Source: Bacteroidetes bacterium 41-46 | GTDB taxonomy: Bacteria > Bacteroidota > Bacteroidia > Bacteroidales > UBA932 | Direction: 5' to 3' | Assembly: GCA_001897515.1 (NCBI GenBank) | Contig: MKTA01000033.1 | Span: forward strand, 62,001 to 126,000 | DNA: 64,000 nt | Part shown: positions 1 through 64,000 of the stretch, one piece after another | How the letters are laid out: each line of letters begins with the position of its first letter | Position numbering within the stretch: position 1 is the first letter of the stretch | Notes under the pieces: generated by a model | What the model was told of the DNA's origin: nothing | Database searches by the model: none | What the model saw: the letters and a program-made list of their open reading frames with translations, nothing else | Translations under genes and position numbers: made by a program

Positions 1-451
1 AATCTACAAGAGCAGCCGCTGGAATTTCGCCTCCACTCAATACATAGTTACCAATTGACACCTCCATCGTTACAAGGTTCTCTCTTACTCTGTGATCAAC
101 TCCTTTGTAATGCCCACATAGAATTATCATATTCCTCTTACAGGAGAGTCTGTTAGCCATAGGCTGATCCAGCATCTCACCATCAGGCGTCATATAGATT
201 ACTTCATCATAATCTCTCTCGGCCTTCAATTTTGTAATTATGTTAAAAATCGGCTCAATCATCAATACCATTCCTGCTTCGCCTCCAAACGGGTAGTCGT
301 CAACCTGTCTGTACGCCCCCCTTCCATACTCTCTGATATTGTGAACATATATCTCTGCGAGCCCTTTATCTGAGGCTCTTTTAACAATAGAGTGACTAAG
401 CGGGCTCTCAAGCAATTCCGGAACCACCGATAAAATATCTATCCTTATCAT
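1..451 (-). CDS. trmD: tRNA (guanine-N1)-methyltransferase TrmD, 3' part outside window
   Basis: TrmD methylates G37 of tRNAs with S-adenosylmethionine and so guards the reading frame during translation. The first 150 residues are visible. They begin [14 protein letters not shown] and contain the SPOUT-fold knot motifs [13 protein letters not shown] and [11 protein letters not shown], which bind SAM and are diagnostic for the family. The C-terminal part runs off the left edge. The start codon at 451 overlaps the upstream ATG of an over-extended reading of the divergent DUF349 gene, so the two genes share a short divergent control region. Confidence 0.95.
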
Positions 452-492
452 GGCGCAAATTTACATAAATCACCGCTTTGGCAAATTTTTTT

Positions 493-500
493 TATATTTG
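493..500 (+). promoter_or_regulatory. -7 box of the DUF349 gene
   Basis: TATATTTG matches the Bacteroidota -7 consensus TAnnTTTG. It lies 30 nt before the ATG at 531 and after the alternative ATG at 450, so transcripts from it support the start at 531. No well-spaced -33 TTTG is seen; the nearest TTTG (477-480) is only 12 nt upstream. Confidence 0.55.
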
Positions 501-530
501 CAGGTTATTAAATATAATTGTCTTGTACCA

Positions 531-2366
531 ATGAACCAGGAACTGAACACATCTGCCCTAAACGAGCAAAAAGGCGAAGAGATTCTCACTGATAAGATTC
601 ATGAAGAACCTCTATCTGATTTTCAAGATTACTCTTCCAAGAGTCTTATGGAGATTATTGAAATTTTCCAACAGATGCTAGAAAGAGCAGATCAGCAAGA
701 ACTATACAAAAATGCAGATATACTGAAGGCTGCATTTTACAAAGTCTTGAAAAGGGAGAAGATAGCAGCTGGATTTCAGATTCCTTCGGATACACCTGAC
801 TCAGTTGAAGAGGAGGGTGAGGAGAGCATAATCTCTAACAATCCATTTGCTGAGCTTGAAAGAGGTTTTAAGGATTTGTATCAGAATTACAAGACAATGA
901 GAACCTCTTTTATTCAGAATATTGAAAAGCAGAAAGAGGAGAACCTTAGAATAAAGTTAGAAATTATTGAGGAGCTAAAGGGACTTTTGGAGAAACAGGA
1001 GGACCTTAATCATACATTTCCGGCTTTCAGGGAATTGCAAAATAAGTGGAAAGCTACAGGCCCAGTTCCTCAGGCTTCAAATAAGGATGTATGGGAGAGT
1101 TATCAGTTCAGTGTTGAAAAATTTTATGATTTTGTCAAGATTAATAACGAATTGAGAGACCTGGACCTCAAAAAGAATCTGGAAATTAAAAACGATCTGT
1201 GTGCCAAAGCGGAGGAGCTTATAAATGACAGCAATGTTGTTGAAGCATTCAGAAAGCTTCAGAAATTGCATGAGGAGTGGAGAGAGTTAGGTCCTGTTCC
1301 TAAGGAGCTTAGGGAGGAAATATGGGAGAGATTTAAAAAGGCTACATCTGCAATAAATAAACGACAGCAGGAGTTTTTTGAAAGGCTTAAGGAGGATCAG
1401 AAGCATAATTTAGACCTTAAAGCCGCAATATGTGAAAAAGCAGAAGCAATTGCTGCAATTGATAATATTGAAGGTAAGGACTGGAACAATCTGTCTAAAC
1501 AGATTGAAAATCTGCAGACAGAGTGGAAAAATATTGGCTTTGCCTCCAGAAAGGAGAACCAGAAGATATACGACAGATTTAGAGCTGCATGCGACAATTT
1601 TTATAATGCAAAAAGAGATTTTTACTCTGGATTTAAAGTTCAGATGCAGGAAAATCTGGACAGGAAAATTGCTCTATGCGAGCAGGTAGAGTCTTTGAAG
1701 GAGAGTACAGACTGGAAAAAGACTACAGACCAGCTTATCAGCCTTCAGAAAAGGTGGAAAGAGATAGGTCCCGTAGCAAGAAAACAATCAGATGTTGTAT
1801 GGAAAAGATTCAGAGCTGCATGCGATGATTTCTTTGAGAGGAAGTCTAAACATTTTAGCTCTGTAGATGAGTCTTATGAGGAGAATCTGAAGAGAAAACT
1901 TGAACTTATTCAGGAAATAAATGATTATAAACCAGACTCAAAGACTGCAGAAAATATTGAAGCACTAAAGGATTTCCAGACCAGGTGGTCTGAACTTGGA
2001 TTTGTCCCGATAAAAGAGAAGGAGAGAGTACAGGCTGCTTACAGGCATGCTCTAGACAGTAAATTTGCCGATATCAGATCTACAGAACAGGTTCATAAAA
2101 TTGACAGATACAAAAAGCACATAAAGGAGCTTCAGAGTTCCGGCAGAGGTGACAGAGGGATAAGAAGCGAGAGAGATAAACTTGTCCAGAAGTTCCGCCA
2201 AATGGAGAATGATATAGCTGTTTGGGAAAACAATATGGGCTTCTTTGCAAAATCAAAGAATGCAGATGCCCTGCTCATGGAACTTGATAAGAAAATTGCC
2301 AGAGCAAAAGAGGAGCTTGCACAAATAGAGGAGAAGATTAAAGTTATTGACAACCAACAGGAGTAA
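531..2366 (+). CDS. DUF349 domain-containing protein
   Basis: The product has 611 residues and is highly charged and helical. It carries about five tandem DUF349 units, each a three-helix repeat recognisable by phrases such as LQNKWKATGPVP, LHEEWRELGPVP and LQKRWKEIGPVA. DUF349 proteins are common in Bacteroidota and their biochemical function is not established. A longer reading from 450 is possible, but its extra 27 residues are encoded across the -7 box and look non-coding, so ATG 531 was chosen. It sits 9 nt before yidC, suggesting one operon. Confidence 0.9.
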   Translation: MNQELNTSALNEQKGEEILTDKIHEEPLSDFQDYSSKSLMEIIEIFQQMLERADQQELYKNADILKAAFYKVLKREKIAAGFQIPSDTPDSVEEEGEESIISNNPFAELERGFKDLYQNYKTMRTSFIQNIEKQKEENLRIKLEIIEELKGLLEKQEDLNHTFPAFRELQNKWKATGPVPQASNKDVWESYQFSVEKFYDFVKINNELRDLDLKKNLEIKNDLCAKAEELINDSNVVEAFRKLQKLHEEWRELGPVPKELREEIWERFKKATSAINKRQQEFFERLKEDQKHNLDLKAAICEKAEAIAAIDNIEGKDWNNLSKQIENLQTEWKNIGFASRKENQKIYDRFRAACDNFYNAKRDFYSGFKVQMQENLDRKIALCEQVESLKESTDWKKTTDQLISLQKRWKEIGPVARKQSDVVWKRFRAACDDFFERKSKHFSSVDESYEENLKRKLELIQEINDYKPDSKTAENIEALKDFQTRWSELGFVPIKEKERVQAAYRHALDSKFADIRSTEQVHKIDRYKKHIKELQSSGRGDRGIRSERDKLVQKFRQMENDIAVWENNMGFFAKSKNADALLMELDKKIARAKEELAQIEEKIKVIDNQQE

Positions 2367-2375
2367 TATTTTATA

Positions 2376-4211
2376 ATGAACAAAAATTCCATTCTTGGCT
2401 TCGTTTTAATTGGAGTCATTCTGATAGCTTTCAGCTGGTACAATACAAAAATTACTGAAGAGCAAATCATGACGCAGCCAGTGACTGACACATCTTTAGC
2501 CGTTGGTGCTCAGTCTGGCGGACAGGTTTCTGCTGATACTGTTGCAGTTGAAAAGGCAAATGAACCAATTTTAAATCAGGATTCACCTTATAAGGACTCA
2601 TTGTTAATTAAGGCAAGCAGACTTAGAGAATCTTTTGCTACGCTTGAGAATGACAAGGTTAAATTAGATTTTTCTAATGTTGGAGCTCAGCCCTATAAAG
2701 CAACAATAAAAAACTTCACAACTCATGATAAGCAGGAACTGGTATTACTCAGAGAGAAGTCCGGTAATCTGTCAATGAGGATATATGCAGGACAGGAGAT
2801 TCATACAGATAAATTCGCATTTGAACTTACGGAGAGTGGGGATACTACCCTGACATACAGACTGTATCTTGACTCAGCTTCTTATATTCAGTATAAATAT
2901 ACTCTTCCAGCTGATAGCTATATGGTCTCGCTGGATCTCTCTTTCAAAGGGATGAAAAATCACATTCCAAGAAATGTTACATCAACAGATCTGTTATGGA
3001 GAATGGATATTCCTCGTCTTGAGAAAGGGTACGATAATGAAAAGAATTATTCTACAATTGTCTATAAGTTCCCAAATGTAAAAAGTGTTGAAGACTTAGG
3101 ACTCAGAAAAGACACATCAGATGAAGAGATAAGAACAAAGGTTGAGTGGGTTGCATTCCAGCAACAGTTTTTCTCGGCAATACTAGTTGCAGATAATAGT
3201 TTCAGTAATGCAAGAATGAGCTATGCATTTATGCAGGAGGGGGATGCTCAGAACACTCTTATGAGATGTGAGTCATTTATGCAGCTTCCTTATACAGATG
3301 GTGATGATGTCTCAATTCCTCTAAGTATCTATTTTGGGCCTAATCACTTTAAAACGCTCAAATCCTATGATAAAGGATTTGAAAAGATAGTACCACTAGG
3401 TGGATGGTTGATTGGTTGGATTAACAGGTATGTTATCATAACTGTATTTGATTTCCTTGGCAAATTCATTGGCAATTACGGGATAATAATACTAATACTG
3501 ACAATCCTGATTAAATTGGTTATTTCTCCTTTGACATTCAAGTCCTATATCTCTTCTGCCAAAATGAGGGTTTTAAAACCTGAGATTGACAAAATCAATG
3601 CTAAGTACCCTAAGAGTGAGGATGCGATGAAGAAGCAGCAGGAGACAATGGCTCTTTACAGTAAAACTGGAGTCAGTATGTTTGGAGGCTGTCTTCCTAT
3701 GTTGCTTCAGTTTCCAATTCTTTTTGCAATGTTCAGGTTCTTCCCATCTTCGTTTGAGCTAAGACAGGAGGGATTTTTGTGGGCTAAAGATCTTAGTACC
3801 TATGACTCTATTCTTGATTTTGGATTTACTATCCCTCTGTTTGGAGATCACCTTAGCCTCTTTGCACTTCTGATGGCATTGTCAACATTCTTCTACTCAA
3901 GGATGAATATAGATCAAATGAACTCAGGACCTCAAATGGCTGGTATGAAATATATGTCTCTCTATTTTATGCCAATATTCCTTCTTTTCCTTGGAAACAA
4001 CTTTTCTAGTGGTCTAAGTTATTATTACCTTCTTTCAAACTTGATAACAATGATCCAGACCTGGGCTATCAGAAAGTTCTTTGTTGATGAGGAGAAAATT
4101 TATGCAAAACTTAAGGAGAAGGCAGCCCAGCCGAAAAAGAAATCAAAGTTTCAGGAGAGGCTTGATGCGGCATATAAAGCCCAGCAGCAGCAAATGAAGA
4201 GTAGAAAATGA
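2376..4211 (+). CDS. yidC: Membrane protein insertase YidC
   Basis: YidC inserts proteins into the inner membrane, alone or with Sec. The 611-residue protein has the long Gram-negative layout: an N-terminal membrane anchor (residues about 6-22), a periplasmic beta-rich domain to about residue 340, then the conserved five-helix insertase core. The positively charged groove residue is Lys380 (ILIKLVISPLTF), where the E. coli protein has Arg. The C-terminus is basic, as expected for ribosome contact. The stop overlaps the start of the YggS-type gene by 4 nt. Confidence 0.96.
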   Translation: MNKNSILGFVLIGVILIAFSWYNTKITEEQIMTQPVTDTSLAVGAQSGGQVSADTVAVEKANEPILNQDSPYKDSLLIKASRLRESFATLENDKVKLDFSNVGAQPYKATIKNFTTHDKQELVLLREKSGNLSMRIYAGQEIHTDKFAFELTESGDTTLTYRLYLDSASYIQYKYTLPADSYMVSLDLSFKGMKNHIPRNVTSTDLLWRMDIPRLEKGYDNEKNYSTIVYKFPNVKSVEDLGLRKDTSDEEIRTKVEWVAFQQQFFSAILVADNSFSNARMSYAFMQEGDAQNTLMRCESFMQLPYTDGDDVSIPLSIYFGPNHFKTLKSYDKGFEKIVPLGGWLIGWINRYVIITVFDFLGKFIGNYGIIILILTILIKLVISPLTFKSYISSAKMRVLKPEIDKINAKYPKSEDAMKKQQETMALYSKTGVSMFGGCLPMLLQFPILFAMFRFFPSSFELRQEGFLWAKDLSTYDSILDFGFTIPLFGDHLSLFALLMALSTFFYSRMNIDQMNSGPQMAGMKYMSLYFMPIFLLFLGNNFSSGLSYYYLLSNLITMIQTWAIRKFFVDEEKIYAKLKEKAAQPKKKSKFQERLDAAYKAQQQQMKSRK

Positions 4212-4873
4212 AAATAAAAATAAAGGATAACATTCTTACAATACTAAAGGAGCTGCCGTCAACTACAAAGTTGGTGGCAGTTTCCAAATTCATTTCAGAT
4301 GATCTTATATTGGAGGCCTATAATAACGGTATAAGAGATTTTGCGGAGAACAGACCCCAGGAGATGTCGGCAAAAATGGAGAGGCTTCCTGCTGACATAA
4401 GATGGCACTTTATTGGCCGTTTGCAAACCAATAAAATTAAGATGATAATTAACAGGGTTCATCTTATCCACTCTGTTGATTCAATTAAATTGCTTTCTGA
4501 GATATCAAAAGAGGCTGCAAAAAGAGGACTCTTTCCCTCAATATTGCTCCAACAGCATATTTCTGAAGAGGAGAGTAAGCAGGGTTTTACCTTTGATGAA
4601 ATGTTTGAGGCTTCAAAATTTGCAATTGAGAGAGGCAATATTAAGGTTTGTGGTGTTATGGGAATGGCCTCTTTTACAGATGATCTGGCAAAGGTGAGGA
4701 GTGAATTTGCCGCTTTAAAAGGGACATTTGATTCACTAAAGAGAGATCTTTTTTCAGACATTAACTATTTTAGTGAAATATCTATGGGAATGTCCGGAGA
4801 TTACATAGTAGCGGTAGAGGAGGGGAGTACAATGGTAAGAATCGGAACAGGTATATTTGGATCTAGATACTAA
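4208..4873 (+). CDS. YggS-type pyridoxal-5'-phosphate homeostasis protein
   Basis: The 221-residue protein matches the PLP-binding YggS/PLPHP family, which carries PLP without catalysing a known reaction and helps vitamin B6 and amino-acid balance. The Schiff-base lysine is Lys27 in LVAVSKFI. Further family motifs are FAENRPQE, WHFIGRLQTNK, VCGVMGMA and the phosphate-binding end SMGMSGDY...VRIGTGIFG. The start overlaps the yidC stop by four bases, so translation is probably coupled. It converges on ung with four bases between the stops. Confidence 0.93.
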   Translation: MKIKIKDNILTILKELPSTTKLVAVSKFISDDLILEAYNNGIRDFAENRPQEMSAKMERLPADIRWHFIGRLQTNKIKMIINRVHLIHSVDSIKLLSEISKEAAKRGLFPSILLQQHISEEESKQGFTFDEMFEASKFAIERGNIKVCGVMGMASFTDDLAKVRSEFAALKGTFDSLKRDLFSDINYFSEISMGMSGDYIVAVEEGSTMVRIGTGIFGSRY

Positions 4874-4877
4874 TGGA

Positions 4878-5546
4878 CTAAAGTCTCCAATCAACAGGTT
4901 TATCTCCTCTTTTAACTAGATAATCATTTGCCTTTGAAAAATGACGGCATCCGAAGAAAGCACCTCTTGCAAGTGGAGATGGGTGTGCTGCCTCAAGTAT
5001 TAGGTGCTTCTCCTGGTCTATCAAATCTCGCTTTCCTCTTGCAAAATTTCCCCAAAGCATAAAGACCACTCCATCTCTTCTTGTAGATAATTCTCTTATG
5101 ACTACATCAGTAAACTGAGACCAGCCAATCTTTGAGTGAGATGCAGGAATACCCGCTCTGACTGTTAAGATAGAGTTTAGCAGAAAGACACCTTCATTAG
5201 CCCATCTCTCCAGGTTACCTGAGTCAGGCAAAGGGATTCCTAAATCATCTCTCAGCTCCTTAAATATGTTTTGAAGTGATGGTGGCTGAGCAATACCAAC
5301 AGGTACGGAGAATGATAGCCCATGAGCCTGTCCTTCACCATGATAAGGATCCTGGCCTAGAATAACTACTTTTACTTGATCAAACGGAGTGGAATCAAAT
5401 GCTTTGAAAATACCGGACCCCTTTGGATATATAGTAATACCCGAAGCAATCTCCTGCTTCAGGTATGATACTATAGATTTAAAGTAGTCTTTTTCAAACT
5501 CGTTCCTAAGAATCTCAGCCCAGGATTTCTCAATTTTCACCTCCAT
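4878..5546 (-). CDS. ung: Uracil-DNA glycosylase (family 1)
   Basis: Ung removes uracil from DNA to begin base excision repair. The 222-residue length is usual for the family. The water-activating motif [13 protein letters not shown] is present with catalytic Asp66, and the minor-groove intercalation loop HPSPLARG is near the C-terminus. It starts 3 nt after the lon stop on the same strand, so it is probably the distal gene of a lon-ung transcript. Confidence 0.97.
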
Positions 5547-5549
5547 AAA

Positions 5550-7973
5550 TTATGCGAAAATGAACTCAAGCACATCTTCAATTGTCTTGAAATATCTGAA
5601 TTCAAGACCCTTAATGTATATTTCTTTAATATCTTTAATATCTTTTTCATTTTCAGATGAGAGGAGTATTGTTTTAATACCCGCTCTTTTAGCTGCAAGA
5701 ATCTTCTCTTTTATCCCCCCCACAGGAAGAACTTTTCCTCTTAGTGTAATCTCCCCAGTCATAGCAATTCCGCTTTTCACACTCTTTTTCATCAATGCAG
5801 ATGCCATTGCACTTACCATTGTTATACCGGCAGAGGGTCCATCCTTAGGAATAGCACCTTCAGGCACATGTATGTGAAGATCTCTCTCCATAAACTCCTT
5901 ATGTGTCATGCCAAGCTTATCGGGGTGAGATTTCAGATATTGATATGCTATTACTGAAGATTCTTTCATTACATCTCCAAGATTACCTGTGGAAGTAAGA
6001 ACTCCCTTACCTTTACTGGTTGAACATTCAATAAACAGAATTTCACCTCCGTTTTGCGTCCAAGCCAAACCTGTTACGACACCCGGGGCTTCATTTCCTT
6101 TTTGAATATCATGCTGATTTGTAGGAATTCCAAGTATCTCCTTAACCTCATTTGGCCCAAGAATCTGTGGAAGCTCCTCCCCAAATGCAATTCTCTTTGC
6201 AGTAACTCTTGCTATCTTAGCAATTTGTTTGTCAAGACCCCTTACTCCCGATTCCCTTGTATATTCGTCAATAATAACATCAAGACCTTTTGAATTAATT
6301 CTAAGCTGACTCTTCTCAAGACCGTGAGCATCTCTTTGTTTTGGAAGGAGATGGTCTTTTGCTATATATCTCTTCTCCTCTGCCAGATAACCGCTAACAT
6401 TTATCATTTCCATTCTGTCCCTTAAAGCGGGATGAATTGTGTGGATGTTGTTAGCAGTTGTAATAAACAGAACTTTTGACAGGTCATAATCAATATCCAA
6501 ATAGTTGTCATGAAACGTTGTGTTCTGCTCAGGATCCAATACCTCTAACAGTGCAGATGCCGGATCTCCTCTAAAGTCGCTGCTTACCTTGTCTATTTCA
6601 TCCAGGACAATAAGCGGATTTGATGTGCCGGCCTTTTTTATGGCATTAATTATTCTGCCGGGCATAGCACCAATATAGGTTCTTCTGTGTCCTCGTATCT
6701 CTGATTCATCATGAAGACCACCCAGAGAGATTCTTCCGTACTCTCTTGCCAAAGCTTTGGCTATTGATTTTCCCAGAGAAGTCTTCCCAACTCCGGGAGG
6801 ACCATATAGGCATAATATTGGAGACTTCATGTCGCCTTTGAGTTTAAGAACTGCCAAATGTTCTATAATTCTCTCTTTAACTTGCTCCAGTCCAAAGTGG
6901 TCTGCATCCAAAGTTTTCTTAGCATGGTTAAGATCCAGGTTATCTTTGCTGGTCTCTCCCCAGGGAAGTTCAATCAGAAATTTTACATATGAAAGCTGAA
7001 TGTTGTAATCCGGAGAGTTTGGGTTAGTTCTCTCCAGTTTTTGCAACTCTTTTTCAAAGGTTTCGGCAACATGTTTTGACCAAATCTTGTCTTTTGCCTG
7101 TTGTCTTAGTTCATTAAACTCTTGAAGGTTATTATTAATTCCAAGCTCCTCCTGTATTGTCTTAAGCTGGTTGTTTAGATAATACTCCCGCTGTTGCTGA
7201 TCAATCTCGGTTCTAACCTTCTGCTGAATATCGTCTTTAATTTTTAGCAAATCTATTTGCTTGTTAAGAAGTTCCAGGAGCTTCAGAGCTCTGTTCTTAA
7301 GCTTGTTTTCTCTCAACAGTACCATTTTATCCAGGGGATTCTCAATCTCCATGCTAGATGCTATGAAATTTATCAGGAAACTATGACCCTCAATGTTCTT
7401 AATAGCGAATGCGGCCTCCTGTGGCAGGTTTGGCGAGAGTTTAATTATGTGAAGAGCGGCATCCTTAATGGAGCTGGCTATTGCATCAAGTTCCTTAGAG
7501 GCCCTTTTGCTTATCTCCTCTTCCAGATACTTAACAGACGCTGTAAAGTAGGGTTCAGAGAAAAGTATATCTATAATCCTGAACCTTTTAATTCCCTGAA
7601 GGATAATTGTAGTGCCTCCGTCAGGCATCTCAATAATTTTGATTATTCTTGCGAGTGTACCGGTTTCATAAAGGTCCATATCCCCCGGATCCTCTATTCT
7701 TGCATCTTTCTGGGCAACAGCCCCAAGAATTCTATCCTTTGAATAGACCTCTCTAACCAGTTTGACAGACTTCTCTCTTCCTACAGTTATGGGTATAATA
7801 GTATCAGGGAAGAGCACAGCATTTCTCAATGCCAAAATGGGTAGTGTGTCCGGCATAATAATGTCTCTTGCATCCTGTCCCCCCTCAAAACTCATTACCG
7901 GTATCATGCTCATATCGTCTCCCGCAGATTGTTGAAATATCAGATTTTTAACTTTCATATAATGGTAACTCAA
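5550..7973 (-). CDS. lon: ATP-dependent protease Lon
   Basis: Lon degrades misfolded and regulatory proteins in the cytoplasm. The 807-residue protein has the LonA order: N-terminal substrate domain ([15 protein letters not shown] onward), coiled linker, AAA+ module with Walker [10 protein letters not shown], and the C-terminal protease with the Ser714-Lys757 dyad (DGPSAGIT and GGIKEKI). The usual 43-residue spacing of the dyad is kept. Translation may start at 7973 or at Met6 (7958). The upstream 270 bases are shared with the divergent HU gene. Confidence 0.96.
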
Positions 7974-8133
7974 TTATGTCATTTTGTCACATGTTTCTCC
8001 GTGTGAATAGAAAAACATTAATTTCATTTAATGTGTCAATCTCTGTGCCAAGATATAATTGCGGTACTATTTTTGCTGAAGATGTAACTGATTACTCCAT
8101 AATATAATAAATTGTGGCGACATCTGTTGATTT

Positions 8134-8165
8134 TTTGGGGTTAATTATTAAAAAAAAACCCCAAA
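8134..8165. repeat. Inverted repeat in the lon-HU intergenic region
   Basis: Arms TTTGGGGTT (8134-8142) and AACCCCAAA (8157-8165) form a perfect 9-bp stem with a 14-nt A/T loop. It lies just upstream of the HU promoter, so it is not an HU leader hairpin. It could be a protein-binding site acting on either divergent gene. The rest of 7974-8242 is A/T-rich with no reading frame that I can support. Confidence 0.5.
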
Positions 8166-8166
8166 G

Positions 8167-8199
8167 TTTGCGTAAATCAATAAAATAATAGTAATTTTG
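8167..8199 (+). promoter_or_regulatory. Promoter of the HU gene
   Basis: A -33 TTTG (8167-8170) and a -7 TAATTTTG (8192-8199) are separated by 21 nt, matching the Bacteroidota sigma-70-type promoter. Transcription would begin near 8206, upstream of the ATG at 8243. Confidence 0.65.
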
Positions 8200-8242
8200 T
8201 TCGTCAAAAAAATTGACTAACCCTTTAAATTATTTAATTATT

Positions 8243-8527
8243 ATGACAAAAGCGGATATCGTAAATGAGGTTGCAAAAGCAACCGGAATGGAAAAAATCG
8301 CTGTGCAAAATGTTGTTGAAAGTTTCATGGACAGCGTGAAGGACTCTCTGGCAAAAGACAAGAATGTTTATCTTCGTGGTTTTGGTAGCTTTATAGTAAA
8401 AAAGCGTGCGAAAAAGACTGCAAGAAACATCTCAAAAAACACAACACTTGTAATTCCTGAGCACTTCATACCAGCGTTCAAACCTGCGAAGGTATTTATG
8501 AACAAGGTTAAGAACAATGTAAAGTAA
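8243..8527 (+). CDS. HU/IHF family DNA-binding protein
   Basis: The 94-residue protein begins MTKADIVNEVAKATGM, the normal N-terminus of HU proteins, and contains the DNA-embracing arm region (LRGFGSFIVKKRAKKTARN) with the C-terminal AFKPAK motif. HU bends and compacts DNA as a dimer. A start ten residues earlier (8213) is possible but adds unrelated residues, so 8243 is preferred. The tiny basic-protein gene follows 34 nt downstream and may be co-transcribed. Confidence 0.93.
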   Translation: MTKADIVNEVAKATGMEKIAVQNVVESFMDSVKDSLAKDKNVYLRGFGSFIVKKRAKKTARNISKNTTLVIPEHFIPAFKPAKVFMNKVKNNVK

Positions 8528-8561
8528 TATTACTTTAAGTAAGAAAAAATAAAACTAAGTT

Positions 8562-8654
8562 ATGCCAAGCGGAAAGAAAAGGAAAAGACACAAAATGGCA
8601 ACTCACAAGCGCAAAAAGCGTCTGCGTAAAAACAGGCACAAAAAGAAAAAATAG
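8562..8654 (+). CDS. AURKAIP1/COX24-type small basic protein (ribosome-associated)
   Basis: This 30-residue frame begins MPSGKKRKRHKMATHKRKK and is almost wholly lysine, arginine and histidine. The pattern HKMxTHKRKKRLRKNRHK matches the short AURKAIP1/COX24 (mS38-like) motif found in a tiny Bacteroidota protein and in actinobacterial bS22. I infer that it is a small-subunit ribosomal protein. The gene is too short for many gene callers. It lies between HU and RNase G and ends 29 nt before a strong hairpin. Confidence 0.8.
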   Translation: MPSGKKRKRHKMATHKRKKRLRKNRHKKKK

Positions 8655-8683
8655 AGTTGCTTTTTTAGTCTAGAGTGCGTGAT

Positions 8684-8717
8684 AATCTAAAGCAAATCTC
8701 AGGATTTGCTTTAGATT
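8684..8717 (+). terminator. 15-bp perfect hairpin between the small basic protein gene and rng
   Basis: Arms AATCTAAAGCAAATC (8684-8698) and its exact complement (8703-8717) enclose a TCAG loop. It may end transcription of the HU/small-protein unit, although only a weak T stretch follows. It also ends 20 nt before the RNase G start, so it could act in the rng leader. Confidence 0.6.
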
Positions 8718-8737
8718 TATTCATTTAAAAATGGTCG

Positions 8738-10291
8738 ATGGAGAAAGATCTGATTATTGATGTAAACACTACCGAAGTATCTATTGCGCTCCTTGAAAAT
8801 CACAGATTGATGGAGCTAAATAAGGAGCAGAACAATGGTCACTACTCGGTAGGTGATGTTTATCTTGGAAGGGTTAAGAGAATAATGCCTGCGTTGAACG
8901 CGGCATTTGTTGATATTGGAGACAACAAAGATGCGTTCATCCATTACCTAGATCTTGGGATTGCCTTTAAGGCCCTTGACTGGTTTACCAGACATATTGG
9001 CAATAGTAAGCAATCTCACAGCGAACTTTTTTCTAAAGTAAAGTTGAATGATATTTTAGAAAAAGAGGGTAAAATTGCGGACATACTCAAACCCGGGCAA
9101 CTTATAGTTACCCAAATTGTTAAGGAACCTATCTCTACCAAAGGCTCCAGGTTGACTTCTGAAATATCTATTGCCGGAAGAAATATGGTACTTATGCCAT
9201 TTTCTGACAAGGTGAATATTTCACAAAAAATAACCTCAAAAGAGGAAAAGAAGAGACTGGAAAGGTTGGTTTATAGTATTTTGCCGTCTAATTACGGAGT
9301 TATCATTAGAACTGCCGCTGAGGGTAAAAGGGCAGCAGTACTGGATGGAGAGTTGAAATCTCTTATAAAAAAATGGGAGGACTCCTGGAGCAAACTTGCC
9401 AAGGGAAATGCCCCTCAACTTCTTTTTACCGAAAACAGCAGAACAACTACTATACTAAGAGATCTGCTGAATGAATCATTTACAAACATCTATGTAAATG
9501 ACGAATCAATTTTTGAGGAGGTTAAGGACTATATCTCCATAATAGCTCCTGAACACGAGAAAATTGTAAAGTTATACAAAGGATCTCTTCCAATTTTTGA
9601 CAATTTTGATGTTACAAAACAGATTAGAGGCTCCTTTGGAAAAGTAATTACCATAAGACAAGGTGCTTATCTTATTATTGAGCATACTGAGGCCCTGCAT
9701 GTAATAGATGTAAATAGCGGAATTCGGGCAAAATCCGGAGCTGATCAGGAGCAAAATGCTTTTGATGTCAATATGAATGCCGCTGAAGAGATTGCTAGGC
9801 AATTAAGGCTTAGGGATATGGGTGGAATCATAATAGTAGATTTCATTGATATGGACAGCAATGAGAATAAAATAAAGCTGTTTAAACATATGCAATCTCT
9901 TATGCAGAGCGATAGGGCAAAGCACAACATTCTCCCAATCACTAAATTTGGATTGATGCAGATTACCAGGCAAAGAGTAAGACCTGCTATGGAGATCAAT
10001 ACTGCAGAGACATGTCCTACTTGCAATGGAACAGGCAAAATCTCATCCTCATTGCTGATTGACGAAACAATTGAGAGACAGCTTGCTTTTTATGTTAAGG
10101 AAAAGGGCTATAAATCTATGACACTAAAAGTGAACCCTATACTTGGAGCATATCTGACCAAGGGTATTCCAAGCATAAGATTTAAACTTGCCCTAAAATA
10201 CAAATGCAATCTCAAGATAAAAGAGTCTTCTGACAATTATCTTCTGCAAGTTATATGGTATGATTCAAATAATGAGAAACTTGAGGGCTGA
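8738..10291 (+). CDS. rng: Ribonuclease G/E family endoribonuclease
   Basis: The 517-residue protein cleaves single-stranded RNA during rRNA and mRNA processing. An S1-like RNA-binding domain sits at residues about 38-110 (GDVYLGRVKRIMPALNAAFVD), followed by the RNase H/DNase I-like catalytic core with IDVNSGIRAKSG and GGIIIVDFIDM, which hold the metal-binding aspartates. The Zn-link motif CPTCNGTGK follows. The length fits RNase G, with no RNase E-type disordered tail. The stop lies next to the convergent methyltransferase stop. Confidence 0.94.
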   Translation: MEKDLIIDVNTTEVSIALLENHRLMELNKEQNNGHYSVGDVYLGRVKRIMPALNAAFVDIGDNKDAFIHYLDLGIAFKALDWFTRHIGNSKQSHSELFSKVKLNDILEKEGKIADILKPGQLIVTQIVKEPISTKGSRLTSEISIAGRNMVLMPFSDKVNISQKITSKEEKKRLERLVYSILPSNYGVIIRTAAEGKRAAVLDGELKSLIKKWEDSWSKLAKGNAPQLLFTENSRTTTILRDLLNESFTNIYVNDESIFEEVKDYISIIAPEHEKIVKLYKGSLPIFDNFDVTKQIRGSFGKVITIRQGAYLIIEHTEALHVIDVNSGIRAKSGADQEQNAFDVNMNAAEEIARQLRLRDMGGIIIVDFIDMDSNENKIKLFKHMQSLMQSDRAKHNILPITKFGLMQITRQRVRPAMEINTAETCPTCNGTGKISSSLLIDETIERQLAFYVKEKGYKSMTLKVNPILGAYLTKGIPSIRFKLALKYKCNLKIKESSDNYLLQVIWYDSNNEKLEG

Positions 10292-10322
10292 TTAGATTTT
10301 ACTGCAAACAATCAGCTTTTTT
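10287..10322 (+). terminator. Rho-independent terminator of rng
   Basis: GCTGATT (10287-10293) pairs with AATCAGC (10310-10316), followed by six T residues. It overlaps the rng stop codon and the 3' end of the convergent methyltransferase gene. The loop is long (16 nt), so confidence is moderate. Confidence 0.5.
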
Positions 10323-11527
10323 AAATTATGAGGGAGTGTTGTTCCGAAAATATGGAATTTCTCTCCCTCATTAATTTTAAGCCTGTTTCGTAATGTAACC
10401 GGTGAGAGAGGAAAGTTTCTTGTGGAAATTGAGGCTCTGGAGTATCTGGAAGAGATTTCGGCCAAACACTTTTTGTTAAAGTTATAAATGGCTTCAATTA
10501 AGAATATCCTTCCCGGAAAATTGGCAATAAACTTATCTGAAAAATATATGTGAGAGCTTTTATCAGCTTTTCCAACAGAATACCTGTTTGCTACAACCTT
10601 ATACGCCCCTCCCTTCATTATAGACGAATTAGGCTCGTATAGATACATGTCAACAACCGGAGTTGTAATAACACTATCAATTTCCCTCTCTTCATTTAAT
10701 GTCCAGCTGACTGACTCCCATTTATCGTCTTTTGTGTAGTTCCACGCCTCAACAGGAATCTCTCCAATATCAATCTCTTTATTAAAATCATCAATCTCCA
10801 AGATTATCTCTTTACATTCATCGTGGACCGAAACTATATGCAGTCTTTTACAACCTTTTACTTCGCGCATAAGCTCAGATATATCCTCCATTGGTGAAAT
10901 TTTTGCTATAATTTTTCCAGAGTGTTTCAGGATACTATCCTTAATATCAATCAAATCCGGCTCATAATTTCTTAGTGAGCGTAGCCTCTCACCGCCGGAT
11001 CCTCTTCTGGAAGGGTCAATGTATGCAATAATGTCATTTCTATTGCTCTCTGTTTCTGAGTATTTCTTAAAAAGTCCGGATATTGATGATTCAGAAGTGG
11101 AAATATTCTCAACAACTATATTGTGGGCTCCAAGTATTCTGAAATTATGTTCTGCACATTCACTCAAAAGATTATCACGTTCACACATAATGACATTTTT
11201 TGATGCTTTGGATATATAGTATGAATCAACACCCAATCCTCCGGTAAGGTCAAAAACAGATGTGTTTTTATTGAAGAAACGTTGTTTGAATAGTGCTGTT
11301 ATATAGGAGCTGCATTGTTCTGCAGAAACAGTATTTGGGAATACCATACCCTCTGTTGCTGCCCATTCAGGAACCTTTTTCTGCAATCGTCTTCTGACTT
11401 CAATGGTTGAAACAGCCAGTTTTAGGTCAAATTCGCATTTCCCTGAAAATGAAAGCAGAAGTTTGTCTACGCTCTCCTGAGCATATAATTGAACAAAGTC
11501 TTTGAATTTACTGTTAACAGGGTCCAT
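10292..11527 (-). CDS. Class I SAM-dependent methyltransferase with THUMP-like domain
   Basis: The 411-residue protein has a Rossmann methyltransferase core with motif I DLTGGLGVD near residue 90 and the catalytic-type motif YIDPSRRG near residue 170, followed by a C-terminal THUMP-like region ending in PLSPVTLRNRLKINEGE. This layout resembles the PG_1098-like family of Bacteroidota. The substrate is unknown; an RNA or nucleic-acid base is an inference from the THUMP-like part and the DPS motif. It is the last gene of a MATE-glycosyltransferase-methyltransferase group on the minus strand. Confidence 0.85.
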   Translation of the reverse strand: MDPVNSKFKDFVQLYAQESVDKLLLSFSGKCEFDLKLAVSTIEVRRRLQKKVPEWAATEGMVFPNTVSAEQCSSYITALFKQRFFNKNTSVFDLTGGLGVDSYYISKASKNVIMCERDNLLSECAEHNFRILGAHNIVVENISTSESSISGLFKKYSETESNRNDIIAYIDPSRRGSGGERLRSLRNYEPDLIDIKDSILKHSGKIIAKISPMEDISELMREVKGCKRLHIVSVHDECKEIILEIDDFNKEIDIGEIPVEAWNYTKDDKWESVSWTLNEEREIDSVITTPVVDMYLYEPNSSIMKGGAYKVVANRYSVGKADKSSHIYFSDKFIANFPGRIFLIEAIYNFNKKCLAEISSRYSRASISTRNFPLSPVTLRNRLKINEGEKFHIFGTTLPHNLKKLIVCSKI

Positions 11528-11528
11528 A

Positions 11529-13148
11529 TTAATACTTTGTGTATGAACAAAGTTCTCTTTCAGGGATTCTTGTCATATTTTTTAAACGGTATATATCAAA
11601 TCTCAGAACCGGCTTTCCAAGCTTCTTAATATAAACTGACCGAGCCTTATGTGTATCGCTGAAATATCTTTTACCAATTTCATCTGCCCTCTTTGGTTCT
11701 ATTGAGGACTCAATGAAATAGGCACTCTCGCCATATCTGAATGTTCCCAGTTTGCCAGTAACCCATGCGTACTTTCTTGTATCTTCTAGATTACCTATTG
11801 TTTTTACAATTGAAGATGACGGAGATGCTACATAGAAATCCATAAGTGATGCATGTGCCCAGTTGTCGGAGAGGATAAAGCATTTCTCTGGCATCAGGCC
11901 GGCACTTACATCATCGGCCTTAATCTTCTCAAACTCTTTTGAAAGAGTCCTCCAGCCGAAGTAGTTCAAGGTTATATCGCCCTCTCCAATCTCTTTATGA
12001 GCCTCCTTCTTATAATCAAATGAGAGAAAACCACTGAAATGATGTACAAAAACAATCAGCATCATTAATAGCATCAGAGTTATTGAGTTGGATACAGGCA
12101 AGGGAATAATGCCCTCCTCAGAATTAGATACTATTTTTGATTTATTGTCCAGATAGGCTGCAGCTATAAACATAAGGGGATAAAAGCCCGGAGCTGACCA
12201 GTTTGGCCTACTCTCTGTAAAGAGAGAGATTCCAATAAAAAAAATCAGAAATGGTAGGGATAGCGAAAGGAATAGCTTGTATTGTTCAGGCTTTAAGTAT
12301 TTATCCCGCCTGAAGGAAAAGAGAGCAAATGCCATTATTGAAATGCTAAGGGGATTGTTATACAATAATATCCACCCTAAGGATTTAATAAAGGATAAGA
12401 GGTCCGGTGTTAAGTTTGAAACAGGCATTCTTGAACTCTGGAACGCAAAGCTAATGAAGTTATTGTCTATATTCCAGAGAATTACAGGCAAAAGGAATAG
12501 CAGGCTTATAGAAAATGAAATATATAATGTAATGTCTTTTAAAATTTTTCTGTTTGACGATACCATATATGCTATTGCACCAGCCCATATAAATACAGAG
12601 GAATATTTTGAAAGCATTGACAGCCCAATGAATATACCTGCGAGTAGGATTGCAATCCTGCAGAGAATCTTTGTCTCCTGACAAAGCTCATACTTAACTG
12701 TCAAACCCTCATGAAGGAAGTAAACAGAGAGGAGTAAAAAGAGACTTTGGGGAGTATCAGGAGTAATAAATGTGCCGGTAAAAAGAGAGCAGTATGCAGA
12801 AGCAGTATAAATAAATGCTGCGTAAAGTCCTGTTCTTTCGTTCCTGACTCTTCTTCCAATGACAAATACCAACCAAGTATTAATACTACCTGTAACAATT
12901 GATGCAAGTCTTAAAAAGAGCTCACCATCTAATGCAAGATTGACAGTAAAAAGTTGAATAAACCAACCAATCATGGGTGGATGATCAATATGGCTTAGCT
13001 CCGGATAGGAGCCATATGTCCAGTAATATGCTTCGTTAGAACCAAGGTCCAGTATCCATGCCAGTAACCCTCTGGTGATTGTGGAGAGTGCAATCAGCCA
13101 GAAGAGATGTTTTTTGATTAATGAGATATTGTTTAACAGAGATTTCAT
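11529..13148 (-). CDS. GT39/ArnT-like membrane glycosyltransferase
   Basis: The 539-residue protein has about ten membrane segments. Its first extracytoplasmic loop carries the acidic patch (SNEAYYWTYG) and the DHPPMIGWF phrase typical of the PMT_2/ArnT group, which transfers sugars from polyprenyl-phosphate carriers to proteins or lipids on the outer face of the inner membrane. The acceptor cannot be told from the sequence. The start overlaps the MATE gene stop by four bases, implying coupled translation. Confidence 0.85.
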   Translation of the reverse strand: MKSLLNNISLIKKHLFWLIALSTITRGLLAWILDLGSNEAYYWTYGSYPELSHIDHPPMIGWFIQLFTVNLALDGELFLRLASIVTGSINTWLVFVIGRRVRNERTGLYAAFIYTASAYCSLFTGTFITPDTPQSLFLLLSVYFLHEGLTVKYELCQETKILCRIAILLAGIFIGLSMLSKYSSVFIWAGAIAYMVSSNRKILKDITLYISFSISLLFLLPVILWNIDNNFISFAFQSSRMPVSNLTPDLLSFIKSLGWILLYNNPLSISIMAFALFSFRRDKYLKPEQYKLFLSLSLPFLIFFIGISLFTESRPNWSAPGFYPLMFIAAAYLDNKSKIVSNSEEGIIPLPVSNSITLMLLMMLIVFVHHFSGFLSFDYKKEAHKEIGEGDITLNYFGWRTLSKEFEKIKADDVSAGLMPEKCFILSDNWAHASLMDFYVASPSSSIVKTIGNLEDTRKYAWVTGKLGTFRYGESAYFIESSIEPKRADEIGKRYFSDTHKARSVYIKKLGKPVLRFDIYRLKNMTRIPERELCSYTKY

Positions 13149-14497
13149 TTTAAGCTGTCAGAAATAATCTTATTTGATATTTTGTTAAATCTCCATAAAA
13201 ACAGGAGTGCTGCAAAGACCAATCCCAGCAACAAGCCTATCCATACCCCAACTGCTCCCAGACCCAAGGTTACTCCGCAAATATAACCAAGAGGCAAACA
13301 GACGAAGTAATAAGAAATTATAGATAGTATCAGTGGAATTTTTACATCCGCAAGTGCTCTTAAAGCTGCAAGGCCGGAGAGTTGCATTGCATCAAATATC
13401 TGAAATAGCGCAGATATAATCAGAAGCCTGGCAGCCAACTCCCTCACAAGGGGATCCTCAGTATAGATGATAGGTATGTAGTTTCTGAAAACGACATATG
13501 CAATTCCGCTTACCGACATTAGTGCGACGCTTAAATGGACGGCTGCAAAGCCTGCTTTTCGCATAGCCTTGTAGTCTCCAAATCCGTATTGGTGAGATAC
13601 TCTAATAGTGGAAGCAGCACCTACTCCTAGGGCCAGCATGAATGAGAAACTGCTCATACTCATGGCAACCTGATGGGCAGCGAGAGATACTTTTCCACTC
13701 CATCCGACCATTATAGCACTAAGGCTAAATGCAGTTATCTCTACAAGATTTTGAAAAGAGAGAGGAACAGATGTCCTTAGTACCTCTCTCAATAGATGTT
13801 TATTAATAATTTTTTTAGAAAAATATGCAAGATATTTGTTGTATGATGAGTGCTTGAAAAAGAAGAGCAGAAATGAGATTACCATCAATAATCTGCTTAT
13901 GAGAGTAGCTGTTGCTGCTCCCTTTACACCCATTGGGCTGAAACCAAGATGACCGTATATCAAAACCCAGTTAAGAAGAATGTTTACTCCGTTTGCAATT
14001 AATGTAATATACATTGCATATTTTGTAATGCCGATTCCTTCCGAAAACTGCCTCAAGCCAAAGAACATTATAAAGGGTAGGAGGGAGAAAAGCAAGGTAT
14101 TGTAGTATAATTTTGCCTGATCAACGACATCTGCAGTCTGCCCCATGCTGTTCATAAAGAAACCCAGGCCAAACATTGCTAAAGTAAGAAACACTCCAAT
14201 AATGAAGTTTAATGCCAGAGAGTTCTCTAACAATGCTCCAACTTTTCCATGATCTCCTCTTCCAAACGACTGCCCTATATGGGGGGTTAGCCCCTGAGTA
14301 AAGCCAATACCGAATACCATCCCCAGTATAAAAATTGAGTTAGCAAAAGATACTCCGGCTAGCTCAGCAGTTCCCAGGTGCCCAACCATAATATTGTCAG
14401 CCAGATTTACAGTAATCTGGCCTGCTTGCGTAAGCATTACAGGTATAGCCACCTTCAGGTTCCTTTTATAGAAGGGAATGTACTCTTTCAGAAACAT
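13145..14497 (-). CDS. MATE family efflux transporter
   Basis: The 450-residue protein has about twelve hydrophobic segments in two homologous halves. Each half contains phrases typical of MATE exporters, including VNLADNIMVGHLGTAELAG near the N-terminus and the matching region around AIMVGWSGKVSLAAHQVAMS. MATE proteins export cationic drugs or metabolites in exchange for Na+ or H+; the substrate here is unknown. It is the first gene of the three-gene minus-strand group ending with the THUMP-like methyltransferase. Confidence 0.93.
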   Translation of the reverse strand: MFLKEYIPFYKRNLKVAIPVMLTQAGQITVNLADNIMVGHLGTAELAGVSFANSIFILGMVFGIGFTQGLTPHIGQSFGRGDHGKVGALLENSLALNFIIGVFLTLAMFGLGFFMNSMGQTADVVDQAKLYYNTLLFSLLPFIMFFGLRQFSEGIGITKYAMYITLIANGVNILLNWVLIYGHLGFSPMGVKGAATATLISRLLMVISFLLFFFKHSSYNKYLAYFSKKIINKHLLREVLRTSVPLSFQNLVEITAFSLSAIMVGWSGKVSLAAHQVAMSMSSFSFMLALGVGAASTIRVSHQYGFGDYKAMRKAGFAAVHLSVALMSVSGIAYVVFRNYIPIIYTEDPLVRELAARLLIISALFQIFDAMQLSGLAALRALADVKIPLILSIISYYFVCLPLGYICGVTLGLGAVGVWIGLLLGLVFAALLFLWRFNKISNKIISDSLK

Positions 14498-14551
14498 ATG
14501 GCAAAGATACTCTACTTTTATCTTATTTTTTTAATATTCGTTGCTTATCAT

Positions 14552-14559
14552 TAAATTTG
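14552..14559 (+). promoter_or_regulatory. -7 box of the phosphomutase gene
   Basis: TAAATTTG matches TAnnTTTG and ends 7 nt before the ATG at 14567. With initiation about 7 nt downstream, the transcript would be leaderless from 14567 or have a 9-nt leader to the in-frame ATG at 14576. No clear -33 box is seen. Confidence 0.5.
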
Positions 14560-14566
14560 GTCCAAA

Positions 14567-16318
14567 ATGAGCTATATGGAAACAAATTTCAGGGAGAGGG
14601 CAGATGTTTGGCTAAATGGAGCATTTGATGATGATTCCAAAAATGAGATAAACAGAATGTTGAATGAGAACTTGAAGGAGCTTGAAGATTCATTTTACAA
14701 GAATCTTGAGTTTGGAACCGGTGGTCTGAGGGGAGTGATGGGAGTCGGCACAAACCGGGTTAACAGATACACAGTGGGCATGGCAACTCAAGGTCTCTCA
14801 AATTATATTAAGTCTGTATATAAAGGTAAAGATTGTCCTGCAGTTGCTGTCTCATACGACAGCAGAAACAACAGCAGGGAATTTGCCGGAATTACTGCAT
14901 CTGTATTTGCAGCTAACGGGTTTAGGGTATATATGTGCGATGATATAAGGCCGACGCCTGTTTTAAGTTTTGCCATAAGGCATTACAAATGCATGGCAGG
15001 GGTAATGATTACAGCTTCTCACAATCCCCCTGAATATAATGGTTATAAAGTTTACTGGGAAGATGGTGCTCAGATTACATCTCCTCACGATGCAAACATA
15101 ATTGCTGAGGTGGAGAAGATTTCGGATATCTCTCAGGTTTTATTCTCTTCTGAGTCATCAGAGATTCATCTTATAGGCAAGGAACTTGACGACGCATATC
15201 TTAAATCTGTTTTGACACTTACTCTTCTGCCTGATAGTATTAAAAGAGAAACTGGACTAAAGATTGTTTACACCCCTCTGCACGGAACAGGTGTAAAGAT
15301 TGTTCCCAGAGCCCTGAGAGAGGCTGGATTCAAAAATATTATTAATGTTCCTGCACAAGACGTTAGTGACGGCAATTTTCCAACCGTAAAATCTCCAAAT
15401 CCAGAGGAGAGCTCTGCTTTGCAAATGGCTCTTGACAGGGCAGATAAGACAGATGCAGATTTAGTTATGGCAACCGACCCGGATGCAGACAGACTGGGAA
15501 TTGCAGTAAGGGATGGCAGAGGGAGGATGAAACTCCTGAACGGAAACCAGATGGCATCAATTCTCTCTTATTATATACTGGAGAGGTGGAGAGAGTGTGG
15601 TAAGCTTAAAGAGGACGTAAATCCTCACTATTATATGGTCAAAACTATAGTTACCACAGACTTGTTAAAAAGCATGGCTGAGGCATACGGTGTTGAGATG
15701 ATTGATGTCCTTACCGGTTTCAAGTATATTGCCGAGGTAGTAAGAATTTATGAAGGTAAAAGGGAATTTATATGCGGAGGAGAGGAGAGTTATGGTTTTA
15801 ATATAGGAGAGTTTGTAAGAGATAAGGATGCTGTTATTGCGGCTGTAATGGTGGCTGAGGCTGCTGCGTGGGCGGCTGCCAGAGGGCTTACTCTATATGA
15901 ACTACTTATTGAAATTTACTTAAAATTCGGCTTTTATAAAGAGAGGCTACTCTCTGTAACAAAGAGGGGTAAGGATGGTTCTGAACAGATAAGAGACCTG
16001 ATGAAGAGCTTGAGAGAGAGTCCACTTCAAAAGCTGGGAGAGTCTGAGGTGGTATTGATTCATGATTATCAGAAATCTGAGAGTGTTGATATGATAAGCG
16101 ACTTAAGATTCAAAATTAATCTGCCAAAATCAAATGTACTTCAGTTTGTCAGTGCTGATAACAGCATTGTCTCAGTAAGGCCGTCCGGGACCGAACCAAA
16201 AATTAAATACTATTTTGGAGTCAAGGAGACTTTAGAATCAAAAGAGGATTTTGAAAAAGTGGATAAAATTCTTGATGCCAAGCTTATGCAGATGGTAAGT
16301 CAGCTTGAGGCTCTTTAA
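14567..16318 (+). CDS. Phospho-sugar mutase (phosphoglucomutase/phosphomannomutase)
   Basis: The enzyme interconverts hexose 1- and 6-phosphates, feeding glycogen, nucleotide-sugar and envelope synthesis. At 583 residues it fits the long PgcA-like group. The active-site serine that carries the phosphate is Ser151 in TASHNPPEYNG; the metal-binding loop is DPDADRLG, the sugar-binding loop GGEESYGF, and the phosphate-binding loop RPSGTEPKIKYY. The start may be 14567 or Met4 at 14576. Its last 35 bases overlap the convergent histidine kinase gene. Confidence 0.94.
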   Translation: MSYMETNFRERADVWLNGAFDDDSKNEINRMLNENLKELEDSFYKNLEFGTGGLRGVMGVGTNRVNRYTVGMATQGLSNYIKSVYKGKDCPAVAVSYDSRNNSREFAGITASVFAANGFRVYMCDDIRPTPVLSFAIRHYKCMAGVMITASHNPPEYNGYKVYWEDGAQITSPHDANIIAEVEKISDISQVLFSSESSEIHLIGKELDDAYLKSVLTLTLLPDSIKRETGLKIVYTPLHGTGVKIVPRALREAGFKNIINVPAQDVSDGNFPTVKSPNPEESSALQMALDRADKTDADLVMATDPDADRLGIAVRDGRGRMKLLNGNQMASILSYYILERWRECGKLKEDVNPHYYMVKTIVTTDLLKSMAEAYGVEMIDVLTGFKYIAEVVRIYEGKREFICGGEESYGFNIGEFVRDKDAVIAAVMVAEAAAWAAARGLTLYELLIEIYLKFGFYKERLLSVTKRGKDGSEQIRDLMKSLRESPLQKLGESEVVLIHDYQKSESVDMISDLRFKINLPKSNVLQFVSADNSIVSVRPSGTEPKIKYYFGVKETLESKEDFEKVDKILDAKLMQMVSQLEAL

Positions 16319-18287
16319 ATGGGATACGGAAGGTGAATTTTGAACCTCTCCCTGGTTCTGATTCCAGTGATATATCTCCGTTCATAAGGTCAAGATAGCC
16401 CTTTACAATTGAGAGTCCAAGGCCTGCTCCCTCAACATTTTTTGAAGAGGCTCCCTCAATTCTGGTGAATCTCTCAAAGATTTTCACCTGCTTCTCTTTA
16501 GATATTCCTATACCAGTATCCTTTACATAGCAGATTACATAACTGTCAGAAACTCTGAATCCAATTGTTATTGTTCCTTCCAGTGAGTATTTTAATGCAT
16601 TTTTAACAAGGTTGACATAAATTGCAAAAATCTTCTCCTGATCACCTTCAATAATAGTCCGACTGTCATTTGAATTGATATCAGTATGTAAAACCATACC
16701 ACATTTGTCAACCTCGGGCCTGAAAGTTCCGGCAATTTCAAACAAAAGCGCATTCATGTCAACAGGTCCATTATTTAGAGTTATAATGCCCGCTTCAATT
16801 TTGGAGATATTTATAATATCGTTGATGGTAGAAAGCATTCTGTTTCCACTCTTCTCAATTATCTGAATGTACTCTGCTCTCTCCTCTCCTGTTGTATCCG
16901 GATCTTGAAGGAGCTCAATAAACCCCATAATACTGTTCATAGGGGTTCTTATTTCATGGCTGATATTTTGCAGGAAGGCGGTTTTAAGTCTGTCGCTCTC
17001 CTCTGCTCTCTCTTTTGCTTCTATCAGATCATTTATTAACTTTTTTCTGTCAGTCACATCCTCTTTTACTGCAACATAGTTTACGATTTTGCCCTCTTCA
17101 TTGAATATTGGGGATATAGAGACATCCTCCCAATAGTACTCTCCATTCTTCTTTTTATTCTTAATCTCTCCTCTCCACTCTTCTCCGGAAGATATTGTGC
17201 TCCACAAATGTTGGTACATTTCACGTGTGTGTGTGCCGGAATTAAGTATTCTGGGATTCTCTCCAATTACCTCCCCAATATCATATCCGGTTAGCTGTGA
17301 GAACTTTGGGTTTACAAACTCAATGTTGCCGGAGGAGTCGGTAATTATTACGGATGCCGGAGATTGAATTACTGCAATGTTTAACTTCTGTGAGGCCTCT
17401 TCTGCTGACTTTATCTCCATATAATTTGCTATCTCATTAGCAACAATGTCAATAATATCAAGATCTAGTTTTGAGAAAGCATCCTTTGAGTCGTAATTCT
17501 GAATCACAATTGCTCCAATTATTTTATTGCCGCTTTTAACAGGGGCACCCAGCCAAACCTGTGCAATAGTTCCCAGTAAATTCAGCCCCTCCTCTTCATG
17601 GAGTCTAATTATATCGTCATAATAGTAAATGGCAGACCTCCCGCCTCTTATCAAATGTCCTGTGAGAGATCCTTTGGATGAGAAGTACTCAATTCGCTCT
17701 TTTTCATCACTTATACCCGCCATTCTCAGCATTTCGCTCTCTTCATCATAGAAAGCAACAAATACGTTATTAACCTCCATCACGGTGTTGAGTTCAGAAA
17801 CAATAACGTTGTAGAACTCGGAAAATGTAGAAGCTGAAACTACTGAATGGGCCAGGTTTCTTTGTACCTTAAGTACCATCTCAGATCTTTTAATTTCTGT
17901 TATATCCTGTGATGTAATTACAATAGTGTCACTTCCTTTAATGCTTCCCGGCAGTAATCTGAATCTATGTTCTGCCAGTCTGTAAAACCCCTCTTTAGTC
18001 TGTAACGATGATTCAATCCTGCCTTTGCCATTTTCCAAAAGCTGTGCGAACATTCTCTCCTTGACATGGCTTCTCTCATCCGGGTGAAACAGAGAGTATA
18101 TAGACTTTCCTTTTAGCTCCTCTTTGGGATAATCAAGCAGACCTGTATAGGCCTCATTACAGTATAATATTCTCCCGTCAAGATCAATATTGGCAATCAT
18201 GTTGAAGCTATTGTCCAATATAAGCCTTAATTCCCTCTCCTCAATAAGAAGCTTTATTTTCTCAAGTTCAGCATTAATTTCTTTCAC
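16284..18287 (-). CDS. Soluble PAS-GAF-PAS sensor histidine kinase
   Basis: The 667-residue protein has no membrane segment, so it should sense a cytoplasmic signal. In order it shows a PAS domain (about 18-130), a GAF domain (about 140-295), a second PAS/PAC domain (about 305-420), a HisKA domain with the phospho-accepting His444 in ISHEIRTPMNS, and an ATPase domain with NALKYS, DTGIGISKE and GLGLSIVKG boxes. No receiver domain or response regulator gene lies nearby. Its start overlaps the pssA stop region by 14 nt, so it is co-transcribed with lipid-synthesis and peptidase genes. Confidence 0.93.
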   Translation of the reverse strand: MKEINAELEKIKLLIEERELRLILDNSFNMIANIDLDGRILYCNEAYTGLLDYPKEELKGKSIYSLFHPDERSHVKERMFAQLLENGKGRIESSLQTKEGFYRLAEHRFRLLPGSIKGSDTIVITSQDITEIKRSEMVLKVQRNLAHSVVSASTFSEFYNVIVSELNTVMEVNNVFVAFYDEESEMLRMAGISDEKERIEYFSSKGSLTGHLIRGGRSAIYYYDDIIRLHEEEGLNLLGTIAQVWLGAPVKSGNKIIGAIVIQNYDSKDAFSKLDLDIIDIVANEIANYMEIKSAEEASQKLNIAVIQSPASVIITDSSGNIEFVNPKFSQLTGYDIGEVIGENPRILNSGTHTREMYQHLWSTISSGEEWRGEIKNKKKNGEYYWEDVSISPIFNEEGKIVNYVAVKEDVTDRKKLINDLIEAKERAEESDRLKTAFLQNISHEIRTPMNSIMGFIELLQDPDTTGEERAEYIQIIEKSGNRMLSTINDIINISKIEAGIITLNNGPVDMNALLFEIAGTFRPEVDKCGMVLHTDINSNDSRTIIEGDQEKIFAIYVNLVKNALKYSLEGTITIGFRVSDSYVICYVKDTGIGISKEKQVKIFERFTRIEGASSKNVEGAGLGLSIVKGYLDLMNGDISLESEPGRGSKFTFRIPFKEPQADLPSA

Positions 18288-19029
18288 GACTGACGGTTAA
18301 TTGAGTAAACAGATACCTGAAGATATTGAATAATATATATGATACTATTAAAATGACAATACATCCGGACCAGTTTACTGAAAATACTACAGCCAATGCA
18401 GCTATCCACAAACCAAAAAACAAGAAACCGTAAATGATTCTGTTATCTTTCCATTTAAGATTTTTTAATTTCAGAGAGAACATCGGGATATTGCTTACCA
18501 ATAGAGATGATAGCAATATAGATACAATAGGCCAAAAAAGGAGCCTATTCTCAATAACATAAAAGGATGGATTTAAATTAGCATAATATATATAGCATGC
18601 AATAAGAATAGCATTTGCCGGAGTTGGCAAACCTAGAAAACCGGAAGTTTGTCTGCTGTCCACATTGAATTTTGCTAGTCTTAAAGCTGAAAACAGAATG
18701 ATTGATAGTGGTATGAGAGAGATAAGAAAGAGGACGTTGCTATCAGTCATATTAGAGGAGAGCAACGCCTCAAATCTTTTGAATATCAATATTGAAGGAA
18801 CCATCCCAAAACTTATCAAATCAGCCAATGAGTCCAGTTCTTTGCCTATTGCAGAATATGCCTTTAGCAGTCTGGCTGAAAAGCCGTCCAGGAAATCCAT
18901 TAATGCTGCGGCTAAAATCAGATAGACCGCAGCGTTTTCCTCTCCTTTGAAAGCTAATATTACTGCAGTAGCACCGAACAGAAGGTTAAAGGAGGTAATT
19001 GTATTTGGGATGAAACTTTTTAGTCTCAT
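18274..19029 (-). CDS. pssA: CDP-diacylglycerol-serine O-phosphatidyltransferase
   Basis: PssA joins CDP-diacylglycerol and serine to make phosphatidylserine, the precursor of phosphatidylethanolamine. The 251-residue membrane protein carries the complete CDP-alcohol phosphatidyltransferase motif D-x2-D-G-x2-A-R-x8-G-x3-D-x3-D at residues about 46-71 (starting DFLDGFSAR), and about seven hydrophobic segments. It lies 2 nt after the upstream C1 peptidase gene and overlaps the kinase gene downstream. Confidence 0.93.
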   Translation of the reverse strand: MRLKSFIPNTITSFNLLFGATAVILAFKGEENAAVYLILAAALMDFLDGFSARLLKAYSAIGKELDSLADLISFGMVPSILIFKRFEALLSSNMTDSNVLFLISLIPLSIILFSALRLAKFNVDSRQTSGFLGLPTPANAILIACYIYYANLNPSFYVIENRLLFWPIVSILLSSLLVSNIPMFSLKLKNLKWKDNRIIYGFLFFGLWIAALAVVFSVNWSGCIVILIVSYILFNIFRYLFTQLTVSRERN

Positions 19030-19031
19030 TG

Positions 19032-20153
19032 TCAGAACTTAAGTTTTTTTAGGATATCTTTAGGTATAGAGTTTTTGTGTACCATAATTGAGATACTTTT
19101 AGCTCTGACAAAACTTTCTGACATGTTAAGATAGCCTCCAAAGCTATTTCTTTCAGTACCCCATGAATTTTTGGTAATATAGTACTTATTTCCCTCCTGA
19201 TCTTTGCTAATACCAGTTAGCAACATAAGATGATCGTCCGTAGTTGTGAAATTTTCGTATCCCTGTTGTCTGATTTTTTGATCTACTTTTACTTCAGGAT
19301 ATATCTTCTCAAATTTTAGTGCCTCCTCTCTCATCTCCTCAACGGGGTTGATCGCAACACCATTTTTATGAGAGAATCCCTTTTCACTAACATCTCCGTC
19401 CCAACAAACTGCATATCCATTTGATAAAGCATTGTCAATAATAGACATGAATTCATCAAGGGGAACATTCCAGAACCTTCCATAGTCCCAGTTGTCCGGA
19501 ACTTCAATTACAGACGCTTGATAGTAGGGGAGGTGCGAGAGAGAGGTCAGTTCAATATAATCATCCATTTTGAGTCCCGTCTCTGATGCAAATGAGAGAG
19601 GTGTGTACTCTTTCCCTCTATATTGAAATTTTTCCGGAACTTTTCCCAGGTATGTATCAAGAATTGCCTCCACAAGGATATCATATTGAGGACTTTTCTG
19701 TTTTAGCTCAACTGCTCCGGCTGAAAAAACATTAATATATTTGTTGAGTTCTCTGTGATTATTTAGTTCAGAGTCGTAATTAATTCCATTGTAAGCCTCC
19801 TGAGGGACAATACCATGTGTCTTAACTATATTGGTAAACATGTGGGCCAGACTACCTTGTCCCAGATTGCCTTTGCCCCTTCTAAGGTAATTATCGTTCA
19901 TCTTGTTTATATAGTTATATCTTACAGCGAACATCTCTGAAAGATCATGCTCCCCTTTTCCTGTTCTAAGGAGTTCTGACTCTAATAATGCAGCAGCAGC
20001 ATAACTCCAGCATGTTCCGCTGGATGCCTGATTTTTTACTGAAGTTGCAGGGACTTTTACTACATCTGTAAAAATATATCCCTGTGCACTTAAATTCGCT
20101 GTAATTGCTAATGAGATGATTGCAATAGCAATTGAAAGCATTGATTTTTTCAT
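19032..20153 (-). CDS. Secreted C1 (papain-fold, BLH/PepC-like) cysteine peptidase
   Basis: The 373-residue protein starts with a signal peptide (cleavage likely after NLSAQ near residue 24), so it acts in the periplasm or beyond. The catalytic residues are visible: the cysteine in SSGTCWSYAAA, the histidine in DDHLMLLTGI and the asparagine in KNSWGTERN. The spacing resembles bleomycin hydrolase/aminopeptidase C-type C1B enzymes. It is a tandem paralogue of the gene 6 nt upstream and is followed at 2 nt by pssA. Confidence 0.9.
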   Translation of the reverse strand: MKKSMLSIAIAIISLAITANLSAQGYIFTDVVKVPATSVKNQASSGTCWSYAAAALLESELLRTGKGEHDLSEMFAVRYNYINKMNDNYLRRGKGNLGQGSLAHMFTNIVKTHGIVPQEAYNGINYDSELNNHRELNKYINVFSAGAVELKQKSPQYDILVEAILDTYLGKVPEKFQYRGKEYTPLSFASETGLKMDDYIELTSLSHLPYYQASVIEVPDNWDYGRFWNVPLDEFMSIIDNALSNGYAVCWDGDVSEKGFSHKNGVAINPVEEMREEALKFEKIYPEVKVDQKIRQQGYENFTTTDDHLMLLTGISKDQEGNKYYITKNSWGTERNSFGGYLNMSESFVRAKSISIMVHKNSIPKDILKKLKF

Positions 20154-20159
20154 ATTGTT

Positions 20160-21353
20160 TTATAGGTTAAGTTTTTTTCGTATCTCAATTGGAATCGCAT
20201 TTTTGTGAACAACAATATTCATTGTTTTATATTTTAGGAAAGTCTCTGATACAAACCAAATCCCTTTATAATCCCCGGTCTCGCCCCAGCTGTTTTTTAC
20301 CATGTAGAAAATATCTCCATTATTTTCACGGGCAACGCCGAATATATGCATTCCATGATCATCTGTTGTCTGAAGATTGTCATATCCATTTTGTCTAATC
20401 TCTTGGTTAACAAATTTTTCTTTTACAACATTTTCTAGCGAGTAAATTTTCGCATCAATCTCATTTCTGCTTAAACCGAGCCATCTCTCCTGATCCGATC
20501 CAGACATATTCTTTGTATCTGTTTCTGGGACAACTGCTATACCCTTTCTTGTAAATCCCTTTTCGCTTACGTCAGATGCCCAAAGAACTGTATATCCCTT
20601 TTCAATTGAATTGTTTACTACTTGTACCAGCTCATCTATCGGCAGATTGTATGAAGAGTCCCATCTCCAGTTATCAGGGATTTCCAAAGCAAATGATGAG
20701 TAGAAAGGGTGGTGAGTATATGATGTTAGAGATACATACTCGTCAGGATTAATACCTAATGAGGCAGCGAAGCTGTTAGGCGAATACTCTTTGTCCTGAT
20801 ATCTGAAGTTAACTGGAATCTCACCTAAATATGCATTAAGAATTCCCTTGACACCTGATTTCCAAGCCGAAGAGAGCTTGCCGTTTGGATTTCTCTCAAT
20901 TGCTTTAATGTATCCGGAAAGAGCAGCGTCCATCTCATTATGCACATGTATCTCCTCGCCATAGTTAAGGCCGGTCATCACCTCTTCAGGAACAATCCCA
21001 TAATGCTTAATAACATACAGAGCGTCACCAAAAGAGCTTCCGGGAGCCATATTGATTTTGCCTCCGGTTCTGATATATTTTTCTGATTTGTCAAAGTATG
21101 AATTAGAGACGATAAACATCTCTGAAAGGTCATGTATACCTTTCCCCATCCTTAACAGTTCTGATTCAATAAAAGATAGAGTAGAAAAGCTCCAGCAGGT
21201 ACTTGTCCTGCTTTGATTCTTAACAGATGTTACAGGAAGCTCTTTAATTACATTAAACTTATACGCAGTACTTCCTGATATTTGTGCAGTTGCATAATCA
21301 GCAAAAAATATAAATGCATAAGTTAAGGCTAAGAGAAGTATTTTCTTTTTCAC
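20160..21353 (-). CDS. Secreted C1 (papain-fold, BLH/PepC-like) cysteine peptidase, paralogue
   Basis: This 397-residue protein is built like its downstream neighbour. It has a signal peptide (MKKKILLLALTYAFIFFADY, cleavage likely after ATAQ), the catalytic cysteine in RTSTCWSFST, the histidine in DDHGMHIFGV and the asparagine in KNSWGETGDY. Both copies keep all three catalytic residues, so both should be active. The pair arose by tandem duplication and has diverged considerably. It heads the peptidase-peptidase-pssA-kinase group. Confidence 0.9.
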   Translation of the reverse strand: MKKKILLLALTYAFIFFADYATAQISGSTAYKFNVIKELPVTSVKNQSRTSTCWSFSTLSFIESELLRMGKGIHDLSEMFIVSNSYFDKSEKYIRTGGKINMAPGSSFGDALYVIKHYGIVPEEVMTGLNYGEEIHVHNEMDAALSGYIKAIERNPNGKLSSAWKSGVKGILNAYLGEIPVNFRYQDKEYSPNSFAASLGINPDEYVSLTSYTHHPFYSSFALEIPDNWRWDSSYNLPIDELVQVVNNSIEKGYTVLWASDVSEKGFTRKGIAVVPETDTKNMSGSDQERWLGLSRNEIDAKIYSLENVVKEKFVNQEIRQNGYDNLQTTDDHGMHIFGVARENNGDIFYMVKNSWGETGDYKGIWFVSETFLKYKTMNIVVHKNAIPIEIRKKLNL

Positions 21354-21406
21354 AATTTGAAAGTTTTTTGTTTAACTCTCAAAGTTATAAAAAAAGAGAT
21401 AATCCA

Positions 21407-22030
21407 CTAAGGGATGTTCATATATTTATGGGTTTGTAAAGAGACGTTCCAATTGGGATTCGCCTTAACATATTCAATAATTTTTGGAAGCATCTCTGAG
21501 CTTCTGCTCCATTCTGGCTGCAGATAGAGAAGGCAATTACTGGTAACCTTTTTTCGGTTCTCCTCTGCCCAAACAAAATCTTCATCGGTCTCAATAATAA
21601 CTTTCAACTCAGAGGCTAACATATGGATTCCTTCAACCGGAGGTTTTCGCTTTTTTGGTGAGAGGCATATCCAGTCAAATACTCCACTTAGGGGTGATGA
21701 GCCGGAGGTTTCAAGGTAAATTTCCATACCCTCCATTTTCAATAGGGAGCAAAGTTTGTCAAGAGGGTAGTTAAGAGGTTCCCCTCCAGTAATTACTATA
21801 GATTTTGCAGAATAAGAGGCAGCCTCCTGAACAATTGATGCAATGGGTACTGGTGGGTGCACAGATGGATTCCATGTCTCTTTTGCATCGCACCAGCTGC
21901 AACCGACATCACAACCGCCAAGCCTTATAAAAAATGCAGCTTTGCCGGTATTAAACCCTTCTCCCTGTATAGTATAGAAACTTTCAACAAGAGGCAGTAG
22001 TGCCCCATCTTCAAGTATCGGAAATTTCAT
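21407..22030 (-). CDS. queE: 7-carboxy-7-deazaguanine synthase (QueE)
   Basis: QueE is a radical SAM enzyme that contracts the ring of 6-carboxytetrahydropterin on the way to queuosine. The 207-residue protein has the substrate loop FYTIQGEGFNTGKAA, the iron-sulfur cysteines CDVGCSWC and the SAM motif ITGGEPLNYP. An upstream in-frame ATG at 22063 exists, but a -7 box at 22045-22052 puts the transcript start near 22038, so 22030 (MKFPILEDG) was chosen. Confidence 0.92.
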   Translation of the reverse strand: MKFPILEDGALLPLVESFYTIQGEGFNTGKAAFFIRLGGCDVGCSWCDAKETWNPSVHPPVPIASIVQEAASYSAKSIVITGGEPLNYPLDKLCSLLKMEGMEIYLETSGSSPLSGVFDWICLSPKKRKPPVEGIHMLASELKVIIETDEDFVWAEENRKKVTSNCLLYLQPEWSRSSEMLPKIIEYVKANPNWNVSLQTHKYMNIP

Positions 22031-22044
22031 TATAGAATTTTTTG

Positions 22045-22052
22045 CAAAGTTA
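22045..22052 (-). promoter_or_regulatory. -7 box of queE
   Basis: Read on the minus strand this is TAACTTTG, matching TAnnTTTG. It implies a leader of about 8 nt to the ATG at 22030. No convincing -33 box was found. Confidence 0.5.
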
Positions 22053-22149
22053 ATACATAGCATCCAAATTGGTGTGCCTTTTTGTCAGAAACAGGCAGAT
22101 GGCAGATTTGTTGCATTATGAACAATAAATTAAATGGGAGAACTGACAA

Positions 22150-24282
22150 ATGAACAAGCAAAATTATCAGGCGCTTGACACCTATGCCGTAAACCTGAAT
22201 AAACTGGCTGCATCTGGCAAGCTTGATCCTGTAATAGGCAGGGATGACGAGATTAGAAGAGTTTTACAAATATTAAGCAGAAGAACAAAGAACAATCCGA
22301 TACTGGTAGGAGAACCTGGTGTAGGTAAAACTGCTATAGCAGAGGGAATCGCTCAGAGGATAGTCCGGGGGGATGTTCCTGAAAACCTTAAATCAAGATT
22401 AATATATTCTCTTGATATGGGTGCCCTGATTGCAGGTGCCAAATACAAAGGAGAGTTTGAAGAGAGGCTTAAATCTGTAGTTAAAGAGGTTATTGAGAGC
22501 TCCGGCGAGGTAATTCTTTTTATAGATGAAATCCACACATTAGTGGGCGCAGGCAGAAGCGATGGAGCCATGGATGCAGCCAATATTCTTAAACCGGCGT
22601 TAGCGAGAGGGGAGTTGAGGGCAGTCGGATCTACGACACTTGATGAGTACCAAAAATATTTTGAGCAGGACAAAGCACTTGAAAGACGTTTTCAGATGGT
22701 TATGGTAGATGAACCCTCTCCATCAGAGGCTATTTCAATATTGAGAGGGTTAAAAGAGAGGTATGAGAATCACCATAAAGTACAAATTAAGGATGATGCT
22801 ATAATAGCCGCTGTGGATTTATCACAGAGATACATTACAAACAGGTATCTTCCGGATAAGGCTATAGATTTGATAGATGAGGCAGCATCTAAGCTGAGGA
22901 TGGCAATAAACTCTGTGCCTGAAGAGATTGACGAACTTAACAGGAGAATAATGCAACTTGAGATTGAGCGAGAGGCCATAAAGAGAGAGGGAGATAAAGA
23001 GAAAGTTGCACAACTTACAAACGAGATAGACTCTCTGTTTAGCGATCGGGAGAAGATGAACAGAATTTGGGAGCACGAAAGGTCTCTTATTGATCAGGTT
23101 CAGAAAAAGAAGATTGAGATAGAAAAGTTGAAATTTGAAGCTCAGGAGGCTGAGAGAAGCGGTGATTACGGTAAGGTTGCAGAGCTGAGATATGGGAAAA
23201 TAGTAGCTGCAGAGAAGAAGATTAATGAGTTGATGAAGCAGAAGGGAGCCTCAGAGTTTACTATGATCAATGAATATGTAGAGGATGAGGATATTGCCGA
23301 GGTTGTCTCTAAATGGACCGGCATTCCTGTCAGAAGAATGCTGGAGAGTGAAAAGGAGAAACTTTTAAGGATGGAGGAGGCTCTTCACAGGAGAGTTGTA
23401 GGCCAGGACGAGGCTATTGAGGCAGTTTCTGACGCAATAAGAAGGAGCAGAGCAGGACTTCAGGATGCCAAAAGGCCTATTGGCTCATTCCTTTTTCTGG
23501 GAACTACAGGAGTTGGTAAGACAGAGTTAGCCAAAGCACTGGCAGAATTCATGTTCAATGATGAAAACCTAATAACCAGAATTGATATGAGCGAATATCA
23601 GGAGAGACATTCAGTTTCAAGGCTGGTTGGAGCTCCTCCGGGATACGTTGGATACGATGAGGGAGGACAACTCACAGAGGCTGTCAGAAGGAAGCCATAC
23701 TCAGTTGTCCTTCTTGATGAGATTGAAAAAGCCCACCCGGATGTTTTCAACACTCTCCTTCAGGTGCTAGATGAGGGAAGACTAACCGACAATAAAGGTA
23801 GGACGGCAGATTTTAGAAATACCGTTCTTATAATGACTTCAAATGCAGGTTCTGCTATAATTCAGGATAACTTGTCCAGATTAAATGACAGAAACAGGGA
23901 TGAGCTTCTTGAGAAGACTCGTGGAGAGGTTATGGAGTTGCTTAGAAATAATGTAAGACCTGAATTTCTGAACAGAATAGATGAAATAATAATGTTCCAT
24001 CCACTTACAATTCAAAACATAAGGGAGATTGTAAAAATGCAGCTAGAGGGTATAAGTGCCATGATGAGAGAGAAGGGACTTAGACTTGAGTATTCAGAGT
24101 ATGCTTTACAATATATATGCAATAAAGGTTATGACCCCGCATATGGAGCAAGACCTGTTAAACGGCTACTGCAGAAGGAGCTTGTTAATGAACTGGCAAA
24201 AGAAATTTTAAAAGGAGAACTCAACAAAGAGAGGCCAATTATAGTTGACTATTTTGAAGATGTTCTTGTTTTCAGGAATTAA
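22150..24282 (+). CDS. clpB: ClpB-type AAA+ disaggregase lacking the N-terminal domain
   Basis: ClpB threads aggregated proteins through its pore with DnaK's help. This 710-residue version has both ATPase modules (Walker A GEPGVGKT at 54-61, GTTGVGKT at 451-458) and the coiled M-domain between them (about 260-375), which marks ClpB rather than ClpA or ClpC. The usual N-terminal Clp_N domain of about 145 residues is absent: the protein begins at the linker that normally precedes [14 protein letters not shown], and upstream DNA holds divergent queE. It converges with the acyl-CoA ligase with a 4-nt overlap. Confidence 0.93.
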
Positions 24283-25898
24283 GAGTATAGATAGCGTTTA
24301 ATTTTTTGAGTAGCCGTCTTTTCAAAAGGGACGGCCTGCTCAATGATATCAATGATTTTTGACGATTTGTTAACTCTGTCATTAACATAAGCCATCAGAT
24401 CTTTTTTTATTTCAGATACCCTTTGCTCCATATTTACAACAGCCTCTTCGCTGAAAGTATGAAGCTTCTCAATCTGCTCATAGTTGTAATGAACCATTGC
24501 TGTAAGTTTGCCCTTAATATTTACAACAAGCGATTCAAGCACAAGATCGTGTTCGTTTATAACAGCCTCAATCTCTTCAGGATATATGTTTTCGCCATTT
24601 GGTCCGACAATCATATTATCCTTTCGCCCTTTAATAAACAGATTCCCCTTCTTGTCAATGAATCCCAGATCCTTTGTTCTGAACCAACCATCAGCGGTAA
24701 AACAACTGGCTGTTGTGCTCGGATCCTTATAGTATCCCTCCATAACATTTGGTCCCTTTACCACAATTTCACCAATCCCCTTTTTATTTGGATTTAGAAT
24801 TTTCATCTCCAGATCCGGCAAATGAGGACCCGTTGATTGCCATGTAACCTTTCCGGGAAGAGCACCTGCTAAAAGAGGTGAGGTTTCTGTAAGTCCATAA
24901 CCAATGCTGTAAGGGAATCCAGCATCTGAAAGGAATCTTTCAACTACACCGTCCAGTTTTGAGCCACCAATACCAAAAAATCTTAACCTTCCACCAAAAG
25001 TCTGACATAGTTTTTTCCCTGCAACTTTATGAAATCCTCTTCTGATGAAGTGGATTGAGTATAAGAACTGCATAATCCAGTTCTTTGTAAACATGGGACG
25101 TATTTTGTTTTTGTATATCTTTTCAACAATAAGAGGTACGCTAAGCATAATTGTCGGTCTAACCTCAGATAGTGCTGGCAAAAGTAATGATGGTGTAGGT
25201 GCTCCGTCAAGATATACTACCTGAGCACCTCTGCTCAAAGGGAGTATGAACCCTAAACTGCACTCATATGCGTGAGAGAGGGGGAGAATGGAGAGGAATA
25301 CATCATCTGGAAATATTGGCATAAGTTTATTAGCCATATAATTCTGAGTAACAAGATTTCTATGTGAAAGCATAACGCCTTTAGATGTTCCTGATGTTCC
25401 AGAGGTATATATGATTGTGGCCAAGTCTTCAGGTTTGGGAAGAGCATTCAATATGTATTCGGCTCCGTCTCTGATTTTTACAATGTCTAAAGAGTCCATG
25501 CTAATAATCAGATCAAACTTCTCTGAGATTACCTTGGATATTTTGTAACTCAACTTATCTGAAACAATTATTACAGATGACTCTGAGTGTTCAATAACAT
25601 TGGCTATTTCAAAAGCAGTAAAATCAGGCAAAATGGGAACTGCTATACGGGAAGATGTTGTTGCAGCAATATATGAGACGGCCCAGTTGGGCATATTATT
25701 ACCGAGAATTGCTATCTTTTCTCCACTTTTAATACCATTCTTATTAAATATCTCTGTAAGACGCTCTACTCTCTCTCCAAATTGGTTGTATGTTAGCTTC
25801 TCTTTTTTAATAGTTGAAAATGCATCTCGTTCCCCAAAGTCAACAATGCTCTTTGCGAAGATATCCGCCAAACTCATTCCCATTACCTCACTTAACAT
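24279..25898 (-). CDS. Long-chain fatty acid-CoA ligase (AMP-forming)
   Basis: The 539-residue ANL-superfamily enzyme activates a fatty acid through an acyl-adenylate before transfer to CoA. Visible motifs are the P-loop [13 protein letters not shown], the adenine-binding YGLTETSP and the hinge region [16 protein letters not shown] followed by GRKDNMI. Chain length preference cannot be read from the sequence; transfer to another acceptor than CoA remains possible. Translation may begin at 25898 or at Met6/Met8 shortly after. Confidence 0.9.
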
Positions 25899-25921
25899 AT
25901 GTCTGTCATTTTGCGTTAATG

Positions 25922-25929
25922 CAAAGATA
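25922..25929 (-). promoter_or_regulatory. -7 box of the acyl-CoA ligase gene
   Basis: On the minus strand the bases read TATCTTTG, a TAnnTTTG match, 23 nt before the ATG at 25898. It lies back to back with the rightward promoter at 25953-25982. Confidence 0.5.
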
Positions 25930-25952
25930 TGAAATCCAAAAAATATAACAGG

Positions 25953-25982
25953 TTGCCAGTGGTCCGATTTTTGTTAAATTTG
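25953..25982 (+). promoter_or_regulatory. Promoter of the DUF6913-TPR-DUF368 group
   Basis: A -33 TTG (25953-25955) and a -7 TAAATTTG (25975-25982) are 19 nt apart. Transcription near 25989 rules out translation from the GTG at 25982 and points to ATG 26006. Confidence 0.65.
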
Positions 25983-26005
25983 TGCAGGTGAAAGGAGAGC
26001 AAACT

Positions 26006-26539
26006 ATGTTATTTAAGAAGAGATTGCAAAACAGGGCGGTAGAGAGGCTTAAGAAGAGGGCCCCTTCCAATTTTATGCCTATTGGTAATGCTCACCGAGT
26101 AGCCTTTATACTAGAATCGGATGAAGAGGGTATTGAAGAGAGTGTGGATTATCTGGTAAAAGAGCTTATTGACAGAGGAATAAAGTGGATTGGGATGGTG
26201 GTGGAAAGACATAATAAAAGGAGTGTTGATTTTTCTCACAGGGGTGACTTTATAATTATAAGAAATACAGATTTAACATACTACGGTCTTCCGAAATCTA
26301 TTGACAAAATAGAACAACTAAATGAAAAATTTGATATTCTGATAGATATATCTGCTAATTATGAGTTCACAACACACTATATTTCCAGGTACATTGATGC
26401 CACCTTTAAGGTGGGCAGGTACTCATCAGAGAGTGATTCTGCATACGACTTTATAGCTAAGGCGGCTGATGACAACCCTCTTCAATACATAAAACAGGTA
26501 ATTCACTATTTAGAATCAATCAAACCTGCCAGGCTATGA
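26006..26539 (+). CDS. DUF6913-type hypothetical protein
   Basis: The 177-residue product starts MLFKKRLQNRAVERLKKRAP, a basic N-terminal stretch, then a mixed alpha/beta domain with NAHRVAFILESDEE and FDILIDISANYEFTTHYIS. I recognise the pattern as a Bacteroidota-specific family (DUF6913) of unknown function. The start was chosen from promoter position. The stop overlaps the TPR gene start by four bases. Confidence 0.75.
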   Translation: MLFKKRLQNRAVERLKKRAPSNFMPIGNAHRVAFILESDEEGIEESVDYLVKELIDRGIKWIGMVVERHNKRSVDFSHRGDFIIIRNTDLTYYGLPKSIDKIEQLNEKFDILIDISANYEFTTHYISRYIDATFKVGRYSSESDSAYDFIAKAADDNPLQYIKQVIHYLESIKPARL

Positions 26540-27810
26540 TGGATGATTTTTACAACGGAGAGGGAGATGAGGAGATATATGATATCGTACCTTTAGCCAA
26601 CAAGGCAATTTCTGCCCATTTTGAAGGGACTTTGGCTGAGCTAAGATTCTCGGAAGAGGAGTTTGACCTGTTAATCGGACATTTTCTAAATGAGGCTGAA
26701 GATCAGATCGTTTATGAACTTGCGAGGATGGCGTATGAGCAACACCCTTACTCTGCTGATCTTGGAATGAAATATGTTGATGTCCTCATTGTTAACAGAG
26801 AGACAGAGCGTGCCAAAGAGATACTCTCAATGTTGCTGGATAAAGTACCTCATAATGGAGATGTCTATTTTCTATTTTCTAGGGCCTTCATTAGAGAGGG
26901 TAATATTCAGCTTGCAAAAATTTCTCTAACCAAAGCAGCCGATTTAGCTCCTGACGACGCAGCAGATATGTATCATACTTTAGCACAGGACTGCATTGAT
27001 TTCAATGATTTTGAGAACGCTTTGGAGTTTATCAATAAAACTATCTCTATTGAGGGGGAGACTCTTGAATTACTCAATGATCTCGCCTTCTGTTATGAGA
27101 GACTAGGAAACTTCAATGAGAGTATAGTTGCTTATGAAAAATGTCTTGATGAAGATCCATTTAACGATAACATTTGGTTTAATCTAGGTACAATTCACGC
27201 ACGCGAGCTTAGGTTTGAAAAGGCTATTGAGGCATTTGACTATGCTCTGGCACTGAATCCTGGTAATTCATCTGTTTTGTATAACAAAGCAATTGTTTAC
27301 GTTAACACAGACAATTTCAATAAAGGGGTTGAGACTTTTTTAGAATTTCTTACCCATGAACCGGGTAATCTGTTTGCTATTATTGGAATAGCAGATGCGT
27401 TTCTTGCAATGGATAACCTTGTTGAATCAGAAAAATTCTTCAGAGAGGCTCTTATTATTGATAAAGATAATACTGAATCTAATACAGGTCTGGCATACAT
27501 TAGCATGCTCAGACAGGATCATTTCAGTTCTCTTATTTATCTGAGAAGGGTTATTGGGAAAGAGGATACTGATTACAACCTGCTTGCCCACCAGTTAAAT
27601 GTAACCTACAAAAGGACATCTCTTCCGGAATTTCTTTTATTCTATGCAATATCACAGTTTTTCCTTAAAAACAAAGATCAGTTTAATGTTTGCGTTGAGA
27701 AGCTGGCATCTGTTGATCAGCTCTGGATAAGAAGGCTATCAGATATGGTTCCTGGAATAAAGAAGGAGAAGCACTACCAAGCTATAATGCGAAAATATCT
27801 GATTAAGTAA
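26536..27810 (+). CDS. Tetratricopeptide repeat protein
   Basis: The 424-residue acidic protein contains about eight TPR units, for example SADLGMKYVDVLIVNRETE, NDLAFCYERLGNFNESIVAY and NLGTIHARELRFEKAIEAF. TPRs are protein-docking scaffolds. There is no signal peptide or membrane segment, so it should be cytoplasmic. The partner is unknown. It is coupled by a 4-nt overlap to the DUF6913 gene and followed 14 nt later by the DUF368 gene. Confidence 0.9.
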   Translation: MMDDFYNGEGDEEIYDIVPLANKAISAHFEGTLAELRFSEEEFDLLIGHFLNEAEDQIVYELARMAYEQHPYSADLGMKYVDVLIVNRETERAKEILSMLLDKVPHNGDVYFLFSRAFIREGNIQLAKISLTKAADLAPDDAADMYHTLAQDCIDFNDFENALEFINKTISIEGETLELLNDLAFCYERLGNFNESIVAYEKCLDEDPFNDNIWFNLGTIHARELRFEKAIEAFDYALALNPGNSSVLYNKAIVYVNTDNFNKGVETFLEFLTHEPGNLFAIIGIADAFLAMDNLVESEKFFREALIIDKDNTESNTGLAYISMLRQDHFSSLIYLRRVIGKEDTDYNLLAHQLNVTYKRTSLPEFLLFYAISQFFLKNKDQFNVCVEKLASVDQLWIRRLSDMVPGIKKEKHYQAIMRKYLIK

Positions 27811-27824
27811 CCATAAACAACTAT

Positions 27825-28724
27825 ATGAAAAAATACATACTAACCTATTTTAAAGGGGTAGCTATGGGGGCTGCCGACGTTATCCCGGGAGTTTCAGGAG
27901 GAACGATAGCCTTTTTAACAGGTATTTACGCTGAGCTACTCTCATCAATTAAATCACTGAACTGGAATAGTGCCAAACTTCTGTTTTCCGGTAAATTCAA
28001 AGAGTTTACAAATGCAGTAAATTTAAAATTTCTTGTTGCTGTTGGTGGCGGAATTCTAACAAGCATTTTCTCTTTGGCAAGACTAATGCAATATCTATTG
28101 GTTCATCATCCTATTCCTCTATGGTCATTCTTTATGGGATTAATTGCCGCATCTGCAATATATGTATTAAAAGATACAGGTAAACTAACTATTACTAATC
28201 TATTATCTTTGATAGCAGGAGTCTCGGTTGCTGCCTGGATTTGTTTGGTCTCTCCAAGTCAGACTACTGAGGCATATTGGTTTATATTTATTTCAGGAGC
28301 CATTGCAATTTGCGCAATGATTTTACCGGGCATCTCGGGAAGTTTTATTCTTCTGCTTCTGGGAAAATATGCCTTTGTCATGAAGGCTGTAACAGAACTA
28401 AATATCCCCGTTCTTTTAATATTTGCAGCGGGTGCTGCTATTGGCATTATAAGTTTTTCCCATTTCCTGACATGGCTTCTAAAGAAGTACTATAAGCCAA
28501 CTCTCTTCCTACTTGCCGGATTTATGATTGGCTCATTGGTTAAGGTCTGGCCATGGAAGAGGGTAATAGATGAAGTCTCTCATATTGACAGACCAATCCT
28601 TCCCTCTCAGTTTGAGCTTCAGACTGGCAATTCATCCCAGCTAAGTCTGGCACTTCTTTTCATTGCGATTGGCTTTTCAATTGTTTTTATAATTGAATTT
28701 GCAGCCAAATCCTTGAAGAAATAA
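27825..28724 (+). CDS. DUF368 polyprenyl-phosphate transporter
   Basis: The 299-residue membrane protein has about nine hydrophobic segments and two related half motifs, VIPGVSGGTIAFLTGIY near residue 19 and MILPGISGSFILLLLG near residue 166, which mark the DUF368 family. Work in other bacteria shows DUF368 proteins (PopT) recycle undecaprenyl phosphate across the inner membrane for cell-wall and surface-polymer synthesis. That role here is inferred from the family. It is the last host gene before tRNA-Arg. Confidence 0.88.
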   Translation: MKKYILTYFKGVAMGAADVIPGVSGGTIAFLTGIYAELLSSIKSLNWNSAKLLFSGKFKEFTNAVNLKFLVAVGGGILTSIFSLARLMQYLLVHHPIPLWSFFMGLIAASAIYVLKDTGKLTITNLLSLIAGVSVAAWICLVSPSQTTEAYWFIFISGAIAICAMILPGISGSFILLLLGKYAFVMKAVTELNIPVLLIFAAGAAIGIISFSHFLTWLLKKYYKPTLFLLAGFMIGSLVKVWPWKRVIDEVSHIDRPILPSQFELQTGNSSQLSLALLFIAIGFSIVFIIEFAAKSLKK

Positions 28725-28742
28725 AAAAATGTTCTATCTTTG
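28713..28742 (+). promoter_or_regulatory. Promoter of tRNA-Arg
   Basis: TTG (28713-28715) and TATCTTTG (28735-28742) are 19 nt apart and the -7 box ends 13 nt before the mature tRNA start. Confidence 0.65.
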
Positions 28743-28755
28743 CACTCCGCAAAAG

Positions 28756-28829
28756 GGTTCGGTAGCTCAGTTGGATAGAGCAACAGCCTTCTAAGCTGTG
28801 GGTCTTGGGTTCGAATCCCAACCGAATCA
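28756..28829 (+). tRNA. tRNA-Arg (anticodon UCU)
   Basis: The 74-nt sequence folds into a full cloverleaf: acceptor stem GGTTCGG with CCGAATC, D-arm GCTC/GAGC, anticodon stem ACAGC/GCTGT with loop CTTCTAA (anticodon TCT), and T-arm TTGGG/CCCAA with loop TTCGAAT. CCA is not encoded. The gene is intact although a prophage begins just downstream, as expected when the element supplies or preserves the tRNA 3' end. Confidence 0.97.
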
Positions 28830-28842
28830 CTTCAAAACGATC

Positions 28843-28872
28843 AACTCTGCAAGTCAATTTGCAGAGTTTTTT
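28843..28872 (+). terminator. Rho-independent terminator after tRNA-Arg
   Basis: AACTCTGCAA (28843-28852) and TTGCAGAGTT (28859-28868) form a perfect 10-bp stem with a 6-nt loop, followed by further T residues. Confidence 0.85.
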
Positions 28873-28978
28873 GTTTATATAATGTATAGAAAATCAAATA
28901 AATAGGAGTGTGATTTACTTTGTTGCTAATATATGATCTTTCACTCTGTTTTAACATTCTTTTATTATGTCATATTTC

Positions 28979-29005
28979 AAATGTACAAGGAAAATTTGTA
29001 CATTT
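28979..29005. promoter_or_regulatory. Palindromic operator-like site upstream of the integrase
   Basis: AAATGTACAA (28979-28988) and TTGTACATTT (28996-29005) are perfect 10-bp inverted arms with a 7-bp spacer, 52 bp before the integrase ATG. This is the usual shape of a dimeric repressor, excisionase or integrase arm site. Confidence 0.6.
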
Positions 29006-29013
29006 ATGCGTAA

Positions 29014-29040
29014 ATGTTTGCCAAATGTTTGACATGTTTG
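29014..29040 (+). repeat. Three ATGTTTG repeats before the integrase
   Basis: ATGTTTG occurs at 29014-29020, 29025-29031 and 29034-29040. The close spacing (11 and 9 bp) suggests binding sites for integrase arms or a regulator; the TTTG portions could also serve as promoter boxes. Confidence 0.5.
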
Positions 29041-29057
29041 CTAAAAATTAATTAAGT

Positions 29058-30272
29058 ATGATTACTTTGAAAATGGTGATCCGTCCTGAAAGAATTAAAA
29101 GAGATGGTACCTGGCCCGTAAATTTAAGAATTTCTTATCAAAGAAAGTCAACTAATATCTCAACTCCCTATTTTGTGACAAAGTCTCAGATCAATAAAAA
29201 CTTTGAAATAAAGGATCGTTTCCTTCAGATGCAGATTGATGAAGACTTGAATAAAGCAAGGAGAGAGGTTTCTAATGAGTTCGCAAAGTTGTCAAGTATG
29301 ACAGTCTCTCAAATAGGAGAGTATATGTCAGGTTTTCTTTACTCTAAGAAGAAGGATGATATCAATTTCTTTGAATTTGCGAAGCTTCATATTGCAAGGA
29401 TGGAGGAGAATAATCAAGCATCCCGGGGGAATTACGGGATATCGGTCCGGAAGATAAAAGCATATGTCGGCCACGAAGATTTATCATTTAACGACATCTC
29501 AATAACCTTTCTGTCAAACTTTGACACCTGGTTAAAAAATAACGGAGTGGGTACCAGGGGCCGGGCACTATATTTGTCTAATTTGAGGGCCATTTTCAAC
29601 GCTGCTTTAAGAGAGTATAACGATGAGGACAGTGATGTAATCCGAATCACTAAAAACCCATTTAAACGATTTTCATTGCCAAAGGTAGAGACTCCTGAAA
29701 AAAGAGCATTGTCATTAGAGCAGGTGAGAAAACTCATCGCATATGAGCCAGAAAAAGAGACAGTGCAGTTTGCCAAGGATGTTTTTTTAATGTCATTCTA
29801 TCTTGTAGGAATGAATTCGGTAGATCTATACCAAGTGACTAAGATATCTGCAGATAGAATAATATACAAAAGAGCTAAAACAAGGGATATCCGGTCAGAT
29901 GGAGCTGAGATCTCAATTAAACTGGAACCGCAAGTAATGCCATTAATTGAAAAATACAGAGATAATAACAGAGAAAGAGTCTTTAATTTTCACTACAGAT
30001 ACTCAACAGCTGCTGGATTTAACTCTGCAGTAAACGAATATCTGAAGACAATCGGTAAAGCAATAGGTGTTGAAGAGCTAGACTTCTACGCAGCAAGACA
30101 TACCTGGGCAACTCTCTTTGTAAATGAATGTGAAGGATCCGAGTCAGAAGCTGCATTCTGCTTAAATCACGTCTCAGAACATAAAGTCACTTCAGGATAC
30201 ATTAAAAAAGATTTCGCCCGGATTGACCGGGCGAATCGTAAGGTTATTGATTTAGTAATTAAATCAATCTAA
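29058..30272 (+). CDS. int: Bacteroides-type tyrosine recombinase/integrase
   Basis: The 404-residue protein integrates and excises the phage by site-specific recombination. It has an N-terminal arm-binding domain (MITLKMVIRPERIKRDGTW), a core-binding SAM-like domain (about 110-210) and a catalytic domain. The nucleophile is Tyr381 (TSGYIKKDF), with Arg347 in FYAARHTW. The first arginine of the usual box I is replaced by Asn253 (GMNSVDL) and the box II histidine by Tyr344. Such departures are known in Bacteroides integrases, so it is probably active. Its end overlaps the convergent HicA-like gene by 9 nt. Confidence 0.93.
   Translation: MITLKMVIRPERIKRDGTWPVNLRISYQRKSTNISTPYFVTKSQINKNFEIKDRFLQMQIDEDLNKARREVSNEFAKLSSMTVSQIGEYMSGFLYSKKKDDINFFEFAKLHIARMEENNQASRGNYGISVRKIKAYVGHEDLSFNDISITFLSNFDTWLKNNGVGTRGRALYLSNLRAIFNAALREYNDEDSDVIRITKNPFKRFSLPKVETPEKRALSLEQVRKLIAYEPEKETVQFAKDVFLMSFYLVGMNSVDLYQVTKISADRIIYKRAKTRDIRSDGAEISIKLEPQVMPLIEKYRDNNRERVFNFHYRYSTAAGFNSAVNEYLKTIGKAIGVEELDFYAARHTWATLFVNECEGSESEAAFCLNHVSEHKVTSGYIKKDFARIDRANRKVIDLVIKSI
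30213..30235. terminator. GC-rich hairpin inside the 3' end of the integrase gene
   Basis: TTCGCCCGG (30213-30221) and CCGGGCGAA (30227-30235) form a perfect 9-bp stem with a 5-nt loop, about 37 nt before the integrase stop and at the tail of the opposing cargo transcript. It may act as a bidirectional terminator, though it has no T tract. Confidence 0.45.
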
Positions 30273-30551
30273 TTTTCCGCTTTCAGCTAAAATTTTAAAA
30301 TAAGCCTCTTTGCTTAATGGGCAATTTGCAAGGTCTATGAATTGCTCTTTATTAAGCTTGCATTGGACACTCATTGATTTAATCAGAGGGTCTCTAATGT
30401 CATCATTGTTATGACTAACTTTGGTCTGAGCAACAAGCTTGCCTTCGTTATATAGCAACAAATAAATATGGTCAGGACTATTATTTGACGATACTACGAA
30501 TCCTTTTTTCTTAAGACTTTTTAAGGTTTTATTTCTATTTAAGCAACTCAT
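30264..30551 (-). CDS. HicA-like small protein (putative toxin)
   Basis: The 95-residue protein starts with a helix and LKSLKKKGFVVSSNNSPDHI, then beta strands and VSHNNDDI, a layout like the dsRNA-binding HicA fold in which a histidine in the S/D-H segment is catalytic. The tail (NKEQFIDLANCPLSKEAY) is not typical of short HicA toxins. I infer an RNA-binding or mRNA-cleaving role. It overlaps the upstream larger gene by four bases, as toxin-antitoxin pairs often do. Confidence 0.5.
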   Translation of the reverse strand: MSCLNRNKTLKSLKKKGFVVSSNNSPDHIYLLLYNEGKLVAQTKVSHNNDDIRDPLIKSMSVQCKLNKEQFIDLANCPLSKEAYFKILAESGKLD

Positions 30552-31474
30552 ACTTCAATACTTTTAACAAGTTTATTGATGGCGTTTTTGATAAATAGAT
30601 TATGTTTTGTAAGCTGAGTATCACTGTGGCTATTTAGTAAATTGTACACATATTCAAACTCAGCTCCAAATGCATCTTCGGCCTCATCTTGTGAATAGCC
30701 GGTAGCAATAATATCAAGCATTTCTGAATGAATCACATAGTAATCATCTTCTTTCTCAAATAAGCATCTTAGCGGATGCTCAAGTATATACTTGTTTGTT
30801 CCGCAAACAATAATGGTTGGGGAATATTCAATGGAATACTTGTCTTGAGTGTAAAGGTTCATAATTGTTTTTCTAACTCTTCCCTTTTTACGAGTAATTT
30901 TTACCCTGGCAACAGCTTCGCCATTCTCTGCTGTTTCAATCTCTCTTGGTTCAAACTTAACGACAAGGGCTTCTTTTACACCTGATTTGAATTTTTTGAT
31001 ACCATATAATGGTACAAAAGAGTCTCCTTCTTTTTTAACAATCCTTACGGGAGTGGATCCTAATCCGTTTGCAAATGTATATAAATTTTCAACTATCGGT
31101 GTCCTTTTTTCCGCTTCAGGATATAATTGAAGCAATTTTGTATAGTCACCAGTATCTGAAATTTCAAACAAATCTTCCAGTTTATTGTTCACTTTATCCC
31201 GGTATTCTTGAAAATTGAATCCGGATCTGAGCTCTGCTCTTGGGGAATAGCTGAACTTCGGAACTGCACTTCCTGGAGAAAATCCAGAAAGCTCAATTTG
31301 GAATGTCTCTAAAGCTATAGCGCTATCTTGAGGTAGATCTGCATTTGCTATTGAGAAAATTAGTTTTTGCAAATTATTAGCTAGCTTTATCAAGCTGTCA
31401 ATTGGTAGAGTGTGATACTTGCCAAGTTCGCCATCTACTTGTATGTCGATTCCTTCTTCAAGGTTGATTTTCAT
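30548..31474 (-). CDS. Hypothetical protein with HicB-like C-terminal region (putative antitoxin)
   Basis: The 308-residue protein is not a named family that I recognise. Residues 1-180 form an alpha/beta region with GFSPGSAVPKFSYSPR. The C-terminal part, with EDDYYVIHSEMLDIIATGYS and QDEAEDAFGAEFEYVYN, resembles the partial RNase H fold of HicB antitoxins. There is no obvious DNA-binding domain. It overlaps both neighbours by 4 nt, so the three genes are translated in series. An antitoxin or effector-control role is an inference. Confidence 0.5.
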   Translation of the reverse strand: MKINLEEGIDIQVDGELGKYHTLPIDSLIKLANNLQKLIFSIANADLPQDSAIALETFQIELSGFSPGSAVPKFSYSPRAELRSGFNFQEYRDKVNNKLEDLFEISDTGDYTKLLQLYPEAEKRTPIVENLYTFANGLGSTPVRIVKKEGDSFVPLYGIKKFKSGVKEALVVKFEPREIETAENGEAVARVKITRKKGRVRKTIMNLYTQDKYSIEYSPTIIVCGTNKYILEHPLRCLFEKEDDYYVIHSEMLDIIATGYSQDEAEDAFGAEFEYVYNLLNSHSDTQLTKHNLFIKNAINKLVKSIEV

Positions 31475-31899
31475 AACCCACTTACTTCCGTATTAACACT
31501 CCTCTTTGTCTTGAACATGGCTTTTACCTCTTCTAGCTCTTCAGCAGAAAGGTACTTTATATCAAGCTTCAGAAGCCAGTGATATACATTTTGGTTTTGT
31601 ACAGTTACTACATATGCCTGGACAAATTCCCATCCTTGTCCTCCCATCCAGTTCATCGCATCAACCATTGAGTTGAAAACTATTACTTTTCCAGTTTCAT
31701 CTCTTAGTCTGGTGTCTTCTCCGAACCTGGTATTTTGACCAAAGTCTACATTGACGGTAACTTTGTTGCTAAGGAATTTTTGAGTTCCCAATATCTCGCA
31801 ATAAATATAGGAATCACCATTTTTACTATTGGTGTTTTCTTGAGCAAATAAGTTGTGCGAAAAGAGCACAACGAGTGCAAGTACGATGAGTTTTTTCAT
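31471..31899 (-). CDS. Secreted DUF4177-like hypothetical protein
   Basis: The 142-residue protein has a signal peptide (MKKLIVLALVVLFSHNLFAQ, cleavage after AQ). The mature part contains FNSMVDAMNWMGGQGWEFVQ and NVYHWLLKLD, similar to DUF4177-type proteins often seen on Bacteroides mobile elements. A secreted protein inside a prophage lysogeny operon suggests a lysogenic conversion role at the envelope, such as superinfection exclusion; this is inference only. Confidence 0.65.
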   Translation of the reverse strand: MKKLIVLALVVLFSHNLFAQENTNSKNGDSYIYCEILGTQKFLSNKVTVNVDFGQNTRFGEDTRLRDETGKVIVFNSMVDAMNWMGGQGWEFVQAYVVTVQNQNVYHWLLKLDIKYLSAEELEEVKAMFKTKRSVNTEVSGL

Positions 31900-31915
31900 A
31901 GCGTAAAATACTGGT

Positions 31916-32998
31916 TTATAACGTAATTAGATTTAGTTTTTTTCTTAGTTCATTTTCATCCAACAGGGTTATATTGCATCCCTCTGAATTAAGATCGGTC
32001 ACTTTTTGCATTTTTGCCGGGCCGAAACCTTCTCCGTAAATAACAATATTGGTTTTTTTAGAAATTGACGTACAGACATCTGCTCCCATCTCTTTGAGTT
32101 TTAGAGCAAGATCTTCTCTAATAGGGAATGTTTCAAATACTCCTGTAATTACAACCTTTTTATTATAGAAGTAGTTGTCTGGGTTGGAAACTGAGCTGAG
32201 GTCTTGCTTAAGAGCTTCTGAGGATATGGTTCTTGACGCTGGTTTGAAATATGCAGAATTCTTCTCTTTTCTGGCTTGACTATTTTCTTTAACCTTTGAA
32301 CTTTTTAGGGAGTTAATGACTTTGAGATGATGGATAAAAATTTTAGCACAAGCCCTGGCATCTTCAAGAGCATCATGGTGGTTTCTAAGTTCAATATTGT
32401 ATAAGGCACAAGTGTCAGGAAGAGTGAGATTGTTGTGAATTTGGCATGTGCAAAAAGTGGTTAGCTCTGGTAAGGAAAGATTGTAGTAGGTGCAATTTGT
32501 TTTAAGAACATCAATGTCAAATGCAGCATTATGAGCCACAACAGGAGTGTCATTAAAGTAATGCTTTATCTCAGGCCAGAGGTCTCTAAATGTTGGACTA
32601 TTTTTAGTTATTGAAGGATTTATGCCATGTACATTCAAGCATCCTGAATCATAATAGTTATTTGGAGGTTGTATCAAATAAATCATTTCGTCAACAATCT
32701 GGAGGTTCTCAACTTTTACTATGCCCAGCTGGCATGCCATTCTTTTGTATGTGGCTGTTTCAAAGTCTATAGCAATAAAACTAGTTATGCTTAATGGATT
32801 AATGTCAGAATTTAGTGATTTTGTTGTTTTTATCTCTTTTCTGAGCTCTTTAATTTCAATAGATTGTCTTTGAATTATATCCTTTAATAGGATTGTGATC
32901 ATTTGAAGATCCTTGAGAGGGAAAGTATCAATATTTTGCTCATTAATTGAATTGGATATTTCGTATATCCTAAGATAATCTTCAAAATAATCACTCAT
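31916..32998 (-). CDS. DnaQ-like 3'-5' exonuclease with C-terminal BRCT domain
   Basis: The 360-residue protein joins a DEDDh exonuclease (motifs IAIDFETA, VAHNAAFDIDVL and NHHDALEDARACA) to a BRCT domain at about residues 275-355 (KKVVITGVFETFPIRE, then ISKKTNIVIYGEGFGPAK). A coiled N-terminal 60 residues precede the nuclease. Related DnaQ-BRCT proteins occur widely in bacteria with roles guessed in DNA repair. Here it lies directly before the secreted protein gene (16 nt) and after the repressor (51 nt), and so is probably expressed in the lysogen. Confidence 0.88.
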   Translation of the reverse strand: MSDYFEDYLRIYEISNSINEQNIDTFPLKDLQMITILLKDIIQRQSIEIKELRKEIKTTKSLNSDINPLSITSFIAIDFETATYKRMACQLGIVKVENLQIVDEMIYLIQPPNNYYDSGCLNVHGINPSITKNSPTFRDLWPEIKHYFNDTPVVAHNAAFDIDVLKTNCTYYNLSLPELTTFCTCQIHNNLTLPDTCALYNIELRNHHDALEDARACAKIFIHHLKVINSLKSSKVKENSQARKEKNSAYFKPASRTISSEALKQDLSSVSNPDNYFYNKKVVITGVFETFPIREDLALKLKEMGADVCTSISKKTNIVIYGEGFGPAKMQKVTDLNSEGCNITLLDENELRKKLNLITL

Positions 32999-33049
32999 AA
33001 CATATTATTCAAAATCTTTCAACAAGTACTGCTGCCCGTCCGAGGTTGA

Positions 33050-33577
33050 TCACCCTACATCTGCACATTTTGCATCCTCGCGAGCATGGTTGTTTTTTAA
33101 TTCGCCTCTTATTGTTTCGGTTATTTCTCTCTTAACAGCCTCAATGGTTTCTGTGAGTCCGGAAGGTGGTTCGTTAGAGCAAAGCTTAATTATTTGGTCT
33201 GTCAATTTTTTTACAGAGTCAGCCATTACGGCATTTGATTCAACGAGGATAGTATTGTTCCGGATTAGCTGGCTAAGCGGATCTGATGACGCAGGGTATT
33301 CAACAGCAGGTTCGCTTACTATAGAGGTAGTATCTGATTTAGTTTCTTCCTTCAACATCTCTCCTTCTCCGGTCAATAACCAGGTTTTGTTAATGCTTGG
33401 ATAGGCCATTAGAATGTCTTCAAGCAAATTGTTTGAAAGTCCATTCCTCTCTCTCAGTACTTGAGATGTTTTAACCCCTCCTTTGTCATTATATTTTGAT
33501 GAAAACTTATGTGGAGATGTTTTAAATACCTCCGTAATCAAAAGTTTTAATCTCTTATTTACATCAAAATCAGCCAT
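33050..33577 (-). CDS. Phage repressor-like helix-turn-helix protein
   Basis: The 175-residue protein has an N-terminal DNA-binding region (NKRLKLLITEVFKTSPHKFS, then TSQVLRERNGLSNN and INKTWLLTGEGEML) typical of Bacteroidota CI-type repressors. The C-terminal part is variable and helical; no S24 self-cleaving peptidase is present, so SOS cleavage of the LexA type is not expected. It is transcribed away from the Cro-like gene across a shared control region, the classic lysogeny switch layout. Confidence 0.8.
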   Translation of the reverse strand: MADFDVNKRLKLLITEVFKTSPHKFSSKYNDKGGVKTSQVLRERNGLSNNLLEDILMAYPSINKTWLLTGEGEMLKEETKSDTTSIVSEPAVEYPASSDPLSQLIRNNTILVESNAVMADSVKKLTDQIIKLCSNEPPSGLTETIEAVKREITETIRGELKNNHAREDAKCADVG

Positions 33578-33600
33578 ATAAAAAACAATGCATAAATAAA

Positions 33601-33632
33601 TAAAGCAAAATGCTTGGAGTTAAAGCAAAATG
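33601..33632. promoter_or_regulatory. Paired 12-bp operator-like repeats of the lysogeny switch
   Basis: TAAAGCAAAATG occurs at 33601-33612 and 33621-33632, repeated at a 20-bp interval (two helix turns). The pair flanks the -33 box of the rightward promoter, where a bound repressor would block transcription. Confidence 0.65.
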
Positions 33633-33643
33633 TTTTATATTTG
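33614..33643 (+). promoter_or_regulatory. Rightward early (Cro-side) promoter
   Basis: TTG (33614-33616) and TATATTTG (33636-33643) are 19 nt apart. The element points toward the Cro-like gene at 33733. Several AACGC repeats follow between 33660 and 33720. Confidence 0.65.
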
Positions 33644-33732
33644 TGAAGCGGTAAGCAATTAACGCAACGCAATACAAAAGTAACGCATAAAGCTATAAAA
33701 AAAATAGCACAAAAACGCTAAATCATCACATT

Positions 33733-33948
33733 ATGAGTGAATTTTCTTTTCAAAAGGGCTGGGGTCAGGTAACAGTAGGCCAGGCAAAAGAGGTAAAAGA
33801 TGAGATAATGAAGAAGCTCGGCATTACTTCTAACAGCAATTGGCTGCAACGCCTGAAGGGAAAAGTTGAGCCCAGGGTTTCAGAGGCCAAGGCCATTGAG
33901 ACAGTATTCAAGAAATATGGTATAACCAATATCTGGGGAGAGAAGTAA
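33733..33948 (+). CDS. Cro-like DNA-binding protein
   Basis: The 71-residue protein has helix-turn-helix character: VTVGQAKEVKDEIMKKLGI, SNWLQRLKGKVEPRV and a final helix EAKAIETVFKKYGI. It is the first gene of the rightward early operon, opposite the repressor, so a Cro-type or antirepressor role is likely. The next gene starts 2 nt after its stop. Confidence 0.75.
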   Translation: MSEFSFQKGWGQVTVGQAKEVKDEIMKKLGITSNSNWLQRLKGKVEPRVSEAKAIETVFKKYGITNIWGEK

Positions 33949-33949
33949 G

Positions 33950-34354
33950 ATGAGCGCAACTGTAAAACTCACAAAGCGCGAAGAGCAGATAGCAGAATTG
34001 CTCGCTTGGGGAGCTTCAAAAAAGGAGGTCCCGGATCTTCTGCCGGTTAAGCCGGGCAGAGGTCCAATCGCTATTCAGACTGTAGAGAATACAGTGCGCA
34101 ATATCTATGAGAAACTTGGTATTCAGAAAGTCAACGAGCTTTCGGCCTGGTATTTTGTGACTCATTTTTCTATACCGGCTAGTCTTAACCCTCTTAAGAA
34201 GAGGATTATCTCAATACTGTTGCTTTTAATCATTATTCCGTCTGAGGTGGCAAGCCTTGGATACTTTATTCGGCCCACATCATCAGCAAGGATAATCAGA
34301 GCAGCAAGAATTAGAGCAAGGAGAAAAGAGGAATCAACATTTGAAATTATCTGA
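33950..34354 (+). CDS. LuxR-type HTH protein with C-terminal membrane segment
   Basis: The 134-residue protein starts with a LuxR/GerE-type helix-turn-helix (LTKREEQIAELLAWGASKKE, TVENTVRNIYEKLGI, then VNELSAWYF). A hydrophobic segment (about 87-105, ISILLLLIIIPSEVASLGYF) follows, then an arginine-rich tail. A membrane-tethered transcription regulator is suggested. No receiver or signal-binding domain is present. Confidence 0.8.
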   Translation: MSATVKLTKREEQIAELLAWGASKKEVPDLLPVKPGRGPIAIQTVENTVRNIYEKLGIQKVNELSAWYFVTHFSIPASLNPLKKRIISILLLLIIIPSEVASLGYFIRPTSSARIIRAARIRARRKEESTFEII

Positions 34355-34355
34355 G

Positions 34356-34667
34356 ATGACAATTAAGAATAACATAATCACATTGGAGCGCCTGGAGCTT
34401 GTAAACCTACTGGCAGATGCAATTGCAATAGGAGGTAAGAAGGTTCTTATCGAGACTATGCAGCTGAAACCGTATTTATCAAAATCTGAGGCTTATAAGC
34501 AGTACGGCCGGCGCCTGGTTGACAGGTGGATTAAAGAGGGTTTGGTTAAGCTTATTAAGGATGGTGATTCAAATCACTCAATCAGGATTGATAGGCTTCA
34601 AATCGAATCTGTTGCATCAGCGAGTAACAGGGTGTCATTCTACAAACAAAAAGAGTTATGCGAGTAG
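34356..34667 (+). CDS. Hypothetical early phage protein, possible DNA-binding
   Basis: The 103-residue product (MTIKNNIITLERLELVNLL) contains LSKSEAYKQYGRRLVDRWI followed by KEGLVKLIKDG, which resembles a MerR/excisionase-type winged helix. The ATG lies 1 nt after the previous stop; a TTG at 34341 is less likely. An excisionase or regulator role is possible from its position, but I cannot assign one. Confidence 0.65.
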   Translation: MTIKNNIITLERLELVNLLADAIAIGGKKVLIETMQLKPYLSKSEAYKQYGRRLVDRWIKEGLVKLIKDGDSNHSIRIDRLQIESVASASNRVSFYKQKELCE

Positions 34668-34978
34668 GTATGAGAGAGATGAAGCTTAAACTCAGAGAGC
34701 TCTGCTTCAATTATAGAAATCAGCTTAATCATACTTCCACACTACAGGATCAATACAATCTTATTTACGATGCCCAGGAGCATGCAAGAAGAGAGTTTAA
34801 GAAAAAGCTTAAGACTAGAGATGTGCTTTATGAAATTGGGAAAGTTTTTGGCGTGAGCTCACAGACAGTATACAGGGCAAAAGCAGCAGTTAGCTCCTGC
34901 AGAACCGGCCTCCCTCCAAAAAAATACGCAATCAGAACTTACAGCAATTTAAAACACAATAAAAAACGGAGCATATGA
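34658..34978 (+). CDS. Hypothetical early phage protein with predicted HTH
   Basis: The 106-residue basic protein contains VLYEIGKVFGVSSQTVYRAK, a helix-turn-helix-like stretch, near residues 57-76, with a lysine/arginine-rich tail. It overlaps both neighbours (10 nt and 4 nt), showing tight packing of the early operon. A DNA-binding role is likely; its targets are unknown. Confidence 0.65.
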   Translation: MRVGMREMKLKLRELCFNYRNQLNHTSTLQDQYNLIYDAQEHARREFKKKLKTRDVLYEIGKVFGVSSQTVYRAKAAVSSCRTGLPPKKYAIRTYSNLKHNKKRSI

Positions 34979-35175
34979 AAACTAAACTTTCAAGAAAGAT
35001 AAAAATGGCAATTACAGTGCTACTCTGTGTCGCTTTGTCTGTATATGTCCTTACTCAATGGAGCGCCGGTGATGAAAAGATCAACTTAGGGATGGTCCTG
35101 GTCAGTCTTCTGATTCACATAGCAGTACCTTCATTCTTAGCATGGATGGTGATTTACAAAAAACTCACAGCTTAA
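34975..35175 (+). CDS. Small two-segment membrane protein
   Basis: The 66-residue protein has two hydrophobic helices, IKMAITVLLCVALSVYVL (about 9-27) and GMVLVSLLIHIAVPSFLAWM (about 39-58), with a basic N-terminus. I do not recognise a family. Its start overlaps the previous stop by four bases. A membrane role during early infection or lysogeny is possible. Confidence 0.6.
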   Translation: MKTKLSRKIKMAITVLLCVALSVYVLTQWSAGDEKINLGMVLVSLLIHIAVPSFLAWMVIYKKLTA

Positions 35176-35185
35176 TTTCTCGCTT

Positions 35186-35563
35186 ATGAAACTCAAAGAA
35201 TTCACAAGTGAAAGAGTAGAGAGAGTATCAGTGCCGGCGATATCTCTTTATAGATCAAACGGAGAGGTTAGATTCTCTTCTCTTTTGGTTAATGCTCTTC
35301 ATATCACTTCCGGATCTAGAATTCAATTCTTCCAGGATGAGCTTAATCCTACAGATTGGTATTTCAAGATCAACTGTAGCAGAGGTTATAAAGTAACAGA
35401 AAAAGGACATGACAAAAGACTTTCATTTCAGAGCAAACCTCTTGTTATGGCAATAATAGACTCTCTTAAGCTAAAGCCGGAGCATACGCCTGTAATCCCT
35501 GTTTCAACCGAAAGGGATCTTACTAATGATACATATGCTCTTATAACACATATGATATTATGA
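35186..35563 (+). CDS. Hypothetical early phage protein
   Basis: The 125-residue protein is beta-rich at its start (SVPAISLYRSNGEVRFSSLL) and contains FFQDELNPTDWYFKINCSRG. No known motif is seen. It lies in the early operon and overlaps the next gene by 4 nt (ATGA). Function is not assignable. Confidence 0.65.
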   Translation: MKLKEFTSERVERVSVPAISLYRSNGEVRFSSLLVNALHITSGSRIQFFQDELNPTDWYFKINCSRGYKVTEKGHDKRLSFQSKPLVMAIIDSLKLKPEHTPVIPVSTERDLTNDTYALITHMIL

Positions 35564-35817
35564 AACCGATTGTATTTAAGCAGGCCAACACAACTCTTGT
35601 AAGGCCCAGTACAATGACTCCGGATGAGTGTTCTCCACTTCCGGTATTCAGCGATGGCCAGCAAACTATCTCTTGCTGGGGTCTTTCTCTAAAAGAGAGG
35701 ATAACTGCTCTTTTCATTGGTAAGGTGTGGATGAGTGTGAGATACGGAGGTAGTCAGCCTCCGGTTTGGCTACAGTGCGCTAAAACAGTTTTTAAACAAT
35801 CAGGAAATGGACAGTAG
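35560..35817 (+). CDS. Conserved-looking small phage protein
   Basis: The 85-residue protein contains ISCWGLSLKERITALFIGKV and WMSVRYGGSQPPVWL. This pattern (cysteine-tryptophan, then SxKERIxxLFxGxxWMS) recalls a short protein often seen in Bacteroides phages, of unknown function. It starts within the stop of the previous gene and overlaps the next by 11 nt. Confidence 0.65.
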   Translation: MKPIVFKQANTTLVRPSTMTPDECSPLPVFSDGQQTISCWGLSLKERITALFIGKVWMSVRYGGSQPPVWLQCAKTVFKQSGNGQ

Positions 35818-36004
35818 ATCACAACTTAAGGTTATTGACTGCGGATTCACTATTCTCAGAGTAGATGATTATCCAAATATCAGGATTAAGTATAAGGATG
35901 AGGATCATAAAGATTGGCACACACTTGAGGTATTCCCTACTAAATCATCTAGGGATAAGGCTTTTAACGAATTATTAGAGCAGCCTCATTTTATCCAAGA
36001 TTAG
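35807..36004 (+). CDS. Hypothetical early phage protein
   Basis: The 65-residue protein (MDSRSQLKVIDCGFTILRVD) has a beta-strand-rich core with KYKDEDHKDWHTLEVFPTKS. No family is recognised. It is packed in the early operon with an 11-nt overlap with the preceding gene. Confidence 0.55.
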   Translation: MDSRSQLKVIDCGFTILRVDDYPNIRIKYKDEDHKDWHTLEVFPTKSSRDKAFNELLEQPHFIQD

Positions 36005-36015
36005 GTCCTTTAGAT

Positions 36016-36144
36016 ATGAAGTATCAAATTTCATTTTTGCAGTACAGGAGATCCGCGAGGTCCGGGATGAAAGCAGACATGTCAGTAACCCCGGCCCCCG
36101 GTCTTTTTATTACACTAATATGTTTTCAGGATGAATCCCGTTGA
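36016..36144 (+). CDS. Possible 42-residue phage protein
   Basis: An open frame from ATG 36016 encodes MKYQISFLQYRRSARS, then a KADMSVTPAPG segment and a hydrophobic end. The RRSARSxMKADMSVTPAPG phrase resembles short frames I have seen in Bacteroides mobile elements. It fills an otherwise empty gap and overlaps the next gene by 14 nt. It may not be translated. Confidence 0.35.
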   Translation: MKYQISFLQYRRSARSGMKADMSVTPAPGLFITLICFQDESR

Positions 36145-36406
36145 TTCTATTGTATTAGTCATGGGAATCTGCTTGATAACACTTGCATTAACATGTTTTA
36201 TGAGCACTAAGAAGAGTAGGATCAGAAGAGAGCTGAAAGAGGCGCTTGATAGTTGTTGGTTTGTGTCAGATAGTGACAAAGACAAGGCAATAGAGTTGGT
36301 TAAATCAACTTTCCCCAGGGCAAAATTTGCCTTTAAAACAGACTGGCAAAATGTTGAAACAAATATCATCACGTATGCTAAGGTAAAAGCAATAATTAAC
36401 AGCTAA
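36131..36406 (+). CDS. Small membrane-anchored phage protein
   Basis: The 91-residue protein has one N-terminal membrane helix (SIVLVMGICLITLALTCFM, about 5-23) and a charged cytoplasmic domain with DSDKDKAIELVKSTFPRAKF. No family is recognised. It sits in the early operon and could act at the inner membrane. Confidence 0.6.
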   Translation: MNPVDSIVLVMGICLITLALTCFMSTKKSRIRRELKEALDSCWFVSDSDKDKAIELVKSTFPRAKFAFKTDWQNVETNIITYAKVKAIINS

Positions 36407-36410
36407 AGCT

Positions 36411-36710
36411 ATGACAAAACAAGAATTTTTGGCATTCAAAAACGGAACTACAATTGACCACAGCACCGCCAATGAAAGCAACCCGCCTGTTATCGGTAGT
36501 GCCTTATTGCCAGCAATTGGTCAAATAGTAGTCGCTGATGTCAAGTTAACTCGCAATTGGCCAATTTGTTTGGGTGGTTTAAAAATCAGTTACAAAAAAA
36601 TGCTTGTAAAAAGAATTAAATGCACATCAAATTCTAAAGGGTGGCAATGGTCAGGAGCTAATTCAGACACATTTATTAACGGTGATATCGTTTCGTGGCA
36701 TTGCCGCTAA
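36411..36710 (+). CDS. Hypothetical phage protein
   Basis: The 99-residue protein (MTKQEFLAFKNGTTIDHSTA) is beta-rich and ends with GWQWSGANSDTFINGDIVSW. I do not recognise a family. It begins 4 nt after the previous stop. Function is unknown. Confidence 0.6.
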   Translation: MTKQEFLAFKNGTTIDHSTANESNPPVIGSALLPAIGQIVVADVKLTRNWPICLGGLKISYKKMLVKRIKCTSNSKGWQWSGANSDTFINGDIVSWHCR

Positions 36711-36742
36711 CTTACTTATATGTACAAAAGGTGCATAAATAC

Positions 36743-36764
36743 AACCATCAAATAACCATCAAAT
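36743..36764 (+). repeat. Two tandem 11-bp repeats (AACCATCAAAT)
   Basis: AACCATCAAAT at 36743-36753 is followed without a gap by the same bases at 36754-36764, ending 9 nt before the ATG at 36774. The 11-bp period places copies on the same helix face. It may be a regulator site or a simple duplication. Confidence 0.7.
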
Positions 36765-36773
36765 AAAAATATT

Positions 36774-37004
36774 ATGAAAGAGGTTAAACAAATCGATGTA
36801 AAAGTTTCATATAGAGTGTGTCTTCATGACATAAAAGTTCCAAATATAGTTCTTGAACAATTATTGAAGATCCAAGACCAATGTTTTGAATTTGATCCTT
36901 TTCATACAGATTATTCAGAAGCAGCAGAATGGCTAAGGAATCATATAGATGAAGATGATTTAGATAATCTAGAGTATGAAATATCAGACATACAAGAAAA
37001 ATAA
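36774..37004 (+). CDS. Small acidic phage protein
   Basis: The 76-residue protein (MKEVKQIDVKVSYRVCLHDI) is acidic, with a C-terminal EDDLDNLEYEISDIQEK. No family is recognised. It follows the 11-bp tandem repeats and is 3 nt from the next gene. Function is unknown. Confidence 0.55.
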   Translation: MKEVKQIDVKVSYRVCLHDIKVPNIVLEQLLKIQDQCFEFDPFHTDYSEAAEWLRNHIDEDDLDNLEYEISDIQEK

Positions 37005-37007
37005 ATT

Positions 37008-37199
37008 ATGATAGCAACAGTAAAGTATCAAATAGCAACCTACTCAGGTGAGGTTAAAGTTAATTGTAATGAGAATGATGAAGATGAGTACATCATTGCA
37101 CTGGCAAAAAGAATAGTAACTCGAAGAGCTGGTGGTTCACTGCCTTTCGGTTATGAGAATTGGAAAGTATATGAAAAGAACAGAGGTTATGAAGATTAA
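37008..37199 (+). CDS. Small phage protein
   Basis: The 63-residue protein (MIATVKYQIATYSGEVKVNC) contains NENDEDEYIIALAKRIV and LPFGYENWKVYE. The pattern is like short beta-rich phage proteins of unknown role. Its end overlaps the broken gene downstream by 29 nt. Confidence 0.55.
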   Translation: MIATVKYQIATYSGEVKVNCNENDEDEYIIALAKRIVTRRAGGSLPFGYENWKVYEKNRGYED

Positions 37200-37457
37200 A
37201 AATGTAATCATATCAAGAAAATTGCGCAGGGAAATGACACAGCCAGAGAAAGGTCTTATAAAAGCAACCGCAACCTTTAAAGAAATTGAATAAAAATTAA
37301 TTATATAGCAAAAGATGAATTAAATATAGCATTTCCTGAAGATTTAAGGAAATGCAGAGAGCAGGCTAAGAAGCTTGCAAGTTTTGGGAGCCTTGAGGGT
37401 AGAGTCCCTGTTAGAATTGATTCAAGGACAACAATATATAAAAAAGTTAAGTCATGA
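37171..37457 (+). pseudogene. Small phage gene split by a -1 frame change
   Basis: A first frame (37171-37293, 40 residues) ends KATATFKEIE. The next frame, one base back, is open from 37290 to 37457 and reads KINYIAKDELNIAFPEDL, later GRVPVRIDSRTTIYKKVKS, clearly protein-like but with no ATG, GTG or TTG. Its stop overlaps the next start as ATGA, typical of a real gene. Joining the frames near 37288 gives about 95 residues. It may be a mutation, a sequence error, or a rare start codon (ATT). Confidence 0.5.
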
Positions 37458-37798
37458 AAACGCTTGAATCGGTAAGTAATCAGATGAAGGACCTTCAGAA
37501 TCAATTTGCTTATACAAACGATAAGTCCAAGCGCAGATCTCTGCAGGCTTCTTTCGCCAGGCTCAAGCCTGTACTATTAATACTTCAGTCCGGGATTACT
37601 GAAGAATCACTAAGAATGCAGCTTCTCTCTCAGGAGCAGAGGCTTGAAGCAGTTACTTCAAGGATTAATGATCAGGTTGAAGAGATGGAAAAGAAAGGAT
37701 CCTTAGGTACTTACGCTTATCGCAAGAAGCTTGAATCTGATTACAATGTCAGTGATATAGAGTCAAGGATAGAGTTATTATGTTACATATTGAACTAA
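37454..37798 (+). CDS. Coiled-coil hypothetical phage protein
   Basis: The 114-residue protein is helical and charged, with SNQMKDLQNQFAYTNDKSKR at the start and repeated heptad-like stretches (SQEQRLEAVTSRINDQVEE). No family is recognised. It is followed 6 nt later by the probable replication protein, so a role in that process is possible. Confidence 0.65.
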   Translation: MKTLESVSNQMKDLQNQFAYTNDKSKRRSLQASFARLKPVLLILQSGITEESLRMQLLSQEQRLEAVTSRINDQVEEMEKKGSLGTYAYRKKLESDYNVSDIESRIELLCYILN

Positions 37799-37804
37799 CC
37801 AGTT

Positions 37805-39157
37805 ATGATAATACAATTACCATATATTGATACAGACAACCATTTTGCTGCTATAATGTCCTTATATGACGCTAAGGCTGCTGACTATAATACGATGGTT
37901 ACAATAGACAGAGATAAAGGAGACAGGAGCAGGCAATATCTCAAGAGTGCTCATAGAGAGCTTTACAGGGAGCTTATCTTCTCACTTAAGTCAAGAATGA
38001 ACTCATCGCTCTTTGTGATGCGTAATGCCCCGGAATTGCTTAAAATGGAGGCATTGTCTCCACTTGTGCTGGCCACGAACAGGAAAAGGTTATCTTCTTT
38101 CACTCGTAAGTCAGAAGCAACTATATACCGACTAACGGAGCGACTTATTGATGCCAGGATTATCCTTGAGAAAGTAAATCACGGCACTCAGAGGGACTAT
38201 GATCTTTTCATGAACCCTGAGATGGTTCCCGTTTCTGATCATAAAAACGAGGATTTTAATCCGCTTCTCTTTATTTTGAAAAACTCAATAGACATTACGA
38301 TTCAGCGTACATTGCGTTCAATTTGCACGCCATGTTCTAGTAACTTGAACTTCCTTAATAAAAAAATAATCACAGGGAACCTTCAGGAACACGAAGAGGT
38401 ATCGGCTGCGCCGATGACTAACAATGAACAATCTGGAACTTCTTACAAGAACACAGGAGATCCGCAAGGATCTTTCGAGGACCTCCTTGCCCTGAACATT
38501 GCGAAAATTAACACATCGGACAATAAAGGTTTAGTGGTTAATGCTTTTGGGGTGGCAATTTCTCCACAATCAACTGCGAAAATTAACACATTGGATGAAT
38601 ATGGTCAGAAGATAGAGGCACTTCGCAGGAGAGAAGAGGAGAGGACCAGGCGATACGCCATTATGCTTGTTGAATTTGTTATCTCAGTATTATTTTCCGG
38701 CAGATCTATCTATAAATCAGAGAGAGATAAAGCATACCGGTTTGGAGAGTTTTACTTTCAGAAATTTAATTCAGAGGTTGATTGTGAAAGGGCTATGGAG
38801 CAATACAGGGAGCGAGTCAGATTGGTTCAGCGATATCTTGAGAGTAACAAAGCATTTTCTTTCGATAATATCTGGCCGGCGAGGTACATGGATCCTGAAA
38901 ATTATACTTCCGGTTTCATCATGACTCAGAAATGGCTCAAAAAGCACCGGGATTATTTAGATCTCCAATTTAAAACTCGTAAACTCAAGACAGAGCAGCA
39001 AATGCTATCATATGCTCTTAAGCGACTTGAGCAAGAGTATCGCAATAAATCGGCATTTGTTTACTGGAGATCTTATCTTCTTAATAAAGCTCCGGGAAAG
39101 ATCCAGGAATATGAGCACGCTGCAGTGGCAATATTGCATCAGAAGTCAATAAAATAG
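37805..39157 (+). CDS. Probable phage replication-initiation protein
   Basis: The 450-residue protein has an N-terminal winged-helix-like region (SSFTRKSEATIYRLTERLID near residue 100), a less ordered middle (about 195-270) and a basic helical C-terminal half. This plan, with short direct repeats inside the gene, resembles phage replisome organisers such as lambda O. No helicase, primase or polymerase motif is seen. It is the largest early gene. The assignment is an inference from layout, not from a recognised family. Confidence 0.5.
   Translation: MIIQLPYIDTDNHFAAIMSLYDAKAADYNTMVTIDRDKGDRSRQYLKSAHRELYRELIFSLKSRMNSSLFVMRNAPELLKMEALSPLVLATNRKRLSSFTRKSEATIYRLTERLIDARIILEKVNHGTQRDYDLFMNPEMVPVSDHKNEDFNPLLFILKNSIDITIQRTLRSICTPCSSNLNFLNKKIITGNLQEHEEVSAAPMTNNEQSGTSYKNTGDPQGSFEDLLALNIAKINTSDNKGLVVNAFGVAISPQSTAKINTLDEYGQKIEALRRREEERTRRYAIMLVEFVISVLFSGRSIYKSERDKAYRFGEFYFQKFNSEVDCERAMEQYRERVRLVQRYLESNKAFSFDNIWPARYMDPENYTSGFIMTQKWLKKHRDYLDLQFKTRKLKTEQQMLSYALKRLEQEYRNKSAFVYWRSYLLNKAPGKIQEYEHAAVAILHQKSIK
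38500..38591 (+). repeat. Two 17-bp direct repeats inside the replication-type gene
   Basis: TGCGAAAATTAACACAT occurs at 38500-38516 and 38575-38591, 75 bp apart, and both copies encode AKINT. They sit in the less ordered middle part of the protein, where lambda-like phages keep their origin iterons. They could be origin sites. Confidence 0.5.
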
Positions 39158-39183
39158 CATATAACGTCAATAAATTAACCAAT

Positions 39184-39432
39184 ATGTCAAACTTCGGAAA
39201 CGAGCAGTCAAAATTTAAAATGATCATCTATCTGAAATCAGGTGATCGGCAGACCTACTATTCCCTTTTAAACGAAGAGAAAAAGAGTGATGAAATGGCC
39301 CTGAGAGGAATGAAGAGAAGACTCCTTGAAAATCGCTTTAAAGGGAAGTATCAAACAGCGTTAATCTATAATAGATTTTCGGATAAACTTATTGAGAAAT
39401 TCATCAACGGAAAAATGGAGACAGCTTTATGA
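39184..39432 (+). CDS. Hypothetical phage protein
   Basis: The 82-residue basic protein (MSNFGNEQSKFKMIIYLKSG) contains RGMKRRLLENRFKGKYQ and ends in a helix. No family is recognised. Its stop overlaps the next gene by four bases, so both are translated together. Confidence 0.65.
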   Translation: MSNFGNEQSKFKMIIYLKSGDRQTYYSLLNEEKKSDEMALRGMKRRLLENRFKGKYQTALIYNRFSDKLIEKFINGKMETAL

Positions 39433-39905
39433 TTACAACCAAAATTCAAGTTCAACAGCATCTTGCAGAATATATAATCGGCAAGTATGGCGCTAGGATG
39501 AATAATCCTGTAACTTTACCAGACAACATTGATCTATATCATGTTTTATGGGACTTAATGAGCAAAAGACCGGAATCTCATCCAATTGACAATGGAAATG
39601 TTGAGCTCGTGCTTCCTGATAGAAGAGAGGGTAAAAATCCAAGGATATACAATTATATTTCTGCCAGGGGAGCTAGGTTAATTCAATTCAAGATTGCCAC
39701 AATGCTTTGGACCGAATTACATGAAGAGTTGGATCATAACAAACATCGCTTGGGAGTGGAGTTTATTGACACTATCCATATTTTTTGCAATAAGTATAAT
39801 ATCACCGGTATAAGTGAAGATGCTATGTTAAAGAATTATTACAGGTGGAGAAATATAACCCGGCGCAGAAATAAAGAAAAACGCGCTTATTGTCGCCAAA
39901 ATTAA
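39429..39905 (+). CDS. Hypothetical phage protein, last gene before the late block
   Basis: The 158-residue protein (MITTKIQVQQHLAEYIIGKY) contains LDHNKHRLGVEFIDTIHIFC and a basic C-terminal tail NITRRRNKEKRAYC. No family is recognised. It is the last early gene and the 11-bp tandem repeats follow it. A role as regulator of late transcription is possible by position only. Confidence 0.65.
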   Translation: MITTKIQVQQHLAEYIIGKYGARMNNPVTLPDNIDLYHVLWDLMSKRPESHPIDNGNVELVLPDRREGKNPRIYNYISARGARLIQFKIATMLWTELHEELDHNKHRLGVEFIDTIHIFCNKYNITGISEDAMLKNYYRWRNITRRRNKEKRAYCRQN

Positions 39906-39956
39906 TTGAAAAATATTTGTACGACTTGGTGTATCGATTTGTCCGATTTGAGTGAC

Positions 39957-39996
39957 AAAACTGTATCAAAACTGTATCAAAACTGTATCAAAACTG
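39957..39996 (+). repeat. 11-bp tandem repeats at the early/late junction
   Basis: AAAACTGTATC is repeated at 39957-39967, 39968-39978 and 39979-39989, then a partial copy AAAACTG to 39996. The array ends 25 nt before the first late gene. One copy per helix turn puts all copies on one DNA face, as expected for cooperative binding of an activator or initiator. Confidence 0.85.
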
Positions 39997-40021
39997 CTCA
40001 GTCTTTAAAAATCAGATAATT

Positions 40022-40411
40022 ATGAGTGAAAAAATAGATCAATTAGGCAATAAAATATCAATTGTTCCTTTTTCTGATGTTACGTCAATAACCGGGAATA
40101 ATTTCACACTATCTTCTAGTAAGAATTTTAGGACTCTCTACACATTGAATGATTTGAATTTCGAACAGAAGCCAAATACTAGCGATGCCGGTAATTTATA
40201 TGTTCAGAATTTAATTGTTAATTGCAGAATCAATAATGAATTAATAAGGTTCTGTAATCAGGATCTTATGGTAATTCTTTATACTATGAGTTACAAACAG
40301 GTAATATGGGGTTCTAAGGACTTCCCGGTTAGGATTAAAATATCTCCTTTAGCATCATCTTTTAGTATGGAGCTTAATAGGTCGGCTCCTTTCCCTCTCG
40401 TTTTTGAATAG
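40022..40411 (+). CDS. Hypothetical phage protein, first of the late block
   Basis: The 129-residue protein (MSEKIDQLGNKISIVPFSDV) is beta-rich and has NEQKP-like loops with FPVRIKISPLASSFSMELN. It precedes the prohead protease and has no recognised family. A minor structural or head-associated protein is possible. Confidence 0.6.
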   Translation: MSEKIDQLGNKISIVPFSDVTSITGNNFTLSSSKNFRTLYTLNDLNFEQKPNTSDAGNLYVQNLIVNCRINNELIRFCNQDLMVILYTMSYKQVIWGSKDFPVRIKISPLASSFSMELNRSAPFPLVFE

Positions 40412-40437
40412 TCAGTCCTTTACACATATATAAGAGA

Positions 40438-40470
40438 GCAGCATATTTGTAAAAACAACAGATATGCTGC
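40438..40470 (+). promoter_or_regulatory. Hairpin covering the start codon of the protease gene
   Basis: GCAGCATAT (40438-40446) pairs perfectly with ATATGCTGC (40462-40470). The second arm contains the ATG at 40464. In mRNA this 9-bp stem with a 15-nt loop would hide the start codon. The loop end TTTG may also be part of a CATATTTG promoter-like box. Confidence 0.55.
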
Positions 40471-41375
40471 AATCGTATTTGGACCAAACGCTCAGCTTCT
40501 TTCGCTTAGCGACTTTATTAATTTCAGAAGATTCATTTAATGAATTACTTGTTAGGCTTGATTGTTTTGTTAAAAATAATTCTGAGCCGGAGCACTATTC
40601 CAAAATTGTCGCTGAACAGATACAATCATACCAGGAGAAATACGATTCAATTTTTCTTACAACTGACTATGATGATAGATCTATACCGGACAGTCTTGCT
40701 GTACACTACATTGATGGATTTATATCTCATGATAAAAACTGGTGGTATGCTTCTACGGAGCAGCTGCTTGAAGACATTGAAGCTGCAGAGTTAAATGAGA
40801 AAATTATTGGCCATCTACTGATAATAAATTCGCCTGGTGGAGAGAGTTACAATCTAGAGAATGTCAATAAACAAATAAGAGCCCTCAACAAGCCTGTGAT
40901 TTCTGCAGTTAAAAAAACTATGTGCAGCGCTGGTCTTTATCTAGGTGTTGCAGCTGATAAGGTCTATTGTGTTAACCGGTTTGATGTTGTTGGTTCAATC
41001 GGAACAATGATATCATATTGGGATTGCAAAAAAGCTATGGAGCAGTATGGATGGACCTTGGTAGAAGCTTATGCAACAAAGAGCACTCACAAAAATAAGA
41101 TTAATAAGGATGTAGAGGAGGGAAAGACTGATGAGTTTATAAAACGATTTCTGGATCCAATCCAGGAAGAATTTGAAAAAACAGTGAGACACTGCCGGCC
41201 TAAAGCATCTGAGTCAGCAGATGAAGCTCATGTATTTAACGGTGAGATCTTCTATGCAGAAGAGGCAATTCAATTTGGACTTATTGATGGTGTCAAGAGT
41301 ATGGATGAGATAATTACTGAGCTATATCAACTAGGTAAAGAATATCAAACAAGAAGCAAAATTTCAATCACTTAA
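40464..41375 (+). CDS. S49 family (SppA/ClpP-fold) prohead protease
   Basis: The 303-residue protein has the S49 signature region LLIINSPGGESYNLENVNK, followed by MCSAGLYLGVAADKVYCVNR, which holds the probable nucleophile Ser155, and VGSIGTMISYWD. There is no signal peptide, which excludes a host signal peptide peptidase and fits a phage head maturation protease acting on scaffold or capsid. It lies 11 nt before the capsid gene, as expected. Confidence 0.9.
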   Translation: MLQSYLDQTLSFFRLATLLISEDSFNELLVRLDCFVKNNSEPEHYSKIVAEQIQSYQEKYDSIFLTTDYDDRSIPDSLAVHYIDGFISHDKNWWYASTEQLLEDIEAAELNEKIIGHLLIINSPGGESYNLENVNKQIRALNKPVISAVKKTMCSAGLYLGVAADKVYCVNRFDVVGSIGTMISYWDCKKAMEQYGWTLVEAYATKSTHKNKINKDVEEGKTDEFIKRFLDPIQEEFEKTVRHCRPKASESADEAHVFNGEIFYAEEAIQFGLIDGVKSMDEIITELYQLGKEYQTRSKISIT

Positions 41376-41386
41376 TTTTTAATGAC

Positions 41387-43387
41387 ATGTTTAAAAAGAA
41401 CTTTGAGAAGGTCCTGAAAGCCTTGGGTTTAATGGACAAAGCAAAGAGCAAATCGCTCACAAAAGAGGACTGGACGAAGATCCAGGCGTCCTACAAAGAA
41501 ACCTTCGGGCGTGATTTCTACACAGACGCAAACGATGACAGCGAGGATGCGGATAAGGTAAAAGCATACGATTATGCAATGGGTATAGTCTCATCTGCAG
41601 AAGTAGATCCTGATGAAGAAGAGGAAGAGGAAGAAGAGGAAGTAGAGGAGAATGATTCCGAGTCAGAGTCAGAGGAAGAGGATGAAGAGGAAGTAGAGAA
41701 GAAGCCTAAGAAAAGCACAAAAAACCTGGGTAAAAAATTTGAAAAAATTGTGAATACAAACAAGAAACTTGCAAATCAAGTAAAATCACTCTCATCTAAG
41801 GCGTCTCCAGATCAACCTATTGATGTAAGAAGAGGAGCTATTGTTGGGTTGGGTGGATTCCATACTCCTAAATTCGCATTTGGCATCGACCATCCAATGT
41901 TCGCTGCAGAGAAACGCTGGAACCAGATACTCATGCATGGAAAAAACATTTCTCTGCAATCTGATCCTGACAGTGATACTTTCGAAAGTTTTCAATCAGA
42001 ATTTAAAACGTATGCAAAAGAGCTCTCAAAGAGAATGCAATCTTTGCATACTAACGGTCTTCTGAATGTTAAATCATTGAATACTGATGGTTCAATTGAC
42101 TATTCCGGACTTGCTGATGCAGGTCTTGGAGCTCAATATCTAGTTAGACGCCAGGATGCCCTCATCGCTCGTATAATAGCTCTTCCAACTGTATTTGGTG
42201 TATTTCCTCTTCGCTCTAATGTTCAGGATGGGGACTTGATCACTAACGCATTTTTTGGTGAGTTTTCTCAGGCATACCAGGAAGGCGAAATCTCAAAAGG
42301 AGGAATGGATCTTGTACCTGAGAAAGCAAAAGTTCATGACGTGATGTTCAAGACCCTCTTCAAATCAATGAAGTGGATTGAGACTCAGTATATCGGTTAC
42401 CTGAACACTGCAGGAAGTGATCCTGTTAAGTGGAATATGATTGAGTGGATGGTGCTTAACATTGCAACAGTTCTAAACAACGAGCGCAATGTACGTACAG
42501 TTCTGGGACACAGAGTTGAGCCTACTGCAGGTGTGAAAGGGCATTACCTACACTCATCTACAGGAGTAATACACAGACTCCTCTCGTATATTGAGAGTTT
42601 TCAGGTGCTTCCTTTCGATGACTCAGACTATGCAACATATACTTCTACTACGATGTGCTCAGTTGCTGAGGCATTTGCAGAAGAGGTTAATCAGGTGTTG
42701 CCTAATCTACTTGGAAGAGCCATCTACATGAACGAAAAGCATCGTCCATGGTATCTACAGAGCTACAGAACCATTTATGGTAAGGATTTGGACTTCACTG
42801 GGCCTAATGAGATGAAGCTCATGAATTATGACCTTCCAATCATTTGGGTTCCTAATATGGGTAACCTTAAGTTCATGTGGATAACTGAAATTGGAAATAT
42901 TCAGGCCCTTGAAAATGTGCCGGGTGAAATGTACAATACATATTTCGAGCGCAGGCTTGAGAATGTATGGGGATTCTCAACTTGGAAAGAGGGTACTGCT
43001 GCTGCTTATGCTGGTAAGCAGTTTGCTACTGCTGCTGCAATTGCAGCTGCCGGAAGAAAGGAGCAGGTGATTTTCATCAACAAGCCTGTTACTGTGCTAG
43101 CTAAAGATGCTACCACTGCAGATGGTTCAAAGAACTTCTGGTTTGTTACACAGGCAAACACTGCTGATGTTGCTCCTGCAAATCTTGAGATCACTGACAT
43201 CACAAATCCTGAAGAGGGTGTTGTGTATAAGATTGAGATTGGATCTGCAGATAATCCTCAGCATATCACTAAGGCACTGAAGTTCTCTCTCATTACAGAC
43301 GATTGGGAGCCTACTGCAGTTGGTGAGTGGATTAAATTTATCTATCGCAAGTCGGACAGCAAATTCCTGGAAGTTGCCAGATCATAA
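41387..43387 (+). CDS. Major capsid protein with acidic scaffold-like N-terminal arm
   Basis: The 666-residue protein follows the prohead protease. Residues 1-75 are helical and basic; residues 75-106 are almost all glutamate, aspartate and serine; a short coiled region (KKFEKIVNTNKKLANQVKSL) follows; and from about residue 145 a large alpha/beta domain begins. The N-terminal arm resembles a delta-domain or fused scaffold that the protease would remove. The capsid assignment rests on position, size and the fusion; no single fold motif proves it. A hairpin follows. Confidence 0.75.
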   Translation: MFKKNFEKVLKALGLMDKAKSKSLTKEDWTKIQASYKETFGRDFYTDANDDSEDADKVKAYDYAMGIVSSAEVDPDEEEEEEEEEVEENDSESESEEEDEEEVEKKPKKSTKNLGKKFEKIVNTNKKLANQVKSLSSKASPDQPIDVRRGAIVGLGGFHTPKFAFGIDHPMFAAEKRWNQILMHGKNISLQSDPDSDTFESFQSEFKTYAKELSKRMQSLHTNGLLNVKSLNTDGSIDYSGLADAGLGAQYLVRRQDALIARIIALPTVFGVFPLRSNVQDGDLITNAFFGEFSQAYQEGEISKGGMDLVPEKAKVHDVMFKTLFKSMKWIETQYIGYLNTAGSDPVKWNMIEWMVLNIATVLNNERNVRTVLGHRVEPTAGVKGHYLHSSTGVIHRLLSYIESFQVLPFDDSDYATYTSTTMCSVAEAFAEEVNQVLPNLLGRAIYMNEKHRPWYLQSYRTIYGKDLDFTGPNEMKLMNYDLPIIWVPNMGNLKFMWITEIGNIQALENVPGEMYNTYFERRLENVWGFSTWKEGTAAAYAGKQFATAAAIAAAGRKEQVIFINKPVTVLAKDATTADGSKNFWFVTQANTADVAPANLEITDITNPEEGVVYKIEIGSADNPQHITKALKFSLITDDWEPTAVGEWIKFIYRKSDSKFLEVARS

Positions 43388-43394
43388 GAGAACT

Positions 43395-43416
43395 GGCAGG
43401 GACTCCGGTCCCTGCC
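43395..43416 (+). terminator. Hairpin after the capsid gene
   Basis: GGCAGGGAC (43395-43403) pairs with GTCCCTGCC (43408-43416) around a TCCG loop, a UNCG-type stable tetraloop. Few T residues follow, so it may attenuate transcription or protect the capsid mRNA 3' end. Confidence 0.7.
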
Positions 43417-43465
43417 TTTGGTTTCAATTAATAAATCACAATCAATTTACTAATCGTAAGTAGAA

Positions 43466-44440
43466 ATGAAAAAGTTTAATAAAAAATTCAATAAAAGACT
43501 GGCGCTGATTTCATCTTTAATTATTGCGCTAATAGGGCTTTTCTTCTTTTCTGTTGCTGTTGATTCAGGAATGGGAGTAATGGAGAGCCTGGGACTGACT
43601 GGAGGAGGTGTTAGTTACTGTGTGATGGCTGCTGTTGGCAACATTGGTCGAGTAACAGACCGAGAGACGTCTGGGGCTCAGATATCTTCAAAATTATGGA
43701 TAATTGCTTTAGATCAGGTTGACGATACGGTGCAATTTCCAAGGCCAAACGCATCTGGTGAGGTAGGTACTGTTCCACTTAAGGCCGGAGAGTATATGCA
43801 CTATTTTGAGGCAATAGATGATTCACTAGACGATAAATCAACCGGGAGTAAAGGAGACATAACTACTGCTGTAACTAATACATTCTCATTTATTATGGGC
43901 GGTTACAGGCGAGCTCTTCAGAAGTTTATGGAGGAGCATGCCGGAGACAGGTTTATAATCATTTATCAAATGGCAACTGATGCTCAGTACTATATTGTAG
44001 GTAATGAGCTCAAGCCAATGATATTTAAAGCATTCGACAGGACTAACAATAAAGATTCAAGGAGCGTTTCCTTTACCTTTGAGAATAACAGCTTCCTTCA
44101 ACCACAAAAATATACCGGGGCAATTGTCAAGGAAGCGCCTGCTGCCATCGCAGCAAATGCTACCAATCTTGGATTTACATCTTCAGCTCAATATGTTACT
44201 AGCTCAGCCAACTCTGCAGCCACAACCATCGCAACCATCTCAGGTTTAGCTGCAGCTGATGAAGGTAGAATTGTTGAGATACTGGGTGGTGGTGGAGCTA
44301 ATCCAACCAATATTGAGTCAATAGCAGCAATTGTGCTGAAGAATGATACTACTTGGGTGGGTAAGGCCGGAAGCCGGTTAACTCTCAAAGTACTCGATTC
44401 AGAGACTTTGGTGGAAGTGTCAAGGATACAAACTGCATAG
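43466..44440 (+). CDS. Tail-tube-like virion protein with hydrophobic N-terminus
   Basis: The 324-residue protein has a basic start and a hydrophobic helix (ALISSLIIALIGLFFFSVAV, residues about 13-32), then a conserved-looking region (GNIGRVTDRETSG, PLKAGEYMHYFEAIDD, then FIMGGYRRALQKFMEEHAGD) that resembles tube proteins of Bacteroidota phages. A C-terminal beta domain (about 250-324) may be a surface decoration. A membrane helix is unexpected for a virion protein; translation may instead begin at Met53. Tube or head decoration cannot be decided. Confidence 0.55.
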   Translation: MKKFNKKFNKRLALISSLIIALIGLFFFSVAVDSGMGVMESLGLTGGGVSYCVMAAVGNIGRVTDRETSGAQISSKLWIIALDQVDDTVQFPRPNASGEVGTVPLKAGEYMHYFEAIDDSLDDKSTGSKGDITTAVTNTFSFIMGGYRRALQKFMEEHAGDRFIIIYQMATDAQYYIVGNELKPMIFKAFDRTNNKDSRSVSFTFENNSFLQPQKYTGAIVKEAPAAIAANATNLGFTSSAQYVTSSANSAATTIATISGLAAADEGRIVEILGGGGANPTNIESIAAIVLKNDTTWVGKAGSRLTLKVLDSETLVEVSRIQTA

Positions 44441-44468
44441 GTTTCTTTTTTTTGGTTAATTATTGGTT

Positions 44469-44502
44469 AAAGCTGTCGGCAGTGATGTCCACAGCTTTTT
44501 TT
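44469..44502 (+). terminator. Rho-independent terminator after the capsid cassette
   Basis: AAAGCTGT (44469-44476) pairs with ACAGCTTT (44491-44498), followed by a run of T residues to 44502. It closes the protease-capsid-tube unit 29 nt after the last stop. Confidence 0.75.
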
Positions 44503-44572
44503 CTGTCCTTCTGCACTCAGTATTGGATTGATAAGTTTGCAATGCAAGAATGTTGAATTAAAAAATAAAGCC

Positions 44573-45369
44573 ATGAGTTTAACTTTTCGTGAAAAAAATG
44601 CATTAGCAAAAGAACTGGCTAATGACAGTTTTATTGAAAAGGATAAGGATATCCTTCGTAAGCATTTGCCGCAAGAGAAGCTATTAAGTCGCTCGCCATC
44701 CAGCAGCAGACCCGATCTATCATTTGATATACTATTTGTGCTGTTAGATTATGAAACTCCAGAGTCAATAAGAGCTAACAGAGATAGCTTAACTAAAGTG
44801 AAAGACGTAAAAACAGGTATTGATGATAATCCTATAAGGAAGACATCTCAATCAAAGGGAACTTTAAAAAAAAAGTTACCAAAGAAGAGGAGTATACAAA
44901 GATCAAGTGGACCAATCTGGAAAACCAAGACATCAGAGATGCTCACACAGTGTATTCAGACCGGGTCTATAGCTATCGCAGGATGTGCGAACTGGATAAA
45001 GCACTTGAAGTAGAACCTACATCATCCGGGATAATTGAAATGGTTGAGTTGGGGATTAGAAACAGGATGTGTTTTAAAGAGCTGGAGAATTATAATAGGA
45101 CCGGGAAGTTTTTATATCAGCATCCACTTATCCAGAAGAATACCCTCCGCTCTACTTTATTAAATCTAATGCGAAGAGATCCCCAGGCATTCCTGGAAGA
45201 GCACAAGAATGTGTCAAACAATATTTCCAGATATAAGTCATTCTTAAACAGAAAGAGGGCAAAGGAGGAGGATAAAAAGAAGTGGCAGTTGCAATTGAAT
45301 AAACACACAGAGACGCTCGCTTTAATAACAGATATAATGCATGAATTGAACTATGGAAAAAACAATTAG
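44573..45369 (+). CDS. Phage protein expressed through a probable -1 frameshift at A9
   Basis: The first frame (44573-45013, start MSLTFREKNALAKELANDSF) and a second frame one base back (open 44830-45369) overlap by about 180 nt. After the A9 run (44866-44874, codons TTA AAA AAA AAG) the original frame loses protein character, while the -1 frame reads KVTKEEEYTKIKWTNLENQD and continues to LITDIMHELNYG. A slip at A-AAA-AAG would give one protein of about 265 residues, helical and charged. An internal start (44950) or a homopolymer error are alternatives. Its function is unknown; it overlaps the next gene by 17 nt. Confidence 0.6.
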
Positions 45370-46645
45370 AGTATTTAACCTGGGGAACCTCCCTGTGTGC
45401 GATTTTGAAGAGTTTTATGACCTTCAGGAAGATTTTAAGATCTATGACCCGGAACTGAACAAAAAGCTTCAGAATCTCATTATTTCACGAGGTTTTAAGT
45501 ACTCTTTTTTAGTTTGGATAGATGAGACCGGTAAAAAGTGGATTATTGACGCTCATCAAAGGAAAAAGGCACTTGCTGAGTTAAGAAGCCAGGGTTACAA
45601 CATTCCGGCCATTCCTTACGAGTCAATTTATGCAGAGGATAAAAGAGACGCAGTTGCAGAGATAGCTGCTCAGAACTCCATTTTTGCCCAAAAGAACCCG
45701 GATACCATCTTGTTTGACAAGTACGAAATATCTGAAGACGATCTTTCCATCTTTAATTTAGATATGAGTCCAATAAATATGGACTTTTCCAATATGCTCT
45801 CTGATGAACCTGAATTAAAGGCGGAGCAAGATAATTACGAAGAACCGGAAGATCTGCAGACGGATATAGTACTTGGAGATATTATCGAATTCTCATTGGG
45901 TAATCTGAAGCATCGTCTTCTTTGTGGAGATAGCACAAGCTCTGAGGATGTTGCTAAGCTACTCGCAGGAACCAAGCCCATGTTGATGGTAACAGATCCT
46001 CCTTATGGAGTGAATTATGATCCAAGCTGGAGGGCCAAAGTAGGAGGAAAGATTAAGTCTGTAAGCAAAGTTACAAATGATGATAATCCTTCCTGGTTTA
46101 ACGCGTATGTTCTCTTCCCCGGTAATGTAGTTTACATATGGCATGGGGCTCTTTTTACACACGTCTTTGCCACCGATATCGAGGAGGCCGGTTTTAGCCT
46201 TATATCTCAAATAATTTGGAATAAAAATACTTGTGCAATGTCCAGGGGAGATATCCACTGGAAGCATGAATCGTGCTGGTATGGAGTGAAAAAGGGACAG
46301 AGACACAACTGGCAAGGGGCAAGAAATGTAATGTCAGTGTGGGATATCCAAAACCTATCATCAAAAAGCGTCCGGGAGAGAGAGGGGGTTTCAGGTCATG
46401 GGACACAGAAACCAATTGAGTGCATGGCTAGGCCGATAATGAATAATTCAGCTATTAACGACTTGGTTTATGATCCTTTCATTGGTTCCGGGACAACTAT
46501 GGTGGCAGCTCATCAGCTTCACAGGAACTGTTATGCAATGGAAATCACACCAAAACATTGTCAGATGGTAATTGAAAGAATGAAGCGGTTTGACTCAAAA
46601 ATTATTGTAACAATTAATGGTCTAGAGTATAATGGCAACATATGA
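45353..46645 (+). CDS. ParB-domain and DNA methyltransferase fusion
   Basis: The 430-residue protein has an N-terminal ParB/sulfiredoxin-like domain with DAHQRKKAL at residues 66-74, then an amino-group DNA methyltransferase with the catalytic DPPY at 215-218 before the SAM-binding FIGSGTT at 376-382, the order of beta-class enzymes. DPPY points to N6-adenine or N4-cytosine. No restriction enzyme is next to it, so it is likely an orphan methylase protecting phage DNA or marking it for packaging. It lies just before terminase genes. Confidence 0.92.
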   Translation: MEKTIRVFNLGNLPVCDFEEFYDLQEDFKIYDPELNKKLQNLIISRGFKYSFLVWIDETGKKWIIDAHQRKKALAELRSQGYNIPAIPYESIYAEDKRDAVAEIAAQNSIFAQKNPDTILFDKYEISEDDLSIFNLDMSPINMDFSNMLSDEPELKAEQDNYEEPEDLQTDIVLGDIIEFSLGNLKHRLLCGDSTSSEDVAKLLAGTKPMLMVTDPPYGVNYDPSWRAKVGGKIKSVSKVTNDDNPSWFNAYVLFPGNVVYIWHGALFTHVFATDIEEAGFSLISQIIWNKNTCAMSRGDIHWKHESCWYGVKKGQRHNWQGARNVMSVWDIQNLSSKSVREREGVSGHGTQKPIECMARPIMNNSAINDLVYDPFIGSGTTMVAAHQLHRNCYAMEITPKHCQMVIERMKRFDSKIIVTINGLEYNGNI

Positions 46646-46943
46646 TAGTCACATACTTGTAAAAGTAAGGAATTGGGCAGCATTAAAATACTCTCCATCA
46701 AGAATTATCACTTTGCTTGATCTATCCAAGGAGGATGCTCTGGTTTTTCTTGATGATATTGAAACAGAAGACCATCCACTGAAGAAGATGTATGAATTAG
46801 GCATTGCGATAGGAGAATACAATATGGATGTATCTCTTGTGAAGCAAGCAGAAGGTGGTAATATGGATGCAGAGATTCAATTAAGACAACGCCAAAAGGA
46901 GTTGAAAATCAGAGAAATAAAAAAAGAGTTGTTTGGAGTATGA
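46632..46943 (+). CDS. Putative small terminase-region protein
   Basis: The 103-residue protein contains VRNWAALKYSPSRIITLLDL, which may form a helix-turn-helix, and ends with a charged helix (QLRQRQKELKIREIKKEL). It lies between the methylase and terminase genes and overlaps both neighbours. A small terminase subunit or DNA-recognition helper is possible. Confidence 0.55.
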   Translation: MATYDSHILVKVRNWAALKYSPSRIITLLDLSKEDALVFLDDIETEDHPLKKMYELGIAIGEYNMDVSLVKQAEGGNMDAEIQLRQRQKELKIREIKKELFGV

Positions 46944-47572
46944 ATAAGCTAGAGAGGTTACAGACTATTGATCCTGATGTGTTGCAGAACTTCCTGAAAA
47001 CGCGCAGAAGCGCTGCTCTTCCTGAAGATTTGCAGGACTACATTATTAAAATTAATGCTGTACCCTCTATCGTTCATCACCAGGGCGCTAATATGACCAG
47101 AGTGGTAAGAGCCCTTCAGAAACAGTTTCCGGCCATTAACTATAGTACAGCTCGTGATATCTATTACGATGCAATGAACTTCTTCCATATTGATGATACA
47201 ATTACCGTAGATGCCTGGGATAATTATTATGCAGATAAAATGGAGGATCTGGCCAGAGTCAGCATTGCCCTGGATAAACTTGACACTGCGAAAAGATGCT
47301 ATGACAAGGCCCACGAATTCAGGACCAAAGCTGCAGAGAGGATTAAAGTGACAGACTGGCAAGTGCCCGTATTCATCATTACTAACAAGGTTAAACATAC
47401 TGATCTTGGATTTGAGAAGAAGAGCCTTCATGATATTGTCAGAAAGGATGAAGATGGATTTTACATAAATCTGATCAACTCTCTTGAGACTTCAGATAAG
47501 GAGAAAAAGAGACTTATCAGAGAAGCAAATATTGTTGATGTTGAACATGAGGAGGTAATGGAAGATGAATAG
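46940..47572 (+). CDS. Putative terminase small-subunit-like protein
   Basis: The 210-residue, mostly helical acidic protein includes DYIIKINAVPSIVHHQGANM and NYSTARDIYYDAMNFF. It precedes the large terminase and overlaps it by 8 nt, the usual place of the small subunit. I see no diagnostic motif, so the assignment rests on position and helical character. Confidence 0.6.
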   Translation: MNKLERLQTIDPDVLQNFLKTRRSAALPEDLQDYIIKINAVPSIVHHQGANMTRVVRALQKQFPAINYSTARDIYYDAMNFFHIDDTITVDAWDNYYADKMEDLARVSIALDKLDTAKRCYDKAHEFRTKAAERIKVTDWQVPVFIITNKVKHTDLGFEKKSLHDIVRKDEDGFYINLINSLETSDKEKKRLIREANIVDVEHEEVMEDE

Positions 47573-49271
47573 TGAAAATGAATATATCAGTTTTGAAGAG
47601 CTTTATTTGAATAATATGCAGTTGCTAGTTCAGATAGTAGACTGCAATACTGTTATCATAGAGGCTGGCAGGGGAACCGGAAAAACAGAAGGTGTAACCA
47701 GTAGAAGGACCATTGCAGTTGCTAAGGATCTCCCAAGGGAAACATCTGTATTAGCTCACAAATCATATGTAGCATTGCTCGCCAATGTAGTGCCTAATAT
47801 CCTTGCATTTTATTCAGAACCAAGAGGAGATGAACAGAAGCCACTTCTAAGAGAGGGAGTTGATTATGTGGTAGGGGAGAGAACTTTACCAGGACATTTT
47901 CAGAAACCAAGATTTGCGCCGGAGCATCCTGAGCATACAATCTTCTTTGCGAATGGCCATAACATTCGTCTTGTGGCTACAGATCAGCAAGAGTCAATCG
48001 CAGGATCAAATATTGTGCACATTTTTATAGAGGAGATGAAGCTCAATAAAGGGGATAAACTTAAGAGCAGACTTATTCCGGCAATGCGTATTGGCAGGCT
48101 GTCAAAAAACATATCTCAGACACAGGCTTCTATCTACTATCAGGGAGTCACCGGTGTATCTGATACTGCTAGAGTTTCAATAGGAGAGGACTCGTGGTTT
48201 CAGGAGTATGAGGAGAATATGAATGAAGAGCTTGTTGCTGAAATTGTAACTCTTTCACTGCATATTAATGAAGCTCTCTACAATATTCATCAGGGGAGAA
48301 ATGTAGAGGCAATGCATAAAAGAGTAGCAAAATACTCTCCAATTCTAAACAGAATGCGTAAGGTGGCCACCCTGTATATGAGGGTAAGTACCTTCATCAA
48401 CCGGGACGTGTTAGGCCCTCAATATTTTGCCACTCAAAAGAAAATGCTTACATCTTCTGAGTTCCTGACCTCAATCTGCTCTATCAGAGAGAAGAAGGCA
48501 GAGAATATGTTCGTAGCCAACTTTGATGAGCTGACTCATACATTTGATGATTCTTACAAATATGAGGCAATAATGAAGTTTAACCTGAAAGATAACTTCA
48601 GAATCACTTCCGAATATCTGAAACATTACAACCCTGACGAAAAACTGGAACTCGGATTTGATCCCGGATCGTTTGCTTCATTTGTTGTTGCCCAAGAAAA
48701 CAGAAAAGCAAACGAATACAGGATCCTCAAGGAGCACTATGTTTATTCTCCAAAAGACCTCCCGGAATTGGCCAGAGAGTTCAATCAGTTTTGGTGCAAT
48801 CGTAGAAATAGAAATATTGACTTGTATTATGACCGGGCAGGTAATCAGCGCAAACCACAAAAAAGGCAACACGAAACTGACGCAAAAGAACTCAAACACG
48901 AGCTGGAGAAATACGGGTGGAGAGTCCGCCTGATGAGTTTAAATCAAAGAACGATTTTTCACTGGGAGCTTTACAAGTTGATGCTAAAGTTGTTTGCGCC
49001 TGATGATAAGGCGGTTCCAAAAATTTTGATTGATTCAAACGAATGCCCTAATCTGATATCATCAATTTATGCAGCACCAATAAAAAAAGGTTCTAATCCA
49101 ATTGAGCTGGATAAATCAAGTGAAGTTAAGTTGCCATTAAACCTTCAGGCAGGCTTATCTACTCAAATTCCTTCCGGAATGTTCTATTTGCTGTGGGGAA
49201 AATTTGAGAAATTTTTAATTATGACAAAAGGTGCTTTTTCGGGCACTCTTCCGGGAAATATGACGGTGTAA
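47565..49271 (+). CDS. Terminase large subunit
   Basis: The 568-residue protein packages DNA into the head with ATP. A Walker A motif AGRGTGKT is at residues 34-41, a Walker B-like HIFIEEM near residue 155, and an RNase H-type nuclease domain starts near residue 360 with LGFDPGSFASFVVAQ and later DLYYDRAGN. Adenine-rich codons and length are as usual. The 293-bp gap that follows is described separately. Confidence 0.93.
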   Translation: MNSENEYISFEELYLNNMQLLVQIVDCNTVIIEAGRGTGKTEGVTSRRTIAVAKDLPRETSVLAHKSYVALLANVVPNILAFYSEPRGDEQKPLLREGVDYVVGERTLPGHFQKPRFAPEHPEHTIFFANGHNIRLVATDQQESIAGSNIVHIFIEEMKLNKGDKLKSRLIPAMRIGRLSKNISQTQASIYYQGVTGVSDTARVSIGEDSWFQEYEENMNEELVAEIVTLSLHINEALYNIHQGRNVEAMHKRVAKYSPILNRMRKVATLYMRVSTFINRDVLGPQYFATQKKMLTSSEFLTSICSIREKKAENMFVANFDELTHTFDDSYKYEAIMKFNLKDNFRITSEYLKHYNPDEKLELGFDPGSFASFVVAQENRKANEYRILKEHYVYSPKDLPELAREFNQFWCNRRNRNIDLYYDRAGNQRKPQKRQHETDAKELKHELEKYGWRVRLMSLNQRTIFHWELYKLMLKLFAPDDKAVPKILIDSNECPNLISSIYAAPIKKGSNPIELDKSSEVKLPLNLQAGLSTQIPSGMFYLLWGKFEKFLIMTKGAFSGTLPGNMTV

Positions 49272-49564
49272 AATATATAAAATTGAGGGGTGATGACATT
49301 AAAGCAAGGTTTAAAATATTGATAGACAATATTTATATAGGGAAATGGGAAAAAAATAAAAAAAATCCCGATTCGAAACCTCGAGGCGCTGATTTTGAGA
49401 AATGAAATGCAGATAGACGGAATGTCGGAAAATATGATGGGGCTTGGGTTTCGGGATATAGATAGTGTCTATTGACTCAAATGCAATATCGGGATCAAAT
49501 TAAAGAGGATGTTTGTGCAATGCATGTCCTTTATCACTTGGTAAACAGACGTGATCTTTGAACT
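49272..49564. other. Long intergenic gap in the late block
   Basis: The gap holds no long frame. It contains one short frame from ATG 49481 (26 residues, starting MQYRDQIKEDVC) that I cannot support as a gene, and complementary motifs: ATCCCG at 49365-49370 with CGGGAT at 49452-49457 and again at 49489-49494, plus AAACC with GGTTT beside the first pair. These could fold as a structured RNA or form a regulatory leader for the portal unit. Confidence 0.4.
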
Positions 49565-49882
49565 ATGGAAACGATTGATGGACATAAGGCTCTGAAGACT
49601 TTAGAGGATATTACTAAAGCAGGAGAAACATTTACTATCTCATTCTTCAAGTGTTCGCGTTCAAAAAGAGAAGCATCAACAAAGTTGAGGACAATCTCTG
49701 GCTGTAGGACTAGGGCTCAGATGCCACACGAGAAATGGGATATTGATGGAGACAATTACTTTTTGTTTGAGTGTTTAGAGGGGCCTAAAGCCTGTTATAA
49801 ATATCTAATTAGATACATAGGCCTCCCTTACGATAATTATAGATTAAAGAGAGTTAAATGGGTTAATAATGATGAAGAGTAG
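49565..49882 (+). CDS. Small conserved-looking phage protein before the portal
   Basis: The 105-residue protein (METIDGHKALKTLEDITKAG) contains TFTISFFKCSRSK and DGDNYFLFECLEGPK. Similar small proteins preceding a portal occur in Bacteroides phages; their role is unknown. It overlaps the portal start by 14 nt. Confidence 0.7.
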   Translation: METIDGHKALKTLEDITKAGETFTISFFKCSRSKREASTKLRTISGCRTRAQMPHEKWDIDGDNYFLFECLEGPKACYKYLIRYIGLPYDNYRLKRVKWVNNDEE

Positions 49883-51356
49883 TAATAAGTATGCATTGAA
49901 CAGCCTTGGCTATATAAAAGCCGGGCCAGATACATTCACTTATCAGATAGGTGAAACATTACAGGAGGCTCAAGAACTCTTCTCAGACTCTATACAGAGT
50001 ACAGGAAGGAGTAATGCCCAACTGGTGAAAGTAGATAAGTATAAAGTCTATCCGGCAGGATATAACAACCTAGAGCCTAATGAGCAGAAAGAGATGATTG
50101 CTTCTAACAGACTGCTCCCTGAGCTTATAGAGAAGCAGATCCGTATGCTCTATGGGACCGGACCTGTTCTCTATATTACTAGAAGAAAGGGCAAGGATGT
50201 CTGGAAGGAGTTTGTGGAGCACCAAGAGATTGAAGAATGGTTAGATTCGTGGTTAGAGAACGGCCTTGCTGATGATTATAAGACATACTTCAACAAGGCG
50301 ATCCGCTCATACTACTACGATGAAGGAGTGTTTACAAAGTGGAGAATGACTGTAGGGATGAGAGTGGGGATTAATAAAGTAGCCGGGTTAGAGCATGTGT
50401 CAAATCTGAGGGCGAGACTGGCCACTACTGCAGACACAATGAACAGAACAGACTACGAAGATAGTGAGTTTAACTATGTAATTATTGGCAACTGGATGCA
50501 GCCGGGCAAAGAGTATAAGGTTTATAATCGCTTTGATTATACTGCTCCATTCTCACACCCCACTGCAATAAGCTACTCTAAGAACCCTTCTCATGGCGAA
50601 GAGATTTATGCGTACAATGTCTTTTTCAGGGGTATCAGGGCCTGGGTAATTGGATCTAATCGTACTCCTGAATATATCAACAGCTTCCTAGAAAATGCCA
50701 TCTCTGCAAGGCTCCATATCATCATCCCAAATGCGTGGGTGCAGTCAAAAGTTGAGATGCTTAAAGATATGTGTTCGACTAATTCAGAGAGGAAATCAGA
50801 TAATCAAGAGTTACTTATTATTAAGTTCTCTGACTCAGATATTATGGAGGTAGGAACTGAGTATCATGAAGGATTAATAGCAGAATACACAACTAAAGAA
50901 CTGCGAAAATTGGCTAACTATCTATCGGGTGCCGGCAAAAATCAGGGTAAATTGTATGCCTCATACAGCTTCACAAATAGTGAAGGCCAGGAGGAGCGTT
51001 GGAAAATTGAAGAAATTCCGAATAAATCCAAGGAGTATATTGAAGCTCATACAACCTACGATAAGCGTGCAGATGAGGTTATTACATCAGCCAAGGGTGT
51101 AGACTCCTCAATCTCGAATATTTCTAAGGATGGTGTTATTTCCAAGTCCGGAGCGGATGCGCATTATAATTACATGATCTACCTGAATGGGCTTACCATT
51201 CCGGAGGATGTTGTTTGCCGGGACATCAATTTTGCCATTAAATTGAACTTCCCTGAAGCTTATAAAACAGGTATAAGGCTCGGATTTTACCGTTCTGCGA
51301 TTGAGAAACAGCAGAATGTATCAGAAGATAACAGACTCACAAATTCACAAGTTTAG
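49869..51356 (+). CDS. Phage portal protein
   Basis: The 495-residue protein follows terminase and lies before connector and tail genes. It has an alpha/beta core with LLPELIEKQIRMLYGTGPVL and RKLANYLSGAGKNQGKLY and a long helical C-terminal stem (SPF-like EHVSNLRARLATTADTMN earlier). Portals form the dodecameric ring at one capsid vertex through which DNA passes. The assignment is from position, size and overall pattern. Confidence 0.8.
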   Translation: MMKSSNKYALNSLGYIKAGPDTFTYQIGETLQEAQELFSDSIQSTGRSNAQLVKVDKYKVYPAGYNNLEPNEQKEMIASNRLLPELIEKQIRMLYGTGPVLYITRRKGKDVWKEFVEHQEIEEWLDSWLENGLADDYKTYFNKAIRSYYYDEGVFTKWRMTVGMRVGINKVAGLEHVSNLRARLATTADTMNRTDYEDSEFNYVIIGNWMQPGKEYKVYNRFDYTAPFSHPTAISYSKNPSHGEEIYAYNVFFRGIRAWVIGSNRTPEYINSFLENAISARLHIIIPNAWVQSKVEMLKDMCSTNSERKSDNQELLIIKFSDSDIMEVGTEYHEGLIAEYTTKELRKLANYLSGAGKNQGKLYASYSFTNSEGQEERWKIEEIPNKSKEYIEAHTTYDKRADEVITSAKGVDSSISNISKDGVISKSGADAHYNYMIYLNGLTIPEDVVCRDINFAIKLNFPEAYKTGIRLGFYRSAIEKQQNVSEDNRLTNSQV

Positions 51357-51358
51357 AC

Positions 51359-52228
51359 ATGAATACAATAGACTTTTTTGATAGTATAGATGAATTCAGA
51401 TCATTTGCACCAGGAGTAGACGGATCTCTACTACTTGAGTCCCTCTATCCCTCATTTTTGCCAACAAGAACCAAGATTCAGGAGGTAATAACGCTAGCGG
51501 TTTATGATGCTATTAAGGCTGATTCAGCGGCTGAAAATTCTGCTCATATGCCTGCTGTTTTGGCAATTAAATCTGCTGTATCAAACTATACAATGTATAA
51601 ATACTTGATTTTTGATGCTGTGAGCAAAAACGGGAGCGAGCAAAAGCTTTATAAATATCAACTAGAAGAGATACGAGAGGAATATATCACACTGTTTTGG
51701 GCCTCTATGGATGAGTTGCTGAGATATCTGAATTCACACCCTGATTTGGGTAACTGGAAAGATTCAGACCAATATAAACAACTACAGGAGCTGCCAATAA
51801 AAAATGCTAAAGAGTTCAATGGCTACTTTGGTATTGACAATTCTCCATATTTCTTCTCCAAGATTCAGTTTTTAATCAAGAAGATTAATCAAGACCAAAT
51901 TATTCCAAGAATAGGAGACATTTCATTGCTCACAAACAAAAAGTTAAAGGATAAGTGTAAAAGAGCTCTCTGTAGCCATGTTATGGCTGAAGCTGCAATG
52001 CTGTTTGACATCACAGAGTTGCCAAAATCTATCAGAAATGATGTTGCTCACGAATTCACCAAAGGAGGCACAGCTGTTCAGGTAAGAGAAAAGCTCAATG
52101 CTATAATTATGAAAGATGTTCTGGGCTACTATGCAGATATTGAGAGATCAAAAACACTCTCTTCCGGAGTAACCGAGAATGTAGTTAATAACAATCGTGA
52201 AAGCGATAAAATATATTTTATGTCATGA
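51359..52228 (+). CDS. Head-tail connector-like protein (DUF6712 type)
   Basis: The 289-residue protein (MNTIDFFDSIDEFRSFAPGV) contains LYPSFLPTRTKIQEVITLAV and a helical body. I recall this pattern as a Bacteroidota phage family (DUF6712) seen after the portal. A connector or adaptor role is inferred from position. It overlaps the next gene by four bases. Confidence 0.65.
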   Translation: MNTIDFFDSIDEFRSFAPGVDGSLLLESLYPSFLPTRTKIQEVITLAVYDAIKADSAAENSAHMPAVLAIKSAVSNYTMYKYLIFDAVSKNGSEQKLYKYQLEEIREEYITLFWASMDELLRYLNSHPDLGNWKDSDQYKQLQELPIKNAKEFNGYFGIDNSPYFFSKIQFLIKKINQDQIIPRIGDISLLTNKKLKDKCKRALCSHVMAEAAMLFDITELPKSIRNDVAHEFTKGGTAVQVREKLNAIIMKDVLGYYADIERSKTLSSGVTENVVNNNRESDKIYFMS

Positions 52229-53223
52229 TTACAAAACTTGAAAAAAGGCTCCTCGGAGCTTCAAATAATGTGATATTTCCAACATCTTGGGAAGAACTGG
52301 ATCCTGTTCAGTTTATTACTGTAATATGCATCCTTCTCGAGTTTAAGGCAAAGAAATTTGATGTCAGAGAGTTGCAGTTAAGACTCTACACAGAGCTATC
52401 TAACATTAATACCAGGCAAATTCTCAGAAGAGACTACAACTGGTTTGAAAAAGAGATTTTCGCAAACCTGGACAGGATGAATTTCTGTTTTAAATATGTC
52501 TACGATGATCCTCGCTTCAAGAATCTGGATTTAAAGATGCAGAAGTTGCTTAAAAAAAATAATCCTGAGAAAATTACAGACGAGCCTGAAGCTGTAATTG
52601 CATCAAAATTCAAGAGAACAGTAGAGATTGATGCTGCAATCAGTAAACAGCTAATCCCTAATATTTTTGTTGGGTTTAAGAAGTATTCAGGATATCGGTT
52701 TGAAAATAAAGGTGATATAGTTGATACTTCAATAATAGCTGAGCAGTTTGTTGATACGCTAACGATTATGTCGTTAATGGCTGATCATGGGGCTGATAAC
52801 TACATTGATCTGTTTATATCTACTCTTTACTGCCCGGGCGAGTATTCTTCAGCTCAAGCAAAAGCAAATATTGACAAGTTTAAAAAATTAAACCCGGTTA
52901 TCAAGTATGGGATTGTATTCAATTTTGAATCAATTCTCTCCTGGCTAACGGGTGAGACAAAGTATAATATCCTTTTCAGTCGCAAACCGAAAAAGGTTAA
53001 ATCAAAACAGAACCTTGGCTTCAATGCCATAATATACTCTATAACTGAGAAGGGCTATGGTAATATTAAAGAGGTGTCAAAACTTAACCTGATTGAGTTT
53101 TTGGAGCTTATGTATAAAAACTTGATGGACTCAATAAATCAACTTGCAGAGTCAAAAATGAGCAAGGAGGAAATATCTAAGAAGCTTAACCTCTCAATTG
53201 AGCATTTAAATCAGATATTATGA
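52225..53223 (+). CDS. Late phage protein, possible tail assembly helper
   Basis: The 332-residue protein is helical with SWEELDPVQFITVICILLEF near the start. Its position two to four genes before the tape measure fits a tail assembly chaperone, but no frameshift pair is seen here. It overlaps both neighbours by four bases, so translation is coupled. Function remains unproven. Confidence 0.6.
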   Translation: MITKLEKRLLGASNNVIFPTSWEELDPVQFITVICILLEFKAKKFDVRELQLRLYTELSNINTRQILRRDYNWFEKEIFANLDRMNFCFKYVYDDPRFKNLDLKMQKLLKKNNPEKITDEPEAVIASKFKRTVEIDAAISKQLIPNIFVGFKKYSGYRFENKGDIVDTSIIAEQFVDTLTIMSLMADHGADNYIDLFISTLYCPGEYSSAQAKANIDKFKKLNPVIKYGIVFNFESILSWLTGETKYNILFSRKPKKVKSKQNLGFNAIIYSITEKGYGNIKEVSKLNLIEFLELMYKNLMDSINQLAESKMSKEEISKKLNLSIEHLNQIL

Positions 53224-53759
53224 TACTAGAAGATACATTCTTATTCTTTGCCAGATATCCGGAACATTCCGGAGTGATGAAGAACTTCAATAAGAAGTCT
53301 CAGGCAGAGAGGTATTTATCATTTAAAAGTGCAGCTCAAGCATTGAACATCAAGTCTACTTATCCAGAGATTACAGACTATGTATTTGGGGTATCTGACG
53401 AAGCTGTAAAAAAGAGAATATCTACAATACAGGGGCTTTATCTATTTGTTGACTATGGCAATATAAGAACTACTGAAAATTCTTATAAAGTGAAAAAAGA
53501 TTCATTTGATCTTTCACTCACGATTGCTAAGCCATTCTCTTCCAATGCCGGATTTGATTCAATAGAAGAGCTAATTGAGATAGACAGGGCTCTAGAGTTG
53601 CTTGCACTTATTAAAACAAATATATCAGAGAACAGGGAGGATCCTTATGTTAAAAAACTGACTCTTCCCACTGAAATCATTCCCTTTGCTTCAAAAGAAT
53701 TAAGCAATTCCTTTGGGTTCAGTATGGTATTTCAGTTAGAAGGGATTGAAATGATATAA
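53220..53759 (+). CDS. Late phage protein, tail-associated
   Basis: The 179-residue protein (MILEDTFLFFARYPEHSGVM) is mixed alpha/beta and ends ELSNSFGFSMVFQLEGIEM. It starts in the stop of the preceding gene and lies in the connector-to-tail region. A tail terminator or tail-completion role is possible by position. Confidence 0.6.
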   Translation: MILEDTFLFFARYPEHSGVMKNFNKKSQAERYLSFKSAAQALNIKSTYPEITDYVFGVSDEAVKKRISTIQGLYLFVDYGNIRTTENSYKVKKDSFDLSLTIAKPFSSNAGFDSIEELIEIDRALELLALIKTNISENREDPYVKKLTLPTEIIPFASKELSNSFGFSMVFQLEGIEMI

Positions 53760-53763
53760 TAAC

Positions 53764-54081
53764 ATGGCTAAGAAAATTGGTTTCCAAAAATCAGATAATG
53801 AGAACTCTGATAAGAGTAAAGAAAAGAGGGACCCTGATGAGTTAAGCTACTCTCTTCTTGATGAATTCTGTGCTAAGTACGCACCTGCTGCAACAGTAGA
53901 GCAGTCAACAGACCAATTTACAACTGCAGAGATCACAAAGGCTATTATCTCATTCTCAGGAGATAGGTACTTAAAGAACGAACACATAAAGAATGCATTA
54001 ATTGATAAAGGCTATAAATACTGTGTTGAGATTGAGAGCTATAAGCTTGTATTTAAATGGATGATAAAAGAGGTATTATGA
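53764..54081 (+). CDS. Late phage protein
   Basis: The 105-residue protein begins with a lysine/aspartate-rich region (KSDNENSDKSKEKRDPDELS) and continues with helices containing SFSGDRYLKNEHIKNALIDK. It overlaps the next start by four bases (ATGA). No family is recognised. Confidence 0.6.
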   Translation: MAKKIGFQKSDNENSDKSKEKRDPDELSYSLLDEFCAKYAPAATVEQSTDQFTTAEITKAIISFSGDRYLKNEHIKNALIDKGYKYCVEIESYKLVFKWMIKEVL

Positions 54082-54470
54082 TTTCGGATGGAGCATTGAA
54101 AACACATTATGTTAGAGAGATCCTTGAGAGGGACGCTAAGTTCATAAATGAAACTCAGGGCAAGGTTATATCTGAAAACTTAAGGAGAGTATCAGGTCGC
54201 TTGCTAAGGTCCATTTACAGAAATGACTTTCAAATACAGGCTGATGATAACAGGATGATGCTTCAATTTAACTTCTTAAGATATCTACGTTTTCTTGACA
54301 TAAAGAGCTCGATGGATAAGTTTAAAAGCAAAGATCTGCGCTCAAAACTAGCCTTATATAACCGAGTGATATATGGCCGGTTATACAATGAAACAAGGTC
54401 TGACATTAAATATGGCTTTACAGAGCAGATTAAAGATAGAATCAGAATGGAACTAGAAAAAGCTAAATGA
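54078..54470 (+). CDS. Phage tail-completion-like protein
   Basis: The 130-residue protein (MISDGALKTHYVREILERDA) is basic and helical with VSGRLLRSIYRNDFQIQADD, like HK97 gp10-type neck proteins. The ATGA overlap with the preceding stop sets the start at 54078; an upstream ATG at 54057 is unlikely. It directly precedes the tape measure. Confidence 0.6.
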   Translation: MISDGALKTHYVREILERDAKFINETQGKVISENLRRVSGRLLRSIYRNDFQIQADDNRMMLQFNFLRYLRFLDIKSSMDKFKSKDLRSKLALYNRVIYGRLYNETRSDIKYGFTEQIKDRIRMELEKAK

Positions 54471-54471
54471 T

Positions 54472-57400
54472 ATGGGCAAACTAAGAGATGATGAGATAAA
54501 GTTTATTCTTAACCTGGAAGCAAAAGGGCTACAGGCTGAGATAGGGAAGTCTGCAGCTGCACTCAAAAAGTTTGCACAAGAGAATAAAGCTCTTCAGGCA
54601 GAAATGGATCTGGCCAATAAGTTTTTAAAAGAGACTGAAAGGCAGATGAAAGCTCTTGAGAGACAAGGGAAAACTCATTCTTCAACCTACCAGGAGGTCA
54701 AGGCAACCTATCAAGCAACTAAGACTGAAATAGAGGATTATACCGAGCGGATATTTGAGAATAATTCTCAGATTGAAAAAAATAATGAAGTAATAGAGAT
54801 ATCTCTTAAGCAGCTGAAGCTTGAGGAGATGACTATGTCTCAACTAAAAAATAGAGCAAAGGACCTTCAGAAGCAATTAGATTCAACTTCACTGGCGACA
54901 GATCCTGAAGAGTATATCAAGCTACAAAAAGAATTGTCACAAGTTGACAAAAGAATGGGGACTCTCAAGAACACCGGTAAGGGGATGATGTCTCAATTAA
55001 GTTCAATTCCAGGTCCTGCCGGCCAGGTTGTTCAAAGCCTTATGGGAATGGGAAAAGCAATGATGGCACTTGTCGCTAATCCAGTAGGAGCTGTAATCAC
55101 TGCTATCGTGTTAGTGTTCATGGCGTTCAAGAAAGCAATTAATTCATCAGAAGAGGCAACACATAAATTGAATCAAATCCTTGCTCCTCTAACCAAGTTT
55201 ATGCAATTTCTTCTTAAAATTTTGCAGGATCTTGTTATAGGATTTCTGAATTTTGCTTCAGCTGCCCTTACTGGAGTGTCAAAACTACTCGAGAAACTGC
55301 CATTCATTGGTGGTAAAATGAAAGAGATTAATGATAAAGCCAATGAAGCGATTCAGCTAGAAAAAGAAAAACAAACTCTTCAGAAACAAGAGAGGGAGTG
55401 GATAGTTGGCAGGGCTAAGCTGGAAAACGAAGTAGCAGTAAATAGAGACAAGGCGTATCAAAAAGATAAATACTCCGTACAGGAGCGACTCGGATTTTTG
55501 GATGCTGCACTAAATGCAGAGAAAAAAATATCTGAAGAGTCAGTTCGTCAGGCACGAGTAAAATTGGAAATTGCTAAGACAGAAGCTGCTAGAGCAGGTA
55601 ATACATCTGAAGTTGAAAAGAATTTAAAGGAGCTTGAAGCTGCTGTAATACAGTCGGAAACCGAAATGTATGAAAAAACAAGAGGAATACAGGAAAAGAA
55701 AAATGCATTTATAGCAGAGGAAAGGCGTAATGCCCAGGAAGCAGCAAAAGAGGCAATTCAGAGGCAGAAAGATGCACTGGATACACAATTGAACAATCTG
55801 GAAGCAAACTACAATAAGAAGGTGTCTGTCATCAAAAAGAATGGTATTCTGACAGGACAAACAGATAACGAAATTAACCTGATGACAGCACAGCAGGATA
55901 AGAAATTCTTCCAGGACAGAATACAGTCACTTAAGGAATATCTGAAAAAAGTCAAAGATGAAAAGCTAAGAAGCGAAATATTAAAGAAGATCTCAGACGA
56001 TGAACTAGCTATTGTGGAATCACAAAAAAATTCAGACAATATTAAGCTGGGGATAATAAAAGATGGCTTAGACAAAAACCTGAAGCTCCTGGACAATGCA
56101 TACAGTGTTCAGAAGTTGACATTTGATAATGCATTAGCCGATCAAAAAATATCTCAAGAGCAATATGATACACTAATGCTTCAGTTAGATGAACATACTG
56201 CAGATAGCAGGGTGTTGATTGTTCAGGGTTATAAAGATGATGTTGTTGCGCTGGAACTTGAGACAGGCGCTTTAAAAGAGCAGGCTGTTATCGATGCAAA
56301 TACACTAGTTATCCAGGCAGAAACTGAGGCAGCAGATAAGAGGAAAGCCATATATGAGACTATAACTAATTCAACGCTTGACTTCAAGCAACAATTTGGA
56401 TTACTGACCTACGATGAAGAGATAAAGCTGCAGACAAAAATTCTTGAAGATGTCTACAAGGCTAAGAAGGAATTTCTTGAAAAAGAGGGTGCGGATACGA
56501 GTGCTCTCACTGCTGCCTACGAGCAGGCAAAGACAAACATTACTTTAAATTCTGAACAGGATAGATTTAATTTAAGAAAGTCATTAAACATTTCAAATTG
56601 GGCAGAAGAGTTTGAAATGCAAAAGCTGCAACTAGACCAGTTGCATAAAGCCGGTATGCTCTCTGAAGAGGAGTATCAGGCAGCACTCAAAAATATGAAG
56701 ATGGAGCAGGCTAAAGCTTACTTTGATTACTATTTAGGCCTAGGTAAAAATGCAGTAAGTGCTTTTATGGACGCTGAAATATCCACTATGGAGGCAACAT
56801 ATGATGAGAAGATTGCTGCAGCAGGAGATAATAACGAAGAGGTTGAGAGACTTGAAAAAGAAAAGGCTCAAAAGAAGCTTGATATTGAAAAGAAATATGC
56901 CGATGTCAATTTCGCAATTAAGGTTGCAGAGATTATTGCAAATACTGCAGTTGCTATAATGCAAGGATTTGCTAAACTTGGGCCAATTGGAGGTGCAATA
57001 GCAGCGGTTCTGATGGGTGCGACCGGTGTTGCCCAAGTTGTTTCGGCTAATGCTGAGCGAAGAAAAGTAAAAGCAATGACCCTTGATAGTGCAGGATCTT
57101 CTTCTCCTCCTCAACAAAGAGTAGTTACCGGTAAAGAAGATGGAGGATATATTAATGTTACAAGAGAACAAGACAAGAAGCGTTTCTGGGCAAGAAAGTC
57201 ATCAAAAAAGAATGGGTATTTCAACGAGCCAAGTCTTTTGGTTGGTGAGGGAGGAACTGAGTTTGTTGCAAATGCAGCAGCTGTATCAAACAAAAGCATC
57301 AAGCCATTTTTGGACTTGATAAATAATGCCCAGGAGGGAGGATATGTAGAGCAGCTTAATATGGATGCTATACTTAGTGCTGTTAAACCATCCGGAAAGG

Positions 57401-57612
57401 GGTATGAATCTGGAGGATACGTACAGCCACAACAGACTGCTCCGGTAATTCCCAATTTTGGGAATCAAATTGATCATGATTTACTTACTGAATTCATTGC
57501 TCTTCTTCAATATTTAAAAAGAAATGGAGTAAAAGCAAAGGTGGTGCTCTCAGATCTGCAGGAGCAAACAGAACTTCAAGAATCAAGTAATAACCTAGCA
57601 TCAAAGTCATGA
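54472..57612 (+). CDS. Tail tape measure protein
   Basis: The 1046-residue protein sets tail length and helps DNA entry. It is largely coiled coil (for example EMDLANKFLKETERQMKALE) with two hydrophobic stretches at about residues 191-222 (ANPVGAVITAIVLVFMAFKK) and 813-857. The C-terminal part has glycine-rich ESGGYVQPQQTAP. Its length implies a tail of around 150 nm at 0.15 nm per residue, a rule of thumb for siphophages. The stop overlaps the next gene by four bases. Confidence 0.92.
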   Translation: MGKLRDDEIKFILNLEAKGLQAEIGKSAAALKKFAQENKALQAEMDLANKFLKETERQMKALERQGKTHSSTYQEVKATYQATKTEIEDYTERIFENNSQIEKNNEVIEISLKQLKLEEMTMSQLKNRAKDLQKQLDSTSLATDPEEYIKLQKELSQVDKRMGTLKNTGKGMMSQLSSIPGPAGQVVQSLMGMGKAMMALVANPVGAVITAIVLVFMAFKKAINSSEEATHKLNQILAPLTKFMQFLLKILQDLVIGFLNFASAALTGVSKLLEKLPFIGGKMKEINDKANEAIQLEKEKQTLQKQEREWIVGRAKLENEVAVNRDKAYQKDKYSVQERLGFLDAALNAEKKISEESVRQARVKLEIAKTEAARAGNTSEVEKNLKELEAAVIQSETEMYEKTRGIQEKKNAFIAEERRNAQEAAKEAIQRQKDALDTQLNNLEANYNKKVSVIKKNGILTGQTDNEINLMTAQQDKKFFQDRIQSLKEYLKKVKDEKLRSEILKKISDDELAIVESQKNSDNIKLGIIKDGLDKNLKLLDNAYSVQKLTFDNALADQKISQEQYDTLMLQLDEHTADSRVLIVQGYKDDVVALELETGALKEQAVIDANTLVIQAETEAADKRKAIYETITNSTLDFKQQFGLLTYDEEIKLQTKILEDVYKAKKEFLEKEGADTSALTAAYEQAKTNITLNSEQDRFNLRKSLNISNWAEEFEMQKLQLDQLHKAGMLSEEEYQAALKNMKMEQAKAYFDYYLGLGKNAVSAFMDAEISTMEATYDEKIAAAGDNNEEVERLEKEKAQKKLDIEKKYADVNFAIKVAEIIANTAVAIMQGFAKLGPIGGAIAAVLMGATGVAQVVSANAERRKVKAMTLDSAGSSSPPQQRVVTGKEDGGYINVTREQDKKRFWARKSSKKNGYFNEPSLLVGEGGTEFVANAAAVSNKSIKPFLDLINNAQEGGYVEQLNMDAILSAVKPSGKGYESGGYVQPQQTAPVIPNFGNQIDHDLLTEFIALLQYLKRNGVKAKVVLSDLQEQTELQESSNNLASKS

Positions 57613-59627
57613 GGATAATAACCAATAAAGGACAGTATGATCTTCCGGCAAATTTTGTCCTAGAGCTGGAGAGAAAGAATCCATTCTTTTCAAAGATTGG
57701 AGAGAAGAGTATTCCGGTGACACTTCCATTGACTCCCAATAACATTAGAATCATAGGCTATAATAAAATTGATGCACGGAAAAAACCGATAACATCATTG
57801 GATGTGCTCATTGAGGATGGAGTGACCAGACTGTTCGCTAAGCAAGTAATTCATAAAACATCAAAAGAGGGGATATCTACAACTTTCTATCCTAATATCG
57901 GCGCATTCTGGACCACGATAAAAGATAAGAAGCTCAAAGATGTAATGGCCAATTATTCATATGCAAGTCAAACATTGATGGCCGACTTTCAAAACTCAAT
58001 GAAAGTTACCTCAGACTTTGATTTTATTGTTTTCCCTGTAGCATGCAACAATGGGAGTGATAGCTTATTCATCCTTAATCAGACAGAGAATGTTGATTCT
58101 GAAGGGACTCCATACTTAATTGGCAGAAGATCCAGAACAATTCAAGAAGGAGATAAGAGCACAATTGTTCCAATAGGATATGGGATTACCCCATTCCTAC
58201 GTTTGCATTCAGTTCTTACAAAGGCAATCGCACACTTTGGATATACACTAGAGAATAACTTTTTGGCAAATGAACAGTTCAAGAACCTGTGCTTGCTTAA
58301 TAATTGTGCTGATACAGTAGTTATTAACAGAGTAGAATACTCTCAAATAGTTCCAAACATCACAATTCAGGACCTCCTTGATGTAGTGAGATTGAAATTT
58401 TGCTGTGAATTCATCCCGAATGAAACAACTAAGACAGTAAGGATCTCATTTTTTAAAGACCAGTTATCTTTTATCCCAAATATTGACCTTAGCCAGGCGA
58501 AGGTTGCTGACTTTGAGTATGATCTTCCCTCTTTTTCACAGGTCGTACTTGGACAGGATACTTCAATTGAAAATGCTGCTCCGGAAACAGAGACGATTGA
58601 GAAATTTATTCAAAAGTACAAGTATGTAGGTGCAGTCAATGAGGCTGAATTTGATGATTCTGCTGTTGTAAGCCGGTATAATGCGGTCTTAAGACTTGCT
58701 GAAGGTAGGTTTTATTCCGTAGAGTTTGACGGCATAAACACTAGAAAAGAACCTGTTGGCTCTGCATTTTTTGGATATAACAAAGGAAGCGATTTAGCAC
58801 CTCAGGAGATCCAGTTGAAGGATACAGCTGTGCCAATAGTGCAAGTTGGAGATCTTGCCATATTGATGCCTTTTGTAGGAAATATTCTGCATCAAAATAC
58901 AGCGATAAAAGAGAAGTCAGGAGAGACAAAAGAAGAGAAGAAAGACTCTTCAAAATTCGCAATGCTTTGTTTTGCTAAGTACAATTTAACAGGGTTTCTT
59001 CAGGCTTGTTATGGTTCTCCTTTTAACTACGATAAACAAGGACTGAGAGATGGCGATTTTAGTTTGCAGACATGGGGGCCTGATGGCATTTTCAATAAGT
59101 TCTATAAAGAGATGGACTCCTTTTATAGACACTCAAATATGATTCTTCATTCCGATATGCTTTTAACTGAATCGCAGAAAAATGGAGTGTCAGAAATTGA
59201 GCCGGTACTAATCAATAACCAAGTGTTATTGCCGGATACTATTGCCTATACAGTAGGCAGAAGAATTCAGAAAAAATGCATCTTCAGAACAATTAAACTT
59301 TATGAGCCATACGATACAGAAGAAGAGCAAGCTATACCCGAAATTTCTACTGACCATACTTCAGCTCTCTACTTCTGGGAGTATCGGGACAACAGCAATT
59401 TAATTGTTCCGCCTACTCAGGGGCTAGATGATTATAACTTCAGATTGGCTGGAGAGATTGTTCGACCGGCAACAGCACCATCCGCTCAGCAGTATCTTGA
59501 CAGTCAACAAGGAGTTATCTTTTTTGAAAATTCTGTAGATATAGTTATTGAGCACTTTGTAATGTCCAATCTAGTTGAACAGATCCCGTCATCCATCACC
59601 TATTGGTATGTAGTTATAGCAAAATAG
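57609..59627 (+). CDS. Distal tail/baseplate hub-like protein
   Basis: The 672-residue beta-rich protein follows the tape measure. It begins MRIITNKGQYDLPANFVLEL and KSIPVTLPLTPNNIRIIGYN, a start I recognise from large tail-tip proteins of Bacteroides phages. A distal tail or hub role is inferred from position, size and composition. The next gene starts about 45 nt later. Confidence 0.75.
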   Translation: MRIITNKGQYDLPANFVLELERKNPFFSKIGEKSIPVTLPLTPNNIRIIGYNKIDARKKPITSLDVLIEDGVTRLFAKQVIHKTSKEGISTTFYPNIGAFWTTIKDKKLKDVMANYSYASQTLMADFQNSMKVTSDFDFIVFPVACNNGSDSLFILNQTENVDSEGTPYLIGRRSRTIQEGDKSTIVPIGYGITPFLRLHSVLTKAIAHFGYTLENNFLANEQFKNLCLLNNCADTVVINRVEYSQIVPNITIQDLLDVVRLKFCCEFIPNETTKTVRISFFKDQLSFIPNIDLSQAKVADFEYDLPSFSQVVLGQDTSIENAAPETETIEKFIQKYKYVGAVNEAEFDDSAVVSRYNAVLRLAEGRFYSVEFDGINTRKEPVGSAFFGYNKGSDLAPQEIQLKDTAVPIVQVGDLAILMPFVGNILHQNTAIKEKSGETKEEKKDSSKFAMLCFAKYNLTGFLQACYGSPFNYDKQGLRDGDFSLQTWGPDGIFNKFYKEMDSFYRHSNMILHSDMLLTESQKNGVSEIEPVLINNQVLLPDTIAYTVGRRIQKKCIFRTIKLYEPYDTEEEQAIPEISTDHTSALYFWEYRDNSNLIVPPTQGLDDYNFRLAGEIVRPATAPSAQQYLDSQQGVIFFENSVDIVIEHFVMSNLVEQIPSSITYWYVVIAK

Positions 59628-59671
59628 TGTCCTTTGACTTTGACCGGTAATAATAGAATTTTGAAGTGAAT

Positions 59672-62600
59672 ATGGCAACAATCCTACAATCACCAGATCA
59701 ATACAGCTTTGTCGGTAATATTAAAAATATTATCGTGTCAACGAATTCGCAAATCGTATTTCAGCTAAAATACGGTTCAGAGATACTTATTGATTCCTCA
59801 TATATTCCGGATCTAAACGATAAGGTAGAAATAGATATTGAGAAAATAGTCAAGGATGCATTGTCATCTGATATACCTGAGTCTGGAGAAATCACTACAA
59901 GGAGTTTTCAAGAGTTTAGTTTTAAGATAGGCTCTGGACTTGAACAGGTATTCTATGCATTTGAGGGAGGAGTTGATACAACGATATCCCCGTCTTGGTT
60001 TGCAGAAAATTTTCTTACTTGGCAGCCTCAGACATCATATGTCACCTGGAATCAACCTCAATTTTTAAGCTATATAGCCCTTGCAGCTTGCAGTCTAAAA
60101 GTAAAAGGATACTTTGCGGATGGAACAAATCAAACAATATTATTTGGAGCGCTAGCAGCAAACAAAGTCAATACAGCAAACCTTCAATATTCCTCCCTTC
60201 CGGCAAAATTTTCTGATAAGCAACCTGCTTATATAGATGTGTGGACCGAAAATGCATCTGGTCAGAGGTTATCATATATCCAAAGGTTTGTATTAAAAAA
60301 TACTACTGCAGATGATAATTGTTTTTTGTTTAAGAACTCTCTTGGAGCCTGGGATTCAGTTGTTTTCACTGGGGCTATAAAGAATGAGGCATCATCAGAT
60401 GTGAAGACATTCACACAGGATGATACAACACATGAATACCAAGTAGATCTTGCTGAGAAATATTATAAAAATACTGGATATCTCCTATCTGATAAGCATC
60501 GTATATGGATATCAGAATTTTTCAAAACTAATGAAAGATACTTCCTCTCCCACAGAGGATATTTTGAAAAGCTTACAGTGTTGTCTTCAACTATTAATTC
60601 GCAGAAAAGCAATCCGAGCTCGTATAACTTTACCTTCAGTTTATCTCGGTCAACAAAATATCTCAATCTTCCGAGGGTCGAGGCCCCTGAAGCACCACTT
60701 GAAATTGTAGATCCTGCCGGTGAACTTTTTTTTTTAGCCCCCCGTCTCTCTGAGTTTACTTCAGCTGAATTCGTAGATGAGTTTATTCTGCCTGTGCAGT
60801 CTCCTTATGAACAGTCGTGGAAAAAGATGAGTCTTGGAGCGTTGAAGCAGGGAATCCTTAATTCAATCTCAGAAATAACCTCTCCGCTTGCACACACTCA
60901 TACATGGGAGAGTATAACCGGTAAGCCTCTTGCTTTCACTCCGTCCGCTCACAATCACGACATTTCTGAAGTAGTCAGCTTATCTAATGCCCTTTCCTCA
61001 AAAGAACCCGGTCTTGGCAATCCTCAAACAGATGGACAAATCCTCGCTTCAACAGTTGCCGGTGTTCGGTCATGGGTGAGCAGGTATGTACTTCCTGTTG
61101 CGACTGCTGCTGTATTGGGAGGGGTGATGGTAGGAACTGGACTCAATGCAAATGCACAAGGGGTTCTCTCTCATTCGGACTTCTCTATTGAGACAGGAAT
61201 TGGAGGTGCACTAGGGCATATTAAAGCATCTGAACGAACAGCATGGAATAGTCACAAGGATGATAGTGACAAACACCTGTCAGTTGAAGAGAGGGCTTAT
61301 TTCAACAAGTTGAAGACCTATCTAAAATTTGCAGTAGATAATTCTTCAATGTATTCCACCCTGAATTTTTACTCAGAGAGTGGGGTAAGTGCCTTCGGCA
61401 TCGGTACTGGAGGCAGTTCAGGAGGGGTCGGTGTAAACGTGATTAACGACTTAGTCCATTCAGCATACAATTCCAGCGAGGTTCTGTCAGCTTATCAGGG
61501 CTATGTGTTGAAGGGGCTAATAGACACTAAATCGTCATTAGGTCATACGCATTCCTGGAGCGAGATTACTAATAAACCAGCGACTTTTACTCCATCTACA
61601 CACTCTCACACTAAGTCTCAAATTACTGACTTTGCTCACACTCATCTTTGGGCAGATATAACTGATAAACCGACATCTTTCACACCTTCTGCTCATAGTC
61701 ATAATGACTTATATTATACCGAGACTGAGATTGCCAACTTCTTCAGTGGGACAGTAGCTATTGCGGGTTACAATAAGTCAAACTGGGACACTGCTCATGG
61801 GTGGGGCAATCACGCATCAGCAGGTTATGCCTCTGCATCGGCCCTTAATAATCACATCAATAACACTTCTCTTCACCTGTCAGTAGCAGAAAGAGAGTAT
61901 TTAACTAAGTTGATAAGCTATCTCAAGATTTCTGCCGATAATTCTTCAATGTATTCCACCCTGAATTTTTACTCAGAGAGTGGGGTAAGTGCCTTCGGCA
62001 TCGGTTCAGGTAGTTCGTCAGGAGGTGGAGCCGACCTGTATAACGGTCTTGACAAGAACGTTCCCGGAATGGCCCTTGATGCTTATCAGGGATATGTACT
62101 TATGGGATTAGTTGACAGCAAGGAGCCTGCATTTGTCAAAAACACAGCATTCAATAAGTCCTTCGGCGCTTCTGCAGGTATGGTTGCAGAGGGGAATCAT
62201 ACCCACACCTTTGCATCGCTGACAAGTAAGCCAACGACAGTAGACGGTTATTATATATCAGATGCAATATATTTCAATCAGAATATAGATATAACTACAA
62301 ATAATAATTATCGGCATTATGGGTATGGATATAGTGGAAATGGTTGGGTAGCTACTGGGGCTGCATTGACATTCGGCGCTAATGGCTCTTATTATGCACT
62401 GATACAAGCAACGCAAGATAACATATGGTATAATTATACATACAACGGAGCTAAAGGAGCTTGGAGAAGTTTGTGGCATTCAGGGAACTTCAATCCGTCA
62501 AGTTACTTACCATTGACAGGAGGCACTATAAGTGGCGGTCTTACTCTCACAGGGGGCTTAACTAGTAATGGCACAGGCGCACCATATTGGGTAGCTAGGC

Positions 62601-63964
62601 AATTAGGTATTAGTAGATTCTTGATATCTACATACACAGGTATAATTGGTGGCGTAGATAATGATGCAAATGTGGGTATCTATAACTACGGAGCGGGAAA
62701 TATAGGGTTTTGGACGAATGGGAGCAAAAGAATGGAGTTACTCTCAACAGGTATATTAATGCTTGGAGCTAACTCGGTCTACCACTCTGGCAACTTACTC
62801 AACATCGGCACGTCGGCTTCTACTGCAAGAACTGCATTAGGATTAGGAAGTATGTCAACTGAATATGTCAGCTCTTTCTATACAAAGGCTAATATCAATA
62901 CTTTTTTCTTTTCGGATACAAGGACCATAACTCCCCAAACTTGGGGAGTAGCAACTCTTCAATTTGGATTTACTTCTATGGATTTGAACAATGGATCCCC
63001 ATATGCGGACTTCATGAGATTTGGAGGCTATGAGGATAGTTCAGGCGGAAGAAAAAATATCATTTTATTTAAAAAGTCTGAATTTGGTATAAGGCAATAT
63101 CAGGGTGATTTTGCATCCGCTACCTATAATCACGGGTATGTGGACTATTGGCATACAGGCAATCTCACCAACACCCTTTCAAATGGCTATCTGCCTTATT
63201 GGAATAATGGCAGTTTGGCAAACACACCTATAATCTATTCATCAAATTTATATCTAGGAGCAAGGACACTTATAACAGACTGGACAAACTCAATTCAGTT
63301 GGGACAATGGGACGAGGTAAACAATAGAATTGAAAGTCTTGGCCGACCGCTTTATATTACTTCTTATACAGAAGGTGTTAAGATGGGTTATGCGGGGAAT
63401 ATTGATCTTACTATTAATTCAAGTAGAAATATTGGCATAGGCTATACAAACAGATATGAGAAATTTGCTGTCAACGGCAGTGGATATTTTAATAGTCACC
63501 TATCTATAGGAGGTTCACACGATGTTTATTCTCAGGTATTTATTAATAGTACTTTTGGAACGACTAATAACGCAGCATTAAGATTAATCTATCAGGGCAG
63601 CCTGTCGGGACTAGGGGAAGTAGCGATGCTGGCCCATAGAAATAGTCAATGGTCCTTAATATATGGCGATACTGTAGGTTCATCTCTTAACTGGGGATTA
63701 TATATACAAGGTAATAAACCAAATTATTTAGGTGGAGCATTAGCTATTTCAGGCGCATTTTCAGGCGCAACTACTGTTGTCACCTCCTCTTACATAGAGT
63801 CCTCTTCTTACCTCAAAGGAACCTCAGTAAAAATCGGAGCAAATTGGGAAGCTATACCGAATGGAAGTGATTTGGAACTTAAATACGGAGGTGTGCTGAA
63901 AGCTAAACTTGACCCTTCTGGCAACATCACAGCAGTAGGTGGAATAACTTGTTTCGCAATTTAA
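59672..63964 (+). CDS. Long tail fibre/receptor-binding protein with HxH repeats
   Basis: The 1430-residue protein has a beta-rich N-terminal region, then from residue about 410 repeated units such as HTHTWESITGKPLAFTPSAH, SHTKSQITDFAHTHLWADIT and PTSFTPSAHSHND. HxH pairs hold iron in the trimeric T4 fibre tip and similar sites are likely here. A LPLTGGTISGGLTLTGG unit and a long beta-rich C-terminal part follow. The chosen start is ATG 59672 (a GTG at 59666 is possible). It contains an exact 69-bp duplication. Confidence 0.88.
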   Translation: MATILQSPDQYSFVGNIKNIIVSTNSQIVFQLKYGSEILIDSSYIPDLNDKVEIDIEKIVKDALSSDIPESGEITTRSFQEFSFKIGSGLEQVFYAFEGGVDTTISPSWFAENFLTWQPQTSYVTWNQPQFLSYIALAACSLKVKGYFADGTNQTILFGALAANKVNTANLQYSSLPAKFSDKQPAYIDVWTENASGQRLSYIQRFVLKNTTADDNCFLFKNSLGAWDSVVFTGAIKNEASSDVKTFTQDDTTHEYQVDLAEKYYKNTGYLLSDKHRIWISEFFKTNERYFLSHRGYFEKLTVLSSTINSQKSNPSSYNFTFSLSRSTKYLNLPRVEAPEAPLEIVDPAGELFFLAPRLSEFTSAEFVDEFILPVQSPYEQSWKKMSLGALKQGILNSISEITSPLAHTHTWESITGKPLAFTPSAHNHDISEVVSLSNALSSKEPGLGNPQTDGQILASTVAGVRSWVSRYVLPVATAAVLGGVMVGTGLNANAQGVLSHSDFSIETGIGGALGHIKASERTAWNSHKDDSDKHLSVEERAYFNKLKTYLKFAVDNSSMYSTLNFYSESGVSAFGIGTGGSSGGVGVNVINDLVHSAYNSSEVLSAYQGYVLKGLIDTKSSLGHTHSWSEITNKPATFTPSTHSHTKSQITDFAHTHLWADITDKPTSFTPSAHSHNDLYYTETEIANFFSGTVAIAGYNKSNWDTAHGWGNHASAGYASASALNNHINNTSLHLSVAEREYLTKLISYLKISADNSSMYSTLNFYSESGVSAFGIGSGSSSGGGADLYNGLDKNVPGMALDAYQGYVLMGLVDSKEPAFVKNTAFNKSFGASAGMVAEGNHTHTFASLTSKPTTVDGYYISDAIYFNQNIDITTNNNYRHYGYGYSGNGWVATGAALTFGANGSYYALIQATQDNIWYNYTYNGAKGAWRSLWHSGNFNPSSYLPLTGGTISGGLTLTGGLTSNGTGAPYWVARQLGISRFLISTYTGIIGGVDNDANVGIYNYGAGNIGFWTNGSKRMELLSTGILMLGANSVYHSGNLLNIGTSASTARTALGLGSMSTEYVSSFYTKANINTFFFSDTRTITPQTWGVATLQFGFTSMDLNNGSPYADFMRFGGYEDSSGGRKNIILFKKSEFGIRQYQGDFASATYNHGYVDYWHTGNLTNTLSNGYLPYWNNGSLANTPIIYSSNLYLGARTLITDWTNSIQLGQWDEVNNRIESLGRPLYITSYTEGVKMGYAGNIDLTINSSRNIGIGYTNRYEKFAVNGSGYFNSHLSIGGSHDVYSQVFINSTFGTTNNAALRLIYQGSLSGLGEVAMLAHRNSQWSLIYGDTVGSSLNWGLYIQGNKPNYLGGALAISGAFSGATTVVTSSYIESSSYLKGTSVKIGANWEAIPNGSDLELKYGGVLKAKLDPSGNITAVGGITCFAI
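61337..62005 (+). repeat. Exact 69-bp direct repeat in the fibre gene
   Basis: The bases 61337-61405 recur without change at 61937-62005, exactly 600 bp (200 codons) later. They encode DNSSMYSTLNFYSESGVSAF and the start of GIG. Sequence between the copies differs, so the unit was copied as a domain rather than as a simple tandem. Confidence 0.95.
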
Positions 63965-63975
63965 TAATAAAAGGT

Positions 63976-64000
63976 ATGGCATTAGGACAAACAAATATAA
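63976..64000 (+). CDS. Start of a further phage protein, cut by the window edge
   Basis: ATG 63976 begins MALGQTNI, an opening that I recognise from a small protein family common after fibre genes in Bacteroides phages. Only eight residues are visible, so the function cannot be given. Confidence 0.5.

Follow-up and report, generated by a model that had tools for sequence, protein, structure and literature searches.

Class 8 hicBA modules encode a HicA toxin of ~95 amino acids with two extra C-terminal helices and a HicB antitoxin of 331-356 codons, a length also stated as 342-356 amino acids. In the portion of the published description considered here, the HicB protein carries an N-terminal domain of ~170 amino acids without known relatives, a middle domain (amino acids 175-253) that resembles lysyl-tRNA synthetase, and a C-terminal HicB fold, with no DNA-binding domain recognised (Gerdes 2024, mBio, PMC10865869). 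The same portion of text states that just two of 14 HicA contexts have been studied experimentally. Toxin-antitoxin systems on E. coli mobile elements, such as PD-T4-10, have been shown to act in abortive defence, according to the sections of the source used here (Vassallo 2022, PMC9519451). Likewise, the sections used of another report describe hotspots of antiviral systems in P2 and P4 prophages (Rousset 2022, PMC9122126).

We analysed a 64,000-nucleotide stretch of DNA (the window) from a genome of 2.47 Mb. Two overlapping genes of a prophage in this window very probably form a hicBA-type type II toxin-antitoxin pair, based on their gene order and overlap, conserved pairing, predicted folds, and a conserved histidine. 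The fuller explanation, which we hold to be likely, is that this operon is exchangeable cargo of a temperate phage of Bacteroidota, in which it lies between the integrase and the lysogeny genes. This reading draws on the exact borders of the cassette and on the other defence-like cargo that phages with the same backbone carry at this site.

The gene block and its probable hicBA-type pair

The features of the locus are as follows.

28756-28830, plus strand: tRNA-Arg (TCT) beside the integrase gene, the probable attachment site of the prophage
29058-30272, plus strand: tyrosine integrase, 404 amino acids, in convergent orientation to the pair, with a 9-nt overlap with the 95-amino acid gene
30213-30235, minus strand: terminator-like hairpin of 9 pairs followed by a T-rich tail, recognised by consensus match only
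30259-31495: cargo cassette with no counterpart in three phages that have the same backbone
30264-30551, minus strand: HicA-like toxin candidate, 95 amino acids (open reading frame; resemblance to HicA weak by sequence, clear by predicted structure)
30548-31474, minus strand: HicB-like antitoxin candidate, 308 amino acids (open reading frame; structure and family comparison)
31471-31899, minus strand: small, probably exported protein, 142 amino acids (open reading frame; constant gene of the phage group, adjoining the cassette and outside the pair)
31916-32998, minus strand: DnaQ-family exonuclease with BRCT, 360 amino acids (Pfam domains; second variable slot)
33050-33577, minus strand: repressor-position gene, 175 amino acids (PHROG 9710, 1.8e-5)

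The original prediction described a block of four minus-strand genes at 30264-32998, placed between an integrase and a repressor, and the open reading frames agree with this description. The integrase gene and the repressor-position gene flank the block, and the last three genes are joined by 4-nt overlaps at 31471-31474 (308- and 142-amino acid genes) and 30548-30551 (95- and 308-amino acid genes). The 175-amino acid protein in the repressor position has no family in the Pfam scan. The label of DnaQ-BRCT exonuclease is upheld by matches of the 360-amino acid protein to RNase_T (7.2e-16) and BRCT (3.7e-5), both of which exceed the Pfam cut-offs. The terminator-like hairpin lies just beyond the pair and within the 3′ end of the integrase gene, and its stem is identical in one related phage (L057) and weaker in two others (L058 and L059). 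Judged from its sequence, this hairpin would end transcription arriving from the cargo slot. Elsewhere among the phage genes, the window encodes a 430-amino acid protein (45353-46645) that by sequence resembles a fusion of a ParB-type domain with a DNA methyltransferase.

The 95-amino acid protein matches the Pfam HicA family (PF07927) with an E-value of 0.012 and 16.2 bits, which is below the curated cut-off of 27, and it matches PHROG 353, annotated as 'toxin', at 6.4e-4. It has no PADLOC match. The predicted structure, however, includes an alpha-beta-beta-beta-alpha core at residues 6-63 that matches the solved HicA (dsRBD-like) fold, and four HicA entries are among the best solved-structure matches of the model. 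The HicA-like label given to this protein beforehand therefore holds by predicted structure, whereas the sequence match is weak. In addition, His28 aligns with the histidine of HicA, which we take to be that of the GSH motif. This residue is retained in 20 of the 21 family members, and the column also aligns with both HicA sequences found at another locus (L080). The exception is a degenerate relative (L022:6161-6448) that adjoins a gene resembling gyrB; its histidine is replaced by Tyr, its SH motif is altered, and its gene no longer overlaps that of the antitoxin.

The predicted structure of the 308-amino acid protein consists of an N-terminal alpha/beta domain (residues ~1-170), a low-confidence stretch (175-209, pLDDT < 50), and a HicB-like C-terminal domain (~228-308). 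The C-terminus matches HicB-type antitoxins by structure and family comparison. The earlier recognition of a HicB-like end is borne out by these two approaches but not by Pfam, which yields no match for this region. Only marginal PADLOC matches (E 0.017-0.034) were found for the protein. No confident known fold was found for the N-terminal domain. A structure match to a DUF6575 protein in BFVD (E 2.8e-4, TM-score 0.29) is a lead only, and DUF6575 (PF20215) has no match in the families listed for the 308-amino acid protein, in 15 family members, or in its own genome.

Comparison with the considered portion of the Class 8 description reveals several shared features. In both cases, the hicB-type gene comes first and is closely linked to or overlaps the toxin gene. 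The window toxin likewise has 95 amino acids, and its predicted structure has two extra C-terminal helices (68-76 and 81-90). The window HicB also combines an N-terminal domain of ~170 amino acids that has no known relatives with a C-terminal HicB fold and no recognised DNA-binding domain. There are differences, however: the window HicB is 308 amino acids in length compared with 331-356 codons, and it has no confident counterpart of the middle domain described at amino acids 175-253, a region that overlaps its low-confidence stretch. The gap in length from the published class is bridged by a 336-amino acid relative (L004), which aligns with the 308-amino acid protein over nearly its whole length (7.5e-13, search space 100,000). 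Comparison by hhalign with partners of 348-362 amino acids that fit the Class 8 description gave a P value of 0.041; with more members the values were 0.015 (local) and 0.0018 (global) at a probability of < 10%, which is only suggestive. Because the window HicB is shorter than 331-356 codons, we file the pair as a shorter, Class-8-like hicBA variant and not as a member of Class 8, the likeness being to the class as characterised in the text considered. The combination of genes had been called one that could not be named, whereas the pair has a close kind in the literature, as far as that description extends.

Canonical hicAB modules (PF07927 HicA plus HicB) share with the window pair the HicA fold, the aligned histidine, and a HicB-like partner fold. 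The window pair differs in its reversed gene order, extended HicA, and scores below Pfam cut-offs, and its HicB lacks a C-terminal DNA-binding domain and has a large N-terminal domain. PD-T4-10, as presented in the sections used of its source, also comprises two overlapping genes on mobile elements, with the antitoxin component first and the toxin second, although no sequence relation between systems of this type and the window pair was seen.

Recurrence of the pair in other genomes

A profile search with the 308-amino acid protein covered 84,980 species genomes, where it identified 14 loci (49 pattern matches), and viral contigs, where it identified 2. Single-protein and two-row searches detected relatives in 2 of 198 and 4 of 395 genomes, respectively, with the genome of the window included each time. 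One of the latter four (L006, E 7.9e-4) lies within a 600-amino acid open reading frame resembling a mechanosensitive-channel protein and was taken as a chance match. Two loci (L001 and L002) were dropped as repeats of the window and of L003. Furthermore, L003 and L013 are one contig and L010 and L021 are one sequence (identical scores), and each was counted once. Most of the relatives with a name belong to Bacteroidota, and the host of the window is presumed on this ground to be from the same phylum.

At all 21 loci kept, which represent 19 distinct places, a relative of the 95-amino acid protein is encoded directly 3′ of the relative of the 308-amino acid protein and on the same strand. The 4-nt overlap seen in the window recurs at eight of the 19 places (L003/L013, L008, L009, L011, L012, L017, L020, and L023). 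Across 14 loci, with L023 and L024 left out of the comparison, the protein distances of the two partners are correlated (r 0.85; 0 of 5000 permutations). The dN/dS values of three close relatives are 0.08-0.09 in the antitoxin gene and 0-0.08 in the toxin gene. This low dN/dS, together with the recurrence in distant genomes, indicates that the pair represents more than chance open reading frames. The conserved adjacency, the HicA- and HicB-like predicted folds, and the aligned histidine all favour the initial view that the toxin-antitoxin-like pair is real.

Some variation among relatives is observed. One genome (G471) contains three separate short pairs (L005, L007, and L008) whose partners, of 121-150 amino acids, comprise the HicB-like domain only. 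At L023:7877-8752, a pair just after a tRNA-Arg (CCT) gene has lost the N-terminal half of the antitoxin by deletion and has an intact toxin gene. At L033:399-3235, a DEAD/ResIII helicase gene, which may be a defence neighbour, follows the genes for a 360-amino acid partner and a toxin relative.

The genomic contexts of the pair are also varied. In a phage unrelated to that of the window (L009), the pair again has a repressor-like gene on one side and an integrase gene on the other, and at L010/L021 it is beside phage structural and lysozyme-like genes. Restriction-modification genes are directly downstream of the pair at 3 of 19 places (L003/L013, L011, and L020), and a tRNA gene lies ≤300 bp upstream at four (L011, L012, L020, and L023). 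The neighbouring genes that were scanned for families had been selected by eye. In some chromosomes, the pair stands alone. Most of the remaining places lack a restriction-modification or tRNA neighbour, and therefore the link between the pair and defence is partial. At L003, the pair is followed after 36 nt by a gene (L003:6534-9701) for a 1055-amino acid Eco57I/N6-methyltransferase-type protein resembling a single-chain restriction-modification enzyme.

An exchangeable cargo slot in a group of temperate phages

Three viral contigs (L057, L058, and L059) share the phage backbone of the window. A search of viral contigs with the integrase gave 8 loci, and a close backbone was present only in these three. 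On the integrase side, DNA similarity to the three phages breaks off at 30263, 30258, and 30254, and on the far side it begins again at 31496, 31496, and 31505. The slot in the window is thus 1.2 kb and contains only the pair plus ~21 nt, and the last codons of the 142-amino acid gene fall inside the exchanged stretch. By the same coordinates, the slots of the other phages measure ~4.9 kb (L059), 2.7 kb (L057), and 2.1 kb (L058).

The contents of these slots differ. In L059, the slot carries genes for an N6-methyltransferase/HSDR_N-like protein, an SNase, and a DUF2188/PDC-S16 protein. The L057 slot holds a DUF2971/PDC-S31 gene together with two overlapping genes (L057:7752-9061) for proteins of 289 and 147 amino acids, neither of which matches a family in Pfam or PADLOC at E 0.001. 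PDC-M30A and DUF5131-PDC-M30B genes occupy the slot of L058. Several of these genes match known or candidate defence families, in keeping with the proposal that the block marks a cargo site where a temperate phage keeps anti-phage genes. The 142-amino acid gene is present in all four phages of the group. The DnaQ gene is ~90% identical in L059, whereas L057 has a 178-amino acid gene in its place and L058 lacks it, and this variation indicates that it fills a second variable slot.

As with the P2 and P4 hotspots, a fixed site of a temperate phage is occupied by antiviral-type modules that vary from member to member. The slot described here differs in belonging to another phage group, from Bacteroidota, and in being known from four phages only and through predicted modules.

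Proposed function and alternative explanations

The 95-amino acid protein would be an RNase that stops translation, and the C-terminal HicB-like domain of its partner would keep it inactive. The N-terminal domain might substitute for the usual DNA-binding domain and act in addition as a trigger or regulator. The operon would be expressed in the lysogen together with the upstream genes on the same strand. Superinfection might then release the toxin, with the result that growth of the rival is aborted, and the module may in addition help to keep the prophage stable. Defence against superinfection has roughly an even chance of being the main use of the pair. A speculative and rather doubtful extension is that the HicB N-terminal domain (~1-170) is a sensor of phage infection that has replaced the DNA-binding domain, such that the pair would be a phage-carried abortive-infection switch whose toxin is freed by superinfection.

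Alternatively, the same biochemistry might serve chiefly to punish loss of the prophage, in the manner of an addiction module, rather than to stop other phages. The pair adjoins the integrase gene in the window and lies between repressor and integrase in the unrelated phage, both of which are consistent with retention. Its solitary occurrence in chromosomes fits as well, and standing alone in chromosomes is a common state for toxin-antitoxin modules. However, in related phages this slot is filled with restriction-like genes and candidate defence genes, suggesting that defence cargo is selected for. We consider retention possible as the main use, at a probability well short of even, and some other use or none accounts for what is left.

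A second alternative is that the pair is not a toxin-antitoxin module at all, and instead consists of a dsRNA-binding-fold protein and a partner that serve the phage in regulation or counter-defence. This is improbable, as the best structural matches and the conserved histidine point to HicA and HicB, and several members have a chromosomal location away from phages or adjacent to restriction systems.

The idea that nuclease, exported protein, and toxin-antitoxin pair act jointly as one new four-gene system draws on the tight packing of the block and the 4-nt overlap with the 142-amino acid gene. That protein had been labelled as secreted and DUF4177-like. It is probably exported, as read solely from its N-terminal letters, and its residues 80-99 match DUF4177 marginally (E 0.089). 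Relatives occur in 15 of 198 related genomes, that of the window included, and 13 stretches around them were fetched, 11 of which show the relative as an open reading frame (the exceptions being L075 and L077). Toxin-antitoxin, restriction, or similar genes lie within ~2.5 kb at 6 of these 11 chromosomal loci, although the neighbours were chosen by eye and the proportion may reflect background density. They include YoeB and Phd/YefM (L079), a HicB-sized open reading frame at 137 bp followed by a HicA gene (L080), HsdM (L081), DUF5131 (L082), YhcG and HipA (L085), and type I restriction S and R genes on either side of the relative, with DUF5131 further off (L086). At L083, a DnaQ-type exonuclease gene (match to the 360-amino acid protein 2.9e-24) is ~1.8 kb away on the same strand. 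These neighbours count in part against a clean split of the pair from the secreted gene.

Nevertheless, relatives of the 142- or 360-amino acid proteins were absent from the 21 pair loci (E 0.01; loci of 3 to 18 kb), and no relatives of the pair were found in the 13 stretches fetched. The expectation that the cluster would be linked elsewhere is thus borne out for the pair (19 of 19 distinct places) and fails for the secreted and DnaQ genes (none). Within the phage group, the pair alone is exchanged exactly, the secreted gene stays, and the DnaQ gene is exchanged independently, being absent in L057 and L058. A joint four-gene system is accordingly very improbable.

The proposed four-gene system is therefore replaced by a two-gene hicBA-type cassette with exact borders, and the existence of close phages that lack the pair makes its function cleanly testable. 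If the sensor reading of the HicB N-terminal domain is true, the slot adjoining the 142-amino acid gene would serve phages of this group as a general site for exchanging such modules. Further systems might be sought in a prophage slot of this sort, in which Bacteroidota phages interchange modules of restriction-like, candidate defence, and toxin-antitoxin type.
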